Part shown: positions 1 to 64,000 of the stretch, piece by piece
How the letters are laid out: every line of letters begins with the position of its first letter
How positions within the stretch are numbered: position 1 is the first letter of the stretch
Origin: Thysanoteuthis rhombus
Taxonomy: Eukaryota; Mollusca; Cephalopoda; Oegopsida; Thysanoteuthidae
DNA: 64,000 nucleotides
Assembly: GCA_963457665.1 (NCBI GenBank)
Contig: OY735216.1
Coordinates: 37,446,544-37,510,543 of the forward strand
Direction: 5' to 3'
Notes under the pieces: generated by a model
Told to the model about the DNA's origin: nothing
Seen by the model: the letters and a program-made list of their open reading frames with translations, nothing else
Database searches by the model: none
Made by a program: the position numbers and the translations under genes

Positions 1-256
1 GGATTCTCACGTGTGCCATGTAACCTCATGTGATGTTATATGTGGTCACGATGTTACATGGTGGACATCCTTGATTAGAGAAAATTCAACGTCACGCTAT
101 CTCGCACCCAACAAAAACAGAAAATATGAGACATAGTCACATGAGCGAACCAGAAAGGACGTGATATCACGTGACTTGCAGCAGTGAGTCTCTCAGCAAT
201 AAGCGTTAGCCTTCGCACAACTAACGTTCACATGAACTCTTATGAGTTCACGTGAC
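1..256. promoter_or_regulatory. Cluster of E-box palindromes
   Basis: Three CACGTG palindromes (8-13, 168-173, 249-254) and two CACATG sites (138-143, 229-234) fall within 256 bases of AT-rich DNA. The last two sit in an inverted repeat: TCACATGAACTC (228-239), a 4-base spacer, and GAGTTCACGTGA (244-255), with one mismatch. CACGTG is the core site of bHLH factors of the USF/MYC/TFE type. No gene start is visible nearby, so a regulatory role is inference. The block could equally be the end of an unrecognised repeat. Confidence 0.3.
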
Positions 257-806
257 ATGATAACAATGTGTCCCCGCCTCTAGTCCAACAAATATGTTGG
301 CCATCAATGTATTGATGACTCATTTTCCAAATTCATCTCTGATTGTTTTGAATTATTTCTAGAATGCTAAAGTCTCAAGGCTCAAATCATGTTACGCCCT
401 TCGCTTAGTTGGTTCTCAAAATCAACGCTGCCCTAGTTATCTTGTATTATAAATCGATTATCGATTGTCTTAGAGTATGGTTTAAAATTTTCAGAAATTA
501 ACGAGTCTTACGGTAAAACACGAGAATTTTCTCGGATGACATCAAGTACGAATGAAAAATTAAAATAACAGAGAATAATGACAAGTAAGTAAGTAGAGAA
601 TCTCAGAATGATTTCGTTCAGAATTTTTAGTAAGAAAATATTGATATCAAGATTGCTTTAGAAAAATCAACGAATGGCAACATGGACGTTATGCAGGAAC
701 ATAACTGAGAAACGAGTGGATGATTTTAAATCTAAAGCTTCGTGAATAGTACTCCATCTAGGGCATTTCTACTAACATTACAATAACCAATCTCAATAAA
801 TGTTGA
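256..806. other. Unassigned AT-rich stretch
   Basis: No long reading frame, recognisable repeat or RNA gene was seen here. It reads as ordinary intergenic or intronic DNA. Confidence 0.5.
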
Positions 807-866
807 AGGAAGACTGTCAAGGAACCAAGCCCCCCGGCCCCCAGATCTACAGCTACGCCCCTAACA
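807..866 (-). mobile_element. Terminal piece of a GGCGTAGCTAG-type element
   Basis: The segment reads GGAACCAAGC, a C-rich run, CCAGATCTACAGCTACGCCCC. It aligns base for base with 63301-63352 and, in reverse complement, with 1185-1231. All would start with CAGNGGCGTAGCTNGAGA as an outer end. Ends of this type are common in non-autonomous DNA transposons of invertebrates. The superfamily cannot be told from the end alone, and no matching second end or target duplication was found. Confidence 0.4.
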
Positions 867-1184
867 CTAAGAATACATTTTCGAAAAAGGAGTGTGGGCC
901 AGCTTTTCTAATTTGCTAAAGTATTTTTTTTTTATTATTTTGTAGATCTAATTTTTATAATGGACTTCACCGAGGGCGCCTTCTACAGAGCAACGATTAA
1001 GGAAATCCAGCCCTCACTGAATGTTCTACTATTATGGGCCTGTGCCGGGCTTAAATAAGTAAACGTCTATATCAAATTGTACCATCCTTAATCAAGTCAG
1101 GCTGAAAATATTATTTCCTTTCACATCGCAGATGTTTAGCGACAATCAGCCTGCTCAGTACTGAGATGGATGTCCATTTTGGAA

Positions 1185-1231
1185 CATAGGGGTATAGCTG
1201 GAGATCTGGGGAGCCAACTGCTTGGCTCCTC
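1185..1231 (+). mobile_element. Terminal piece of a GGCGTAGCTAG-type element
   Basis: The segment starts AGGGGTATAGCTGGAGATC and continues into a GGAGCCAA block. It is the inverse of 807-866 with roughly three quarters of positions matching by eye. A third end in the same direction follows at 1371-1415 (CAGTGGCGTAGCCAGAGA). These are probably remains of several small elements rather than one intact element. Confidence 0.35.
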
Positions 1232-1370
1232 CCAACATTTTGCGTGATGGTTCCCAAACATGGGGATGCAGATCCCAAAGGGTCCATAAAAGTATTACTT
1301 GGGGTTCGTGAGCAGACCTTTCAAAGGCCTTGGGTCCGTAAACTTGTTGAGTAAGCAGTCATTTCAAAAG

Positions 1371-1415
1371 CAGTGGCGTAGCCAGAGATTCGAGCGACCA
1401 GCCGGGGTTTTTGGT
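1371..1415 (+). mobile_element. Element end starting CAGTGGCGTAGCC
   Basis: The segment begins CAGTGGCGTAGCCAGAGATT and runs into CCGGGG. It is the best-preserved copy of the terminal motif also seen at 807-866, 1185-1231 and 63301-63352. It stops just before the LINE at 1433, which may have inserted into or beside it. Confidence 0.35.
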
Positions 1416-1432
1416 CCCTTGATTTTGACTAA

Positions 1433-2265
1433 TCTGATTAAAATAGACGGCGAGTATCTGAGCAACCTCAGATTTGCAGACGACATTGCCCTTTTCGCAG
1501 AGAACCTACACGACCTCCAACTAATGATAGATGAACTAAATGAAGAGAGCAAGAAAGTCGGCCTACACATGAACTTCAGAAAAACGAAGATCATGTGCAA
1601 CAACCACATTGGAGATAAAAACACTAAGATCGAAATCGAGGACACAGAACTTGAGAAAGTAGACCACTACATCTACCTAGGACAACGAATCTCCATGAGA
1701 CCCTCAAAAGAAGAAGAAATCAAGCGAGGAATCACACTAGGATGGCAAGCCTTTGGCAGAGCTAGCTCAACCTTCAAAAATAATAAGATCCCATTAATCC
1801 TAAAGAGAAGGGTGTATAACCAATGCATCTTCCCAATAGTCACTTATGGAGCTGAAACATGGAACTTGACCAAGAAACAGACCCGTAAGCTGAGAACCAT
1901 GCAACGTGCATATGAAAGAATAATGCTGGGCCTCACATGGAGAGACCACAAAACAGCACAGTACATCCGAGAAAAGACAAGAGTTAGAGACATCATAGAA
2001 TCCATTAAAAATCTCAAATGGCGATGGGCTGGCCATGTTGCAAGAATGGCAGACAATCGATGGACATCACGACTCACAGCATGGATTCCCCGAGACCACA
2101 TGTGCAACTGAGGCCGGCAAAATGTTAGATGGAGAGACGAGCTAGACAAGTTCGGGAAGTACTGGCTCCGTGACGCCCATGACAGAGAAGTGTGGCAAAT
2201 CCTGGGGAAGGTCTATGTCCAACGACGGACGCTAAAAGACTGATGATGAGATGATGAGATTTCAT
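1433..2265 (+). mobile_element. RTE-like LINE, 5'-truncated, RT to 3' end
   Basis: This is the C-terminal half of an endonuclease-reverse transcriptase of the RTE type. The reading frame enters from unrelated DNA (open from 1299) and becomes LINE at IKIDGEYLSNLR. The RT catalytic box FADD is encoded at 1473-1484. It continues through the conserved tail WAGHVARMADNRWT and WRDELDKFGKYW to a TGA at 2241-2243. One premature TGA at 2109-2111 replaces a CGA codon kept in the copy at 31291-31839; the frame stays open on both sides. The 3' end is GACTGATGATGAGATGATGA, the short GAT tail typical of RTE elements. Over about 268 shared residues I count 18 differences from the copy at 31264-32586, so both are young. 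No clear target duplication was found. Confidence 0.85.
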
Positions 2266-3449
2266 CTTAATGTTCAGAAACGCGATCTATTATCTTTTCT
2301 TGTGAAGCACTTGGAACAGAGCTTCAAATCTTTCAACCAATGATCTACCATTGAGCAAAAAGTGAACATATTCTTTTTTTTTCTATGCAATCTGTAAAAC
2401 ATTAATCTTGTAATCGTAATCCCTTTACTCCTCAGATTTTCTCAATAGAAAATTATATCCACAAAGAACACTTACTGTAAAAAAAGCCTTACATTGGGAT
2501 TTAGCAGCATTGAATTATACGTGAAAATGTCTAGACAATTGTTATAGCGACTTTAATTCTAAAAAATTATTTCAAAACAAAACATAGGGTCCTTTTCCAA
2601 AACAGTAATTAACAAGCAGGGTTCGAATCAACCAAATCATCAACACAAGTCTCTTTAACTTGCTTATCTAACGATCGCAGTATTTATAAGGTTCAGTAAA
2701 AAGAAAGGTGTAGCTCTAGACCTGATTTGGTCCCCTGAAATTGGTTGGGTACTCTGTACAAAAGAAAAGCAGAACAATAATTAGTGTGAAATTCCAGAAA
2801 AAATCATTATCTATTGACTATGATTTTTTTTTCTTGACACATTTTTGGAAATAAAACAGCGAATTCTATTATAGACTGAGTTACAATGTTCTTCTCATAT
2901 TTCTAAAGTCTACAAAAATGTGCTTTTCTCATCGTATTATGTGTGTCTGAAAATCTGAGCGTCAACGTGCGTCCTCTATCATATTTAGAGGTCACAATGA
3001 ACGTAACTGATAGTTTTTATCCGGTTAAAATCACCTGTTTGCACTGGTCGACTGTTGTTTTTTTTATTTTGCTCTCTTACTTCTACTAAAATTAGTTCTC
3101 ACCAAAGCAAATGTCTTTATCTTGTGGGTATCGGGGATCTTTCAAGTAATCGATTCATAATTGTCCAGGAGAGTTATTGGTACGGGTTAGAAATCTGAGT
3201 TTCCTTCATCTTTGGTAAACATAAAATAATGAGTGCCACAGACCAGGCAAACTTAAACAAGGGAAATGATCTTACGATGTTTCATTTTTTGTTTTTAATC
3301 ACAGGAACTATTTAATAGTGTTTTTTTATCATTTAGTTTTTATACGTACGTGTAAGCAAACACACACATACGCTCGTGCACACATACATGCACGTACATG
3401 TACACACACCATTTTCTTGATGAAGGGGTACTCGTTGGCCAGATTAATT
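2266..3449. other. Unassigned stretch with a CA-rich patch
   Basis: No gene is recognisable. A degenerate CA/CATA-rich simple repeat lies at about 3358-3412. A lone B-box-like GGTTCGAATC near 2630 has no A box. The rest is AT-rich and featureless. Confidence 0.5.
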
Positions 3450-4022
3450 ACAAAATATAAAATGCCACTCGCTGTAACATTTATAGACCTCAAGAAGGCA
3501 TTCAAATCTGTTGAAATTCCCGTGGTCATGAAAGCCATCATTCTACAAGGTGTAGACCTTGTATACGTCAAAGTACTGCAACATATATACAATCACAGCA
3601 ACTCCTATATCAGGCTACATAAAGACTTTAAACCCTTCCAACTCCAAAAAGGAGTGAGGCAAGGTGATACCAGCTCACCAAAACTCTTTACAGCCTGCCT
3701 CAAGAGATCTTCCGAAACCTGGACTGGGAGAATAGAGGAATCAAAATAGACAGCGATTATCTGAGCAACCTCAGATTTGCATATGACATCGTCCTTTACG
3801 CAGAGAATCTACACGACCTTTAACTAATGCTAGATTAACTAAACTAAAGGCAAAAGAGTCGGCCTACATATGAACTTCAGTAAAACAAAAATCATGAGCA
3901 ACAATCACATCCGGGGATCCAAGACATCAGAGAATCTCTTAGAAAACTCAAATTACAATGGACTGGTTATGTTGCGAGAATGACAGACAACCGATGTGCA
4001 TTATGACTGGAACTGAAAAGGG
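3450..4022 (+). mobile_element. RTE-like LINE fragment with internal deletion
   Basis: The encoded peptide KMPLAVTFIDLKKAF followed by YNHSNSYIRLHKDF and GVRQGDTSSPKLF is the front half of the RT domain. A shift near 3705 moves the reading frame. After that, FRNLDWENRGIKID and LSNLRFAYDIVLYAENLHDL can be read with several stops; the catalytic FADD has become FAYD. Near 3920 the sequence jumps from the HMNFSKTK region to the RKLKLQWTGYVARMTDNR region, so about 130 codons are lost. There is no 3' GAT tail. This is an old, dead copy, more diverged than the copies at 1433 and 31264. Confidence 0.8.
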
Positions 4023-4202
4023 AACGATGATCTCGTTTTAGCTTACATATGGGTATATGTATTTCAAAAAAGGACATATTTGGTCAGACCGAATGAATTA
4101 TAATTTTCGTTATAGAAAACTTGCTTGAAATGACCTCCTTTCGTTGCACACTTAATATATCACTCAATTTAGACAACGCAAATACAATAAACATTTTTAA
4201 AA

Positions 4203-4298
4203 AATGGAGCTGCTGCAGGAATCAAACCTGTCACTGATAGGGTAGCCGCTCCAGCGTAGCGATGCTCTTACCATTGAACTAAACAGTCGCCAACATTG
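4203..4298 (-). repeat. tRNA-like SINE head
   Basis: On the minus strand TAGTTCAATGG matches the pol III A-box pattern, and GGTTTGATTCC about 45 bases later resembles the B box with a CAGG/CCTG T-stem. The putative acceptor arms do not pair, so this is not a working tRNA. A tRNA-derived SINE head or tRNA pseudogene fits best. Confidence 0.5.
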
Positions 4299-4609
4299 CA
4301 TTGCTATATTGTTCCACATGGTGAAAATAACTAAAATTCAACAATGCAATTAGCGCAGCGTCACGTTTTAAGAAAAGAACGAAATCAAATTTTACATCAA
4401 GCTTAGCTACATGTGTTGGCAGAGTTTCTCAACCCAAAGTACATGTATCCCTAGGGGTACGCAAGAGTAATTGAGGAAGTACGCGAAGTTTGTAAAAACA
4501 TTGTAATTTTGAAGTAATCACAGCCGACTGAACTCGTATGTATAAATCTAACGAACAGTTGGCAACTCTTTTCTGTGTTGCTAACTGCAAGTCAGATTTA
4601 TGGAGTTTC

Positions 4610-4885
4610 CAATATTTTTCCCTTGGGGAGGAAAAAGTTGCTTTTGACTCCTAAAAAGGAAAAGGTTTGTCCTTACTTTTGACCTCAAAAAAGGGAAAAG
4701 AATTCCCCCCCTGCTTTAGAAAAAAAATAAGGAAAAGGTTTCATCCCACTTTTAACCCACAATAGAAAAAGCAGATTTTTCTTTTCATCTTTGACCACAA
4801 ATTTTTTAAAAAGTAAACCAAAATATGAAGCAAGGTAAAAAAAAATTCAAAAGTGTTATCAGAAAATGAGGCAAGGTAAGAATCA
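4610..4885 (-). repeat. Degenerate GGGGTCAAAATC minisatellite, block 1
   Basis: Runs of TTTTGACYCC / AAAAAGGAAAAGG alternate every 40-60 bases. On the minus strand the unit reads roughly TTTTTACTTTTAGGGGTCAAAA. The same unit fills 14960-15800 and 18230-18680 on the plus strand. The copies are too diverged to give a sharp period by eye. Confidence 0.5.
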
Positions 4886-4911
4886 ACTCCCCAAAAAGTG
4901 TGATCAGAATA

Positions 4912-4968
4912 AACGTTCTCTCATGAAGTCACAACGTTCTCTTATGAAGTTACAAAGTTTTCTCACGG
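4912..4968. repeat. 21-bp tandem repeat
   Basis: AACGTTCTCTCATGAAGTCAC (4912-4932) is followed directly by AACGTTCTCTTATGAAGTTAC (4933-4953) and a decayed third copy. The first two units differ at two positions. Confidence 0.75.
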
Positions 4969-5352
4969 TGTCTCAGTTGGTGGACACTAGATTCAGCATT
5001 ATAGTTACATCGTGAACTAAACACCCACCTAAAACATGATGTAATCGTTGAAAATCATTTGTTTTATTTCTAAAGTTTGTGTATTTTGAAGATGTTGGGC
5101 TCGCAAAACTCTGCCCACGATGTGCCTTGTTTACAGTGTTATAACAAATACGTACATGGAAGCACGCAACCAGAAAAAAACTTTTGTTGTAATATAGATG
5201 ATCTACTATAGGCCTGTCTGGTCTGTCTGTATCTTCAGATTTATCTTATCCTTTTATTTTTGTGTTTGTTTTAAGGGGATGAATGAGATTTCTTGTTGTG
5301 TATTCAGCCAATCAACTCCTGGAATATTCACTTTTTTTTACTCCAGATAATT

Positions 5353-5610
5353 ATGGTAAAAATAGAGTCACACTGTGAATCATACATCAAATTAGGTTTC
5401 ACTGTTATGAATATAGTGGGAAAAGATAACCCACAAAGTATCCTATGTTATAGAGTTCTGTTAGACCATTTAATGGAGCTAAGCTTTCTAAAATGGCCTT
5501 TTCTAACAAATTATCCTGATCTAGCTGACAAATCGTATTTCGAGTGGGAGACATCTAATCTGAAACGTATGCAATATGACCAGAGTGGACAGGTGTATCA
5601 CCGAAATTAG
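5353..5610 (+). pseudogene. ZBED5/hAT-like transposase, BED-finger N-terminus
   Basis: The 86-codon frame reads SYIKLGF, then KDNPQSILCYRVLL, then YPDLADKSYFEW and LKRMQYDQSGQVYHRN. This matches the start of the ZBED5/FAM200/ZMYM6-like family of domesticated and mobile hAT transposases, where YLKFGF, PQCVLCYEVLS, KHPDL and LKRMQ precede the transposase core. The identification is from memory of that family. The finger is damaged: the first Cys of the CxxC pair is Ser, and the two His positions read as other residues, leaving one of four metal ligands. No hAT catalytic core follows; the frame ends at a TAG. It is a short dead fragment of a DNA transposon or of a host gene derived from one. Confidence 0.6.
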
Positions 5611-6474
5611 GCTAGGCGAGGCCTATATGGTTGCCTTGTGAATTTAAAAAAAGAAAAAAAATCACACAATTGCAGGAACTTTGATCTTGTCCTGCTGCAA
5701 AGATATTTTTTACTCGCACGTTGAGATAAAATGCTGCAAAGAAACAGAATACTCTACCAGTGTTAAATTATACTGTTCGTTGAAGTATATCTGATGTCAG
5801 ATGATATAAAAAAAAATCAGGTAATTGCATATATCCAAGAATTGCATAGATCCAAGAAGGTATATCCACTATTCAACTTGATTTCGTAGACATATTATCC
5901 GATGCCCAGCTTCATGCATACATAAGATGCGTTGAGTATTAGGACTGATTTATTGCAGGACACAGAGGTACAAATTACGAAGCGAATGATTGAATCTTAA
6001 TGTTGAACAGTAACAATTTACTTTTAACATTTATTTCATAATTCTGCATATCTATAATTATTTATTCCTGGCAAATCATGCTTTCAGAAGGCTCTTAAAG
6101 ATAATTTTGATGAGAGAATATAAAATAATCTTGCCCAAATCATTTAAAGATTTTGTGCTATCCAGGAAGTATTGCTATAGATTGCGATATAAGAATCATT
6201 TCGACATAAATATGGACTAATAATGAGAAACAGACGTATACATAAATGCTTCAATGTATTAATAAAATGTCTTCAAATGTATGAAATTGAAATCAAAAGT
6301 ATTTACGCAAATTACCATTTATAGTATCTGAAGTATATATAAGGTGTACTGTCCATATCTTGGGGTGAAAATTGGCCCTAGAAATGGATAGTAACGGGTA
6401 AAAAATGTATTGCACTGTAAATTATGGTTTTAAAATCAAATTTAGATGAATATGGCAGCTATCAAGAACCCGTA
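5611..6474. other. Unassigned AT-rich stretch
   Basis: I see no gene, repeat unit or RNA here. If the transposase fragment before it once continued, nothing recognisable is left. Confidence 0.5.
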
Positions 6475-6540
6475 CACACATAAACAAATACACACACATG
6501 AACAAATACACACACATAAACAAATATACACACATACCCA
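6475..6540. repeat. 18-bp minisatellite, about 3.5 units
   Basis: The unit ACACACATAAACAAATAC occurs at 6475-6492, 6493-6510 and 6511-6528 with one change per unit, then decays into CACATACC. Confidence 0.85.
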
Positions 6541-6874
6541 TACACTCAGGGGTAGCAAGTAAGAAAAATAGAGAGGGTCTTCAAAACTTTTTTCTGATTA
6601 TTTAGGAGAGTTCTTGTAACCGTTGTATTCCGATTCATCGAACTAATTTCCTCGTCTTTGATATTGTTTTTATCCCAAGGTTTCAGTTGCTGTACTCTAC
6701 GGCCTTCCTCGAATGCACCCCAAAGATTCAACAGATTCTGTATGAGGAAAGTGCAGCAGCCGAAATCTGTAAAAAAAAACAACTAAGAAATTGGTTCGAA
6801 TGAAACAAAATACAACTGTATGCGTTGTCTTCTGATTAAAAACTATACTGATCTTTTGATATTAGAATAGATTC

Positions 6875-7285
6875 TGCTCTATTGCCTGGCTGTGTATGTA
6901 TGTATGTATACTCGTATCTATGCATGTATGAGTCACGTGTAAACCCCACGTCAATGGAGCTAGTGGGATGAAAATTTAAATATTTAGTCCTAAATATGTC
7001 TAGAAAGAAAGATTTCTGTTTTTTAGATTCCCTTCCAAATAAGATTTTAGTAGGGGTCAATTTACAATGTAAGTTCATGTTAAACTGTTTTTTTTTAGTT
7101 TGCACCCGACAGTGTTCACGCTTTTTTTTTTTTTTTTTGGAAAATTCGGACCTTTAGTGATTGAAAAAAGGCATGAGAAGTAACTTATTGATCACCCCCT
7201 TTTAATTGATCATCCCTAACACAGTATGCTGCCAAAAATGTCGGTCCTGTGACAGTTTCTTTTGAATGACCAAGCAGAGCCGTAT
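6875..7285 (-). repeat. Family D interspersed repeat, copy 1
   Basis: In reverse orientation it carries the family landmarks: GGCTGTGTATGTATGTA, CAATGGAGCTAG, a GTAGGGGTCAATTTACAATG block, a poly-T run, TTGATCATCCC, GTATGCTGCCAAAA and the end GTGACAGTTTCTTTTGAATGAC. Nine other copies in this window share the same order. A short (GTAT)n run at 6892-6911 lies where longer microsatellites sit in other copies. No coding capacity was seen. The class is unknown; it may be a non-autonomous DNA transposon. Confidence 0.75.
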
Positions 7286-7904
7286 TTAATCTTTTTTTTA
7301 TTATGAGTAAATGTTTCAATATATATTACATGAAAGCGTTAATTGTTTCATGTTTCAGTGGTATATTATTTCAAGTAATCAAAATGTCTGTTTGCGGTAT
7401 CTTTCTATATACCTTACAGTAATAATGTAACTTGTAATAGTGCTAAAACACATAGGTGCGTACAAAATTAAATCATACTTTTCCAAGACATTTTATTTAC
7501 AGTCCAAATGCCTCATTTAATTGAATAATCATTAATTGGATGCTTCTTTGGTTCAAATAATTTAAGTTGATGCATCTTTTTCACCTGAAACAAATAAGAT
7601 ATTCTAACACACATATGTATTTTTCATTCTGAAAGAAAACTCAAGTTCTTAAACTGATGGCAACATCTTTCGAAAGATATATCTTTATATCCTTTATTTC
7701 ATGGTCACTCAAAGCATTTCTTACTGTAATCAGCGAGTGTAAAGACATTATCAATTGAATGTTGTATTATACCATGGAATGGTGACCCAGAAGACAATGT
7801 CCAGTTACATGTGGCAAGAAATTTCTCATAACAACTGTGCATGCCAATATAAGCAGGTAAGCCGACCTTGAATGCCTAAATTTAATGTGTTGAATGTCAC
7901 CGTT

Positions 7905-8870
7905 ATGGGCAAGAAGCAAGAATTCAGTGAATTCGATAGAGGCAAAATATAACAATTTGATAACAGAGAACGAGGTATTTCCGTAACAATACGCTCAGTT
8001 AGGTGGTCACATTCAATTATACCAAGTACAAAAAAAATCATCAACTTCCGGCAAGGCATCGGACAGCCAACACTTACCGATAAAAGAAGTGAACGACAAG
8101 TACGAGCCAAGAGAAGGGCTACAGTGGCATAAATTGTGGATAGTTTTTTCCAGATGAAAGAAGGGATGCATCACAACACACTGTAGATCGATTATTTAGT
8201 ATTGAGATGCAGAGACACAAACTAGTCAGAGTACCAATACTAACCATTGTCCATCGCTAAAAGTGTTTTCAATGAGCATGCAAGCATTGGAACTAATCCT
8301 TGTATCAATGAGAAGAAGTCATTTGGCCATGTGAGTCTCGATTTCACCCGAATAAGATGGATAACAAAGTACGAGCGCATCGTTATTTTGGGGAAGCGTT
8401 GGTACCAAGATACACTGTGGAGTCAGTTTGATAGTTTAGGCAACTTTCTGCAGGTAAACACTGGGTCATATTATTCATATAGAATGTACTTTGCAGCGTA
8501 CCAACAGCCTTAGTTTCATTGAAGACCAGGCTCCTATCTTCATGTCAACATTCAACGATGGAAAAGGCATATTTCATCAGGACAATGCGCCCTGTCACAC
8601 TGCCTGAGGCGTACAGGAATGGTTTCAGGAAAGTGAAGACTTTACTGCGTTGTCATGACCACCAAACTTTCCAGATTTTAATCCCACTGGGTACTTTTAG
8701 GATGTGTTAGACTAACAAGATCGCTCTGTATAACCTCCACCGCGTAACTTGCAATAGTTAAAGAACTTGTTAAGATCCCGAGACCAGATCATAAAGGAAA
8801 CTTTCAGAGGTCATGTAAAGTGTATACTGGGTACGAGCTGTTTTAATGTTTTGGCTCATCAGTGTATTAC
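7905..8870 (+). pseudogene. Tc1/mariner-family transposase pseudogene
   Basis: The ATG at 7905 begins MGKKQEFSEFDRGKI, a typical Tc1-like N-terminus. The paired helix-turn-helix region follows in pieces (ERGISVTIRSV, IGQPTLTDKRSERQ). Near 8570 comes the clearest block: GIFHQDNAPCHTA followed by VQEWFQE, PPNFPDFNP. It contains the second Asp of the catalytic triad and matches FQQDNAPCHTA...PPNSPDLNP of Tc1 elements. Stop codons interrupt the frame at several places, for example right after CHTA and within SxPPNFP, and frames change between blocks, so the gene is dead. The 3' end near 8830-8870 reads GAGCTGTTTTAATGTTTTGGCTCATCAGTGTA, a plausible terminal repeat; its partner upstream was not found. 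Length is near that of a full transposase (about 340 codons). Confidence 0.8.
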
Positions 8871-10345
8871 TTATTTCTGACTAAAAACCATTCATGAATG
8901 AGAAAAGTAGGTTTCAGATAGCCTGTGCCTAATCCTATATGTTCACAGTATCACGTGTCATACATGCAGAATGCAAAAAATGTTTGTGAAAGAAGCCTTG
9001 TTAACGTAAAGGACGATATCAAATATATATCTGAATCCCCTCCCCCTCCATAAGAAAACAACTGATGCGATTGTTTATTTCGATATCACTTTTTCCGATC
9101 AGGTAACAACTATCACTGACTATCAGACATTTCTTAAACGCGTAACAGACACCGTCGATAGTCTCACACTTACACTTAGTTTTCAGGTTTCTCACTGTCT
9201 ATGCTATTTCCATCTTTTTGTGTTACTTGGCTTCGTTTCTTGATTCAGTTCTGACTGTGAGGTCTGATCATTTTAGTTTCTTCCATCATTCTTCTCGTGT
9301 GAGCAGGCGTCGGGGTTGGTTATATCAAAGTGCTGGATTTTTAGTCAAGATAATCTAATCTGATATTGAACAGTATGATTTTTCTGTTTCACTTCGCACT
9401 TGCAAACTAGTTACGATTTAAAGTAGCTACAAATTTTATGGTAAAGTCTTCAGCAGACAAGAAACTTATTTACAGAACAAAGCAAAGGGTCGACCATTTT
9501 CGTTAGCATGTAGTTCCGTACTTTGAAAATCCAAAACATCAGAATAGCACAACATGCCAACTGTTTTTTATCGAACACATTATACAAATGCTCACCATAA
9601 TGGAACTAATGTAAGTAGATGTAATAAAAACTACAAACAGAAAACTTCTTTGTTATAATAGAGCTACTACAAGTATCTGTAACCTAAACTATGGAGAGAT
9701 AGTCTATGTCTTTATTATTATAATGTGGTTAGCGAAAGCATGTAGCGTAGACTAACAGCAGATAACTCGTGTCCATATGACAGGTATTTAGCCAGTGCAT
9801 AAAACTATACCTGATATCTAATGCTCACTCTATTAGTAAAACCAACGGAGAATGGTACACGTCATTTGATAGAAATCAGTGAAATTGATGCCTGACCGTG
9901 CAGTTTGCTCACAGGTTTAATTCAAACCAAAGATCAGTTTATTAAATTCTTCATACAATTAGTATCAGTACAAAAATAATAAGCATTAATCTACTACCAC
10001 AGTTGATTTCAGAAGGAAGTTTACAAGTAAAAATGATTATTATCCACCATTTCTGTGGCCCAACAATGAGTCACCGAAATGGTGGAAAGAATGAAAGAAT
10101 AGGAGGTATATTTAATAGAAATGTTTTTTAAAAGTTTCGAATAATGCTGTTTTATACAAAGCTAATACTACTCATAAGAGGATAATCTATAACTTGAAAC
10201 TGTTAATAATATTCTGGGTGATTAAAATGTCTCAAATACGTCATGTCCTGTTCGTAAATTACAATAATAAATACAACGCTTCAACAATAAAAAGATTTAG
10301 AAAGAACTGTTTAAAGCAAAGGAGCAGTGGTAAAAAAATTACATA
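8871..10345. other. Unassigned AT-rich stretch
   Basis: About 1.5 kb without a recognisable gene, repeat or RNA. It is unique-looking AT-rich sequence. Confidence 0.5.
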
Positions 10346-10348
10346 TAA

Positions 10349-10775
10349 TAGGTCTGGTTAGTCACTCAGTAGAAACTGCCACGTGACCAACGTCTTATGT
10401 CAGCATGCTGCGTTGGTGATGAACAATTAAATGGGTCATGGATAGAAAGAGAAATGAAAAACTTACTTCTCTCGTCTTTAGCTGGGCAGTGATCACTCAA
10501 ATAGTCCGAATTTTCAAAAGACAAGCGTGAATACTATTAGACACAAACTAAGAGCCAACTTAGAATAAAACTGCATTGTAAATTGACCCCCCCCCCCAAA
10601 AAAAACCCTACTATTTTGGGGTGGAAGATTTTTAGAAAGGTTTTTTTCCAAGTTTTTATGTTCAATGATACATGTTCAAATTTTAAGCTCTCTGGCTTCA
10701 TGGGTGTGACTTGTACATTCGTACAAATATGGTCAAGCTGCTAGCCAGCCAACCAGAACCAGCCAAACCAACTTT
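10349..10775 (+). repeat. Family D interspersed repeat, copy 2
   Basis: Forward orientation. It starts AGGTCTGGTTAGTCACTCAG, then ACTGCCACGTGACCAACGTC, CAGCATGCTGCGTTGGTGATGA, GCAGTGATCACT, a C-run at 10588-10599 and GCTCTCTGGCTTCATGGGTG. It ends in a CCAGCCAACCAG stretch. This is the best copy for defining the forward start. Confidence 0.8.
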
Positions 10776-10967
10776 AAAATGGAAGAAATCTTTGTTGATT
10801 TTGACGTTTGGTTAACAATTTCTTATAGTAAATGTTAATATTTCATGAGAACTAAATAGACATCTTTTCATTTCAATAAAATAATACGTTTTATACCTAC
10901 TTATGAATAAATTTGAGCATTTGGATTTGTTTTTTGTTGTTGTTTTTTCATTTGTATAACCATTATT

Positions 10968-11817
10968 TCAGAGTCGTTATGTAGCCTGATGAAGGAGTTG
11001 TTGTGATGATCTTCCGTAACCTGGACTGGGAAAATAGAGGAATCAAAATAGACGGCAAATATCTAAGCAACCTCAGATTTGCAGACGACATCGTCCTTTT
11101 TGCAGAGAACCTGTGCGATCTCCAACTAATACTAGATGAACTAAACGAAAAAAGCAAAAGAGTCGGCCTACATATGAACTTCAGTAAAAAGTTATGTGCA
11201 ACAATCACATCAAGAATAAGGACATAACTGTCAAAAATCAAAGATGCAAAACTGGGGAAAGTGAACCACTACATCTACTTAGAACAACGAATCACTAAAA
11301 AATCAAGCAGAGAATCACCCTAGGATGGCTATCTTTTGGCAAAGCCATTTCAACCTTCAAAAACAAGAAGCCCCCATTAATTCTAAAAAGAAGAGTGTAT
11401 AACCAATGCATCCTCAGATAGTCCCTTACGCAGCTGAAATATGGAACCTAACCAAGAGACACACCCACCCACTGAGAAGCATGCAGCGTGCACATTAGAA
11501 AATCATGCTCAACCTCACATGGAGAGATAACAAGACAGCACAATATATCAGAAAGAAAACGGGGGTCAGAGACAGAATCTATTGGAAAACTCAAATGGCA
11601 ATGGGCTGGTCATGTTGTGTGAATGAAAGACAACAGATAGACATCATGATTCACAACATGGATCCCGAAAGACCACATGCGAAACCGAGGACGACAAAAT
11701 ACAGGATGCAGAGATGAACTAGACAAATTGAGAAAGTACTGGCTCTGCGACACTCATGATTGAGAAATGTAGTGGATCTTGGGGAAGGTCTATGTCCAAT
11801 GATGGACGTTAAAAGAC

Positions 11818-11850
<33 letters not shown>

Positions 11851-11876
11851 CGATGACGATGATGATGATGATGATA
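10968..11876 (+). mobile_element. RTE-like LINE with short 5' inversion
   Basis: Bases 10968-11003 are antisense LINE (GTCGTTATGTAGCCTGATGA matches the minus-strand copy at 32213-32245). From 11005 the sense strand starts at FRNLDWENRGIKIDG, then LSNLRFADDIVLFAENL with the catalytic FADD intact. About 75 bases of element sequence are missing at the junction. Frameshifts and stops break the rest: residues near SKKLCATIT, the GQRIS region, and later WNLTKRHT. The 3' end reads GACGTTAAAAGACTGATGATG and continues into a (GAT)n tail to 11876. This is an old non-functional copy. Confidence 0.8.
11816..11876 (+). repeat. (GAT)n 3' tail of the LINE
   Basis: About 20 GAT/GAC triplets follow the LINE's last codons. 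RTE elements end in short tandem repeats used in target-primed reverse transcription; this one has probably expanded by slippage. Shorter tails close the copies at 2241, 31291 and 47320. Confidence 0.85.
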
Positions 11877-12239
11877 ACCATTATTTTATAAAACTTCATC
11901 ATCATCTTGAAAGCGTTCCTAACATGGGTAGCCGTACGAACATGTCAGTTGAGACGAATATTTGAAGTCTAGTCTATTTACAAATGTTGCTTCAGTTGAT
12001 GAGTTGAGCCATTATAAAGAACAGAAATGGCTTAAAAGTAACTTGAAATCACAAGCAGTTGACAGATGGCTGACCAAGGAAAATACCAAAAGAACATATT
12101 TTCCCATCATAATTCTACGTGCTTTCAATCAATCAATTAGGTCTTCGTTTATTCTTTTAATTGTTGATGGTTATTTTGTTTTGTTTTTGCTTTTTTTTTT
12201 GAGGCAGGTTATATTTACCATGTAACCATGATGCTAAAT
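11877..12239. other. Unassigned stretch
   Basis: No gene or repeat was recognised. A frame of 87 codons at 11962-12225 has no family resemblance and ends in poly-hydrophobic residues from a T-rich run. Confidence 0.45.
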
Positions 12240-12430
12240 TGAACTGTTACTTTACGTCTGTCGTTCAAAGCTATGGCTTTGAAGTATTCAGGTACCTCCT
12301 TTGTGAAGATTGCAATCTATACTTCCTTTGATATTAGTAAAATGTTTAACAAAGAAAAAAAATGGCAGTTCTAATTTCATTTCTTGGAAAAATAGAATTT
12401 TTTGAGAATATTTAAGTTTTTGTCTCAGCT
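12240..12430 (-). repeat. Family C interspersed repeat, partial
   Basis: The segment CGTCTGTCGTTCAAAGCTATGG followed by CTTTGAAGTATTCAGGTACC is a diverged inverse of 14040-14100 and also resembles 18960-19010 and 27455-27500. It is an old dispersed repeat of unknown class. Confidence 0.4.
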
Positions 12431-12489
12431 CTGAATACAGTTATTCAAAAAGATGAAATAAAAAAATATCAAAGATTTATTTTAATCTT

Positions 12490-12605
12490 AAACCGACCCT
12501 AACTCTTACCCAGAACTCACCCTGATCTAATCCCTACCCCATAAGCTACCCCAAAACCTAAATCCAACTCTACCTTAAACCTAAACCTACTTAAAACCTA
12601 ACACT
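12490..12605. repeat. Degenerate CCCTAA/CCTAAA-rich stretch
   Basis: CCCTAA-like words recur (GACCCTAACTC, AATCCCTACCCC, AAAACCTAAATCC, TTAAACCTAAACC, AAAACCTAACAC), with almost no G on the plus strand. It resembles a decayed interstitial telomere-like repeat, but no exact TTAGGG array survives, so that origin is uncertain. Confidence 0.35.
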
Positions 12606-13899
12606 CAAGGGCGTGTGAATTTTCTGGATTTGGGATTTTCAATAACATTTGTCAGTTGCTGAGAAAAGGTTGCACTCCAAACCAAACTCAAGACAAAATA
12701 CACGATCCAGAAACGATAGTTAATGTATAAAAACAGGAACTTACGTTGCCTTTGTAAAATAAGAATTTACATTGTCTTTGAAAGACATTCTAATTAAGTC
12801 AAAAGAGCTTAGATAAGGATCTTCACCGGGGGTAAACTCTATTATGATAATGAAGAAAGAAACCAAATACTTCACATTCATAGTTTTGTGCAATAGTCGG
12901 AAACTAAGGGTCCAGTTTAGCAAGTTATACATTGAATAGTGTAGTTTTGATTAAATCGAGGTTTAATGTAGTATGGTTAATGTATTGCCGTACAAATGAA
13001 TGTAAACAAATTAAAGTCGAAAATGAAACACACCAAATCATAATAAGACTTAGAACAGTGTACTTCTGAATCATACGGAAAATCATGGAACGAATCAACT
13101 GCACTAAACAAGGTATAACTGTATTGTAATAAGAAGCCCAACTAAAACCTCTGAAAAATATTTTTATCAAAACCGACAAATGTTTGTAAGAAATAAAGGT
13201 TTTATTGATTGAAATCACATAACATCACTCAAGAAAAAAATTCTTTATAAAAGTTCAGCAACTATAATCAACTTTCATTTCTCTACTCTCTAGATTTTAT
13301 GGGATAATGGAGACAAAAACCCATGAACTTAATATGGTATTGAAAAACCAAAATCTGGTTGGAAGGATGCAATTGTGGTAACATTGGTTATCACTAATCT
13401 TACCTAAATACAATGGGATTGTTATAGGATTGAGTCTTCCATTTGGAACAATTCAAAAACACAAATGAGAACCAGATTAAATGGCACTTATGACATACCA
13501 GAAATTGCTTGGAAGTTTTCCGGTCTAATGATTTGTGTTTTTTTGACACACTATCCTCTATTCTTAGCCTGACCAAGAAACTATAAGCAGGCTTCGGGCT
13601 CTTGATTACACCATAAACAATTAAAGCCGTCTGATCAAATTTAAATATCAGCCGAAGCACACGAGTGCTTCATTTCGTTTCACTCATGTCCTCCCTCGCA
13701 ATAGGATTTTTCTAGGGTAGAACAATACTCAAAACCCCCTCTGAATTGCCGTGGTTAATAATTTCTAGCTACAATTGGAGAAATCTCCATCTGCTTGTAT
13801 GTGTGTATGCATTGCGATTACTTGATAGCTGGTGATTGTATGAGGCTGACATTCGCCAGACATATTAATCAGCATACAAGGCAGTGTATTGTCAGGATT
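12606..13899. other. Unassigned AT-rich stretch
   Basis: No gene, RNA or repeat family was identified. Short frames of 60-97 codons here show no motif. Confidence 0.5.
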
Positions 13900-14200
13900 G
13901 AAGTTTTTTGTTCAGTCAGCGATTCTCGAGATATCTGATAAGAAACAAATGAAAAATGTAGAGTGATCTAAATTTACACATAGATATCAAAATTGGCAAT
14001 GCTGAATCATTTAAATGAAGATATAAAATGTCTGAACAGGCAACACTGAAGTAACCGAAACACTTCGAAACTGTAGTTCCGTACGACAGACAGAAAATTA
14101 CTTCGCATGATTATCATGGCAGGCTGCTCCCCACACCATATAGTCTATCCCCTTCCAAACATGCACCTTTGGAACAGACACTGCCCTGGTATATCAAATA
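13900..14200 (+). repeat. Family C interspersed repeat
   Basis: Landmarks are GGCAACACTGAAGTAACCGA, CGAAACTGTAGTTCCGTACG and GCAGGCTGCTCCCCACACCAT with CATGCACCTTTGGAACAG. The same order is found at 27380-27620 (AGGCAGCTCCACACACCAT). Inverted copies lie at 12240-12430 and 18905-19200. Class unknown. Confidence 0.55.
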
Positions 14201-14809
14201 ATGAATAGTATTTACAGATGTTTTTCAACATCAAAAACGGAAAATACGAATATTAACAAAGTTGGATGAAATTAATCCATGTCATTCAAAATATCTCTTC
14301 TTTATTCCAAAGATAATAGTTATTTGTTGTGAAATATAATTCTGTTTCCACACAAAATAATAAGGCTATGGCATCAGCAATAAATGCATTCGTGGAGTAA
14401 TTCATTCTAAAATTGCCAAGGTTCACCAATAAGTCTGCAGACTAATAATGAAAAAAGCAATTATATTACACAAATATTTATTCTTCAATGTAATCTCCTT
14501 TGTATGCTTGTCCATAGATCACATATATCAAACATTATTCAGTGGACATTTCAGATCAAAATTAGCTTAATAATTGTCAGGCTCGTTAGTAACGAGGTAT
14601 CCTTTTATATTCGAAACAAGTTAATCTAAATATTTGCTGCTTAAAAGAACTGGTTTTCATCATTGAGCTACGAACCTCTGTGTGATCTAATAGAAGTTAA
14701 TTATGCATTGTTAATCTAATCTGGGCAAAAATACGCAGAGAAATTAGAGGAGCAACTGCAAAATAAGCAAATATTGATTAATTTCAAACAGACTAATTTT
14801 CGAAGAGGA

Positions 14810-15000
14810 AAAAACTAAAATTAAAAGGAAATCCATAATTAATTGAGATTTTTTAAAGACCGTTTAATCTGATTTGCATAATATGTGTATCCGTCGGGAG
14901 TATCTTATGATAATTCGCTAAAAGTCCGTTTGTCTATATGTACTCACCCACCACAAAAACTACTTGATCCATGAAATTTTCAGTGAGTGTTTTAACAAAT
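14810..15000 (+). repeat. Leader of the block-2 composite repeat
   Basis: TTTAATCTGATTTGCATAAT with its flanks recurs at 19545-19560, and TATGTACTCACCCACCACAAAAAC recurs at 18200-18225. So the DNA on both sides of the LINE at 15800-17925 belongs to the same composite repeat family. Confidence 0.5.
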
Positions 15001-15800
15001 TAGTTTTTGGAAACCATCTCTCAAAATATGAATTTAGGGCGTTTCAAATCGGGTGGGGGGATTATTTGTACTTATATGGTAAAATACTTTTTGATGACGT
15101 AATAAAAGAACATTTTATATTCTCTTTTCTCAACTCAATCCTTGGAGATAAAAATGTGACGTAGACTTCAGAAAGAAGCAAAAAATTTTTAACATATCTC
15201 ATATCCCAATGTTTTTTGGTTGAACATGGATACCTTGAATACCGGTGTTTTGATTAGTTTCCAAAACCAAAGTATGGGTATCAGCGATAATATCAATCAC
15301 ATGGGGGGATATTTTATTTTTCACTTGTAGAGATCAAAATCAATTGGGAACTTTCATTTCTCACTCTTACAGATCAAAATCTTGGGGAAATGTTTTTCAT
15401 CTCTTTTTTTAGGAGTCAAAATCGGAGACGGGAATTCTTTTTTTCCTCTTTTTCTTTTCCTTTCAAGTTCAAAATCCAGGGGAGTTTATTCTTTACTTTG
15501 GGGGGGTCATATTCAGAGGGAAGATTTTTTTTTCACTTTTAAAGTTTGAAATGAAGGGCCATTTTTCTTTACTTTTAAGGGTCGAATTCATAGGGAATTT
15601 CTTTTTTATTTTATTTAGGAGTCAAATGGGGTGGGGTCAAACTTTTAAGGGTCAAAATCAAACGGACCTATTTTTACTTCTAGGGGTCAAAATGGGGATA
15701 GAGGAAGATTTTTTTTTACTTTTAGAGATCAAAATCGGGAGATTTTTTCCACCTTCAGGGCTCAAAATCGAGAAGAAGATTTTTCATCACCACTTGTAGG
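15000..15800 (+). repeat. Degenerate GGGGTCAAAATC minisatellite, block 2
   Basis: Roughly fifteen imperfect units of TTTTTACTTTTAGGGGTCAAAATCGGGGA occur, each 40-60 bases, ending where the LINE begins near 15800. The strand is strongly biased to T and G. Related blocks lie at 4610-4885 (inverted) and 18230-18680. Confidence 0.65.
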
Positions 15801-17925
15801 GGTTGAAAGGCAGATGTTGTGGTCTACTTTTTCCAACTTTGCCCTTTCGATTCTGATCGTTGTGAGTTTGTTTACGACATGTTTGTTATATGAGACCTTT
15901 GTTTTGCTGAAGTTCAGGTGAAGACAAACTTTCATGCTTTCTTCATTCAATGTAGTTGGAAGTCATGGAGGTTCTCAGCAGTAAAGACGATTTTGTCTGA
16001 AAATCTGAGACGGCTTAGGTTTTTGTCGTCTATTCTGATTCCTTTATTTTCCCAGTCTAGGTTCCGGAAGATAATCTCGAAGCAGACTGTGAAAACATTG
16101 AGGGAGCTGGTATCACTTTGTCTTACCCCTTTTTGGAGCTGAAAGGGCTCATGTACCCTGATATAGGAGTTGCTATGATTGTATATATGTTGCAGTACTT
16201 TGACGTATACAAGGTCTAGACCTTGTAGAGTGTTATTCTTAATGACCTCAGGAATTGAAAGCCTTCCTGAAGTCGATAAATGATCCAGCGAGTGGCATTT
16301 TATATTCCGCTACTTTCTCTTTTAGTTGATTTATCGTATTGAGATGATCTGTGGTCGAGAAGCTTCTTCTAAAGCCAGCTTGTTCCCGTGGTTGGTTGTC
16401 ATCAAGCGTTTTGGTGATTCAGTTGGTGGTAACTTTGGTGAAAAGTTTGTAGATACACTTAAGTAGACTTATTGATCTGTAGTTGTTGAGTTCCCTTTCT
16501 CATACAACATCATTATGATTGCGGTGTTCCAATCTTCAGGGACTTTACTGGGTTTATGGTATAAGTTGAATAGAATGGTTATTTTCCTAGAGAAGGCCTT
16601 ACCAGCTTTTTTGAGTAGGTCACAGGTGATATTATCTAATCCAGGGGGCTCTCCTTTTTTCTTTGTTTGATAACTTGCTTCACCTCCCACGGCGTAACGT
16701 CCGGGAAATCATCGAACTGATTACTCGCACCGAACACATCTTATTTGTTGTATTGTGTTCCTTGTTTAGAGGAGTTTTTGGTAGAATTCTGGAGCACGTC
16801 CGACGATCCGGGCCCTGTCTGTTGTTCGTTCTCCATTTCCTTCGAGTACACTAGTGTTTTGTTTTTGATCTGTATTGAGAGTTTTGTTAATAGCTTTAAA
16901 ACACCTACCTTTTTCGAGAATTGTTCGATGAAGACTGTCATGTATCTTCTCTTCTCTTCGTTTCTTTTGGATGGTTTTATTTAGTTCATTTGCTTCAATT
17001 TTCTCTGCATTTTTCCATGAGATTCTTGATTTCATCCGAGACTTTACTGATGGTCTGTGTGCTCTTTAGTTTAAACATAGTGGCAACTTCAATTAGAGAG
17101 GCTGTTTCTTTGTTGTTGAATTCATTGATGTTGGTGTTGTTCTTTTTTGGTTCGGTTCATATCTGTTTTTCAGTTCAAGTTAGAAGGATCGAGTGAGATC
17201 TTTAGGTACGTTTAGTAGTTGCATTTTGGTGTGGAACATTTTCCTGCGTTCTTCGTTGGTGCTGATTTGAATTTTACATCTTATGATTCTGTTCTTTCTT
17301 CCTAACTTGACTTGATTTAGGATTTGGATATCTTTGACTGTGTTGCTTTTGTCCACAAGGATGTAGTATATTCCGTTCTTGGTTTCATGGTTGGGGCTCT
17401 TCCAGGTCCATTTTTTATTGGGTTTCGTTTTTGGAGAATGTGTTTTTGATTTTGAATTCCTTTGTGATTGCGAAATTTACTAGTTCTTCACCTTTTTTGT
17501 TCCGCACTTCATACCCGAACTTGCCGATGCAACGTTCATTTCTGTGCCCTACCTGTGCGTTGAAGTATTTTCTTTGAGTAGGGAGTTCAAGTCATCGTAG
17601 AAGTTGGTGATATCCTATTGACTGCGAAGTAGGATCGTGGACTTGGATGATGTTCAGTTTTAGTGTTAGTTCTTTTCCGGTCGTCTAATTTAGCTAATAC
17701 CGATTATGTCTCATTTGATGTTTTTGATTTCATTTTCGAGATTGAACAGATGTCCCAGCAAGAAGAGCCGGTGTAATTTTAATTGAGTGAACTATGGGAA
17801 GTGTTGGTCCATGCTCTGTCACGCTGGTCCATGACGTGTTGAGGAGGGGGGGTCTGGTGGCCTAGTCACAACCGAGAGCTTCACTGGCTCTTAGCACCTA
17901 TTGTATCTGCTCTTGATAAGGTAGA
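15800..17925 (-). mobile_element. RTE-like LINE, longest copy: 5' UTR, endonuclease, linker, RT
   Basis: Reading on the minus strand from 17925, a 5' leader shared with 44840-45040 comes first. The endonuclease start follows (NEIKNIKxDIIGIS), then a deletion to the endonuclease C-terminal half with FYDDLNSLLKENTS, WTWKSPNHETKN and ILVDKSN, the APE-type TWxSP...IDYI region. The linker has NTSVLEGNGERTTDRARIV and the EFYQKLL block. At 16469-16690 PPGLDNITCDLLKKAGK and VPEDWNTAIIMML open the RT domain. The RT continues to LEKVDHNICL near 15810, where minisatellite sequence takes over. The whole C-terminal tail and GAT end are absent. Many stops and shifts make it dead. It gives the domain order of the family: leader, endonuclease, RT. 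Confidence 0.8.
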
Positions 17926-18149
17926 TATGGGTGTTCGCAGAGCTGTATAGAATAAAATCAGATATAGAATATGGGACAGACAATTTTTGTTTTTTGTTTT
18001 TGTAGAATCATAGCTATGATTCCCATCCCTGTCAATTCGTATGTATTAAATATTGAAACAAAAGGTAAGCAGGGCAAAGACAATACTAACGCATTTGAGT
18101 TCAAATCAGGGTCGATTTTAATTCACATCAGGATCGATCATATGAGTGA
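17926..18149. other. Short unassigned spacer
   Basis: Between the LINE leader and the next composite repeat nothing is recognised beyond a T-rich run at 17981-18003. Confidence 0.45.
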
Positions 18150-18680
18150 ATGTTAGTCTTATCATGATTCGCCAAATGTCCATCTCTCTATATGTATATA
18201 TGTACTCGCTTACCACAAAAATGACCTGATATAAATCCATAAAATTTTCTGTGGGTGCGGAGTTGATCCCCGAGAAGTGTCTTTAGCAAATTAATTTTTG
18301 AAACCCTCCCCCAATATGTTTTTATGGGTTTCAAATCAGGGAGAGTCTATTTTAGGGACCAAAATCAAAGGGAACTTCTTTTTTTTTCACTTTTAGGGGT
18401 TGAAATCAAAGATGATTTCCTTTACTCTTAGGGGTCAAAATGAGGGAGGAGTCCACTTTTTGGTGTCAAATTCGAAAGGGTCGAAATACAAGGGAATTTT
18501 TTTTTTACTTTTAGGAATCAGAATGGGGAGAGGGGATTTTTCCACTTTTTGGTGTCAAATTCGATGAGGAGATTCTTTTTTCCCCTCCAGGAGTCGAAAT
18601 CCAAGGTTTTTTTTCCACTCTCAGGGGTCAAAATGGGAGGGACGCTTTTTGGTGTATCAAAGATTTTTCCACAGTCACTT
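18150..18680 (+). repeat. Composite repeat with minisatellite block 3
   Basis: It opens with TATGTACTCGCTTACCACAAAAATG, the counterpart of 14938-14962. CAAATTAATTTTTGAAACCCTC follows, like 14995-15020. Then come units of TTTTTGGTGTCAAATTCGA and CTCTCAGGGGTCAAAATGGG. It parallels 14930-15500 closely enough to be a second copy of the same composite. Confidence 0.55.
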
Positions 18681-18904
18681 CTTCTGCATCGTTGCTTTAC
18701 GTACTAAGCACAATGTCTCTAAAAGTTCTCAATGAATTTCGATTAAATTTAGTCCAAGGTTGGGCAATGAAAAAAGGCTACGGAAGAAGTGTTTACCTTT
18801 TGTGGCAGATGCACGTGTTTTTCAATCACCCAAGTATTTTCGTTAAAATGAAGTACATTGAAGAAATCCTTTTTCTAAAACACATTCTCCTGAATTTTAT
18901 TTTT

Positions 18905-19200
18905 GTTGAGGGTTCTATTTACGATGTATATATACTGCTCAACAGAACCCTTTCTCTCCGTTCATCGTGCGTAACTACAGCTTCGAGGTATTGTGATTAG
19001 TTTCCTTTATTTCAATGAGAAAGCATTATTCGATTTGGGGGGAAGAGAATTTATATATGATATAACTATGCTGCGAAATTTAACCCTCTATTTCCATTCA
19101 TCCCAACAAGTTTTGGCTCTGAAGTATTTCGATTAGTTATTTCTACTTTTTTTTATTTTGAATGAAGGGTTCTATTTACTTTGTATGTATACTGCATCTG
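18905..19200 (-). repeat. Two neighbouring family C-like copies
   Basis: GAGGGTTCTATTTACGATGTATATATACTGC at 18908-18938 recurs at 19164-19194, and CATCGTGCGTAACTACAGCTTCGAGG recurs in decayed form near 19100-19130. The pair makes a loose tandem with about 256-base spacing. Confidence 0.45.
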
Positions 19201-19479
19201 TATATTGTACAAATCAAAGACACATTTATTTTGTTGGTACGATATAACGCAGTTTGTTACAGAATAATTCGAGCATAATGGCCGGCCATAAAGCGAGTTG
19301 GATATAAAGTTGAATTATCAAATCCTAGACTAAATAACCAGCCTAACCGGCGGGTAATTGCTGTCTGATTTCCAGCTTTCTATCTAATAAATTCTTTTTT
19401 AGACAGCAATTTGAACTGCCCCTTAAGGCGAGTATTTACTCTACCAATGACTAATTTCATACAAACTAATGTTCGGAGC

Positions 19480-19590
19480 GGGGAAAATAAAATTAAAAGA
19501 GGAAATCTATGATCAAATGAGATTTTTCAACATCCGTTTAATCTGATTTGCATGATATGTGCATCCATAACACGAATGACCTTGTTTACC
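19480..19590 (+). repeat. Third copy of the composite-repeat leader
   Basis: AAAATAAAATTAAAAGAGGAAATC and TTTAATCTGATTTGCATGAT repeat the order seen at 14815-14885. No minisatellite follows here. Confidence 0.5.
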
Positions 19591-19929
19591 CATGCCGTCA
19601 AAAAATGACAGCAGTATTTAAATAATTGCATTGTCCTTATAAGATATCAACAACATTGTGCTTCTTTATATTTTCTTGTTTATGTTCAATCAATAATAAA
19701 CCCAAATTGTTTTTTCATTTTTTCAGAAATACATAAATAAATGAATAATGAATAAGGGAAATTAATTTTCACTTAACATTTAATAGTTATTCCAGTTGAC
19801 AAATGTCAAATTTTACAGGAAGAAAATATAGTCTATCATGTGCCTACTTATATAAGTAGATGAGAAAGACTGCAATGACTGTCTTTACACCTGGAGGGCC
19901 GAAAGCCAAATGACGAAATTAGTTTTGTT

Positions 19930-20010
19930 ATCTGGCTGGGATCGAAACAACATCTCTCCGTAACAACCTAAACAATCTAAAAAGAATCTCCCGACCAATA
20001 AAATACGCTG
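19930..20010 (-). repeat. tRNA-like SINE remnant
   Basis: On the minus strand GTTTCGATCCCAGCC is a good B box, and TTTTATTGGTCGGGAG about 45 bases upstream is a poor A box. It reads as an old tRNA-derived SINE head. Confidence 0.35.
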
Positions 20011-20210
20011 CAAGTGATTGTGTTGAGACTCCTATTCTGGAGCTTACCTCCATGTATAAATAACAAACTTCCAACCAATTCCTCAGTAACTGAACGGTAT
20101 CTTCAGACAACTAATCGGAGACAAGAAAGAAAAATTAATCACAGAACACATGTTTTCGTGCTCACAGGTACATTTCATGAAAATCTTTCCGACCTATGTT
20201 ACTTCTGCTG

Positions 20211-23084
20211 AGCTTAAACTTATCCTTGTTTCATGTCCTTTTACAAAATGAAAATTTGGTGTTGAATTTGTGGTAACTTAAATCGTATAAGTTGATATAG
20301 GATAAATTCTTGCACAAGATACGTTGGTTCAGAACCATAAAAGTTAACGATGGCTGATCTAACGATAGTAATTGTTAACTACTGAAATATCATAACGCAC
20401 CAGAAATGTTCTAATCGGATCGAATATTCTTTATATTATAGGACGTTTCGAAATATCTGAGTTTTGTCATGTTTGAAATCATAAAACACATTTAATGCAT
20501 TTTATTCGGAAGCATTTTCCTTGAATGGTCTTCTGGATTTATTTTGATATGCACCGACAGCGATTTTTCCACCTGATCTAGCTTTTTTGTTTAAAGATCT
20601 TTTAGAATACTCTCTACACTGCTAATAAACTTTTTAGGATGACCAAGAATGAATAAAATGTGTACATACCCCGATGAGTTTTCATTGCGAGAACAGAAGA
20701 TACAAAAAAATCGATTTTGGTCCTTTTGCGATAGTCAAATAAAAATATCTCTGAGATTCCTGTAACAAGTCAACTCGATGGGAAAGTATATTTCGATTAA
20801 GTCTTGTCCCAACAAGAACGTAACGTGTCCCTGTTTGGATTTCATTGGCATGTGGCGTTTATAGGGCCATAAAATACAACGTCAAACTAAAGGCATAAAA
20901 TCTCAACATGAGGTCTATAATTAGATTAAAAGTGAAGTTTCTTTTCCGGAGTATCGTATTGTATTGAGAGATAGCTTATTAAATTTAGCAAATCCGGAAA
21001 ACCGATTAAATTCATAATGTCTACAACTATTCTTAGAGCAAAATTGTTCTGAATGTGCAGGGTTTTCTTTAGTGGATATGTAATTGATGTTACTAATGTT
21101 TGAAGACTGGAAAAGAATATTTCTATGCTTTTACAGATTTACTTTTTTTCATATGTTCCTTTTGTTTGAAATTTCTTACAAAGTACAATAGGACTAATGA
21201 ATATTAAGGCGTTTCTAGAAAGCAAAAACCTCAAGACTCTCTGAATCCAGTCATTTCGAAGTTCTCATACCGTGATAAGTGCGATATAACATCGAAAATA
21301 AGATGGAAATGAGGATATTGGATTATGTATAAGTGTGTGTCCGTGGTCAATGTTCGGATAAGATTTGATTTATCCGACAGGATGGTATTAAAAAAACACA
21401 GTGGAAAGCAAAATGTGTCGCTGACGATAACATTATTTATTAAATCGTCATCTTTCCTCATGTTAACAAAATCGGCTGAACAAACCTTCATTTTTTTTTC
21501 ATACGCAGGCAGTTATCCACTGAGCCCTTAACACACTGTTCCATATCTTCCACATACCTTCACACTCATAAACCTATACACCAATACATGCATACCCACA
21601 CAAATATCATAGCTACATACACATACTTGCACACGCTCACACACTGAGACCTATGCACATAATGCACAAATATACATACGTACTGAATATCCACAAACAA
21701 GTAATATGACTCTCAGATAAAACTTCTTGAGACTAGATATACATATTGAATGGATGAAATAACAAAATGACCAATAGATGAATTCCTCTCCTTTACTTCC
21801 TACTGTGAGGCTGGACTTCGATGACGTCTTATTCGGTCGACACCCGGGTTCTGCATGGACGTCAGTAACTTTTGTTTTACAGTGTAGTGCCATTTCCTAT
21901 CCGCTTCTGTCTCTATAAAAGTCTGTATTCCACAGACGAAATACATAAGGCTCTTTTTCGAAAAGTTTTGATGACTGATTTGTGGAATATTTGAAAAAAA
22001 GGCATTATAACAAATAGTCGGTTTGGTAGAATCGAATCTCGATCTTGACTATAATCATTGTTTTAGGAATAATCCCAGCAATAAGAATATTAAAAAAAAA
22101 CTTATATCGTACTATGAGAAATTAGTGTTGTCAGAGAAGACTAAAGTCAGTGTTAATGAAAAGTAAAGAATACTCTCGTAAAAGAAATTGTTTCTATATT
22201 GTTGTGTGCCTTGTTACTCATTATTATATTCTATCGATCTTGCATGATCGTTTTAATTTAGTGGAGATAGCTACCTTATAATTTTAGTAAAGAACGTTAA
22301 AGCTAAAAGTAAATTTCACTCCGGGACAATGTCGTTGCTAATTTTTCTGTGCATTGTAGTAAAACGTTTAACACAGAAAAATAGCTCAAAGAGTAACCTT
22401 CATTTAGTTAGTTACAACCAAATTATCTTGCTTGTTGCTTCTTTACAATTGTTAATTAGATAAGAATATGTTTATATAACAAGATATATTGTCACCTTTA
22501 CTTCCCTTCATCTTGCATTTCAAGTTAAATCAAATACTCCCTCCAAAGGTTGATATCATAACCACAAGCGTGGACCGATATTCAAATGCATGAATGTTGG
22601 TTTAGATATTTAATGTATCTGTAGTACTTGAATACTGGGGGACAGTTAAATGAATTCAACAACATAGTAAGAAAACAATTACATCTGAATATCGCTCTCC
22701 TGGTCGTAAAAGTTTGACGGGAATGATAATCATTTTCTATACTTTTTACACATGAACAATCAGAACATACCAATCGCTACCAAGAAACTAAAATCGCGTA
22801 ACACTGAGTAAACAAGAGTCCTAAACGGTTGGTGCTGACGAATATTGGTCAATCTTTTTGGCTTTCTTCAAATACTTGAATAACGCACATAAAAACGTGG
22901 ATATGAATACATTGTTATTTTTTTACCTGCAAGTTTCTTAGAGAAACACCGCTCTTTTCTATGGAGAGTCAATTTATTAGTTCGTATTAAATGAGCATTA
23001 TGCTGGACTCGTAAGTTATCGATAATGAACTCGACCTTTAATATGGCCTATTGTCTGATGTGGATTTGAATAGATAAATTAAAC
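20211..23084. other. Unassigned stretch with one CA-rich patch
   Basis: A degenerate CATA/CACA simple repeat lies at about 21530-21680. Otherwise I see AT-rich DNA with only short motif-free frames. Confidence 0.5.
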
Positions 23085-23400
23085 AGGTCTTGTTAGTCAC
23101 CCAATAAAATCTGTCATGTGACCAAAATCTTTTGGTAGCATACAGTGTTGGTGGTGATCGATTGAAAAATTGGAAAAATATAATTTTGAAAGAAAAATAC
23201 AAGCGTGAATACTGCCAGACACAGATTAAGAGACCAATTTAGCATAAACTTCTGTTGTAAATTGAAGCCCGCACTAAAACCTATTTGGGGGATTTTAAAA
23301 GTTTTCTTCCAGACATAATAAGAGTATATGTTTAGATTTTTAGCTTTGTAGCTCCAGGTAAAGCTTGTACGGCTTCTAAAAAAAAAATTGGCACACTCGC
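23085..23400 (+). repeat. Family D interspersed repeat, copy 3
   Basis: Forward orientation: CAGGTCTTGTTAGTCACCC, TTTTGGTAGCATACAGTGTTG, AGCGTGAATACTGCCAGACAC and TTTAGCATAAACTTCTG. It is broken after the TAGCTCCAGG region. Confidence 0.75.
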
Positions 23401-23752
23401 TCATATACCATACATGTGTTGATCTATTGCTAGAAGCTCTTGTAAGGTAGTGAATTCTTTTAGCATTACGTATGCTATATATATGGCTGTTCAATCATTT
23501 CAGCAAATATCTTTCAATGTAAGTTGTCAGTTTGCAGAAAACTTTTCGCCTGCATAACAGATACTAAAATCTTGAAATATTTTCTTATTTCTTTTGCAGG
23601 ATTGAAGAGAAACAAATCTAAAATATCATCAACGAAAGTTCCATAAGTGAGAAGCGATGTTAGACATTATGCTGGACGAGGGTTAACTATCTGGTAATAG
23701 AAGCCTTTCTCAAAGTATAATTTCCCCTTTTCATTTTTTTTATTTCTTCCAG

Positions 23753-24001
23753 GCAGGTATTTATACAGCTCCCAACGAATGTCATATAAGTTCGGTTAAT
23801 CGTGAGGATTGCCACGTGCGTACGTGTGGGCAAAAACAAAGATTTCCAAATCCTGGTAAACAGTATCAAGAAAGCGTCAGGGCGATCCATGATCCTCTCC
23901 TTTAAGATCAATCAGGAAGTGCTGCTCCAAGGCTATTGGCCTCCAGGGACTGGACAGCGGACAGTAGACCTTTTGTGGCCACAGGACGAATTTTGTGCCA
24001 G
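23753..24001 (+). other. Exon-like block with strong splice sites
   Basis: A long pyrimidine tract ending TTATTTCTTCCAG precedes 23753, and GCCAG/GTGAGTGTT follows 24001; both are close to consensus. The 249 bases between are richer in G and C than the flanks. All three frames contain a stop. One frame is open from about 23790 to the donor, including MILSFKINQEVLLQGYWPPG and TVDLLWPQDEFCAR. I recognise no domain. It could be a first coding exon (ATG at about 23890), an exon of a non-coding RNA, or chance. Confidence 0.3.
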
Positions 24002-24276
24002 GTGAGTGTTATTTCTTTTTGGTGTGGTATTTTAGAAAGTAATGCGATCATGATGAGTAAAAAGACATTAATTGAAGATTAATTTCCAGGAAAGATGCCC
24101 AAAGGATTGTTGCCAAAGATTTATATCTGGGAATGTATCACGTGTTTTTTTTTTACTAATGACACTGAAGTTCCTTGGATACATTTCAAGCAATTTTTCA
24201 GCAATTGTGTTGCCTATTGATCATGAGAAACTGTCAACCAAAATTATCAACATAGTTTTCTTTTTGTCCAGCTAGT

Positions 24277-24745
24277 TGTGTATGTATGTATGTATGTATG
24301 TATGTATTTTTGTATGTATGTATGTATGTATTTTTGTATGTATGTATGTATGTATGTATGTATGTATGTATGTATGTATGTATGTATGTATGTTTGTATG
24401 TATGTATTTATGTATGTATCACGAATACAGGTTGCTCAAATGGATTTAACGGACTGAAAATTTTAATATTTCTCCATATTGAGTCCACTTTTTCGTTTTT
24501 ATTTGATAAACCCTGCCCTAAAAAAAGTTCGGGGGGGGGGGACAATTTGCAGTTTTTTGCTAGTTTGATCCCTTAGTTTGTGCACTGTTTTTCGAAAATT
24601 TAGACTTTTTTAATGATCATGACCCAACGAAGGTAAAAGAAATGACTTACTCGTTAATTACTCCTTTTCATTTTTTATTGATCATCCCAACACAATAAGC
24701 TGCTAAAAGAAAGTTTCTATTTCGTGACTAACCAGTTCTAATTCC
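24277..24745 (-). repeat. Family D interspersed repeat, copy 4, with microsatellite
   Basis: Reverse orientation: CAATTTGCAGTTTTTTGC, TTGATCATCCCAACACAATAAGC, then TTTCTATTTCGTGACTAACCAG. Its left part, where other copies have GTATGTATCATACGTACAG, is replaced by the (GTAT)n tract at 24279-24420. Confidence 0.75.
24279..24420. repeat. (GTAT)n microsatellite
   Basis: About 35 tetramers of TATG with a few T-for-G changes. It sits at the internal GTATGTAT of a family D copy. Confidence 0.95.
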
Positions 24746-25246
24746 TTTTACTGATATTGATATTTTCTCAACTTAGCAAATGCAATAATTATCCTCTGTA
24801 TGAAAAAGGCCGTTGTCAATTGCAAGATAAAAGCCCTGGCTCACTGATAGAACTGAATTGCTATCGATCACAATAAAACGTAGTTATGTGTAATAAAAAA
24901 AAGCAATCACTGAAACTCCATCATTCACAGTCAACGCGTTAATGCGAAAAAAAAGCTATAAGCATTGAAAATTCACCTAATGTCCATGGGAAAGGTATGT
25001 ATCTATATCTCCCTGTAGAAATCGGTAAAATAGCGCTAGGTGAAGTGAGTGACGCCACTTCGGTGCTTGTTTGCCCTAATTCCACATATAGCAAAATCGA
25101 TTGAGTCAGTAGTAATGTGACATATGGAGCCCATTTAGGGATGACTGAAGCTGTACTTATGGATTTGATATGTGAAATCGAGGGATTGTCTCACTACCAG
25201 TTCTTCCTTATTTTTTTTTTTTTTTCGTGCATATGCAAGATTTGTC

Positions 25247-25400
25247 AGTTTGACTCAGTCGGTAAGAGAGTCGCCAACTGATTACTTGGTCGCTATTTCA
25301 AATTACGGCAAAGAAACATTTGATTTATACATCGGTTTGGTTTGACAGGACAGGACAGTACAGACAAATAGTAAAGGGTTTACTCTCCAAAATTAGGTAA
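25247..25400 (+). repeat. tRNA-like SINE
   Basis: TTTGACTCAGTCGGTAAGAG resembles a D arm with A box, and CTATTTCAAATTACGGC a weakened B box. TTTATACATCGGTTT follows, matching TTTTATGTATCGGTTT after the SINE head at 48545. The shared downstream body supports a SINE family over a tRNA pseudogene. Confidence 0.5.
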
Positions 25401-25934
25401 GGATTGTCCTTGTTCTTGTCGTTCTTATTCTTCCTATGGTAGAGGAACTAAATCAACTCCAGTCTCCGACTTGGACTTATCATACATGTGTATGTTTGTA
25501 CGCTTGCTCGAGTATACTTATTCATGTTTTTGTAAATATCATTTCGCAATGAGCCACGCTTGATTTTCAATACAAAATAAATTTTGCATTGCTTGAATAC
25601 TCAATCTACTAAATGGCCATATAAAAAAGCAAAATCAGAGATCTTTTATTTCATTGGCGATCCTGCCTAAAGTATATTCTTGAAGGACATTCCAGAAAAT
25701 GATAGATAACAGATTGAAACCGTCATGAGAACGCAGGTAACACCTTTCAATTTGCGAGTTGTAGTGTACAATGATCTCCATTTGTACCGGTGAATAGCGA
25801 CGGTTAAACACAGTTAGAATACAATTTTTGGCTTGCATTCATCTCAATTCTTCAGATGTTTTTATCCAAACTTTCAACTCGAACCGTCATTTCCACGGCA
25901 ACGAATAATCAATATGATCGGAAATAAAGACTGA

Positions 25935-26015
25935 GCTTGAATCGAACTCATATCCCTCAACTAAATACTCTAGTTTACGACTTGCTGCAATAACCATTTA
26001 GCCACGAAAGTTTCA
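25935..26015 (-). repeat. tRNA-like SINE head
   Basis: Minus strand: GTGGCTAAATGGTTATTGC (A-box-like) and GAGTTCGATTCAAGC (good B box). Acceptor arms do not pair well. Confidence 0.4.
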
Positions 26016-27379
26016 TAGTCAACATGAGTCAATTTTCACGTTTTAAACCCACCCTATATCCCGACTTATCGGAGCCATGTGGTTCTTTGTTATGAGAACC
26101 AGTTGTCTTATTAAATCAATTTATTTAAGGGATTTAAAATGTGTAAATAGACTGAACAGGGAACTGCATGCAATACCTAGAAATTCAATATTCTCACTGA
26201 TATTCTGATGTGTATGCTTTTTTGATAAAATTAATATCATTAATTGATCTGATCCTAAACGAATGAAATACGCCATTTTCATATTCTCGATTCTGGTGAT
26301 ACCACATAGTGGAAATAGTTTATTCGTAATTATTTTAATTTTCTTGAAATGTTTGCTGTCAAAGGAAAATAGAAAATTTATGAACGGTCAATCATTACCA
26401 GATCTGAACATGAAAACAAAAAATTAGAGAACGCGGAACCAATGTACAACTGATAAACCATCTGCACCCGGAAAATGTGGAACATTGACAACTCCGAACG
26501 GTTCACTATACTAGATGATATGGATATTTTTATGCGTTTGTTAACGAATACATAAGACTGTTACCGAAATGACAAAAGTCACTAATAGGAGTGAAGGAAT
26601 TAAGATGAATCTATATCTAGTAATGTTATTACAAAAAGAATTAGGATTTTGTTTAATTACAATTAAGTTTATACCTGCAAGTTTGACTTTGTGATAAGAA
26701 TAATGGTCAGATGATTCTATTATAGACACTGGTTCAATGAGGTTCGTTATGCAATAATCATTCTGATTTCAGGGGAAAACAATGGCCAAACATTTCATTT
26801 GAAATCCTGCAACATCCATAGAGTACAAATGTCAACTTGCTTGCCGATTATCATACTTGTTCTAATTTGCTCCGCTGCACAAAATCGTTTTTCTTTACTA
26901 TCATTTGAGAATTCTCCGTGGTAGTGCACCGAGATAACTCAGCAATTGGCCATTTTACGAGGCCAGATATGTTGGTCAGTGCACTGGACATTGCAGTGCC
27001 AATTTTAAAGTCGTTTGGATTTACGGTTCTCGATATGAGGGAAGGCAGCACTCGATTTCGAATGAAAATTCATTAGCGTTCACGAGCTTGGTTTAATAGC
27101 TAAATGACGTAACAGCATTCGAAAAAATATGCTTTGAGAGAGAGAGCGAAAGGGAGATAGAGGGGTAGAGAAAGTATCAGGTTTTTTTCTACCGAATTTT
27201 TGGACAGAACAAAATTAAATCAAGTCATAGTTTGAATGACGATGATTTCTGTTCTGATTGTTTTACTATCAACGATGATATTTCTGATTTGATTGTTTCT
27301 ATTAATGACATCACAAATGAGGATGAATTTGTTTTTTCATTGGAAAAGAAGGTACGAGAAATGATTTATAATCAATTCG
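26016..27379. other. Unassigned stretch
   Basis: A purine-rich GAGA tract at 27134-27172 is the only simple feature. A 66-codon minus frame at 26851-27051 has no motif. Confidence 0.45.
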
Positions 27380-27620
27380 GAATAATCTTTAGATTATAGT
27401 GTATTTTTTCACATTTCAATTATAGATTCAAATTTAGATATAAAATATTTAAATTGACAACACCAAAGTAGCCTAAATACTTTGAAGATGTAGTTTCGTA
27501 TGACGAACGGATTTTTTTACACAACCATTATAGTAGGCAGCTCCACACACCATAACGTCCTGCACCTTTTGAACGGGCATGTTTTAGCATTTACTAAAGG
27601 CGAGTAAATATCTTAAATAC
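27380..27620 (+). repeat. Family C interspersed repeat
   Basis: ACAACACCAAAGTAGCCTAAA, TTTGAAGATGTAGTTTCGTATGACG and AGGCAGCTCCACACACCAT parallel 14040-14175 in order and direction. Confidence 0.55.
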
Positions 27621-28410
27621 AGTATGTTGTCTTTGTTTGAAATCAATATTGTTCTTTTTTTTACAAACGTTTTACGTTGTTTTGTTTTGTTTTATTCTCA
27701 AACAGTTGAATTCTTTAACAATCTATAATACTCTTTGATACCAATGAACTTCTCATGAGAACTATTTGTGATAAGGACAAATAAAGATAAAGAAAAACAA
27801 TATTGGGAAACACGATCTACACCATTACGAGCCGGATTGAATGACTTTTTACAAAATATTTAAGATAAGACGACATATCGTGAACTGTCTTAATCTTAAC
27901 TAGACAAGTTCAATAAGATTTGATCTTTTGACTTGTATACAAAATTATCGCCCAGTTTCCCACTTTTATCTATTCATCCCAAAAGTTCTTTCAAAACAGC
28001 TGTCCAACGTAGGTGACCCTATTAAAGAGTATCACCTCGTCTTAGCTATTTCACTAAATTAACCTACTGACGCCTCCACATGGACGATAAAATGATCAAA
28101 GAAAACGAAGTAATCATAAGTTGAACAAAATTGATTTTGAAAAAAAGGTCGACCAGTCATGAGTTCTAGATTAAGATCGCAGGCAGTCAAGATGGATGAG
28201 CATAAACTTCTATAATGTTCTAATGATAGTATCTCTCGGAGATAGCACAAGAGACCAAGAGAGATAAAATTGCGTAATAACGTTAATAAAAAAAACGAAC
28301 TAGGGGAAAATTATATTTTAAAACGAAGTAGGCGACTTTTATCTCAAGCAGCAAACACAAATAGTATTATTGGCCGAATCTATTACACATATTTTTATTA
28401 TCTATATTAT
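27621..28410. other. Unassigned AT-rich stretch
   Basis: No gene or known repeat seen. Confidence 0.45.
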
Positions 28411-28417
28411 TTCATTA

Positions 28418-28423
28418 TTTATA

Positions 28424-28478
<55 letters not shown>

Positions 28479-28480
28479 TA
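28418..28480. repeat. (ATT)n microsatellite
   Basis: Around 18 ATT/TTA triplets in a row. It lies just left of a family D copy. Confidence 0.95.
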
Positions 28481-28499
28481 TTTTTCGACCTAAAACAGT

Positions 28500-28980
28500 T
28501 TTGGCCGATAGAAACCGTCTAGTGATTAATTTCTTTTGGCAGCATACCGTATTTGGGTGATCAATAAAAAAAAAAAAAAAATAAATAAAATAAAATAAAA
28601 TAGAAATAAAAAAATAAATTTTTTTTTTTAAATCGAGAAACACTCGATCAGTGATTAAGTTACACTTCCCGCCTTCTGTTGGGCAGTGTTCACGAAAAAG
28701 GTCTGAATTTTCAATAAGCGTGAATGCTGCCTGACATAAACTAGGCGACCAATTAAGCATAGACTTACACTGCAAATGGAAACTCCACTAATGACCTATT
28801 TACGGGGGAATCTTTTTTTTAAACGAAAAAAAAAACGTTTTTTCTTGACATAATAAATTGTAAATGTTTACATTTTCAGCCCTCTAGCCCAGTCGGTGCG
28901 GCCTGTATGTGTGATTCATACATAGCAAGCAAACCTGACAAACAAAGCGACTAACTTAAAAACTGAAGAGATCTTAGTTC
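28500..28980 (+). repeat. Family D interspersed repeat, copy 5
   Basis: GAAACCGTCTAGTGATTAAT, TTTTGGCAGCATACCGTATTTGGGTGATCAAT, a long A/T-rich insert at 28566-28632, GTTGGGCAGTGTTCACG, AGCGTGAATGCTGCC and GTCGGTGCGGCCTGTATGTG. The right end has GCAAGCAAACCTGACAAAC. Confidence 0.75.
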
Positions 28981-30105
28981 TTCTGAACTGTTATTAGAAT
29001 CTTACATTTGTGCGGTTGCACTCTTCCTCAATATTTCAAAAAGTTCAAAATTGATTTCAAATTGTAAGCATCCTTTTCAAACCAAATGATCATTATAGAA
29101 ATCTCCTGGATTTTTTTTTCTGCACTTGAAACTGTCTGTCTTCAAAGAACGAAGAGATTTTTTTCTAATCATCGAATGGGAAGGATTAAATACTGACATC
29201 ACTTTTGAAATACATTATACTTGGAATCAGTTTGGAACTTTATTTTGTGCATAAAAAAGTTCAGTTAGCGAAAAATGTAGACTTTCAATGTATTTCTCAA
29301 TTGGCTTCTCCAGTGAAGTATTAAGTTTGAAACAACAAGTAAAATTCTTTCCCGTGAAGTAAATTCGTCAACCTTAATTTATCTTTTAACTTTAAATGGG
29401 AACCAAGAGTTTGGGTCTTGTTTATTTCAATTCGCTATTCCCATATCACTAATTATTACATACGTATATAATTATTTCCATCTAGTTTTTGGTCCTGTCT
29501 AATTCAATTAGATATTAAAAGGAGATATAACTACGAGGATACCAAGTTTTTTGGTCCTGTTTAATTAAATTTCTCAACAACAATCGCAAAAGCTGGAGAC
29601 TTCAGATAAAATGAACGATGTCGACATGACAACAGCTTTAATCCTAAGCTTGTTGACCTGAGTCAGGGACAATTTTTCGAACAATGGTTTCTTGTACCAA
29701 CAGCAGCATGATGAATATTCATTGATTGTCAATGGGAAAATCAATACGAAGTCACGATGAAATAGTCGTACTACAATTTTGAAAAAAAAAATACTTTTGA
29801 GACAAGAATCTTGTCTTTGCCGAGATAAAAATCTTTTTTAAGTTTATGCGTTATTATCGGCCGATGTATCAAGTCATTCATCTCAATTCTACATAAAACT
29901 GACGTTAATTCAACTTGAACGAATCGTATTTAAACATTGATTCAATTTATCACCTCCTTTGATTTTTTTTGCGTGGTTTATGATAGAGACTACTAATGAA
30001 TCATTTGTATCAAAACGAAAAATCGTCGGACTAAGAAATACGGTATACTGACCTTTGTTTATCGAAAACAATATCTGAAAAGATTACTTCTAATCTTCGG
30101 CTTGA
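28981..30105. other. Unassigned AT-rich stretch
   Basis: Nothing recognised. The last part could belong to the 5' side of the Penelope-like element, but no RT motif was seen. Confidence 0.45.
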
Positions 30106-30109
30106 AGAA

Positions 30110-30807
30110 CTTCATAAAAACCTACTTGAGCAAAATTATAATCTCTCCCTAATTGGAGATGGAATTGAAAAAGCCACAGAATTAGACGGCAATTGCTAGC
30201 TGTAAGCATTAAATATAACAAAACACCCACTATTCCGTTGGTCAACATCCACAACCCTTCAAACCCTTAAGTATTTAAAGAAATGCAGCAAGACATCCAC
30301 ATAACAGATATCTACGGAAGCAACATCTTCATTAAAGTTCTCAGTAATTGAAAGTAAACGCCAACATCTAAATTTAAAAAAGCTTCTGACAAAAGCCACG
30401 TACTTTAGAAAACAGAACTCGAGAAAAAGATGACCAAATGCAATCGACCAAACTGTGGCTTATGTGTACACTTAATAAGAGGAGATAGATATACTTTCAA
30501 ATGTGGTACAACCTTTAAAATCAAATTCAACATCTCCTGCGACGTGAAAAACACCATCTATACCAATATTTGCTCAGGTTGTGATAAGGAATATATTGGG
30601 GACACTTTTCGCCTCGGGAATAGGAACACAGTAGACAAGCAGCAAATTGGGTATTCTTCTACTAGGATCCTCAAAGGCAGGTTGCATATCGATAAATGCT
30701 CTCCACGAGAACCACTATTTTTCAGTTTTCCCTTTCTACAAAATGAACACCGACAATATTGTACCAAGAAGGAAACAGATTTATACAGGCTTGGAAACAT
30801 GCATTAA
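30110..30807 (+). mobile_element. Penelope-like element fossil, linker and GIY-YIG domain
   Basis: The clearest part is at 30430-30807: CNRPNCGLC, a Cys-rich linker, then CDVKNTIYTNICSGCDKEYIG. This is the (GIY)-YIG nuclease region at the C-terminus of Penelope-like elements. In lophotrochozoan copies, as I recall them, it reads TKCNRPNCGLC...SCDVKNVIYVIRCSGC. The preceding 300 bases give short matches to the end of the RT (SLIGDGIEKA) and to the stretch before the linker. The element is old, broken in several places and truncated at its 5' side; no terminal repeats were found. It is a retroelement class distinct from LINEs and from LTR elements. Confidence 0.75.
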
Positions 30808-30859
30808 ATTTTAATTACTAATCAACTGATTAATATGAAACATATACTCTGATTATCTT

Positions 30860-31263
30860 AGAAAACATAATTCCCTTTTTTTTTCGAATCTTAAAGTTGA
30901 CCCCCACAAACAAACCCCTACACATTCCATGGACCCCTTGACTAATCTCTTCTTTCCACAACACCCCATTACACGCCTCGTCTCTCATACACATAATTCG
31001 ACCACAGCTGCTTAAACACTCTATTTCATACCATCCCCTCTTGAACACTCCATTACACCCGAAACCCTCACTCATATACTGATATTCATACCCAATATAT
31101 ACACAGCTGCTGATACGCACTCTTACACACATTGTTACTATACCTCTTTTACCCATCTCCTCATAGGGAGTTCCAATAACACCCAGCCTTCCTTCTCAAA
31201 ACACTCACCAACATCAAGAATTTTTGACATTCATGGAATTTGAACTCAAATCAAGATTTATGT
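30860..31263. other. C-rich, G-poor stretch
   Basis: The plus strand is rich in CAC/CCC words (CACCCATT-like, ACACATTG). It may be the 3' untranslated part of the Penelope-like element or an old simple repeat. The 108-codon minus frame here is a by-product of that bias. GAATTTGAACTCAAATC near 31240 resembles an inverted B box. Confidence 0.4.
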
Positions 31264-32586
31264 CATTCATCATCATCATCATCATCATCATCAGTCTTTT
31301 AGCGTCCTTCGTTGGACATAGACCTTCCCCAGGATTTGCCACACTTCTCTATCATGGGCGTCACGGAGCCAGTACTTCCTGAACTTGTCTAGCTCGTCTC
31401 TCCATCTAACATTTTGCCAGCCTCGGTTGCGCATGTGGTCTCGGGGAATCCATGTTGTGAGTCGTATCGTCCATCGATTGTCTGCCATTCTTACAACATG
31501 GCCAGCCCACCGCCATTTGAGATTTTTTATGGATTCTATGATATCTCTAACTCTTGTCTTTTCCCGGATGTACTGTGCTGTTTTGTGGTCTCTCCATGTG
31601 AGGCCCAGCATTATTCTTTCATGTGCACGTTGCATGGTTCTCAATTTACGGGTCTGTCTCTTGGTTAAGTTCCATGTTTCAGCTCCATAAGTGACTATTG
31701 GGAGGATGCATTGGTTATACACCCTTCTCTTTAGGATTAATGGGATCTTATTATTTTTGAAGGTTGATCTAGCTCTGCCAAAGGCTTGCCATCCTAGTGT
31801 GATTCTTCGCTTGATTTCTTCTTCTTTTGAGGGTCTCATGGAGATTCGTTAGCCTAGGTAGATGCAGTGGTCTACTTTCTCGAGTTCTGTGTCCTCGATT
31901 TCGATCTTAGTGTTTTTATCTCCAATGTGGTTTTTGCACATGATTTTCGTCTTTCTGAAGTTCATGTGTAGGCCGACTTTCTTACCCTCTTCATTTAGTC
32001 CATCTATCATTAGTTGGAGGTCGTGTAAGTTCTCTACGAAAAGGGCTATGTCGTCTGCGAATCTGAGGTTGCTCAGATACTCGCCGTCTATTTTAATTCC
32101 TTTACTCTCCCAGTCTAGCCTTCTGAAGATCATCTCGAGGCAGGCTGTGAAGAGTTTAGGTGAGCTGGTATCACCTTGTCTTACTCCTTTCTGGAGCTGG
32201 AAGGGGTCCGAGTCTTTATGTAGCCTGATAAATGAGCTGCCGTGATTGTATATATGTTTCAACACTTCAACATATACTGGATCTACACCTTACCGACTGA
32301 TGGCCTCCATGACCTTAGGGATTCCTACTGAGTCGAACGCCTTTTTGAAGTCGATAAATGCTACGGCAAGTGGTAGTTTATACTCTGCTGCTTTTTCTTT
32401 CAGTTGATTTATCGAGTGCAGGTGGTCCATGGTCGAGTAGCTTCTTCTAAAGCCAGCCTGTTCACGTGGCTGGTTTTCATCGAGTGTTTTTGTGATTCGG
32501 TTGGTGATGATCTGTGTGAAAAGTTTGTATATACAGTTGAGTAGGTTTATAGGCCTATAGTTGTTGAGGTCTTTTGGGTTTCCTAT
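31264..32586 (-). mobile_element. RTE-like LINE, young 5'-truncated copy with most of RT
   Basis: From 32586 on the minus strand: NPKDLNNYRPINLLN, FRRSYSTMDHLHS, PLAVAFIDFKKAFDSVG, GVRQGDTSSPKLFTACLE, LSNLRFADDIALF (FADD catalytic box), then WAGHVVRMADNRWT and WRDELDKFRKYW. It ends RRTLKD and a stop at 31291, followed by a (CAT)n tail on the plus strand at 31264-31291. Only two premature stops were seen: a TAA for CAA in the GxRISMRPS motif (between 31839 and 31849), and another TAA near 32293. The endonuclease is missing through 5' truncation. Near identity with 1433-2265 points to recent activity of this subfamily, marked by HMNFRKTK where older copies have HMNFSKTK. Confidence 0.88.
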
Positions 32587-32738
32587 GAAACTAAGACCAT
32601 TTACCAGATAGCGGCCAGTAAATCCACAAGCAGAATCACATCTGCACTTTTCATGAACATGAACGAAAGCGGGTAAGGCTTATAAAAAAATCACTTCACC
32701 AAAAAAAAAAAAAACTACAAAGTTTGGCTTTCATTTTC

Positions 32739-32750
32739 TCACTTCAATTT
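32739..32750. repeat. Target-site duplication, left
   Basis: TCACTTCAATTT, identical to 33632-33643, next to the CATCAT tail of the LINE. Confidence 0.85.
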
Positions 32751-33631
32751 CATCATCAGTCTTTTGACGTTCGTCGTTGGACATACACCTTCCCTGGGAT
32801 TTGCCACAATTCTCTATCATGGGCGTTGCAGAGCCAGTACTTCCCGAATCTGTCGAGTTCATCTCTCCATCTTGTTTTGTGTCGGCCTCGGTTTCTTATG
32901 TGATCTCTGGGGATCCATGTTGTGAGACGTGATATCCATTGGTTGTTTTTCATTCTTGCAACATGGCCTACCCATTGCCATTTGAGTTTTATAATAGTTT
33001 CTATGATGTCATGGACATCAGTTTTCTTCCTTATATATTGTGCTGTCTTGTGAACTCTCCATGAAAGGTTGAGCATGATTCTCTTATGCACGAGTTGCAT
33101 ACTTCTCAGTTTGTAGGTCTGTCTCTTGGTTAGGTTCCATGTTTCAGCTCCATAAGTGACCGTCGGGAGAATCCATTAACTCCTTAATTAGGCTGCATGA
33201 GGACTCCGAACCGTTTCAGCTTCAAAAAGGAGTAAGACAAGGTGATACCAGCTCACCCAAACTCTTTACAGCCTGCCTTGAGATGATCTTCCGAAACATG
33301 GACTGGGAAAATAGAGGAATCAAAATAGACGGCGAATACTTGAGCAAACTTAGATTTGCAGACGACATCGCTCTTTTCGCTGAGAACCTACACGACCTCC
33401 AACTAATGCTAGTTGATCTAAACGAAGAAAGCAAAAAAGTCAGCCTACACATGAACTTCAGTAAAAGGAAAATCATGTGCAATAATCATGTTGAGAATAA
33501 GAACATAACTGTCGAAATAGAAGATGCAAAACTCAGCAAGGTAGACCACTACATCTACTTTGGACAACGAATCTCCATGAGACCCTCCAAAGAGGAGGAA
33601 ATCAAGCGAATAATCATTTTGGGATGGCAAG
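32751..33631 (-). mobile_element. RTE-like LINE with inverted 5' half (twin priming)
   Basis: The 3' part (32751-33180) is minus-strand LINE: from WILPTVTYGAETW-like sequence through KLKWQWVGHVARM to RRTSKD and a very short CAT tail. The adjoining part (33181-33631) is plus-strand LINE: SLIRLHEDSEPFQLQKGVRQGD, FRNMDWENRGIKIDG, LRFADDIALF, to IKRIIILGWQ. About 75 bases of element between GWQ and WILPT are missing at the junction. The unit is flanked by the 12-bp direct repeat TCACTTCAATTT (32739-32750 and 33632-33643). One insertion with a 5' inversion explains all of this. The inverted frame is open for more than 110 codons. Confidence 0.88.
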
Positions 33632-33643
33632 TCACTTCAATTT
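33632..33643. repeat. Target-site duplication, right
   Basis: TCACTTCAATTT, identical to 32739-32750, immediately after the GGATGGCAAG of the inverted LINE part. Confidence 0.85.
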
Positions 33644-34040
33644 ATTCAGCCTTTATTCTAAATTTATCTGCCTATGTTCCTATGTATGTAGCGAACGAAT
33701 GTAGTACGGACTTTTACTCTTATCCCTTTTTTAACCATGAGATCGCTGCATATATTGCCCGAAGAGATTACTTTGAATGAGACAATGGAAATTAGGTGTT
33801 GAGGTTTTTTGTTTTGTTTTTTTTGTTTTGTTTTTTTTTCATGTTGAAATTCCCTGAAATGTTGGGTATCACCTAATATGTGCGTGCATTCAAATCAATT
33901 CCTAATTCTAGGTGTGTTATACATGAAGTATCTTTTTTACATCATCTAAAATGGAAAATTTACAGATGTAATTTCATTCAATGTAATTGAAGATATACGT
34001 AATTTGTTTGGAGTATTTGATTTCTCAACTGCAATAGTCT
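33644..34040. other. Unassigned stretch
   Basis: T-rich tract at 33799-33839; nothing else recognised. Confidence 0.45.
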
Positions 34041-34454
34041 CTACTCAAATGGAACTTCAAATTGGGACATAAAGCGGCTCAAGTTGCTTATGATGTCAAC
34101 AAAGCTCTTGGAGTGAACACTACTACATTGCGAACTGTTTAGCGTAGGTTCAACAATTTTTAGTCTCGAAATATCATTTGTCTTGAAATATAAATTTCTA
34201 TTATAAATTTCGAAGGAGTCCCCAACTCTTCTTAATGTTGATAAATTATCGACTGCAGTAGCAACGAACAATGGTTCGGGCACTTTCTGGAGATCTTGGG
34301 ACTTCAACAGCGGCCATATCATGTTATCACTAGGCAATATCCTATTTAAACGTTTACCTTTTTTATTGTTTATATCATCCGTCGTCCTACTATTGAAAAG
34401 ATTCAATACGTAACAGATTAATAGTGGAGAGAGCATAAACAAGGGAACTTGCAA
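34041..34454 (-). CDS. Unrecognised open frame, about 137 codons
   Basis: It is one of the longest frames in the window not explained by a repeat. The first methionine in frame is a few codons in (MLSPLLICYVLNLF), giving a hydrophobic start. Then come a basic patch (NNKKGKRLNR) and a mixed-composition stretch with VPEPLFVATAVDN and LSTLRRVGDSFEIYN. Composition looks protein-like, but I recognise no domain. A stop lies just upstream and a TAG ends it at 34041. It may be a fragment of a transposon protein, a single exon, or chance in AT-rich DNA. Confidence 0.2.
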   Translation of the reverse strand: MQVPLFMLSPLLICYVLNLFNSRTTDDINNKKGKRLNRILPSDNMIWPLLKSQDLQKVPEPLFVATAVDNLSTLRRVGDSFEIYNRNLYFKTNDISRLKIVEPTLNSSQCSSVHSKSFVDIISNLSRFMSQFEVPFE

Positions 34455-35045
34455 ACAAGGATACTCTTAACGAGGGATAAAAATTACTCGCTATGTTTAA
34501 AACCATATGCATTATTGTGTCAATAAGTTTAAAATGCAATGGTTGAGATATTCTTTCAAACAGAGCCTATGAAAGTTGAGGTGAGAAAAAGAAAGGTGAA
34601 CACACACGTACAGAAACGTACAAGTGTAATAAGTTGGTGTATATATTTTGAATGATGGCTGTAGGTTATTAATAGTGTTTATTCATTTACTTTGAAGGAT
34701 GATGGGAACCCACTGAGTGAACTTCACCTTGGCCGTAGTCGGCGTTGTGAAATTTCATGCAAATTTATGATTGACGCAACCGGGCAGTAACAAAAATACT
34801 ATTTCTCATGGATATGAATGACGTGGGATCAATCGGTGGGCACTGAAAAAACATTTTTTCTTTTGCTTCTTTGTTTTTACAAAAATCAAAATGTTTCACT
34901 GCCGTATGCACTATTTTTTGCTATCTGTCGATTGTTTGGTTTTTGTTTTATTTATAATACACCGATACTAAACTGCCTGTTAATAACAAACATGGCGCTA
35001 AAGATATAAAGGAAGGGGGTGAGTTTAAAGGTCTAATCTTGCAAC
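34455..35045. other. Unassigned stretch
   Basis: No gene or repeat recognised. Confidence 0.45.
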
Positions 35046-35220
35046 AAGTTCCAGCAGTGGTAAGAGCGATCGGGCATTAACTGAACCATTATCTGGATTG
35101 GACGGTCGTGAGTTCGATTCTCATCGGGAACTTATCTTTGTTCTGATCCACGCTATTTGTCTATCTATTTACTCTCTGCCGAAGAGAAACCAACCTGAGT
35201 TTCGTTGCGACAACATGTAA
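35046..35220 (+). repeat. tRNA-derived SINE with intact acceptor pairing
   Basis: AAGTTCC (35046-35052) pairs perfectly with GGAACTT (35127-35133). Between them, AGTGGTAAGAGC fits a D arm and TGAGTTCGATTCTCA a T arm with an exact B box. The 88-base length suggests a long variable arm or an insertion. Downstream, TTTACTCTCTGCCGAAGAG and GTTGCGACAAC match tails at 49200-49285 and 58495-58570. The head plus shared tail mark a SINE; a true tRNA gene is less likely because no clean anticodon arm is visible. Confidence 0.55.
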
Positions 35221-37530
35221 CAAAACGATGAAGGTAAATAGTTGCACAGAAATCAATAATTACTTAGTGTGTAGCTATTCATTTTCAAAAAAGATACAAA
35301 TCATAAAACTTATGACGGGGATCATCAGCGAGCAATATTGAAATTGCCATCGGCTTTTATTGTCCTTTGGGGAGTTTTCAAGTTTTTTTTACATGAGATT
35401 TTACAAGTATATTTATGAGACATGTTTTTAAAATGTGCACGATATTTGCCACCAAGATTAAAAACATTTGATATTTGAATGGAGCAAAGTGCGATGTATT
35501 TGTGTATGTGTGTGTGTATGTGTCTTCCTGAGTGTACACACACAATGAACGAAGCACAATGGGATGACTATATCTCCCTTCAATGAAAATCTAATTGGAA
35601 ATCTAAACACTTTAGATTACACGTGTATTTTGGAAACAATTTCTAATTGTTATTTGTGGTCTGCATGATAGTAATGTAGCCCTACACAACGCCAGATGAG
35701 GGGAATGGGGATGGGATTGCGTCACGATAGATTATGCTAAGTAAAGAAGGTCTGACTACCAGCCTTGAAATCAGCATTAAAAATCCCAAACTTTACCTGG
35801 GCTCGAATTCTAACCTCTCGCAACGGTGTGCAATACGTAGCTATCTTGGAAGATTATAAGTTATTATTATTAATTGTTAAGAACAATAGCAGGCGCCAGA
35901 TGAGCGCTAAGGTTAGTCGAAAGGAAAACCAGGAGTGGGCCATAAAGAGTGGGGGAAACAAAAGATATCCTATTTAAAATAAATCCAATTACTGACATTT
36001 CGTGTCCGGACGACAATATACCTGTCCTCCCCAGCAAATAATTAGACTATCAACCTACCTGTCTACTAAAGTACAGATATCTGCATTTTTCCTCTGGAAG
36101 TTTGAATTATGCAATTTAAACGCAATGACAAACACTTACAGTGACGTGTGATGCATGATAACCGAATACCTGTCGACATTTCTTTCAATTCTTTTTATTT
36201 ACAGACTTAAAGTGGGAATCTTCTGCAAGATTTTCACACAAGATTCCGGAACTTGAAGCATTCTTTCAAATTAGCAAAATAATAGATTTCCAATGAAATG
36301 GGTACATATAATTACTGGTACATTCAATCTTTTTACTTCCCTTCAAACACGAACGAAATTTCAAATGAATAGAAATGGATTTTTCATTGTTTACATGTTT
36401 ACTCACAAATGATCAGGCAGTTCTGGTAAAAAGATTGCAACTGCTGTTGTATGCATATTTATTGTCACATTTATACAGCACCCAGTAAACAGCGAACTCA
36501 CTCTCAATCGCCCAAATGACGAGTTAGAAACTGTACCTCTTTCAATTTCAGATATCGGCGAAGCTTGACTGGCACTAAGTACCTCACTATGACAGCCCTA
36601 AGGACCGAACTCATAGTTTGCGAGACGAACTTCCTCTCTGGTGCCTTACAACAGGCGTCAACACTCTTTATTATATAATTACTGAGGATAAAGATATAAA
36701 GAATTTGTAAAGTCTACACGGTCTGTGCATTTTTACTCTTAGTTATTCTCATCTTCAAAAATATAAAGGATTATTTTTCGATTAGCAATGATATTTCTGG
36801 AACAAACAATGTACATGCGGAAGATTTAGATTGCTTGGACTTATAACTTTTTAATTTTTGACGGGATTTTGGTGAAGTAATGGATAGAATATTAAGCGAT
36901 GTTATGGACAACACTAACCCAAATTTATGAATTACATAGTAAGAACCAAACTTGTCATCAATGTCTTGAGTGATTAGTAAAAAGCCGCTGTATTACTATA
37001 AGTGTTTAACCAAAAGTGTTCTTAGATTAAATATCAATACTGTTATTCTGAACTGCTGCCCCTGGAAACGGAGCAAATCCGCAACACTCACTCATATGAA
37101 TGCGTATTTCAGTACAATTATCCGTACTAATGTAGTTATACAATTCAAACCCAGTTGGTAAAGATAGGGTTGAATTCTGTTTGTTATTAAGTGTATTCTA
37201 TCTTTTATCTTATAACAAGAGGGCTGAGAAGATACTGTCCAAGTTTTCCCAGCTATAACTACATTTCACGTACTAAAATAACCCTGGACTCAGGAAATGA
37301 ATGGCAGCAATTTCTATCACATTTTTTTTATTGTACCAAAAGGATTAGCGGTATGATTTCCATATCATCGTAAAAGGGAGCATATGAAGGGAAACAGGGT
37401 GCAATACAAGGAATTCAACTACAGATGAGTTGAGTAATGAAGACAGCGAATGAAAATGACGATTCTAAATATCTTAGAACACTGGAAGCAAATTCAATTG
37501 AACAGGATAAAATGAAAAAGGTTTTTAAAA
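35221..37530. other. Unassigned AT-rich stretch
   Basis: A short TG-rich patch at 35500-35525 is the only simple repeat. A short CCGAACTCAT near 36605 is not a convincing B box. No gene recognised. Confidence 0.45.
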
Positions 37531-37534
37531 AGGA

Positions 37535-37955
37535 ACAGGTCCGCTTAGTCACTCAATATAAACTGTCACGTGATCAACATCTTTTGGCAGCATACCGTCT
37601 TGGGGATGATCAATCAAAAAAATGGGAAAAAAAAGGATTATCAATGAATAAGTTACTTCTCTGGCGTTTTGTAGGAATGAGTGATCTCTGAAAAAAGTCT
37701 GACTTTTCAAAAAAACAAATGTTCCTGCTGCCAGACACACTAACCAAGGGACGTGTTTATCTTGAATGTCGATTGAAAATTGAATCCACCACTAAGACCC
37801 TTTTGAGTGGATTAAAAAAAACCGTTTGTTGTAAGCATAATAAGGGGTAAATATAAAAAAATTCAGCTCTCTAGCTCCTGTACGCGTGATACATACATAG
37901 TCAGTCAGACAGCCAGCTGAAAAAACGTTGACATTTTCAGTTGACGGTTTCAAAA
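37535..37955 (+). repeat. Family D interspersed repeat, copy 6
   Basis: Forward copy with CAGGTCCGCTTAGTCACTCA, ACTGTCACGTGATCAACATC, TTTTGGCAGCATACCGTCTTGGGG, CTGCTGCCAGACACAC and CAGCTCTCTAGCTCC. It ends near GTTGACGGTTTC. It faces copy 7 in inverted orientation 540 bases away. Confidence 0.8.
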
Positions 37956-38494
37956 AGAATATCTGAGAAGAATGAAGAGTTTGGAGATAAGACTAAATTG
38001 TAGAAATATTATCAAATGTATATACTCATGGGCATGGGCAAACAGGAAATTTCCTCTGCATGTCAATAAAGTCAATAAAGCATAATGCTCATCGGCAGTA
38101 TCCATAGTAAGGTATTCCGGGCCCTACCTAGTCTGGACAAGTGGAGAATTAAGAATTTACTGCGTTTAACGTAACTTGCTGACCTCTTGGTGAACACTCA
38201 CCAAATCCTACGTGCTGACCCGACCGTCTTACAAGTGAGCTCTTACTAACATTTTGGTCAGTTCTTTTGTGGTTACAAGAATCAGTAGAAGAGTAGGCGT
38301 TGTCACTAACGTGTGAAACAAAATTGAAACTTGAAAAAATGTATTTATAATCATTGTATACATGTGTCATTGACTGAAGTCAGAACAGCGGGTTTGTGAG
38401 AGTTCACCAGAGAACTGTCAGGTGTAGATAAGTTACTGAGATTTTACTCGTACGTCGGTCAGCGCGAGCGAGTGGGTACACGTATCCATGCTAG

Positions 38495-38930
38495 ACACGG
38501 TCAACCAAAACTGTCACCAAAACTTTCAAAGGAGGTTTTGTACAGTTTTTATGTTGGTCTGGTTGGCTGGCTATGTATGTATCATACGTACAGATTGCAC
38601 CAATGGAGCTAGAGGGCTTGAAATTTAAACATTCACTTCTTATATTAAAAAAAATTCTACAATCCTCTCAAAGATAGGTTTTCAATGTGAGGGGTCAATT
38701 TGCCATCTAATTTTATTATAAATTCGTCCCTTAGTTCGAGCGACCTTGTTTTTTTTTTGTTTTTATTATTTCTTGAAAATTCAGACTTTTTTGGTAATCA
38801 TTACCTAAGAAAAGGCGAGGGATGCAACATATTCATTGATTACCATTTTTCCCAATTTTTTAATTGATCACCCCTAAAACGGCATACTACCAAAAGACGG
38901 TTTCTATTGAGTGACTAACAAGACCTACTT
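38495..38930 (-). repeat. Family D interspersed repeat, copy 7
   Basis: Reverse copy, one of the most complete: CCAAAACTGTCACCAAAACT, GGCTATGTATGTATCATACGTACAG, CACCAATGGAGCTAGAGGGC, TTGATCACCCCTAAAACGGCATACTACC and TTCTATTGAGTGACTAACAAGACC. It shows the unexpanded TATGTATG seed. Confidence 0.85.
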
Positions 38931-39029
38931 TAATTTAAATGCATTGTGTGTTAATTCAGAGCGAAGCCATTTTCCTCTGGACAAGTGCAGTGTCTTGTTT
39001 ATTTTTAAAGTTAAATAAGAAAATAAATG

Positions 39030-40230
39030 ATTATTAGCTTGAGATACAAAACCTCGAATCTAGCCACATGCACAACACGTCACTTCCTTCAGCAACTGCT
39101 TCCAAGAGTCCTAAACTTACGTTTAACATCGCTCATTCAGCCCCGACTTCGAATCAGTTACCTTCATCCTTTCTCCTCTATGTTTCAACTCTCCTTACTT
39201 CAGGAAGTGCATGTGGGTCAAACTTCCCATGTATTTTCTGAAATTTAAATGGTCTTTCTGTACGCATTCTCTGCGTCGAAATTGGCCCCCACATCTTTTT
39301 TCGACGATCATGAATTTGGGGGCATCACATCGCCACACAACCTCGGCCACCGGCATACACAATGAATATACCGTTTCCAGTAATTACTTTGGTCTTCGAA
39401 ACAACCAACTCTTATTTAACCAACTTCTTTCAATACCTCCTTATATCATAGCTACAGAAAGTCCTTCCTCTTCGCTCAAGCATCTATCTTTCAATTTTCT
39501 TTACTATGCCTGCTAGTTAGAGTTATAAGGAATTTTCTCTCGTACTTAGGAGAAATCACTATTCTCCTTCCTTAAAATAGCTACGTAATAATCTATTCTA
39601 AACAGATTGATCTTTCTCAATGTTTATATGTTTGCTTTTGAAAGTAATGCTTATACCTGTCTTACTTTGTTGAATCATCAGATGTACGTCTTAATCTGTT
39701 AATCTAAACTTCGCATTTGTTTTCATTTCGATTATGAACTCTGTTTGATCTCTGTGTCCATTTTCATTTCACACATGACGCGTAGAATTATCCCTTCTCA
39801 CGAAGGAAAGGCAGTGACCGAATTTTTACATTTGCACGAGATGTCGACTTCCCTCTCCCCCAACTCTTCTTGTGACATCAGCATACGGACAAACCCCTTT
39901 GTTCTCTACGATTAGTTGAACTTTCTCAGTACACTGGATAATGACTATTATTATTACTCTACCACAATACAGGACTTAACAATTTTATCCAATATAGTAT
40001 TGATGGATCTTTGATCAAATCGAATTTCAACTTAAACTCTTCAGTTCATTGACGCCTGCATTCATGCACCTCCTTCCTCCCTTTACCTCTTTCCCTTATC
40101 CTACGCCCTCTTACTCTCTCGTCATATACTACTTTTCTGTTGCAACGAATTCCATTACTTGTCACGATCGCATTAACAACATCCAGTGATTTGCTCACTT
40201 TCTTGATAACATGACAAGCCTATCCACTTG
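39030..40230. other. Pyrimidine-rich, strand-biased block
   Basis: The plus strand is markedly rich in C and T and poor in G over about 1.2 kb (CTTCCTTCAGC, CTCCTTCCTCCC). Frames at 39027-39248 and 39211-39516 are by-products without motifs. It could be the remains of an element or a transcribed strand with biased mutation; I cannot tell which. Confidence 0.35.
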
Positions 40231-41119
40231 AGATAACGATGCAATGAATTAATTAAAATTTAATGAATTAAATAGATAAGGACAAGGAAAATAAGTAATT
40301 ATAAAACCAGTTATGTAATTCATTTTTCCCACATATTTGTTATGAAAAAGGTTGGATGAGAATATATAAACTAATCCACCCCTATTTCTGAGCTTCAAAA
40401 TATTCTAGAACTCCCAGGTGTCAAGACATTAAAATTTCACGTTTCTAACATTTTTTTCGACTCGGGGACTGACAAACGGACAAGCTGATGAATTCACAAT
40501 GTCTTTTCTCCATAAAGATTTTGTTGTCTTGTTATGTCAAGGAGATAAAAACAATTTTGTAGTTGTTGCTTTTAATTGTGGAGTAACTTTCACCCTTTTC
40601 ATGATTCTCGTATGACATTCAATGTTTGCTGAACAGTCATTTGAATAGTAATGTAATTAAATTCTATTTTCTTAATGCGAACGAATTGACATCAGCACAA
40701 CAGGGAAGGCTTATCGTCAAAGGTGGTTTGTCTTCAATGATATACAGCAGTAATAAAATCAAAGAGATATAAAGAAAAGCTTGATTTCAGAATAACCCAA
40801 ACGGTGGGATTGGTAGAGTGTATTCGACTAATACAACTTTTATTTCTTTTGTTAGGACCTGATTTTATTTTTAGAAAGATATAATGAAACACGAATAGTG
40901 GCGTGCGAGCTGAGGTATTGTAATCTATTCGAAATGCTAATGGCTTCATTTCACATCGCAGCTAAACTCTTGACTGAAACATTCGGAGACAATAACAATT
41001 TAACATAAGGTTACTGAGCACTTCTCTGTTTTTACTCCCTTGCAAAGAACTTGGAGATGAAGTGAGTAAATACGAGTTGCTTGATTCATTAATACCTCAT
41101 TAGACTATCGTACAGTCCG
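40231..41119. other. Unassigned AT-rich stretch
   Basis: No gene or repeat recognised. Confidence 0.45.
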
Positions 41120-41208
41120 TCAACCGTAGCCGTAAAAACCGTCATCAAACGTCATTAAAACCGTCAATATAGGTTTCTTCAGTTTTCGAGTCAGTCTGGT
41201 TGGCTTGC

Positions 41209-41267
<59 letters not shown>

Positions 41268-41440
41268 CACGTACAAGCCGCAGCAATGAAGCTGAAGAGG
41301 TGAAATTTTGAATATTTACTTCTCATATCTAGAAAAAAAAGTTACTTTTTTACCCACTCTCCAGGTTTTTAATGGAGGTCCAATTTACAATATGGGTTTA
41401 TGCTAAATTGGTCCCTCAGTTCAACGTGGCACGCAGTCAA
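41120..41440 (-). repeat. Family D interspersed repeat, copy 8, with (TA)n
   Basis: Reverse copy: subterminal GTCATTAAAACCGTCAATATAGG, GGTTGGCTTGCTACATATA, then a (TA)n run, GCACGTACAAGCCGCAGCAATGAAGC and GGTCCAATTTACAATATGGG. Truncated before the family end. Confidence 0.75.
41211..41265. repeat. (TA)n microsatellite
   Basis: About 27 TA dinucleotides at the point where other family D copies have GTATGTATCATACGTAC. Confidence 0.95.
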
Positions 41441-42624
41441 AATACATTGATAATGTGTTTTTATCAGTTTTTTTTTTAGTTTTTTTTTCACTAACAAGCT
41501 AGATCCTGGTGGTAAAGTGAATCGTCTCTTCAGAGGCAACTTCCAATGAAAGTCCCAGTTTCTGTTGCATAAGTCATTTTATTAATCCTAGCAAGTCGCT
41601 GAGTCTGGTCGAGACTAGGACTTTATAGCTACAAGTTCTTTTTATGACAAACCCTTTTGTAGGATGCAAGTTCCCTGAATGGATACCCTCACCTTAATCA
41701 CACAGCTTAGAGTGTAAACAATTAGCTACTAGAAGCACATGGAAATTTGTCCTAATGAAGAATTTCCCACACTTTTCGCTTACATCGAACCTGTATGGTA
41801 ATATCATTTTGATTCACTCATAGCTGTTAAGTTTTTAGCTTGATTTTCGACGTTAACATAAACATTAGTCTTATTCATACTTCTTTCATACAGTGTAGGA
41901 AAACTTCAAAATATTGGATCAAGCATTATTAAAAACAACCTCCTGGCATATGTTACGTTTGTAAATCAATCATTATTTCATTGAGAGACTTATTTATTTT
42001 CTTCATTACAAAACAAAGTCTCGTTTGATATAAAAACACTTTCAAATAATGTAGAAGCAAACCCCTTCGATTTTTCAAATGAAAACAGTGAAACTATTGT
42101 TGGGAGCATTTAGAAATAGAGACGCATGTATGCAAAATAACTTTCCAAAATATGAATACGTAATTACGCGACAAATTTGGGCACCCAGACAGTCAAGGTG
42201 TAAAGACGTAAAATAAAGATTCCTGCTTGGCCCACTTGAGCGATGGAAGAAAAGCCGTACAAGTCCTAACCTAAAGCCATCGATAGCAATTCTTCGAAAC
42301 AAGAAAGAAAAATAAGATGAACTTCCCCATTGGAAAAGGTACGCGTAGAACTAACCAGAAGCATCTAGATAAAAAAATATATTAATTAAATTCCAAATCC
42401 AAAGGTATAAAATATGGCCATATTTACTCTGTGCATATGAACTGTCATAGGTCTTTCAATCTTTCGTTCTTCCAACCCTTCAAAGGATGAACAGTTTTCA
42501 CACGTTTGTGTCTATGTTTGCATAGTTGACATATTAATCTCTACAAATTACTAATCTTCTGCTCTTTCAAATGAAATTTATATATTGCACAATATATGTC
42601 CTTACTCGTTCAATTTTGTCTTTC
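41441..42624. other. Unassigned stretch
   Basis: No gene, RNA or repeat recognised. Confidence 0.45.
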
Positions 42625-42690
42625 TCCACTTATTCTGTACAGATGAGGTTTTTAGTCCCTCGCTCTGCCATCGAGCTAAATATTACCTAA
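42625..42690 (-). repeat. tRNA-like D and anticodon arms, SINE remnant
   Basis: Minus strand TTAGCTCGATGGCAGAGCGA is a near-perfect D arm with GCTC/GAGC stem and A box. GAGGGACTAAAAACCTC folds as an anticodon arm. Spacing resembles tRNA-Lys (TAGCTCAGTCGGTAGAGC...GACTCTTAATCTC), the parent of several invertebrate SINEs. No T arm follows, so it is a fragment. Confidence 0.45.
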
Positions 42691-43794
42691 CATTCCGGTA
42701 AAATCTCCTAAAATGAATATAAGACCACTAAGATTAAGATCAGGACATACGACCATAACATATGGATAAGTTTGTATATATCGGGAATTTTACAGAATTA
42801 AGAGGGAAATCTTTGTTCTTTATCATTTAACAATGAATATTGAATCACTTTAACCATGATTATCGACCCCGACCGAACTTGCCTTTTCGTTCGGTTGCTT
42901 TCGTTTTGTCGATGCAACCGGATACACGATTGCTGAATCAACCGGACACATCTTTTGGTCTTGAACTTTCCAAATAAGCATACGTACACCTTGTAGACAC
43001 CTTCTAAAAATGTTCTTGAGGGGTATTTTTTGAAAAAACGGGGGTCACTAGAAACGGCGATTTGTTGGGTACGAGTATCGCTTTTAGGGATGAAATAGTA
43101 GCATTAGTTGCACAGACACACGCACACTCCCTATTGTCCAGATAACTAAATCAGCTCAACAAGTTCACAGTAATTTTTCTATTATTCATGTTTTACTAGA
43201 TGAAGCATTGTAAGCCAGGGCTTCTCCAAGTCGAGACCTGGGCACACCCGGAGATCCCATGAAGATTATTGATGGTAACAGAAATATTTTTAAATATTTT
43301 TAAATAACAATGTTTGGATTTTAGGAAATATGCTGTTTTCGCTTGTATAATTGTGTCGGGGTTACCGGACATACCAAGATGATTCATTCAATGGCTGATG
43401 TGGCGTCTTTTTTATAGAAATAATTCAAGTAAACCTGGAAAATCGTATAAGAATGTTATTAAATAGGAAATGTTTTGTTGGAAAGTTACGGGAAAAATGT
43501 TTAAATTATTAGACATTTATCACCCGAAACATAAATTACTGCAAGTAGTCCCCTGTAGAAGTTACGTATCATAAGCAAACATTTATAGAAAAAAACCTGA
43601 TACGAAATACATATACATATTTGGTGTGATGTCAAATGACCATAATATTTTCGAAAAAACCGTAGGTAAGTTGGTGTCAACTGGTTGCAGCTTGCGCGCG
43701 CAATCCAACATAGCCTCTACCGAAAAGCGTCAATCTCGAGTCTCCTCTGCTGGTAGCTTCATATTATTGTGTAATTACGTATTTTGTTATTCAT
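42691..43794. other. Unassigned stretch
   Basis: No gene or repeat recognised; a TTTTTAAATATTTTTAAATA run lies at about 43287-43306. Confidence 0.45.
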
Positions 43795-45060
43795 CATCAT
43801 TATTATCATCATCAATTTGTCATCGTCCGTCGTTGGACCTACTCCAGGATTCGCCACGCCTGTTTAGTCTGGGCGTTGCAGAGCCAGTATTTTCTAAATT
43901 TGTCTAGTTTATCTCTCCATTTTGTCCTGCAATGTAATCTCCGGGGAATCTATGTTGTTAGTGATGATTTCCATCGATTATCTGCCATTCTTTTTCTTGA
44001 CCAGTCCATTGCCATTCGAGTTTTGTAGTGATGTCTCGGACTCCTGTTTTCTCCCTGATATACTGTGCTGTCTTGTGATCTCTCCATGTGAGGTTGAGCA
44101 TGATTCTCTCATGTGCACGTTGCATGGTTCTCGGTCAGTCTCTTGGTTAGGTTCCATGTTTCAGTTCTGTAGGTGACTATCAGGACGATGCATTGGTCAA
44201 ATACTCATCTTTTTAGGATTATTGGGATCGTCTTGTTTTTTATGGTTGAGCTTGCTCAGCCAAAGGCTTGCCATTCAAGAGCGATTCTTCGCTTGATTTC
44301 TTCTTCTTTTGTGGGTTTCATGGAGATTCGTTGTCCTAGGTAGATGTAGTCGTCTACTTTCTTCAGTTTTACGTCTTCGATTTTGATAGTTGTATTCTTA
44401 TTTCCGACGTGGTTGTTGCACATGACCTTTGTTTTACTGAAGTTCATGTGTAAGCCGACTTTCTTGATTTCTTCGTTTAGTTCATCTATCAATAGTTGGA
44501 GGTCGTGTAGGTTTTGAGCTTTGAGGCCTACCACGTTGTCTTTGGGGTCTCTATTTACGAGAAAGCCTACTCCACTTTGTTTTACTCTTTCTCTTCCGTT
44601 GTTGAAGAAGGTGTTTGCTTTTCGGTTATATTTGTTCTTCTCCTAGTCTTCTCATTTCGCTAGTGCCCATAATGTCCCAATTGATGTTTTTGATTTCATT
44701 TTTTAGATCAGTTAGGTGAGTCTGTTGAGAGCGTATAATGTATAATTTTGTTCTTTTGGTAAGGGTTTGGGGGTTAGGGCTAGGGTAGCCACTGTTGGAG
44801 CTCATCACTCCACCCAAAGCAAGTGATGTGGCTGGGCCTTTTAGGGACCGCCAACCCAGCAGGAACGGCCGGTATAATTTTCATTGTTTGAACCATAGGG
44901 AGTATTGGGCCATATCCTGTTGCGCTGGCCAATGACATGTCAGAAGGGGGTCTGGTGGATTGATCACTGCTGGTGTCATTTGTAGTGACCCTGGAGCTCC
45001 ACCGGCTCTTAACACCCATTCTATCTGCTCTTGATGGTTTGGCAGGTATGCATTGGAGGT
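43795..45060 (-). mobile_element. RTE-like LINE, internally deleted, with 5' leader
   Basis: From 45060 on the minus strand: a leader shared with 17750-17925 (CCGGCCGTTCC, GAGCCGGTGGAGC, TCTGACATGTCATTGGCC), then the endonuclease start TDLKNEIKNINWDIMGTSEMRRLGEE. This holds the conserved Glu of the APE family in SEMRR. After SGVGFLVNRDPKDNVVGLKA the sequence jumps to QNLHDLQLLIDELNEE of the RT, so the catalytic FADD and most of endonuclease, linker and RT are deleted. The tail runs YLGQRISMKPTKEEE and further to the GAT end near 43795. The deletion keeps the frame at the join. The copy is dead. Confidence 0.8.
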
Positions 45061-45930
45061 ACTTGGATGATTTTTTTCTTTCGCTTTCTTTGCTATGTTA
45101 TTCGCGTTGTCGATTCGGGTATTTTTGAGTATTGGGCCTGGAGGTAAGCCAGGCTGGTCTATCTTAGCCTACTTAAGTCTACAACGGGACCGAGCTTTGT
45201 ATGAATGAATTATCAACAGGCCCTGTGGATTTCTATTATCATTTTTGGTTTTGCCAGATGGGTAGTTCATGTTTGAACATACCTCTCCCTTATATTTTGG
45301 GTTTCTTAATTTTGTGATAGTCCACAGAAGAGTATATTAAGAATTGGAAGTTTTACCCTTGTAAACTGTTTTGGTGTGCGTTCAGGGAGGGGTGGAGAGT
45401 TAGAAGCATCTCCACAGAATCTTGAGTAAGAGTAAAGATTAGGGAAGAATTAAATTGAACAAATGTAACAATAAAACATATAAAACGCTTGAAAGCAGTG
45501 TAGTTAAAAACATTGGAATAAAACAATTACAATTTGGCACTTATCTGGATCGGTACTTCTGTTAGAGATGGAGATTTATTCAACATTAGGAAACTTGAAG
45601 GAGGATATTTTCTTTTTACTTTGTTAAAAAGTTCAAAATTCGACACCGTCCTGAGAGCGGCAAGAATTTATAACTTCTCTAGTCGGTCCCTGAATTATTA
45701 TCTGTGACAATGAGCCAGTGATTCGTTTTTATGGCTAGTTCAGACCTGGGGGGATTTTTTTATTATTAGAAATCATTCATCAAAATCATCATAGCATGGG
45801 ATTTTAAACTCCATGCAAACATATATTCTCATAAACAGATTGTTAGAGATACTTGAGGCTTGACGATATATATAACATATCTATGGTTAGCTTAATAAGG
45901 TCTGCATGTTTTGCATAGGGATGTGTTAGG
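45061..45930. other. Possible outer 5' LINE leader, then unassigned
   Basis: 45061-45190 could be further LINE leader, since it follows without a visible break, but no second copy is available to prove it. Beyond that nothing is recognised. Confidence 0.35.
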
Positions 45931-46165
45931 ATGATCAAGTGGGGGAAAGTGTCTCTGAACCTCCTCCCAGCCACCTTTGTATGTGATTTGTGTGTGTGAC
46001 CTCTCTATGTCACTCCACTTTCCCTCCCTATGCCTGGCAACGCTCATCTTCAACGATATCTTCTTCTCCTCCCGAAACGCCACTCCTCCTACCACCATGT
46101 GTCTTCTGTTGATCTTTTATGTGAGTTGCACATGTCTTTCTCTTCTTCCTTTTCCTCCTCCGACA
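45931..46165. other. Pyrimidine-rich patch
   Basis: CCTCCTCCC, TTCTTCTCCTCCC and CCTTTTCCTCCTCCGACACCCCC give a strong C/T bias on the plus strand, like the longer block at 39030-40230. The short frames on both strands have no motif. Confidence 0.35.
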
Positions 46166-47017
46166 CCCCCTCCTAACAACATTAGAATTAGACTAAGCTT
46201 AAATAAATGAGGCTGTGCAAACAATGATATGGAGGCCTGATCCAGCCAATCATAGATATGTAATATGTATAGTCGAGCGTAAAGTATCCTCAATCAGAGT
46301 ATATGGGCTCGTACAAAGATTGAATAAACAAAAATGTTTAAACCACAAACTATGTTAATTCATGTGAATGAGCCTTGAAAGTAATTTCTGACATTAAAAC
46401 TTGAAAAGCAAAAGTAACGCCTGAAATGAATTTACCATTAAAAATACATATAATTTGTAGTATTACACAATAATCTTGGGCCACTAAGAGTGGAGACATG
46501 AGATTGACGTTTTTCGATCTTGGTCATATGGTAATGTATGCACCGACCACAACAGGTTGACGCCAACTTGCTTGCGGTGATTTTTCAAGATTTTATGCTC
46601 ATATCTTACTTCATTCCAAAGTGCAAAAACTTGACACCAAGTGCACGATTGTCACTAGATATGATGCATTGTCACTTCGCAATCAGAGGTTTCATAATGA
46701 GTTGTCATTATTTAATGTATTTTTTAATATTTTTGTTGCTTTTCTTTTACCACATTTCGGACTTCCTCTAGTGGAATTTCAGTCTCTATAGTTTGTCAGC
46801 TCTGCTTAAATAATCTGGTCTGTGGTCAATGTCATGTTGTTGCAGTGCTTTGTTATGTCTTTTCGTGGCCGCTATTTTTTTTAAAAACGACATTAAACAC
46901 GCCATCACTGTCAATAATTGAACAGCCGTAGCGTCAAAATTTGAAGTTGTGTAAAAATTCCATCGAAGAACAAATATGGTCAGAATAAATTTAATCTATG
47001 ACATCACTTTTCACAAA
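46166..47017. other. Unassigned stretch
   Basis: No gene or repeat recognised. Confidence 0.45.
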
Positions 47018-47340
47018 AAGATCACAAGACAACACAGTATATCCGGAAGAAAACGGGAGTCCCAGACATCATAGAATCTATTAGAAAACTTGAATGGCAA
47101 TGGGTAGGCCATGTTGCAAGAATGGCAGACAAGCGATGGACATCACGACTCACAAAATGGATCCCCAGGGATCATATGCAAAACCGAGGCCGACAGAATA
47201 CAAGATGGAGAGATGAACTAGACAAATTCAGGAAATACTGGCTCCTCGATACTCATGGTAGAGAATTGTGGCGAGTCCTTGGGAAGGTGTATGTCCATTG
47301 ACGGACATTAAAAGACTGATGATGATGATGATGATGATGA
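47018..47340 (+). mobile_element. RTE-like LINE, strongly 5'-truncated 3' end
   Basis: The frame enters at RDHKTTQYIRKKTGV and runs through LEWQWVGHVARMADKRWT, IPRDHMQNRGRQNTRWRDELDKF to LGKVYVH. Only one stop (TGA for CGA in QRRT, giving HxRT) breaks it before the natural end at ACATTAAAAGACTGA and a short (TGA)n tail. The copy keeps about 100 codons. Confidence 0.85.
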
Positions 47341-48540
47341 CTTGCATTTTTCGGTGGAAAGCATCTGAAATAGTGTTGCAAAATTATCTAAAAATATCTA
47401 GATTCTAGAGAATCTATATGTTATGAATAAATCCATCAGAAAAAGGTTCCAAAAGACCAAAAAGCTTTTTTTCCAAAATAAAAAATATTTCCAGAAGTAC
47501 TAGTGGAGTACTGATGCCAATTTTCAAATCTGTTGACGAAATGGCATGACCAGGAGTGCTGGAACACATAAGCAAACACATACATATATGAAAAAGGATA
47601 GAACCCTTTGCCCTCATTGATGGCCATAGTTGTTCAATAAGAGAACAATAGAATCTATACTTGCTTTTCTCTGTTGAATATTGTCATTGATTTACGTACG
47701 ATGCGACCTACCTGGGAATATCTCAATTGGCATTAATTGAACTCTGTCAAGGCTGACTTTGGGAGCAACAGCTTTCTATTGCAATCGTCTGAGCTAGGTA
47801 GTTATGTGAAAGTGATTTGATAGGGATTCATACACATACTCTTCTCTCTGTCATTCATCGTGGTATGCCAGTGACGAGACATTTTTGTCAGGGTATCTGA
47901 TGGTGAAACAAAGCGCATCAAGAGGAGATTTCATGTTTTTCTTAAGGTCATTGGTACGGAGTGGACATAAACAGCTTCTGTTGGAATTTGAACTCGGATC
48001 ACTGATTACGCTTTTCTTGCCGATGAATGCAACTCCACCAGCACCTGCGAAAGGAGTATACAACGCTAATTGCTACTTCACCTGGTTGGTGAGGCTAGTT
48101 ACTATGTGTTCACTTGCAGAGAAAACTGATTTCAAATAAAAAGAAAAAAAGATATGTCGATGGTACTAAAATTATATATTATCATTTGTTGGACAACGAC
48201 AACTTTTGCTCAACACATTAGTGAAGTATCTAGTGAGGGTCGAATTCACTATCAATCGATGAACTGCACACACCTAAAACTCAAATGATGTTTAAAAGCC
48301 TGAAAAGTGATCAATACAACAAGAATACAAGCCCACGTCATTTATGAAACACTGACTGCTGCAACACCAAACATCACTCCTGTGTCTATTCGGACTGAAG
48401 ATGATTACTGTGACTTCTGCGTTGTACATACAATAAATAAAAATTATTGTAATATTTTTTGTTCAAATGTGTCCATTTATTAGAATGAAATAAGCCCGTG
48501 TGTATCTGTGCGATAAATTTCCGTTAATGTACAAGACTTG
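47341..48540. other. Unassigned stretch with a weak tRNA-like patch
   Basis: Near 47960-48060 the minus strand has GAGTTCAAATTCCAAC (B-box-like) and GGAGTTGCATTCATCGGC (weak A box), possibly an old SINE. No gene recognised. Confidence 0.4.
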
Positions 48541-48690
48541 TCAATGTAGGTTAGTCAGTAAAACAGCTTCCTGATAATTAGGTATTCGTCCGTTCAAATC
48601 ACGATAGGTGATGTGGGTTTTATGTATCGGTTTACCCCCCTCGTTTTAATGAGGATAGTTCGTGTGGTTGTTACGACAGGGGCACTGGAA
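48541..48690 (+). repeat. tRNA-like SINE, relative of 25247-25400
   Basis: TAGGTTAGTCAGTAAAACAGC (A-box-like), CCGTTCAAATCACG (B-box-like), then GGTTTTATGTATCGGTTTACC, the body motif shared with 25320-25340. Confidence 0.5.
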
Positions 48691-48914
48691 TTTGGCAAAA
48701 TCATTTGACGTTATGATGTTTTGGGGGGAAAAGGTTATCGTTGGACGATTATATTTTTCTGACATTTAAAGAAATCATCTATAAAAAGGGTTTAAGAGTT
48801 TTATTATCAATTTTGACTAACTTTACTTTTATGTAACGATGAAAATGCTTCATCTGAGAATTGCGAACGACTTGAAGGCTCCCTTCTGGTAGTGAGCAAA
48901 TTGTGTTTTATCGG

Positions 48915-48998
48915 AAAATCTTAGGTGGTATACGAACCCACATCTCCAACGGGAAGCACTGTTCACCGTGTTCTGTTCTACCAATTGAGCTGCCAAGA
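48915..48998 (-). repeat. tRNA-like sequence with partly pairing acceptor arm
   Basis: Minus strand: AATCTTGGCAGCTCAATTGGTAGAAC gives an acceptor strand plus D arm. GTGGGTTCGTATACCAC is a full T arm with exact B box, and CTAAGATT pairs with AATCTTG. The anticodon arm is unclear (CAC/GTG only) and the middle is too long. It is a SINE head or a tRNA pseudogene. Confidence 0.45.
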
Positions 48999-49194
48999 TT
49001 CAACAGGAAGGCAGAAGTCAGATTAACACTTTTAAACACATCCTTTATTTCGATTGGCAGCCACGTTTGTTTACTTTTTGGTAATTTCAATATCTTTAAT
49101 ACTTTTTTCATTTTTACTTTTATTAGATGAAGAACTATGAATCATTATTACTGCAAATTGTTATGAATACTTTTTTTTACTTCCATCACATTTC

Positions 49195-49290
49195 AGTAGC
49201 TGCTCTCCATCGATATTTACTTTCTATCCGGAGGAGTTCTGTCTGGGTGAAAGTTGCAATGGAGAGCAACTAATAGGTTGGGATGAAGTT
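49195..49290 (+). repeat. SINE tail copy
   Basis: TATTTACTTTCTATCCGGAGGAG, GTCTGGGTGAAAGTTGCAAT and GGAGAGCAACTAA match 58495-58570 (TATTTACTCACTGCC, GTAAGTTGCAATAAAAAGCAACTAA) and the tail after the tRNA-like head at 35046. GTTGCAATNNANAGCAAC is itself an inverted repeat. Confidence 0.5.
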
Positions 49291-49506
49291 GAAAAAAGGG
49301 CAAGAATAAAAATTTGAAATAATAATGATTCATAATACTTTTTGTTGTAACAAAAAAAACGATAACATGAACTTAGAGTCTACTGAGTCGATGACTTGGT
49401 TGGAAATAAATAGAAATTCTGTTAATGTATGCTACTGATCAGGCATGAAGGAAAGAAGCTCAGTTCTAAGCAATGTAGTTACACATACTGTGTAATGATA
49501 CACTTG

Positions 49507-49795
49507 CTATAATTTAAGGTGCGATTGACGTAACGGTGTGGACAATGGAATCAGCCGACCGAATTTAAACTCTGGAATAATGTCCTTGGAAAAGGTATGA
49601 ATCCATTTCTTCTCCAACCCACCCCAGTTATCGGTAAAATAGTAGGACAAACTGGGCTCTCTTAGGAGGCGATCAGTCTTGGAAAAGGATAATTCGAAAA
49701 CAGCTTGACAGAATAGCAACGGGTAAATTGGCCACTACATACCAGAAATGGGAACGGCTTTGGTCCAGCAGTTGGCCTGAAATGAATGATGATGA

Positions 49796-49827
<32 letters not shown>

Positions 49828-49860
49828 ATGAGGATGGTGGTGGTGGTTTGCTAAATTCTT
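49507..49860 (+). repeat. Possible retroelement 3' end with (GAT)n/(GGT)n tail
   Basis: Sequence of unknown origin up to 49780 runs into a GAT tract and then GGT/GGA triplets (49784-49850). The layout resembles the GAT-tailed LINE ends elsewhere in the window. The preceding bases do not match that family and I recognise no protein. Confidence 0.35.
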
Positions 49861-50200
49861 AAATGCAGATCTAATTGAGGGAGCAGTACTTGTGCGTGCA
49901 GGAATTTTTTAAAATGATCAAACATAGTTGTTATCGGAAACCTGTCACGTATTTGGTCTTCTCTCAATCCATTTCCTTTTGAAACTGATTTTTCTTCTAA
50001 ATAGGACAAGGAGCACCTTTTGTGTGTCTTTCCACTCTTTGATAATTAGTCCTCACACATTCTTTAGTGAAGAATGTCTAATGAACAATTGCCCTGCTTT
50101 GAATTAATTTCCTTTTCAGGTTAGAAATTCAACTCATTACCATGACCATTTCTGCTTTTCAATATTTACATTCTTTTTCATTTGCTTCTCTGTTTTTATT

Positions 50201-50203
<3 letters not shown>

Positions 50204-50274
<71 letters not shown>
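50204..50274. repeat. (TA)n microsatellite
   Basis: About 35 TA dinucleotides. Unlike the tract at 41211, no family D sequence flanks it. Confidence 0.95.
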
Positions 50275-50276
<2 letters not shown>

Positions 50277-50684
50277 GGTTGGGGGTAAGTACATAAGCCC
50301 TTCCTACATTTCTTCATTATTTCTAGGTCGAACGTGTGTTATACGCGTTCAGATTTATCCCCTCCAAACTGCATTTAGATTTCAAGAGAAGTCAAGGCCA
50401 AACAAACATTAACTGACTTGCACGACACATCACTTCGTGATTTAAACGCATTTCTTTCACTTCCATCCCTAGTTTAAACTCTACTGACACCATTCTTTGC
50501 AGGTTAAAAATATGATAAAAGTCAAGAACTGAAACAAAGGAATTGGAAATGACCCGACTTGTCTTCATTGTGAAAAGAAAAATACCACTTGTAGTCGTTT
50601 GTTCGGGGCATTTAATTGTTGAACATCTCCGCAGTTAATAGTTATTTTTGCTCTTCTTAGCTTTATTGTTTTCTTGATCAGAAA
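50275..50684. other. Unassigned stretch
   Basis: No gene or repeat recognised. Confidence 0.45.
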
Positions 50685-50944
50685 ACGTCAACAAAAACAG
50701 TCAAAATAGGTTTCTTCAGTTTTTGGTTGGCTGTGTATATATCACTTGTACAGGCTTCACCAATGGAGCTGAACGGGCTAAAATTTTAAATATTCACCCC
50801 TTATGTCTAAAAAAAAAACGTTGTTTTCGTTTTATAGAAAATTCCCCCATAAATAGGTTTTTAGTGAGGGATGTTAAATTTACTCTGAAAGTTTATGTTG
50901 AATCGATCCTTTCATTTGTGTCTGGCAGTATTGACAGTTTTTTT

Positions 50945-50980
<36 letters not shown>

Positions 50981-51150
50981 TAATTCTGACTTTTTTAGTG
51001 ATCAGTGTCCAAAACAATGTGAGAGCAGTAACATTCGTTGATAACCCTTTTTTCGATTTTCCTGTTAATCACCCCAATACAGCTTGTTGCCAAAGGACGT
51101 TGATTACGTGACGGTTTCTTTTGAGTAACTAACCAGACCTGTCAGATGTC
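50685..51150 (-). repeat. Family D interspersed repeat, copy 9, with (TTG)n
   Basis: Reverse copy, nearly complete: CAGTCAAAATAGGTTTCTTC, GGTTGGCTGTGTATATATC, CACCAATGGAGCTGAACGGGC, a (TTG)n run at 50946-50979, TAGTGATCAGTG, TTAATCACCCCAATACAGC, GTGACGGTTTCTTTTGAGTAACTAACCAGACC. The (TTG)n lies at the poly-T point before the TGACTTTTTT motif. Confidence 0.85.
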
Positions 51151-52809
51151 CTCTTGCATTATTTTACCAGCAGCTGTCTTGCCAAGTCTTAATTATTGCT
51201 TCCAATGCGAGAGAAAAATGTCATTACGAAAAATGAATAGTTGAATATGATAAAAGAATATACTGAGCGTAATATGATCCGTTCCGACGTTGATAGACAC
51301 TACAGGAAATTATACTCAGGTTTTGTCATATGAAAAAATGTTCTAATTAGGCTAGGTTCTCAATTCATCAGACAAAGTGGTTTTGTCGATTTTCTTTATT
51401 TTTGAGTTAAGCAACGAAGTATCAGGTTGGTGTTGATAGGAAAACAATTTACTTATGATGTAAAATATGTGGTTTGCTGATTAAATGAAACGCTTTAGAG
51501 GTGAGATCCGTCTGTTGTACCTCCTTGAGTATGGACTGAATTGAGACTTTTTGAATTCAATAACAAGGCTAAATATACTTGCTGCTTCATTGTGTTATCA
51601 GGATTTTGTGATTACACTGGTTATAGCCACCACCAACTAAAATTAAAACGTTGATTCAAGACTAGTGACCTCTCTTCCCGATAGAAAAAAACCAAGGATG
51701 CATTAATGACATGAATTTGGAAAGAGAAATTTTGCCTCCGAGAGGAATTTTGGAGGTGGTGGCGAAATTGTTTTCTCTCCTCAGCCCCAACACATACTGC
51801 AAAAGCATACTCATCTTTTAGCTCTCCTGTTACAACTATTTTAGCTCATCATACTATGTTCGCTCGCCGGTAAACGACAGATTCATTCTATTTCATTCAT
51901 GGATATATCACTTAGCTCTGCACTGGAAACAGGAGAGCCTCACTTGACCTTCTGGGCCCCGGTGCGATGCATCGGCTGCACACCCTCTCAGAAGCCTTGA
52001 TTACGAATTGGATTATTATTGTGGCTTCTCTAATAACTGTTCTTGGTCCGGGAATAAACAATTTAGTTTTGAGTTTCCGATGTGATGTATGTTTTGATAG
52101 TCTACGTAAATTTTCAACTAATGTTGACTCTGAAGACAAATCGTAAAAATTTATGTTTTTAAAGGTATTGCTGAATCGAAATCTGTTCTATATCTAACTC
52201 AAAAATGGCTGACAATGCCTCAAAATTGTGATGGCCGCCGTTCTGAAAATGTGAATATTCAAAGTGCTGAAGGTAAATCGTCTTAATTTATGACACACAT
52301 TGTTGTAATGGTGTTGAGTAGTGAAAATCCAAATCTACTGTTTTTCCCGGCTGAAAAATGACCAACAATGCCTGAAAATTGAGGAATCCAAGATGGCTGC
52401 TGCCATGGAGCAAATATATTCATCTACATATTTTTTTGACTGAACAAGGTAGGAAATGAAAAGTGCTTTTGTAGGTTTCATATATAAGGAATCCATTGCC
52501 ATGAACTTTTTAGATTGTATGTGCAGGAACTGCCTGGAACTTATATACTGTGAAATCCGAAGTGCTTAACCTATCAATTTTGGTAAATAAAAAATAGTGA
52601 TAGTGATGGAGATGGGTTTTGGAGACTAGATATACGGTAATATCTCCATTAGTAGTCATTCAAGATACAAAACACCAGGAAATTACAAAGTAGGTATACG
52701 CCGCACTCCTGCGTACCCCAATTGGCATTTCTGATTAGTTACAGTTTATATATTTTCGTAGTATCAAAAATTATATAATATAATTCCTGCTTCTAGTTTA
52801 ACAGCAAAA
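51151..52809. other. Unassigned stretch
   Basis: Between 52200 and 52400 the words AAAATGGCTGACAATGCCT and AAAATGACCAACAATGCCT repeat about 150 bases apart, hinting at an old tandem duplication. No gene recognised. Confidence 0.4.
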
Positions 52810-53250
52810 TAGGCATTCTATCGTAAAGGTAAATGTATTCCCTAACTTCTTCTAAGACTTCACCGTCTATTCTTCTGGTCTTCCTCTGGAGTTTATCATT
52901 GAAAAATACCTTTGTCTTGTCCATATTTAACCCTACTTTAGGCATTCTCTATTTAGACCACTTAATATGTTTCGTATATCGTCGCATTATCATCACAGTA
53001 CCTTAAATTGTTCAAATATTTTCCGTCCATTTTTACTCCCACGTTTTCACAGTCTGTTTTCCGAAATGTGCTTTCATGGCTTACTGTAAGGAGTTTAGGT
53101 GATATTATATCCTTTTGTCTTACTTTTCTTATCTTTATCTTGTTAGTATCTTTATGAAGTAACTTCATAAAAACTGATTATTTCTGAGCCATTTTTGCAT
53201 ATATTCTCAATAACTTTTATAAAATTCTCATTTATACCTTGCTCCTTAAC
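52810..53250 (-). mobile_element. Diverged RTE-like LINE (family B), RT piece
   Basis: Minus strand: KEQGINENFIKVIENICKNGS, then after a shift KLLHKDTNKIKIRKVRQKD, SPKLLT, ENVGVKMDGKYLNNLRYCDD, and further GLNMDKTKVFFND and IDGEVLEEVREYIYL. These fit the RT core of the RTE type, with FADD altered to YCDD. The last two blocks (DKTKVFFNDKLQRKTRRIDGE) belong to a subfamily other than the main one here. Frameshifts and stops make it dead. Confidence 0.65.
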
Positions 53251-53604
53251 ACTTGGCACCCAGGAACGTGTTGCCAGTACCTTGAGCCGGCCCTTATTAC
53301 ATACCAGAGAGATGCAAGGCATGGACAAAAACAACGAACAGGTAAAAGTACCATAGGGTTGAAATATGTACCAATACAAAATATGCTAAAGGATACTCTA
53401 TACATTGATAGATAAACCTAAGATGAACCAATTCTCTGAACATACGAGCTTTACTATTCTAGAACATCTCGAATTATTCAAATGCAGGTGCTAAATAACA
53501 GTTCGGACAAAGTGATTACCTAGAAGTTATACGTTCGATGCATAATACCAGCAATGACATACAGGTAAAAAACCTTGAAACTTACAAAACCATTCAATTA
53601 GCTT

Positions 53605-53850
53605 TTTAAGGTCAGTTCTTAGGTATAGGCCTTCCGAAATGGTCTGTCAGTTTTTTCGCTCGTAAGCGTAATGGCACCAAAACCTTCTGAAATTGTCACG
53701 TCATCACGCCATCTTATTTTTTTGCCTGTCACTATTTCACCATAATCTCGAGGGATCCACGTTGTGTGTTCCGATGCCCAGTGGTTGTGTGATATTTTTG
53801 TAATATACCCTACCCATTGCCATTTAAGTTTGCTAGTGGCTTCTATACAC
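53605..53850 (-). mobile_element. Diverged RTE-like LINE (family B), C-terminal piece
   Basis: Minus strand: IEATSKLKWQWVGYITKISH, NHWASEHTTWIPRDYGE and KKIRWRDDV match the WAGHVARM...TWIPRD...RWRDEL tail of RTE elements. It lies on the 5' side of the RT piece at 52810-53250, the wrong order for one collinear element. So it is either a separate insertion or the result of a rearrangement. Confidence 0.6.
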
Positions 53851-54109
53851 TGGAAACTTTGGTAAGGTGCTATTGGTAAGTCAACCACTGCCTAGTACAA
53901 GTGACTGTAAGTTTAAGACCAGCAAACTAATTATTTCAATTTAATTATGTTCGAAGTTTTTAAGCATGAATTTTTTAAAAAAACACACATCGTTGTTGCG
54001 AGATGTTTTTCAAACTTATGCCGACCTTGTTGTCCATATTATAGGTTACTTCATTTCTGAATTCTTCTTTGAAGGTCAGTAATATAAACAAACTTAAAGG
54101 AATGCGACG

Positions 54110-54300
54110 AGGCGGGTTAGTATAGTATATGCTTACCGTTACCTATATCAATTACTCGATTCTGGTTGAAATTCCAGTCCAGAGTCAGTTCCTGAGTCGC
54201 CTTTCCTTGACGCAGGTGAATACAATTAATTCATTGTTTCAAATGTTGATTGCAAAGGGCGAAATATAACAAAGTTCAGTTGCAATGAATTTACGTATTA
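54110..54300 (+). repeat. tRNA-like SINE
   Basis: GCGGGTTAGTATAGTATATGC fits an A box, and GGTTGAAATTCCAGTCC a weakened B box. The body ends in AGTTCAGTTGCAATGAA, like the GTTGCAAT tails at 49250 and 58545. Confidence 0.45.
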
Positions 54301-54584
54301 CGAATCTTGTAAACTGGGATATCGTCCTGGCTTGGCTAAAGTCAGTCATTTGGTTATAAAAGTAACTGGTTAAGCTTCAAGCTTGAATAGCTTTCTCACT
54401 CTCTTTGAGACAACGAGTTCATGCTTCGGAATGGCTAAAGATCAAATAAAAGCTGCTGGATTATGTTTTGTTCAAAAAAAGTGACTCAGAAATAGCCAAC
54501 CTGTCATTAGGAAATGGACGCAGGTCATTTTAAAATCTAATAGGTTAGAACTGGATTATCTCTCAGAAGTATTTTATAAGCTAC

Positions 54585-54625
54585 GTGCAAGGATACCCAG
54601 CGTTGCCCGAGGGAGATAACTTGAA
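54585..54625 (+). repeat. ACCCAGCGTTGCCCG dispersed motif
   Basis: GCAAGGATACCCAGCGTTGCCCGAGGGAGAT belongs to a motif seen again, decayed, at 57178-57215 (TTGGAGATCCGGTGTTGCCTGCG). It may mark the start of the larger repeat that contains the tandem array at 54930. Confidence 0.4.
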
Positions 54626-54929
54626 ATTTAATCAAACAGGGAAAATATGTTCTTTGATATATCTCTTCTTACGCAATGCAATCAATCAGAGAACGATTAT
54701 TTACCCTACACATGAAGAAGTAGTTGCGATGGAGGAAATATTCTGATGCACAAAAAGCAAATGATAGCATGCTTAGTTCGACAGGGTTTCTAGATAATTC
54801 ATAAGTGTTTCTCCGATTGAGTGCCAGAATTCAAACCTACAACAACCAATACATAGTTGTCCACGGGAACAGCATGGAGAACTCAGATAAACACCAGCAA
54901 TCTTGAGATTGTCCGTGTGGCTTGTTAAA

Positions 54930-56035
54930 ATTTCCAGAAATTGCCCGTAATTTTCACCATGTTAAGGTGTACCCATATACCAAACTTCTGCATCCTAGGT
55001 GCAATATTATAGCCAACAACATAGAAAATTTGCTGGAAATTACAAATGGTGAACTCGAATGAATTCGATGTCAAAATCACATTTCTAAATTCTTTGAAAG
55101 AATCTAACTCTATACCAAATTTAAGTTTTAATATGTGCAAAATTGTGGCCAATTACTTAAAGAGTTGGCTACAATTGACTAAGAATGACTTCATGTGACA
55201 TCAAATAACATTTAAGCCAATATCGCATTGACTTTTACCTTCACCAGAAAAATATTTCCTCCTATGCCAAAGCTCACATACATGAGTGCGAAATTTTTGG
55301 CCAAATCTTAGATGATCGTGTAGCAATTACCAAAATTAACCGCTGGTGACCTTGAATAACATCGAGGGTTAACCATGCTTCACCTGTCACCTTCGATGTG
55401 AGAAGATGTACCCATATGCCAAATTTCAGCATCTTTGGGGCAAAATTGTGGCCTGTAACTCTGAAAACCGGGGAAAGACGTGCTTTTATACTAAATTTGT
55501 GCTAAATTGGGGTCATAAACTTTGAAAATTATTTTCAAATGACCAGAATCTACTTTTTTGGTGACTTTGAATGGGCTAAGAAGTCAATGTCACATAGATT
55601 GCAGTCTTTGTCGTAATAAGATGTATCAATATGCTAAATTCCAGCATCCTTGATGCAAAATTGTGACCCACAACTCTAAAATTTGGCTATAAATGACCAA
55701 AAATTACCTCTGATAACTCAAAGTGACCTCAGATGACAACATTGCATTTGACTTTCGGCTCGGAGAAATGTACCTCTATGCCCAATTTCAGCTTCATAGG
55801 AGCTAAAATGTGGCGAAAAAATTGGAAATGTTTTTTTTTTAAATGACTTCTGTTGACCTTAAATGACCTCAGAAATCCAGGTCAAATGATTACGATCTTC
55901 GCCATGAGAAGATGTACCCAAATGCTAAATATCACCATCCTTAGGACAAAATTGTGACGTACAACTCTGAAAATAGGCTAGAAATGGCCTCTGGTGACCT
56001 CAAATGACCTCCGATGTCAACCTCACAGCCTGTGT
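54930..56035 (+). repeat. Tandem array, about 147-bp units rich in TGACCT
   Basis: Seven to eight diverged units share the anchor GTACCCATATGCCAAATTTC followed by AGCATCCTTGG and GCAAAATTGTGRCC. Anchors fall near 54975, 55112, 55264, 55416, 55631, 55778 and 55924, giving steps of about 135-152 bases, with one irregular step. Each unit also has words of the type TGACCTNAAATGACCT. Two exact direct repeats of TGACCT with a 4-base spacer lie at 55854-55869 and 55995-56010. No open frame crosses it. It is an old satellite-like array. Confidence 0.75.
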
Positions 56036-57170
56036 TTCAAGTTGACCTCTCTTGAGTCTACAAGTAGAATATTAGCTCGATAGACTTTGTAGTTTTTGCA
56101 GAGAAAAAAAATATAAATAAACAAACCAGCAAAAGGCTCAATATTAGTATAGATTTTAATCTCCAATGAAACAGATATTAATAGTTTGGACTTTCTGTGT
56201 TTATGTTGGACTGGAAAGTTACCTTGCTTTAAAATTACTTTTGGTATAAGCATCTTTTGTCAGAATCACGTTTTACATGATAGATAATGGTGGGATAGTA
56301 AATAAGAAAAATTTGAGAATAAAGAGAAAGACCCATTTATTGCATCCACTTGGAGCGATTGCTGTTTTATCTAAAACAAACAACTTTCGATTTTAACTTT
56401 AAGGCCTTTCAATAATTCAGTTAGTGAAAAATATGGATGTTTAATTCAATAATATTTGTTTCTTGATAACCAACAAGTTTCGAGCTTTCAAAATTAACGA
56501 GACAATGAAGTTAGTGCGATCTATTTTTATGCACCGAGTACTTTTATATAACGAATCAAAATCGTTTTTTCTCTTCCTGCACGACTTTGTCTCTAACGTC
56601 CTTCAGAAATGAAAATTTATTCATCACGCTTTTGGATTTATTCTTCTGACAGTAATTGTGTCATGGCGTTAGCCTTTGATTCAGGCCTTAATGGGAAAAA
56701 AGTCACTTCAGCTTTTCATGTTGTACAAGAATATTTAAGATGATAAAAGCAAGGCGTAGACTGGAATCTAAAGTGCATGATAATCATCTGATTTCGCTAT
56801 TTTTTGTATATTTAGGCCATTCATGCACAGGGGTGTCACAAAATTTACACAACTAATTGCAAGTAAAAAGAGAACCTACTTTTGCTTTGAAATTAATAAA
56901 CGTTGAATGTATTGAACTGATTGCCGATTTTAATCTCAGCTTCAATAAAATGAAAAATAAAATTAAGCGTAGCTACGTTGGTATTGCAGATCTGACGAAT
57001 ATCGATATCAAGATCTTCTAATCCAGTTTTAGAATCAAAATATTACTTTTTTTTACTCTACCTGTAGTAATTAGTGTTACTAATCACTAAGCATCAATTT
57101 CTTACGGGTAACTGCATTATAAATATATCTACACACACACATGAACATACACCCCTTTCTCTTCTTATAA
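56036..57170. other. Unassigned AT-rich stretch
   Basis: No gene or repeat recognised. Confidence 0.45.
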
Positions 57171-57235
57171 TGTACTAGCTTGGAGATCCGGTGTTGCCTG
57201 CGAAAAAAAACCCTCAATCTAACAACACTGGTGAG

Positions 57236-58479
57236 CAAATGCTATTCTATATAGAATTCATGAAATCGAAGAGGTGGAGCTCGCCCTCACCCGGATCAAC
57301 CAGCATGCACTCCCGTTCAGACCCGAACACCCTCAGGCTGGTCTTTGTGAGTAGTTTCAACGGTCAGAGTGGTCAATCGGATTTAGATTGTGTCATTCTT
57401 TGGTAGTTGAGTTTGGGTTTCGATTGAATGGAATGGTTAGGGGTTTTGCTCTGAGAAAAACATGTTTTTTTATCAGGTTAGATGAAAAAAATTCTGCAAA
57501 ACTGATTGAAGCACTGGAAGAAAGAGAAATTCACATCAGCGGTTACCTATGACAAATGGAAGATAAAGGGACAGTTTAACTTTATTTTTAAATTGTAAAT
57601 AGAATTGCCTCTTGTAAAAAATATATTTCCTTTCTCAAAACTGACAACTTTTCAGGACGTTTGAGGGTCTAATAGATTTAAAATTAAAAGATGAAAAATA
57701 GTAGAAAAAAGGTCAAATTTTCTCCATCGGGTTTTGAAATCAGTTCGCCGATTGTATTTATATCATTTCTCAATACTGGTGTATTGTTGCTTTCACTGAT
57801 TTCTTCAGCAGTAAAAATATATTGAATATACCTCTGATTTTCTTCTGTGATGTGTAGTTATGACTATTAAAGGTACAAACACGCATACATACTTTATTAC
57901 TTTATACTATAGATGATATATAGATGTATATATTTGCAAGTTTACATGCATGTGCTAAATCATACTTAGAAATATACCTGATTTTACTCAAATGTTAAGA
58001 ATGGTGGATCTTATATCAACATTAAGAAAGTGAGGAAATTCTGATGTATGAAATCCAGCAATTAAAACGAACACAAAAATGCATTTGCTCTTCGTCAGGT
58101 ATTCATGTTTTTATGTGAAGTACACCGTAAAGTTCCAGAATGAATTAGTATAAATGCAAACCTCCACTTGTCAGAGAAAAAATCTAGAAATTAAAAAATC
58201 TAATAACATGTTCTATGCAAATATAGATACAACCAATCAGAATGTCCTTCGCCACGTACATCAGATAATAAATCAAAAAATAATAAGTGAACAGCTGCAA
58301 AATTGAAAACTTTTTTTTCTTCAGGTGACAAACTGGTATTTACCCGACTCTTAGAGAATCCAATCGTCAATTGCCCTCAAAACCATAAAATATGAAATAG
58401 GCAATTACATTCCTCGGCATTATTTTATCGTTTTTTAAGTAATGACATCTTTATATATTTTCTCAGCTCACCTAGGGCT
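57236..58479. other. Unassigned AT-rich stretch
   Basis: No gene or repeat recognised; the frame at 57191-57406 covers the decayed dispersed motif and has no domain. Confidence 0.45.
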
Positions 58480-58575
58480 TATCCTTTATTCCCAATCCAT
58501 GCTATTTACTCACTGCCAAAAATTGTCGATCTGAGTAAGTTGCAATAAAAAGCAACTAAAAAAAAAACAATTTTT
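58480..58575 (+). repeat. SINE tail copy
   Basis: TTCCCAATCCATGCTATTTACTCACTGCC, then GATCTGAGTAAGTTGCAATAAAAAGCAACTAA and a poly-A run at 58559-58568. It matches the tails at 35150-35220 and 49200-49280. Confidence 0.5.
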
Positions 58576-60955
58576 TTCCAATAAATAATGGCAAACAAAA
58601 AAGAAATAAAGTGGTCCCTCCAATTTCGCGGACTTGAAATTCGCAGCTTTGATTATGTGCATTTTGTTTTCATCATTAAAAGGAAGCTATTTTCACAGAT
58701 TATTGAGGGGAGAAAATGTAATATTTTTAGTCCTGTCAAATTTGAGTTTGTAAGTAAATACACCATTAGCAATCTCTGCATAAAAAGTTGCACCATTTCG
58801 TGTAGAGAAAAAACAGATAGAAAAAAAGATTTGAAAGATTGGAAAAAATCTTTTATGGGATATTCAAAATTGTAGTATTCTTAGTATTTTAGTCAGTTTT
58901 GATTATATAGTCAAAAATACAAAATTATCAATAATAGTACAAATATTGCCACTGAAATGCACTAACTATCCCAATATGTAATACAAGTAGAGTACAATGA
59001 GTACTCAATATTGAATGACTCTCTGCAGATATTTCATGGTCAAAAATGACAATCTGGTAAGGCCAAATAGATAAATTTCAAAAACTATGACTATCAGAAT
59101 GTGAAAGTTGACATTTCTTAGTGTAGAATCTTAGCAACAAGGTGAAATCATATCTAAAAACCATACAGTTAGTTTTTCTATGAACTTGAAGGACGAAAAT
59201 TTTTAAATTCAAAATTGTACATAGCTTTCAATTATGCTAAGTCATCGTTCGTGGATCCGTCCCAAAATTCAATCATTTGTCTCCCAGCCTATTGCCTGCC
59301 CTTCCACAAAATATAATTGAGAACTTTTGGAGACCTCATGTTGATAGAGAAGAGCAAATAAAGAAATGTAAAAAAAAAAAAAACAACACAAAAGTATCTC
59401 TCATTCAAAATGAATCTGGATTCACCACCAAATTTAATCACTTTTTTCTTAACATTGATTTACCTTTCCAAGATGGGTCATTGACATTCTCAGAGATATC
59501 ATGTGCACAGACAGGAGCAAATACAGAAATTTATGAAAAGAAACCTTGGCTGTCCATATGATATCTTCTGAAGTTTTCAATGAATGCAAATGGAAGATTA
59601 TAGGAAGGTCAACCATAGGACAAAGAAGATGTGATCAAATTTGGAGGGGAATCTACAAATTTGTTTTTGATTGATGGGCAACATTTTCTTCTTATTCTGG
59701 ATGGTTTTTAGATTTTTAGACTGTATTAAGCACCACAAATTTGAACACCACAAATTCTTTCTCAGCACTTAGCTTTGAGGCCGATCATTCTGAATTCAGA
59801 ATGAAGACAATGCAGTTTTAAAATCCTCTATTTTACCTTAAATACAACCCTTTACATTTGTACTCATGAGAAAATACCTCAGAGGTTCACACCTGGGTTT
59901 TTTTTCCTGTCGATATAAAAATGCACTTTAATTGGTACCAAATTTGTTAATGGTGCATTTACTTCACTGTTTGAGTATTTTTTTTCATGAAATTCGACTG
60001 AAGTTCTCAAGTAACCAGTGATGCCAATTCAGCACTTTTGCGCTAAATTTACTGTGTTCCCTGTTTTGGCAGTGTGAAAATCGCAAAATTAGCACAGGTG
60101 TCTTGGCCATTTCCAGCGTATTTTTGGTGCTTTTTGGCCAATTTTTTTTTTCGCCAACACTAAAAGTTATCCAGATGCAAGTCGATGCCTGGTTGTACAC
60201 GTGATAGAGATAATTTCAATTTGAGATTATTTAAATTACTTTAAACCCTAACTTGAAATGAGCATTGAACTCACTTTGTAGAATCATAAAGGATTTGACT
60301 TCTCTGACCTTTCATACACACACACAAAAAAGGGCAGAGCCAAAGTTACTTCCAACATATTATTCTTTCTTTCATTGAATATATCTGATTAAACTTATCG
60401 TTGCGTTATGATCAACAAAATCTTTGAATTGGGCAAAGTGAAAGAATAAAACAAGAATTTTTAAAAATAATCATATTCATCAAAATTTTCAAATGCAAAT
60501 TTCCACTGCAAATGTTTTGTTTAATGTTTGTTTATATGTATTATACAATCTATATTCAAAATTGTCTCTGGTTCTTTAAGGTGTTTACAGATAATTTTGA
60601 TCTCATATTTTTTTGCCAGTCTTCCTCCTTAGAAATAACACAAAAATTCAAAAGATAAAAATAAGTTTTATACGATTTTAACTCTTCTTCTGTAAGGTGT
60701 CAATTATTCACGGAATTTCAATTTCATGACAGGTCTGCACCCTGATCCCACATGAAATTCAAGGAACTACTGTAATGGCAGACATACCAACCAGGTCACC
60801 TCATTCCTAGAATTGTGTACCATAAAGGCAATTTCATTCTCAGCAACCAGTGTAACACAAGTGATTCCATTTTTTAGATGCATCAATGCATCTCTATAAA
60901 ACACTCTTCGGTCAGTTGGAACCAATTATGTTATCTTTTTAGCCGTATTGTGTTG
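58576..60955. other. Unassigned AT-rich stretch
   Basis: It contains a perfect 20-bp palindrome at 59785-59804. The 95-codon frame at 58588-58875 is Lys/Phe/Ser-rich without a motif. Nothing else recognised. Confidence 0.45.
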
Positions 60956-61159
60956 GATTGATATGAAACTTTGTCCAGACCTTACACTTCCTCTATTCCC
61001 TGATACTACTACAACAACTAGCAATGTTAAGAATAAATTTTCTGACATATCACGTTTGATTGATATGAAACTTTATCCAGACCTTTGGCTGAATGATCCT
61101 CATTTTCCTTTTGCTACTATTACCACAACTAGTAATAATACTTCATTTAGAATCCCTTT
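60956..61159 (+). repeat. 102-bp tandem duplication inside an open frame
   Basis: GATTGATATGAAACTTTGTC at 60956 recurs at 61058 as GATTGATATGAAACTTTATC. Later words ACTACTACAACAACTAGCAAT and ACTATTACCACAACTAGTAAT also correspond. The 102-base step equals 34 codons, and the frame 60948-61169 stays open through both units (IDMKLCPDL / IDMKLYPDL). Two further open frames follow on the same strand (61207-61479, 61548-61745). No domain recognised; it could be remains of a coding element or chance. Confidence 0.5.
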
Positions 61160-62030
61160 CAAATATTAACATAAGGACTGTGGATGTATCATGGAACTTA
61201 TGATTCTTGTATTTTTATACAAACGGATTCTCACCTGCTGAGAAAAGAAATACACACCGTACTGAAATGCACACTGACCTGTGCTATACACCTGTCTATC
61301 AGGTTAATGTATGCTGCTTCCTTCAATTTGATCACTCTTCAGTATTCCCTGTCTCTTATTTAGACTTCATAACGGACCAAATGACAAGCATGATAGTCTC
61401 ATGGTTAGTTACAAAAGAAGAACAAAGATCCTCTTTGTTTGAGAGAAAATTCTCTCTGATCCTAAAGAACAAAGAATAATTTACATCTAAAGATTACAGA
61501 GAATTGATTCAGTATCAAAGCAAATAACCATATATGACTTTACCGAGATGCACAAGACAAATATTCTATTAATATATACCGGGAACTGCCTGGGCTCAGC
61601 ATGTCACTCCTTGAGCTGCTTCCCGACTAATCTACTAACACCACTTTCAGGCAAGACACAAAAAAAATGTGGCTTATTTTGTGGAATAGATAAAAGGGGT
61701 ACCCATCTCATCAAAAATACAAAAAAATGGGATACATCTATATAACAAAATACCAAGAGAGGCTTTGCTCATCTCTAAAGACAAACTGGACAATAATCTT
61801 CATTTTCATAAATATCTTATTGGAGATGTTAAACATTTTGTGCACAGACATCATATTTCTCATTTGGGACCTATATACACTGACAGAATGAAGGTCTGGT
61901 TATGAAGTCTCTACTTTCCCGTTATTTCTAAAATCTACATAGATTTTAAGGGGGGATCTTGCCTGATAATCTGTTAAAACCTTCAATCATAGGTATACAG
62001 ATGACACATTTGATGGAAGCTAAAGTATAA

Positions 62031-62106
62031 ATGAATGATTTGAGTTTGTATGATCTAACAAGACCTCTACAGGTCTTGTTGGATCATACAAACTCAAATC
62101 ATTCAT
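62031..62106. repeat. Near-perfect hairpin, 36-bp arms and 4-base loop
   Basis: Left arm 62031-62066 and right arm 62071-62106 are reverse complements with a single mismatch (A versus G, near the loop, which still pairs as G-U in RNA). The loop is CTAC. The arms begin ATGAATGATTTGAG and end at the loop with ACAAGACCT. No similar sequence was noticed elsewhere in the window. It is longer than typical terminators and lies about 580 bases beyond the swi5 poly(A) signal. Confidence 0.9.
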
Positions 62107-62682
62107 GATGAAAAATGAGGATAATAACAAATTTTCATTTTTGATTGTCATAGTCACCCAGAGGATGGTCATAGTACTTGTGTACATAAAAGACCAAAAC
62201 AGTGTAAAATTTGATTTTTTATCCAATCTATCCCTTCTGCATTAGCTTGTTGCCTTCAATATCAGACAAAAATCTGGTTTTACAAAAACTTGGATAATTG
62301 CTAGAAACTGTCACTGATTGAAGTATAGATTGAATTGATTTCACAATTCATGAAAAAAAAAAAAAAAATTACTAACATACTGTGTATTGATATCATAAAG
62401 TGAACAGGCACAAAAAAGCTTAATTTGTTAAAATTAAGTGGTTCACATTTTGCTCTATATTTTGATAAAAAAGAAATAAAGTCACTGAAAAGGTGAATCT
62501 TATTACAAAATCTTCAAAACAATGCAGCATTTGAAATTTTCAAAAACTATCATGCTATTCAATATAAGATACAATAGAAGTCAAATTGATTCAGAAAGTT
62601 TGCAAGAATGTGGAATTTAGAAAAAAAAGGGCATAAGGTTATTTAAAGATCTTTTCAAATGATGCAGTTTCCATTTAAAATC

Positions 62683-62688
62683 TTTATT
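62683..62688 (-). terminator. swi5: Polyadenylation signal AATAAA of swi5
   Basis: TTTATT on the plus strand reads AATAAA on the minus strand, about 130 bases after the swi5 stop codon. It is the nearest canonical signal downstream and fits the gene's 3' end. Confidence 0.5.
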
Positions 62689-62754
62689 ATGTACATCAAG
62701 CTAAATATCATTTACAATTTCAAAATACATGAACTTCAAAAAATTGTCAAAACA

Positions 62755-62790
62755 GAAATCATGTCTGAGAACGAAATCATGTCTGAGAAT
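62755..62790. repeat. 18-bp tandem duplication in the swi5 3' UTR
   Basis: GAAATCATGTCTGAGAAC is followed directly by GAAATCATGTCTGAGAAT. Confidence 0.85.
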
Positions 62791-62815
62791 TAATTAGAGG
62801 CATCCAGCCAAATTA

Positions 62816-62880
62816 TTAATCTTCAAGATTCAGTCCATAACCTTCATACAGATCTTTGGTGCAAACATTCTCCAAGATTG
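62816..62880 (-). CDS. swi5: SWI5 homolog, last coding exon
   Basis: The exon follows a good acceptor (TATTTTTCTCATTCCAG) and starts two bases into a codon. With the G that ends the previous exon it codes A-ILENVCTKDLYEGYGLNLED and stops at TAA (62818-62816). This matches the C-terminus of animal SWI5, which I recall as LAVIRGVTTKELYPEFGL plus acidic residues. SWI5 forms a complex with SFR1 (MEI5) that stabilises RAD51 filaments in homologous recombination in the nucleus. The exon lies 493 bases of intron away from the preceding exon. Identification rests on the two exons together; the join is in phase and restores the family motif. Confidence 0.82.
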
Positions 62881-63373
62881 CTGGAATGAGAAAAATAGTA
62901 ATGTAAGATTACATTCAAGGTAAAAAAAAAAAATAAATAAAATTTGTTGTCAAAGTTGTACAAGGAATTCATTCTTAAAAAATAGAAAATAAGTGAAATT
63001 ACTTCAAAAGCTTTTCAAATAAAACAAAATTTGATTTAGGACAACCAAAGAGGAAGTAAAAACAACTTAAACAATTTTTTTTTTTTTTTTTTTAATTTCC
63101 AACTAATATATGATACAGCGTAATGTAACAGAAACTACTGACATTATCTAATAACAAGAATATATCTGTTCATACATGAATTGCATGAATATCAATTCAG
63201 CCTTACTAGGGTTGTTTTTTTCACTAAGTAACTGATAGTGCATGTCTATTTATTGCAAATATACCTTTTTCATCAAATCTTAGAAAATAATTGGAGGGGG
63301 GTCTTCAAGGAAGCAAGCAACCCCCTGGGCACCAAGTCTCTAGCTACCCCTCTGTGTACAAGAGAATACTTAC
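62881..63373 (-). other. swi5: swi5 intron
   Basis: The intron runs from GTAAGTATTCTC (minus strand, at 63373) to TTTCTCATTCCAG (at 62881). It contains poly-A/poly-T runs and an end of a GGCGTAGCTAG-type element at 63301-63352. Confidence 0.75.
63301..63352 (-). mobile_element. Terminal piece of a GGCGTAGCTAG-type element
   Basis: GTCTTCAAGGAAGCAAGC, a C-run, GGGCACCAAGTCTCTAGCTACCCCTCTG. It aligns with 807-866 along its whole length. It is inserted in the swi5 intron. Confidence 0.45.
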
Positions 63374-63468
63374 CCAATCTGCCTAAAAGCATCTGCCCCA
63401 CATCTTTCATTTCATTATAATCATGGAGTTTCTCTATATGAATCTGAAGTTCTCCTTGTTTCATCCCC
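63374..63468 (-). CDS. swi5: SWI5 homolog, penultimate coding exon
   Basis: Bounded by TTTTCATTTCAAAG at its start and GTAAGTATTC at its end, the 95-base exon codes GMKQGELQIHIEKLHDYNEM followed by KDVGQMLLGRL. The block HIEKLHDYNEMKDVGQMLLG is the signature of the Swi5 family (human form as I recall: HYIDLLHEYNDIKDVGQMLMG). It is the helix that pairs with SFR1. The exon ends with one base of an Ala codon completed by the next exon. Earlier exons are not in the window: the DNA upstream to 64000 is mostly a family D repeat. The gene looks intact as far as visible. Confidence 0.85.
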
Positions 63469-63562
63469 CTTTGAAATGAAAAGAAAATCATGAAATTATA
63501 CGTGAAAATTAGAATAAACAAACTAATAAGAATTCGAAAGCAAATGTACTTAAGAGGCAACA

Positions 63563-63950
63563 GATCTGGTTAGTCACTCAATAAAAACCATCACAAGATA
63601 TTTTTTGGTAGTATGCCTAGTTGGGGGTGATCAATGAAAAAATTAGTGAAAGTGGGGGTCAATTTTTGAAAAACAAGCAGGTTTAAACACTGCCAGACTC
63701 AAACTAAAAGATTAATTTCGCATAAACTTACATTGTTAATTGAACCTCCACTCGACTAAAACCCTATTTTAGGGGAATTTTTTAGAAAATGAAAAAAGGC
63801 TTTTCTAGACCTAAGGAGTAAATGTTTGAATTTCCAGTCCTTCAGCTCTATTGATGTCATTTGTATGTGCAACACTTACATAGCCAGCTAGACAAACTTA
63901 AAAACTTTAAAAACCTATGTTGATGTTGACAGTTTTGGTAAACTGTTTCT
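63563..63950 (+). repeat. Family D interspersed repeat, copy 10
   Basis: Forward copy in the intron upstream of the swi5 exon: AGATCTGGTTAGTCACTCAAT, TTTTTTGGTAGTATGCCTAGTTGGGGGTGATCAAT, AACACTGCCAGACTC, CATTGTTAATTGAACC, CAGCTCTATTGATG, and the end GTTGACAGTTTTGGTAAAC. No microsatellite in this copy. Confidence 0.85.
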
Positions 63951-64000
63951 AATCACTTTTTTTTTAAATCCCTTGTTAATGTTTAAAAGACTTGTCAGAG

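Follow-up and report, generated by a model that had tools for sequence, protein, structure and literature searches.

Does a LINE whose two halves lie head to head between copies of one short target sequence record a single insertion, and how would such an insertion have been made? The question is raised by a locus in the cephalopod Thysanoteuthis rhombus (assembly GCA_963457665.1), within a 64,000-nucleotide stretch of contig OY735216.1 (positions 37,446,544 to 37,510,543 of the forward strand), which is referred to hereafter as the window. A preliminary description had interpreted the locus as an RTE-like element inserted by twin priming, a layout known best from mammalian L1. We examined the structure of the locus, relatives of its host sequence that lack the insertion, and other copies of the element in the genome.

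Layout of the focal insertion

The focal insertion is an 881-bp fragment of an RTE-type LINE (window positions 32751-33631) between exact 12-bp duplications, TCACTTCAATTT, at 32739-32750 on the left and 33632-33643 on the right. By chance, about 1.7 matches resembling this 12-mer would be expected somewhere in the window; the observed pair coincides precisely with the ends of the element, and there are no other matches in the window at up to one mismatch. Both halves were aligned to a single genomic copy, L032 (sense positions 1-3107), which serves here as the ruler in place of the family consensus that had been proposed. By BLAST against L032, the 3' part (32751-33177, minus strand) corresponds to ruler 2645-3078 with 90.6% identity, and the inverted upstream part (33174-33631, plus strand), which holds the reverse-transcriptase core, corresponds to ruler 2115-2572 with 90.8% identity. 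The BLAST match of the 3' part extended 7 bases into the duplication, and the end of the element is placed at about 32751. A short TGA-repeat tail occupies 32751-32759 (CATCATCAG as read on the plus strand), and one TGA of this tail is the stop codon of an open frame at 32756-33175 on the minus strand. The plus-strand half matches RVT_1 with an E value of 1.2e-12.

The two parts meet at 33174-33177, where four bases fit either part by BLAST and at least one does so by strict identity. Measured against L032, 72 nt of the element are missing between the halves (76 if the four ambiguous bases are assigned to one side), in agreement with the loss of about 75 bases claimed earlier. The head-to-head arrangement given in the preliminary description (3' half on the minus strand, upstream half on the plus strand), its coordinates and its flanking 12-bp duplication were likewise confirmed almost to the base. 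At the outer junction, no bases are common to the target and the element.

Identity of the element

The anatomy of the element fits an RTE-type LINE, and the label rests on that anatomy. An AP-type endonuclease and a reverse transcriptase are both present: the long copy L032 matches Exo_endo_phos_2 (E 2.4e-9), and RVT_1 was found in a neighbouring copy (31267-32584) as well as in the focal one, the domains being read piecewise in decayed copies. The 3' UTR is very short and carries TGA repeats; the focal coding frame ends inside the tail, and other copies are also tailed. RTE elements are described as having a 3' UTR that is very short and finishes in short tandem repeats (PMC1852546). Copies L032 and L042 agree over 3.1 kb, which fits an RTE full length of about 3.2-3.3 kb as given for RTE-1 and SR3 (PMC1291365). 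The 5' end of the element is not fixed because L032 and L042 carry tandem units about 108 nt apart.

Some copies have other irregularities. Ruler position 2429 is the start of both L033 and L060 and the end of a piece in the window (3451-3907); this position may be a breakpoint or pause site common to the three. L048 (which lacks ruler 1214-2442), L067 and window 3451-3996 keep a straight orientation but have large internal deletions, of the kind that a jump during reverse transcription would leave.

Empty sites among host-repeat relatives

The focal insertion lies in an older host repeat, which was delimited by alignment to its relatives. On the plus strand the repeat occupies 32585-32738, between a neighbouring RTE copy and the focal insertion, and continues to the right at 33644-33690, where the resemblance stops in most relatives. 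Empty sites were sought with a query made of the left flank, one copy of the 12-mer and the right flank, and the best 40 of 187 candidates were scored. These empty sites are relatives of the host repeat within one genome, not the same locus elsewhere. Two of the 40 were the locus itself, and 37 of the other 38 matches listed run through the join of the flanks. Of 18 relatives that were fetched, 17 align through the join, with identities of 71-77% and with a target region whose length deviates by about -4 to +8 bases. Because the relatives are only this similar and the target varies in length, they do not retain the 12-mer in exact form; the region is present once. In relative L020, 1463 bases aligned to the window from 30067 to 33690, and both LINE copies are absent from it. 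The empty site with a single target that had been anticipated is thus represented by host-repeat relatives, and the two separate insertions that had been considered as an alternative did not appear within this one genome, where these relatives lack the insertion. The focal insertion is a real, single event, since its joined flanks match relatives that do not contain it.

The neighbouring RTE copy in the same host repeat (31267-32584, minus strand) is 5'-truncated and has no visible duplication. It represents a different subfamily (about 80% alike), and 166 bases separate its end from the focal element. The host repeat (30067-33690) also contains an open frame at 30409-30807, which gave no Pfam match at an E value of 0.01; we take it to resemble the GIY-YIG end of a Penelope-like element.

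Other 5'-inverted copies

The genome (2.73 Gb) was searched with the focal 3' part, and the best 40 of 11251 candidates were considered. Apart from the focal locus, which was one of the 40, every match was fetched (39 copies); for the last 19 the sequence retrieved included about 1.7 kb upstream. Four of these 39 copies, which are those most similar to the focal copy rather than a random sample, are 5'-inverted (L038, L043, L066 and L047), and a fifth (L050) is probably so. By BLAST, L038 consists of ruler pieces 2521-2663 and 2641-3078, with 23 nt of the element present in both; L043 consists of pieces 1958-2061 and 2025-3074, with an overlap of 37 nt; and L066 consists of pieces 1791-1826 and 2042-3078.

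L047 (ruler 1417-1441 and from 1769) was initially classed as a plain truncated copy and was found through a search for duplications up to 3 kb upstream of such copies. In it, a 27-base filler looks like a piece of the element in inverted orientation. When first tested against L032, the filler scored 28, under the top of 60 shuffles (31); against L042 it scored 30 compared to 22. In a subsequent screen of 39 entries that was independent of duplications, and in which three entries were already known to be inverted, L047 scored 35 compared to a maximum of 24 in 300 shuffles. Seven bases at its inversion junction are unexplained. L050 has an 8-bp duplication and a filler resembling an inverted piece (score 25, shuffle maximum 31, p 0.01); we regard it as probably 5'-inverted and kept it outside both the inverted and the plain groups.

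Three further candidates were rejected. The best inverted match of L071 stops 14 bases short of the junction, despite a p of 0.03; L052, with an 8-bp duplication lying 13 bases away, gave no inverted match; and in L060 the inverted match lies about 256 bases away from the 3' part.

A second 5'-inverted RTE copy, from a more distant subfamily, is present in the window at 10967-11873 on the plus strand (the 11-kb copy). Its inverted piece spans 10967-11005 and its 3' part begins at 11001; a 13-bp duplication, ATAACCATTATTT, lies at 10956-10968 and 11874-11886 and shares 2 bases with the insert. With the focal copy, two of the six copies in the window that have a 3' end are therefore inverted. 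Among six copies of a younger subfamily, none of the four whose 5' end falls inside the fetched sequence gave an acceptable inversion.

In all six inverted copies, the focal one included, the inverted piece begins at a more upstream point of the element than the 3' piece does. Four of the copies have element gaps between the two pieces (72, 215, 67 and about 330 nt), and in the other two the pieces share 23 and 37 nt. The focal inversion itself was not encountered again: when its junction was used as a query (151 bases), all 39 other matches among the best 40 of 1560 stop within 5 bases of the junction, so that none of the matches listed shares the rearrangement, as a duplicated locus would have done.

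Among the inverted copies, empty-site searches covered the focal copy, L043, L038 and the 11-kb copy. For L043, 36 of 38 non-self matches listed span the join, and its 10-mer occurs once, as a variant with 1-3 changes and no gap, in all five empty-site relatives that were fetched. For L038, the join is spanned by one of three non-self matches, and the spanning relative has ATTAATAATC exactly and once. The search with the 11-kb copy gave no relative, only its own two halves. The survey for further 5' inversions that the preliminary description had called for thus yielded independent inverted copies with duplications, two of them (L043 and L038) with empty sites of their own. The inverted focal copy is not a one-off; several independent copies exist in the Thysanoteuthis rhombus genome.

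Microhomology at the junctions varied between copies. At the inversion junction L038 shares no base, L066 shares 2, and L043 and the 11-kb copy share about 4-5, the upper end of the range observed (about 5 nt). An outer junction is definable in every inverted copy except L066, and the bases common to target and element there number 5 in L047, 3 in L043, 2 in the 11-kb copy, 1 in L038 and 0 in the focal copy.

Duplications in inverted and plain truncated copies

The target-site duplications of RTE elements are reported to peak at 10-12 bp (PMC4245944). Compared to this peak, five of the six inverted copies have duplications of 10-13 bp at their outer ends (focal 12, L038 10-11, L043 10, L047 12 and the 11-kb copy 13), whereas a duplication of at least 10 bp was found in 1 of 37 plain truncated copies. 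No recognisable duplication was present at the outer ends of L066. The plain set comprised 39 entries minus L047 and L050. Two copies that run beyond the fetched sequence (L069 and L070) were placed outside this set, as were five whose 5' ends are unbounded (L032, L042, L048, L067 and the 44-kb copy in the window), none of which reached 8 bp.

Among the plain truncated copies, L053 alone has at least 10 bp beside its 5' end; L037 and L068 reach 8 bp, and the remaining 34 of 37 (L029-L073 and the window) have no duplication of at least 8 bp, among them three of four young plain copies (about 96-98% identity). The 8-bp match of L037 is attributed to chance, as a relative at the same locus has a near-blunt join, and that of L068 overlaps the TGA tail and is indistinguishable from it. 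When the neighbouring copy (31267-32584), the 47-kb copy and L037 were compared with relatives lacking them, no duplication was seen in these loose alignments (66-74%).

With the focal copy omitted, 4 of 5 inverted copies compared to 1 of 37 plain copies gave p 0.0002 by Fisher's test, in a comparison that involves few inverted copies and in which the focal copy had been chosen partly for its duplication and L047 noticed through its own. Counting L050 as an inverted copy that misses the threshold gave 4 of 6 compared to 1 of 37 (p 0.0006). Counting L047 as plain gave 3 of 4 compared to 1 of 40 (p 0.001), and a lenient plain count of 4 of 40 gave p 0.01. In a control with swapped flanks, 8 bp was reached in 16 of 1892 trials. 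When 10-12 bp duplications with a divergence of 3, 6, 9 and 12% were implanted, the duplication finder recovered 92, 82, 69 and 55%, respectively, so that the missing duplications of plain copies are not solely a matter of poor detection. Since the copies are mostly 8-12% apart, short duplications are invisible, and those of 1-7 bp would escape the finder.

All six duplications of at least 10 bp (focal, L038, L043, L047, L053 and the 11-kb copy) can be read as starting with A, and some have a T run about 10 bases upstream; the initial A may belong to the TGA tail. An initial A with an upstream T run resembles the Tn-TA signature described for Bov-B (PMC13295347).

Mechanism of insertion

A single target-primed insertion, concluded by twin priming, is very probably the origin of the focal RTE-type LINE. 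Twin priming predicts a single outer duplication, an inverted piece derived from upstream in the element, and gaps or overlaps between the pieces; the focal copy has all of these, and the twin-priming layout proposed in the preliminary description is supported. Judging from the structure, two primers would have acted on one RNA. The element endonuclease would nick the plus strand after TCACTTCAATTT, and the 3' end at the nick would serve as primer for reverse transcription starting in the RNA's TGA-repeat tail, which would give the 3' part. The 12-bp duplication suggests a subsequent cut in the other strand at a distance of 12 bases, which would create a 3' overhang. This overhang may have invaded the same RNA at a point, about 500 nt from the 3' end, that the first cDNA had not yet passed; the second cDNA would run towards the RNA 5' end to give the inverted part. 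Joining of the two cDNA ends would leave the 72 nt of RNA between them uncopied.

The second cDNA might instead have been primed on another RNA molecule of the same family, a reading that we consider improbable. L038 and L043, whose pieces overlap by 23 and 37 nt, are what two RNAs would naturally produce, and priming on one RNA is indistinguishable in itself from priming on two molecules. However, the strict upstream order in all six inverted copies, with the gaps and overlaps given above, is better explained by one RNA, and the two focal halves match the ruler copy equally well (90.6 and 90.8%).

A later inversion, in which an ordinary 5'-truncated insertion suffered two subsequent breaks inside the locus, is very unlikely. 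It would also leave the duplication intact if one break fell exactly at the duplication's edge. Such a history requires a break at that edge together with an internal deletion, both repeated independently, as the inverted piece abuts the duplication in five of the six inverted copies; moreover, the doubled stretches of element in L038 and L043 are not made by a simple inversion. Two separate head-to-head insertions are hardly credible: same-family copies do cluster here, as the neighbouring RTE copy attests, but there is no stretch of target between the halves, the plus-strand half lacks a 3' tail and stops within the RT region, the 12-mer flanks the pair and not each half, and the host-repeat relatives contain neither half.

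Returning to twin priming, the distribution of duplications raises the possibility, which we offer tentatively and with some doubt, that the second-strand break decides the outcome: staggered cuts leaving a 10-13 nt overhang might lead to twin priming, and near-blunt cuts to plain truncation. If this is true, a long duplication would nearly mark an inversion in this RTE family.

Comparison with known systems

The inverted copies resemble the products of L1 twin priming in having an inverted 5' piece, a sense 3' piece, one duplication round both and, in some copies, shared bases at the junctions; inverted L1 copies have been described (PMC2912911). Inverted L1 inserts mostly have duplications of 10-20 bp, and among 5'-truncated L1 copies duplications of 1-9 bp are commoner (PMC4245944, the latter citing another paper). 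L1 has poly(A), whereas the element here is of RTE type with a TGA-repeat tail and a duplication of 10-13 bp, and most plain truncated copies (34 of 37) have no duplication of at least 8 bp.

Among RTE elements, HzRTE-1 of Helicoverpa zea (PMC1852546) and a (TGA)n-ended lepidopteran RTE (PMC2887409) have the same short TGA-repeat 3' UTR and an RTE-type RT, and HzRTE-1 has a 10-bp duplication like the element here. Their copies are described as 5'-truncated or full length, and the portions of these two papers that were covered report no 5' inversion; the words "inverted" and "inversion" are both absent from that of PMC2887409. SR3, a member of the RTE clade from Schistosoma mansoni (PMC1291365), is similar in length (about 3.2 kb), in encoding an endonuclease and RT, and in its duplications of 10-12 bp. 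It differs in its TAAG-repeat 3' end and its 177-bp 3' UTR, and the word "inversion" is absent from the covered part of that account. The duplications of Bov-B have been studied in a paper whose covered text uses neither "inversion" nor "inverted" (PMC13295347). As far as the covered text of each extends, twin priming is named only in a reference in PMC5389967 and is invoked for L1 chimeras in PMC4476161, where L2 and RTE chimeras are explained by template switching only. In the literature covered (Ichiyanagi and Okada 2008 and Ostertag and Kazazian 2001 excluded), we found no report of 5'-inverted RTE copies.

The closest parallel outside L1 comes from Nimb-2_DR inserts in chicken DT40 cells, in which a non-L1 LINE gave duplications of about 12 bp and one 5' inversion (PMC4245944). 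That case differs in involving another LINE family, a cell-culture assay and a single inversion. According to the covered part of the same study, 5' inversions arose only with L1 in human cells, this one insert excepted, and were attributed to features of L1 together with host factors, above all a long overhang. Because the overhang of RTE elements is similar in length (10-12 bp, PMC4245944), RTE offers a natural test of this dependence. L1 twin priming is already known; relative to the literature covered, the novelty lies in the clade and in the association of inversion with a staggered cut. The RTE-type element of Thysanoteuthis rhombus has undergone repeated 5' inversions accompanied by duplications of 10-13 bp, and its plain truncated copies mostly have none. 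If a genome-wide count agrees, twin priming would be a general outcome of LINE insertion that is set by overhang length and not a peculiarity of L1.
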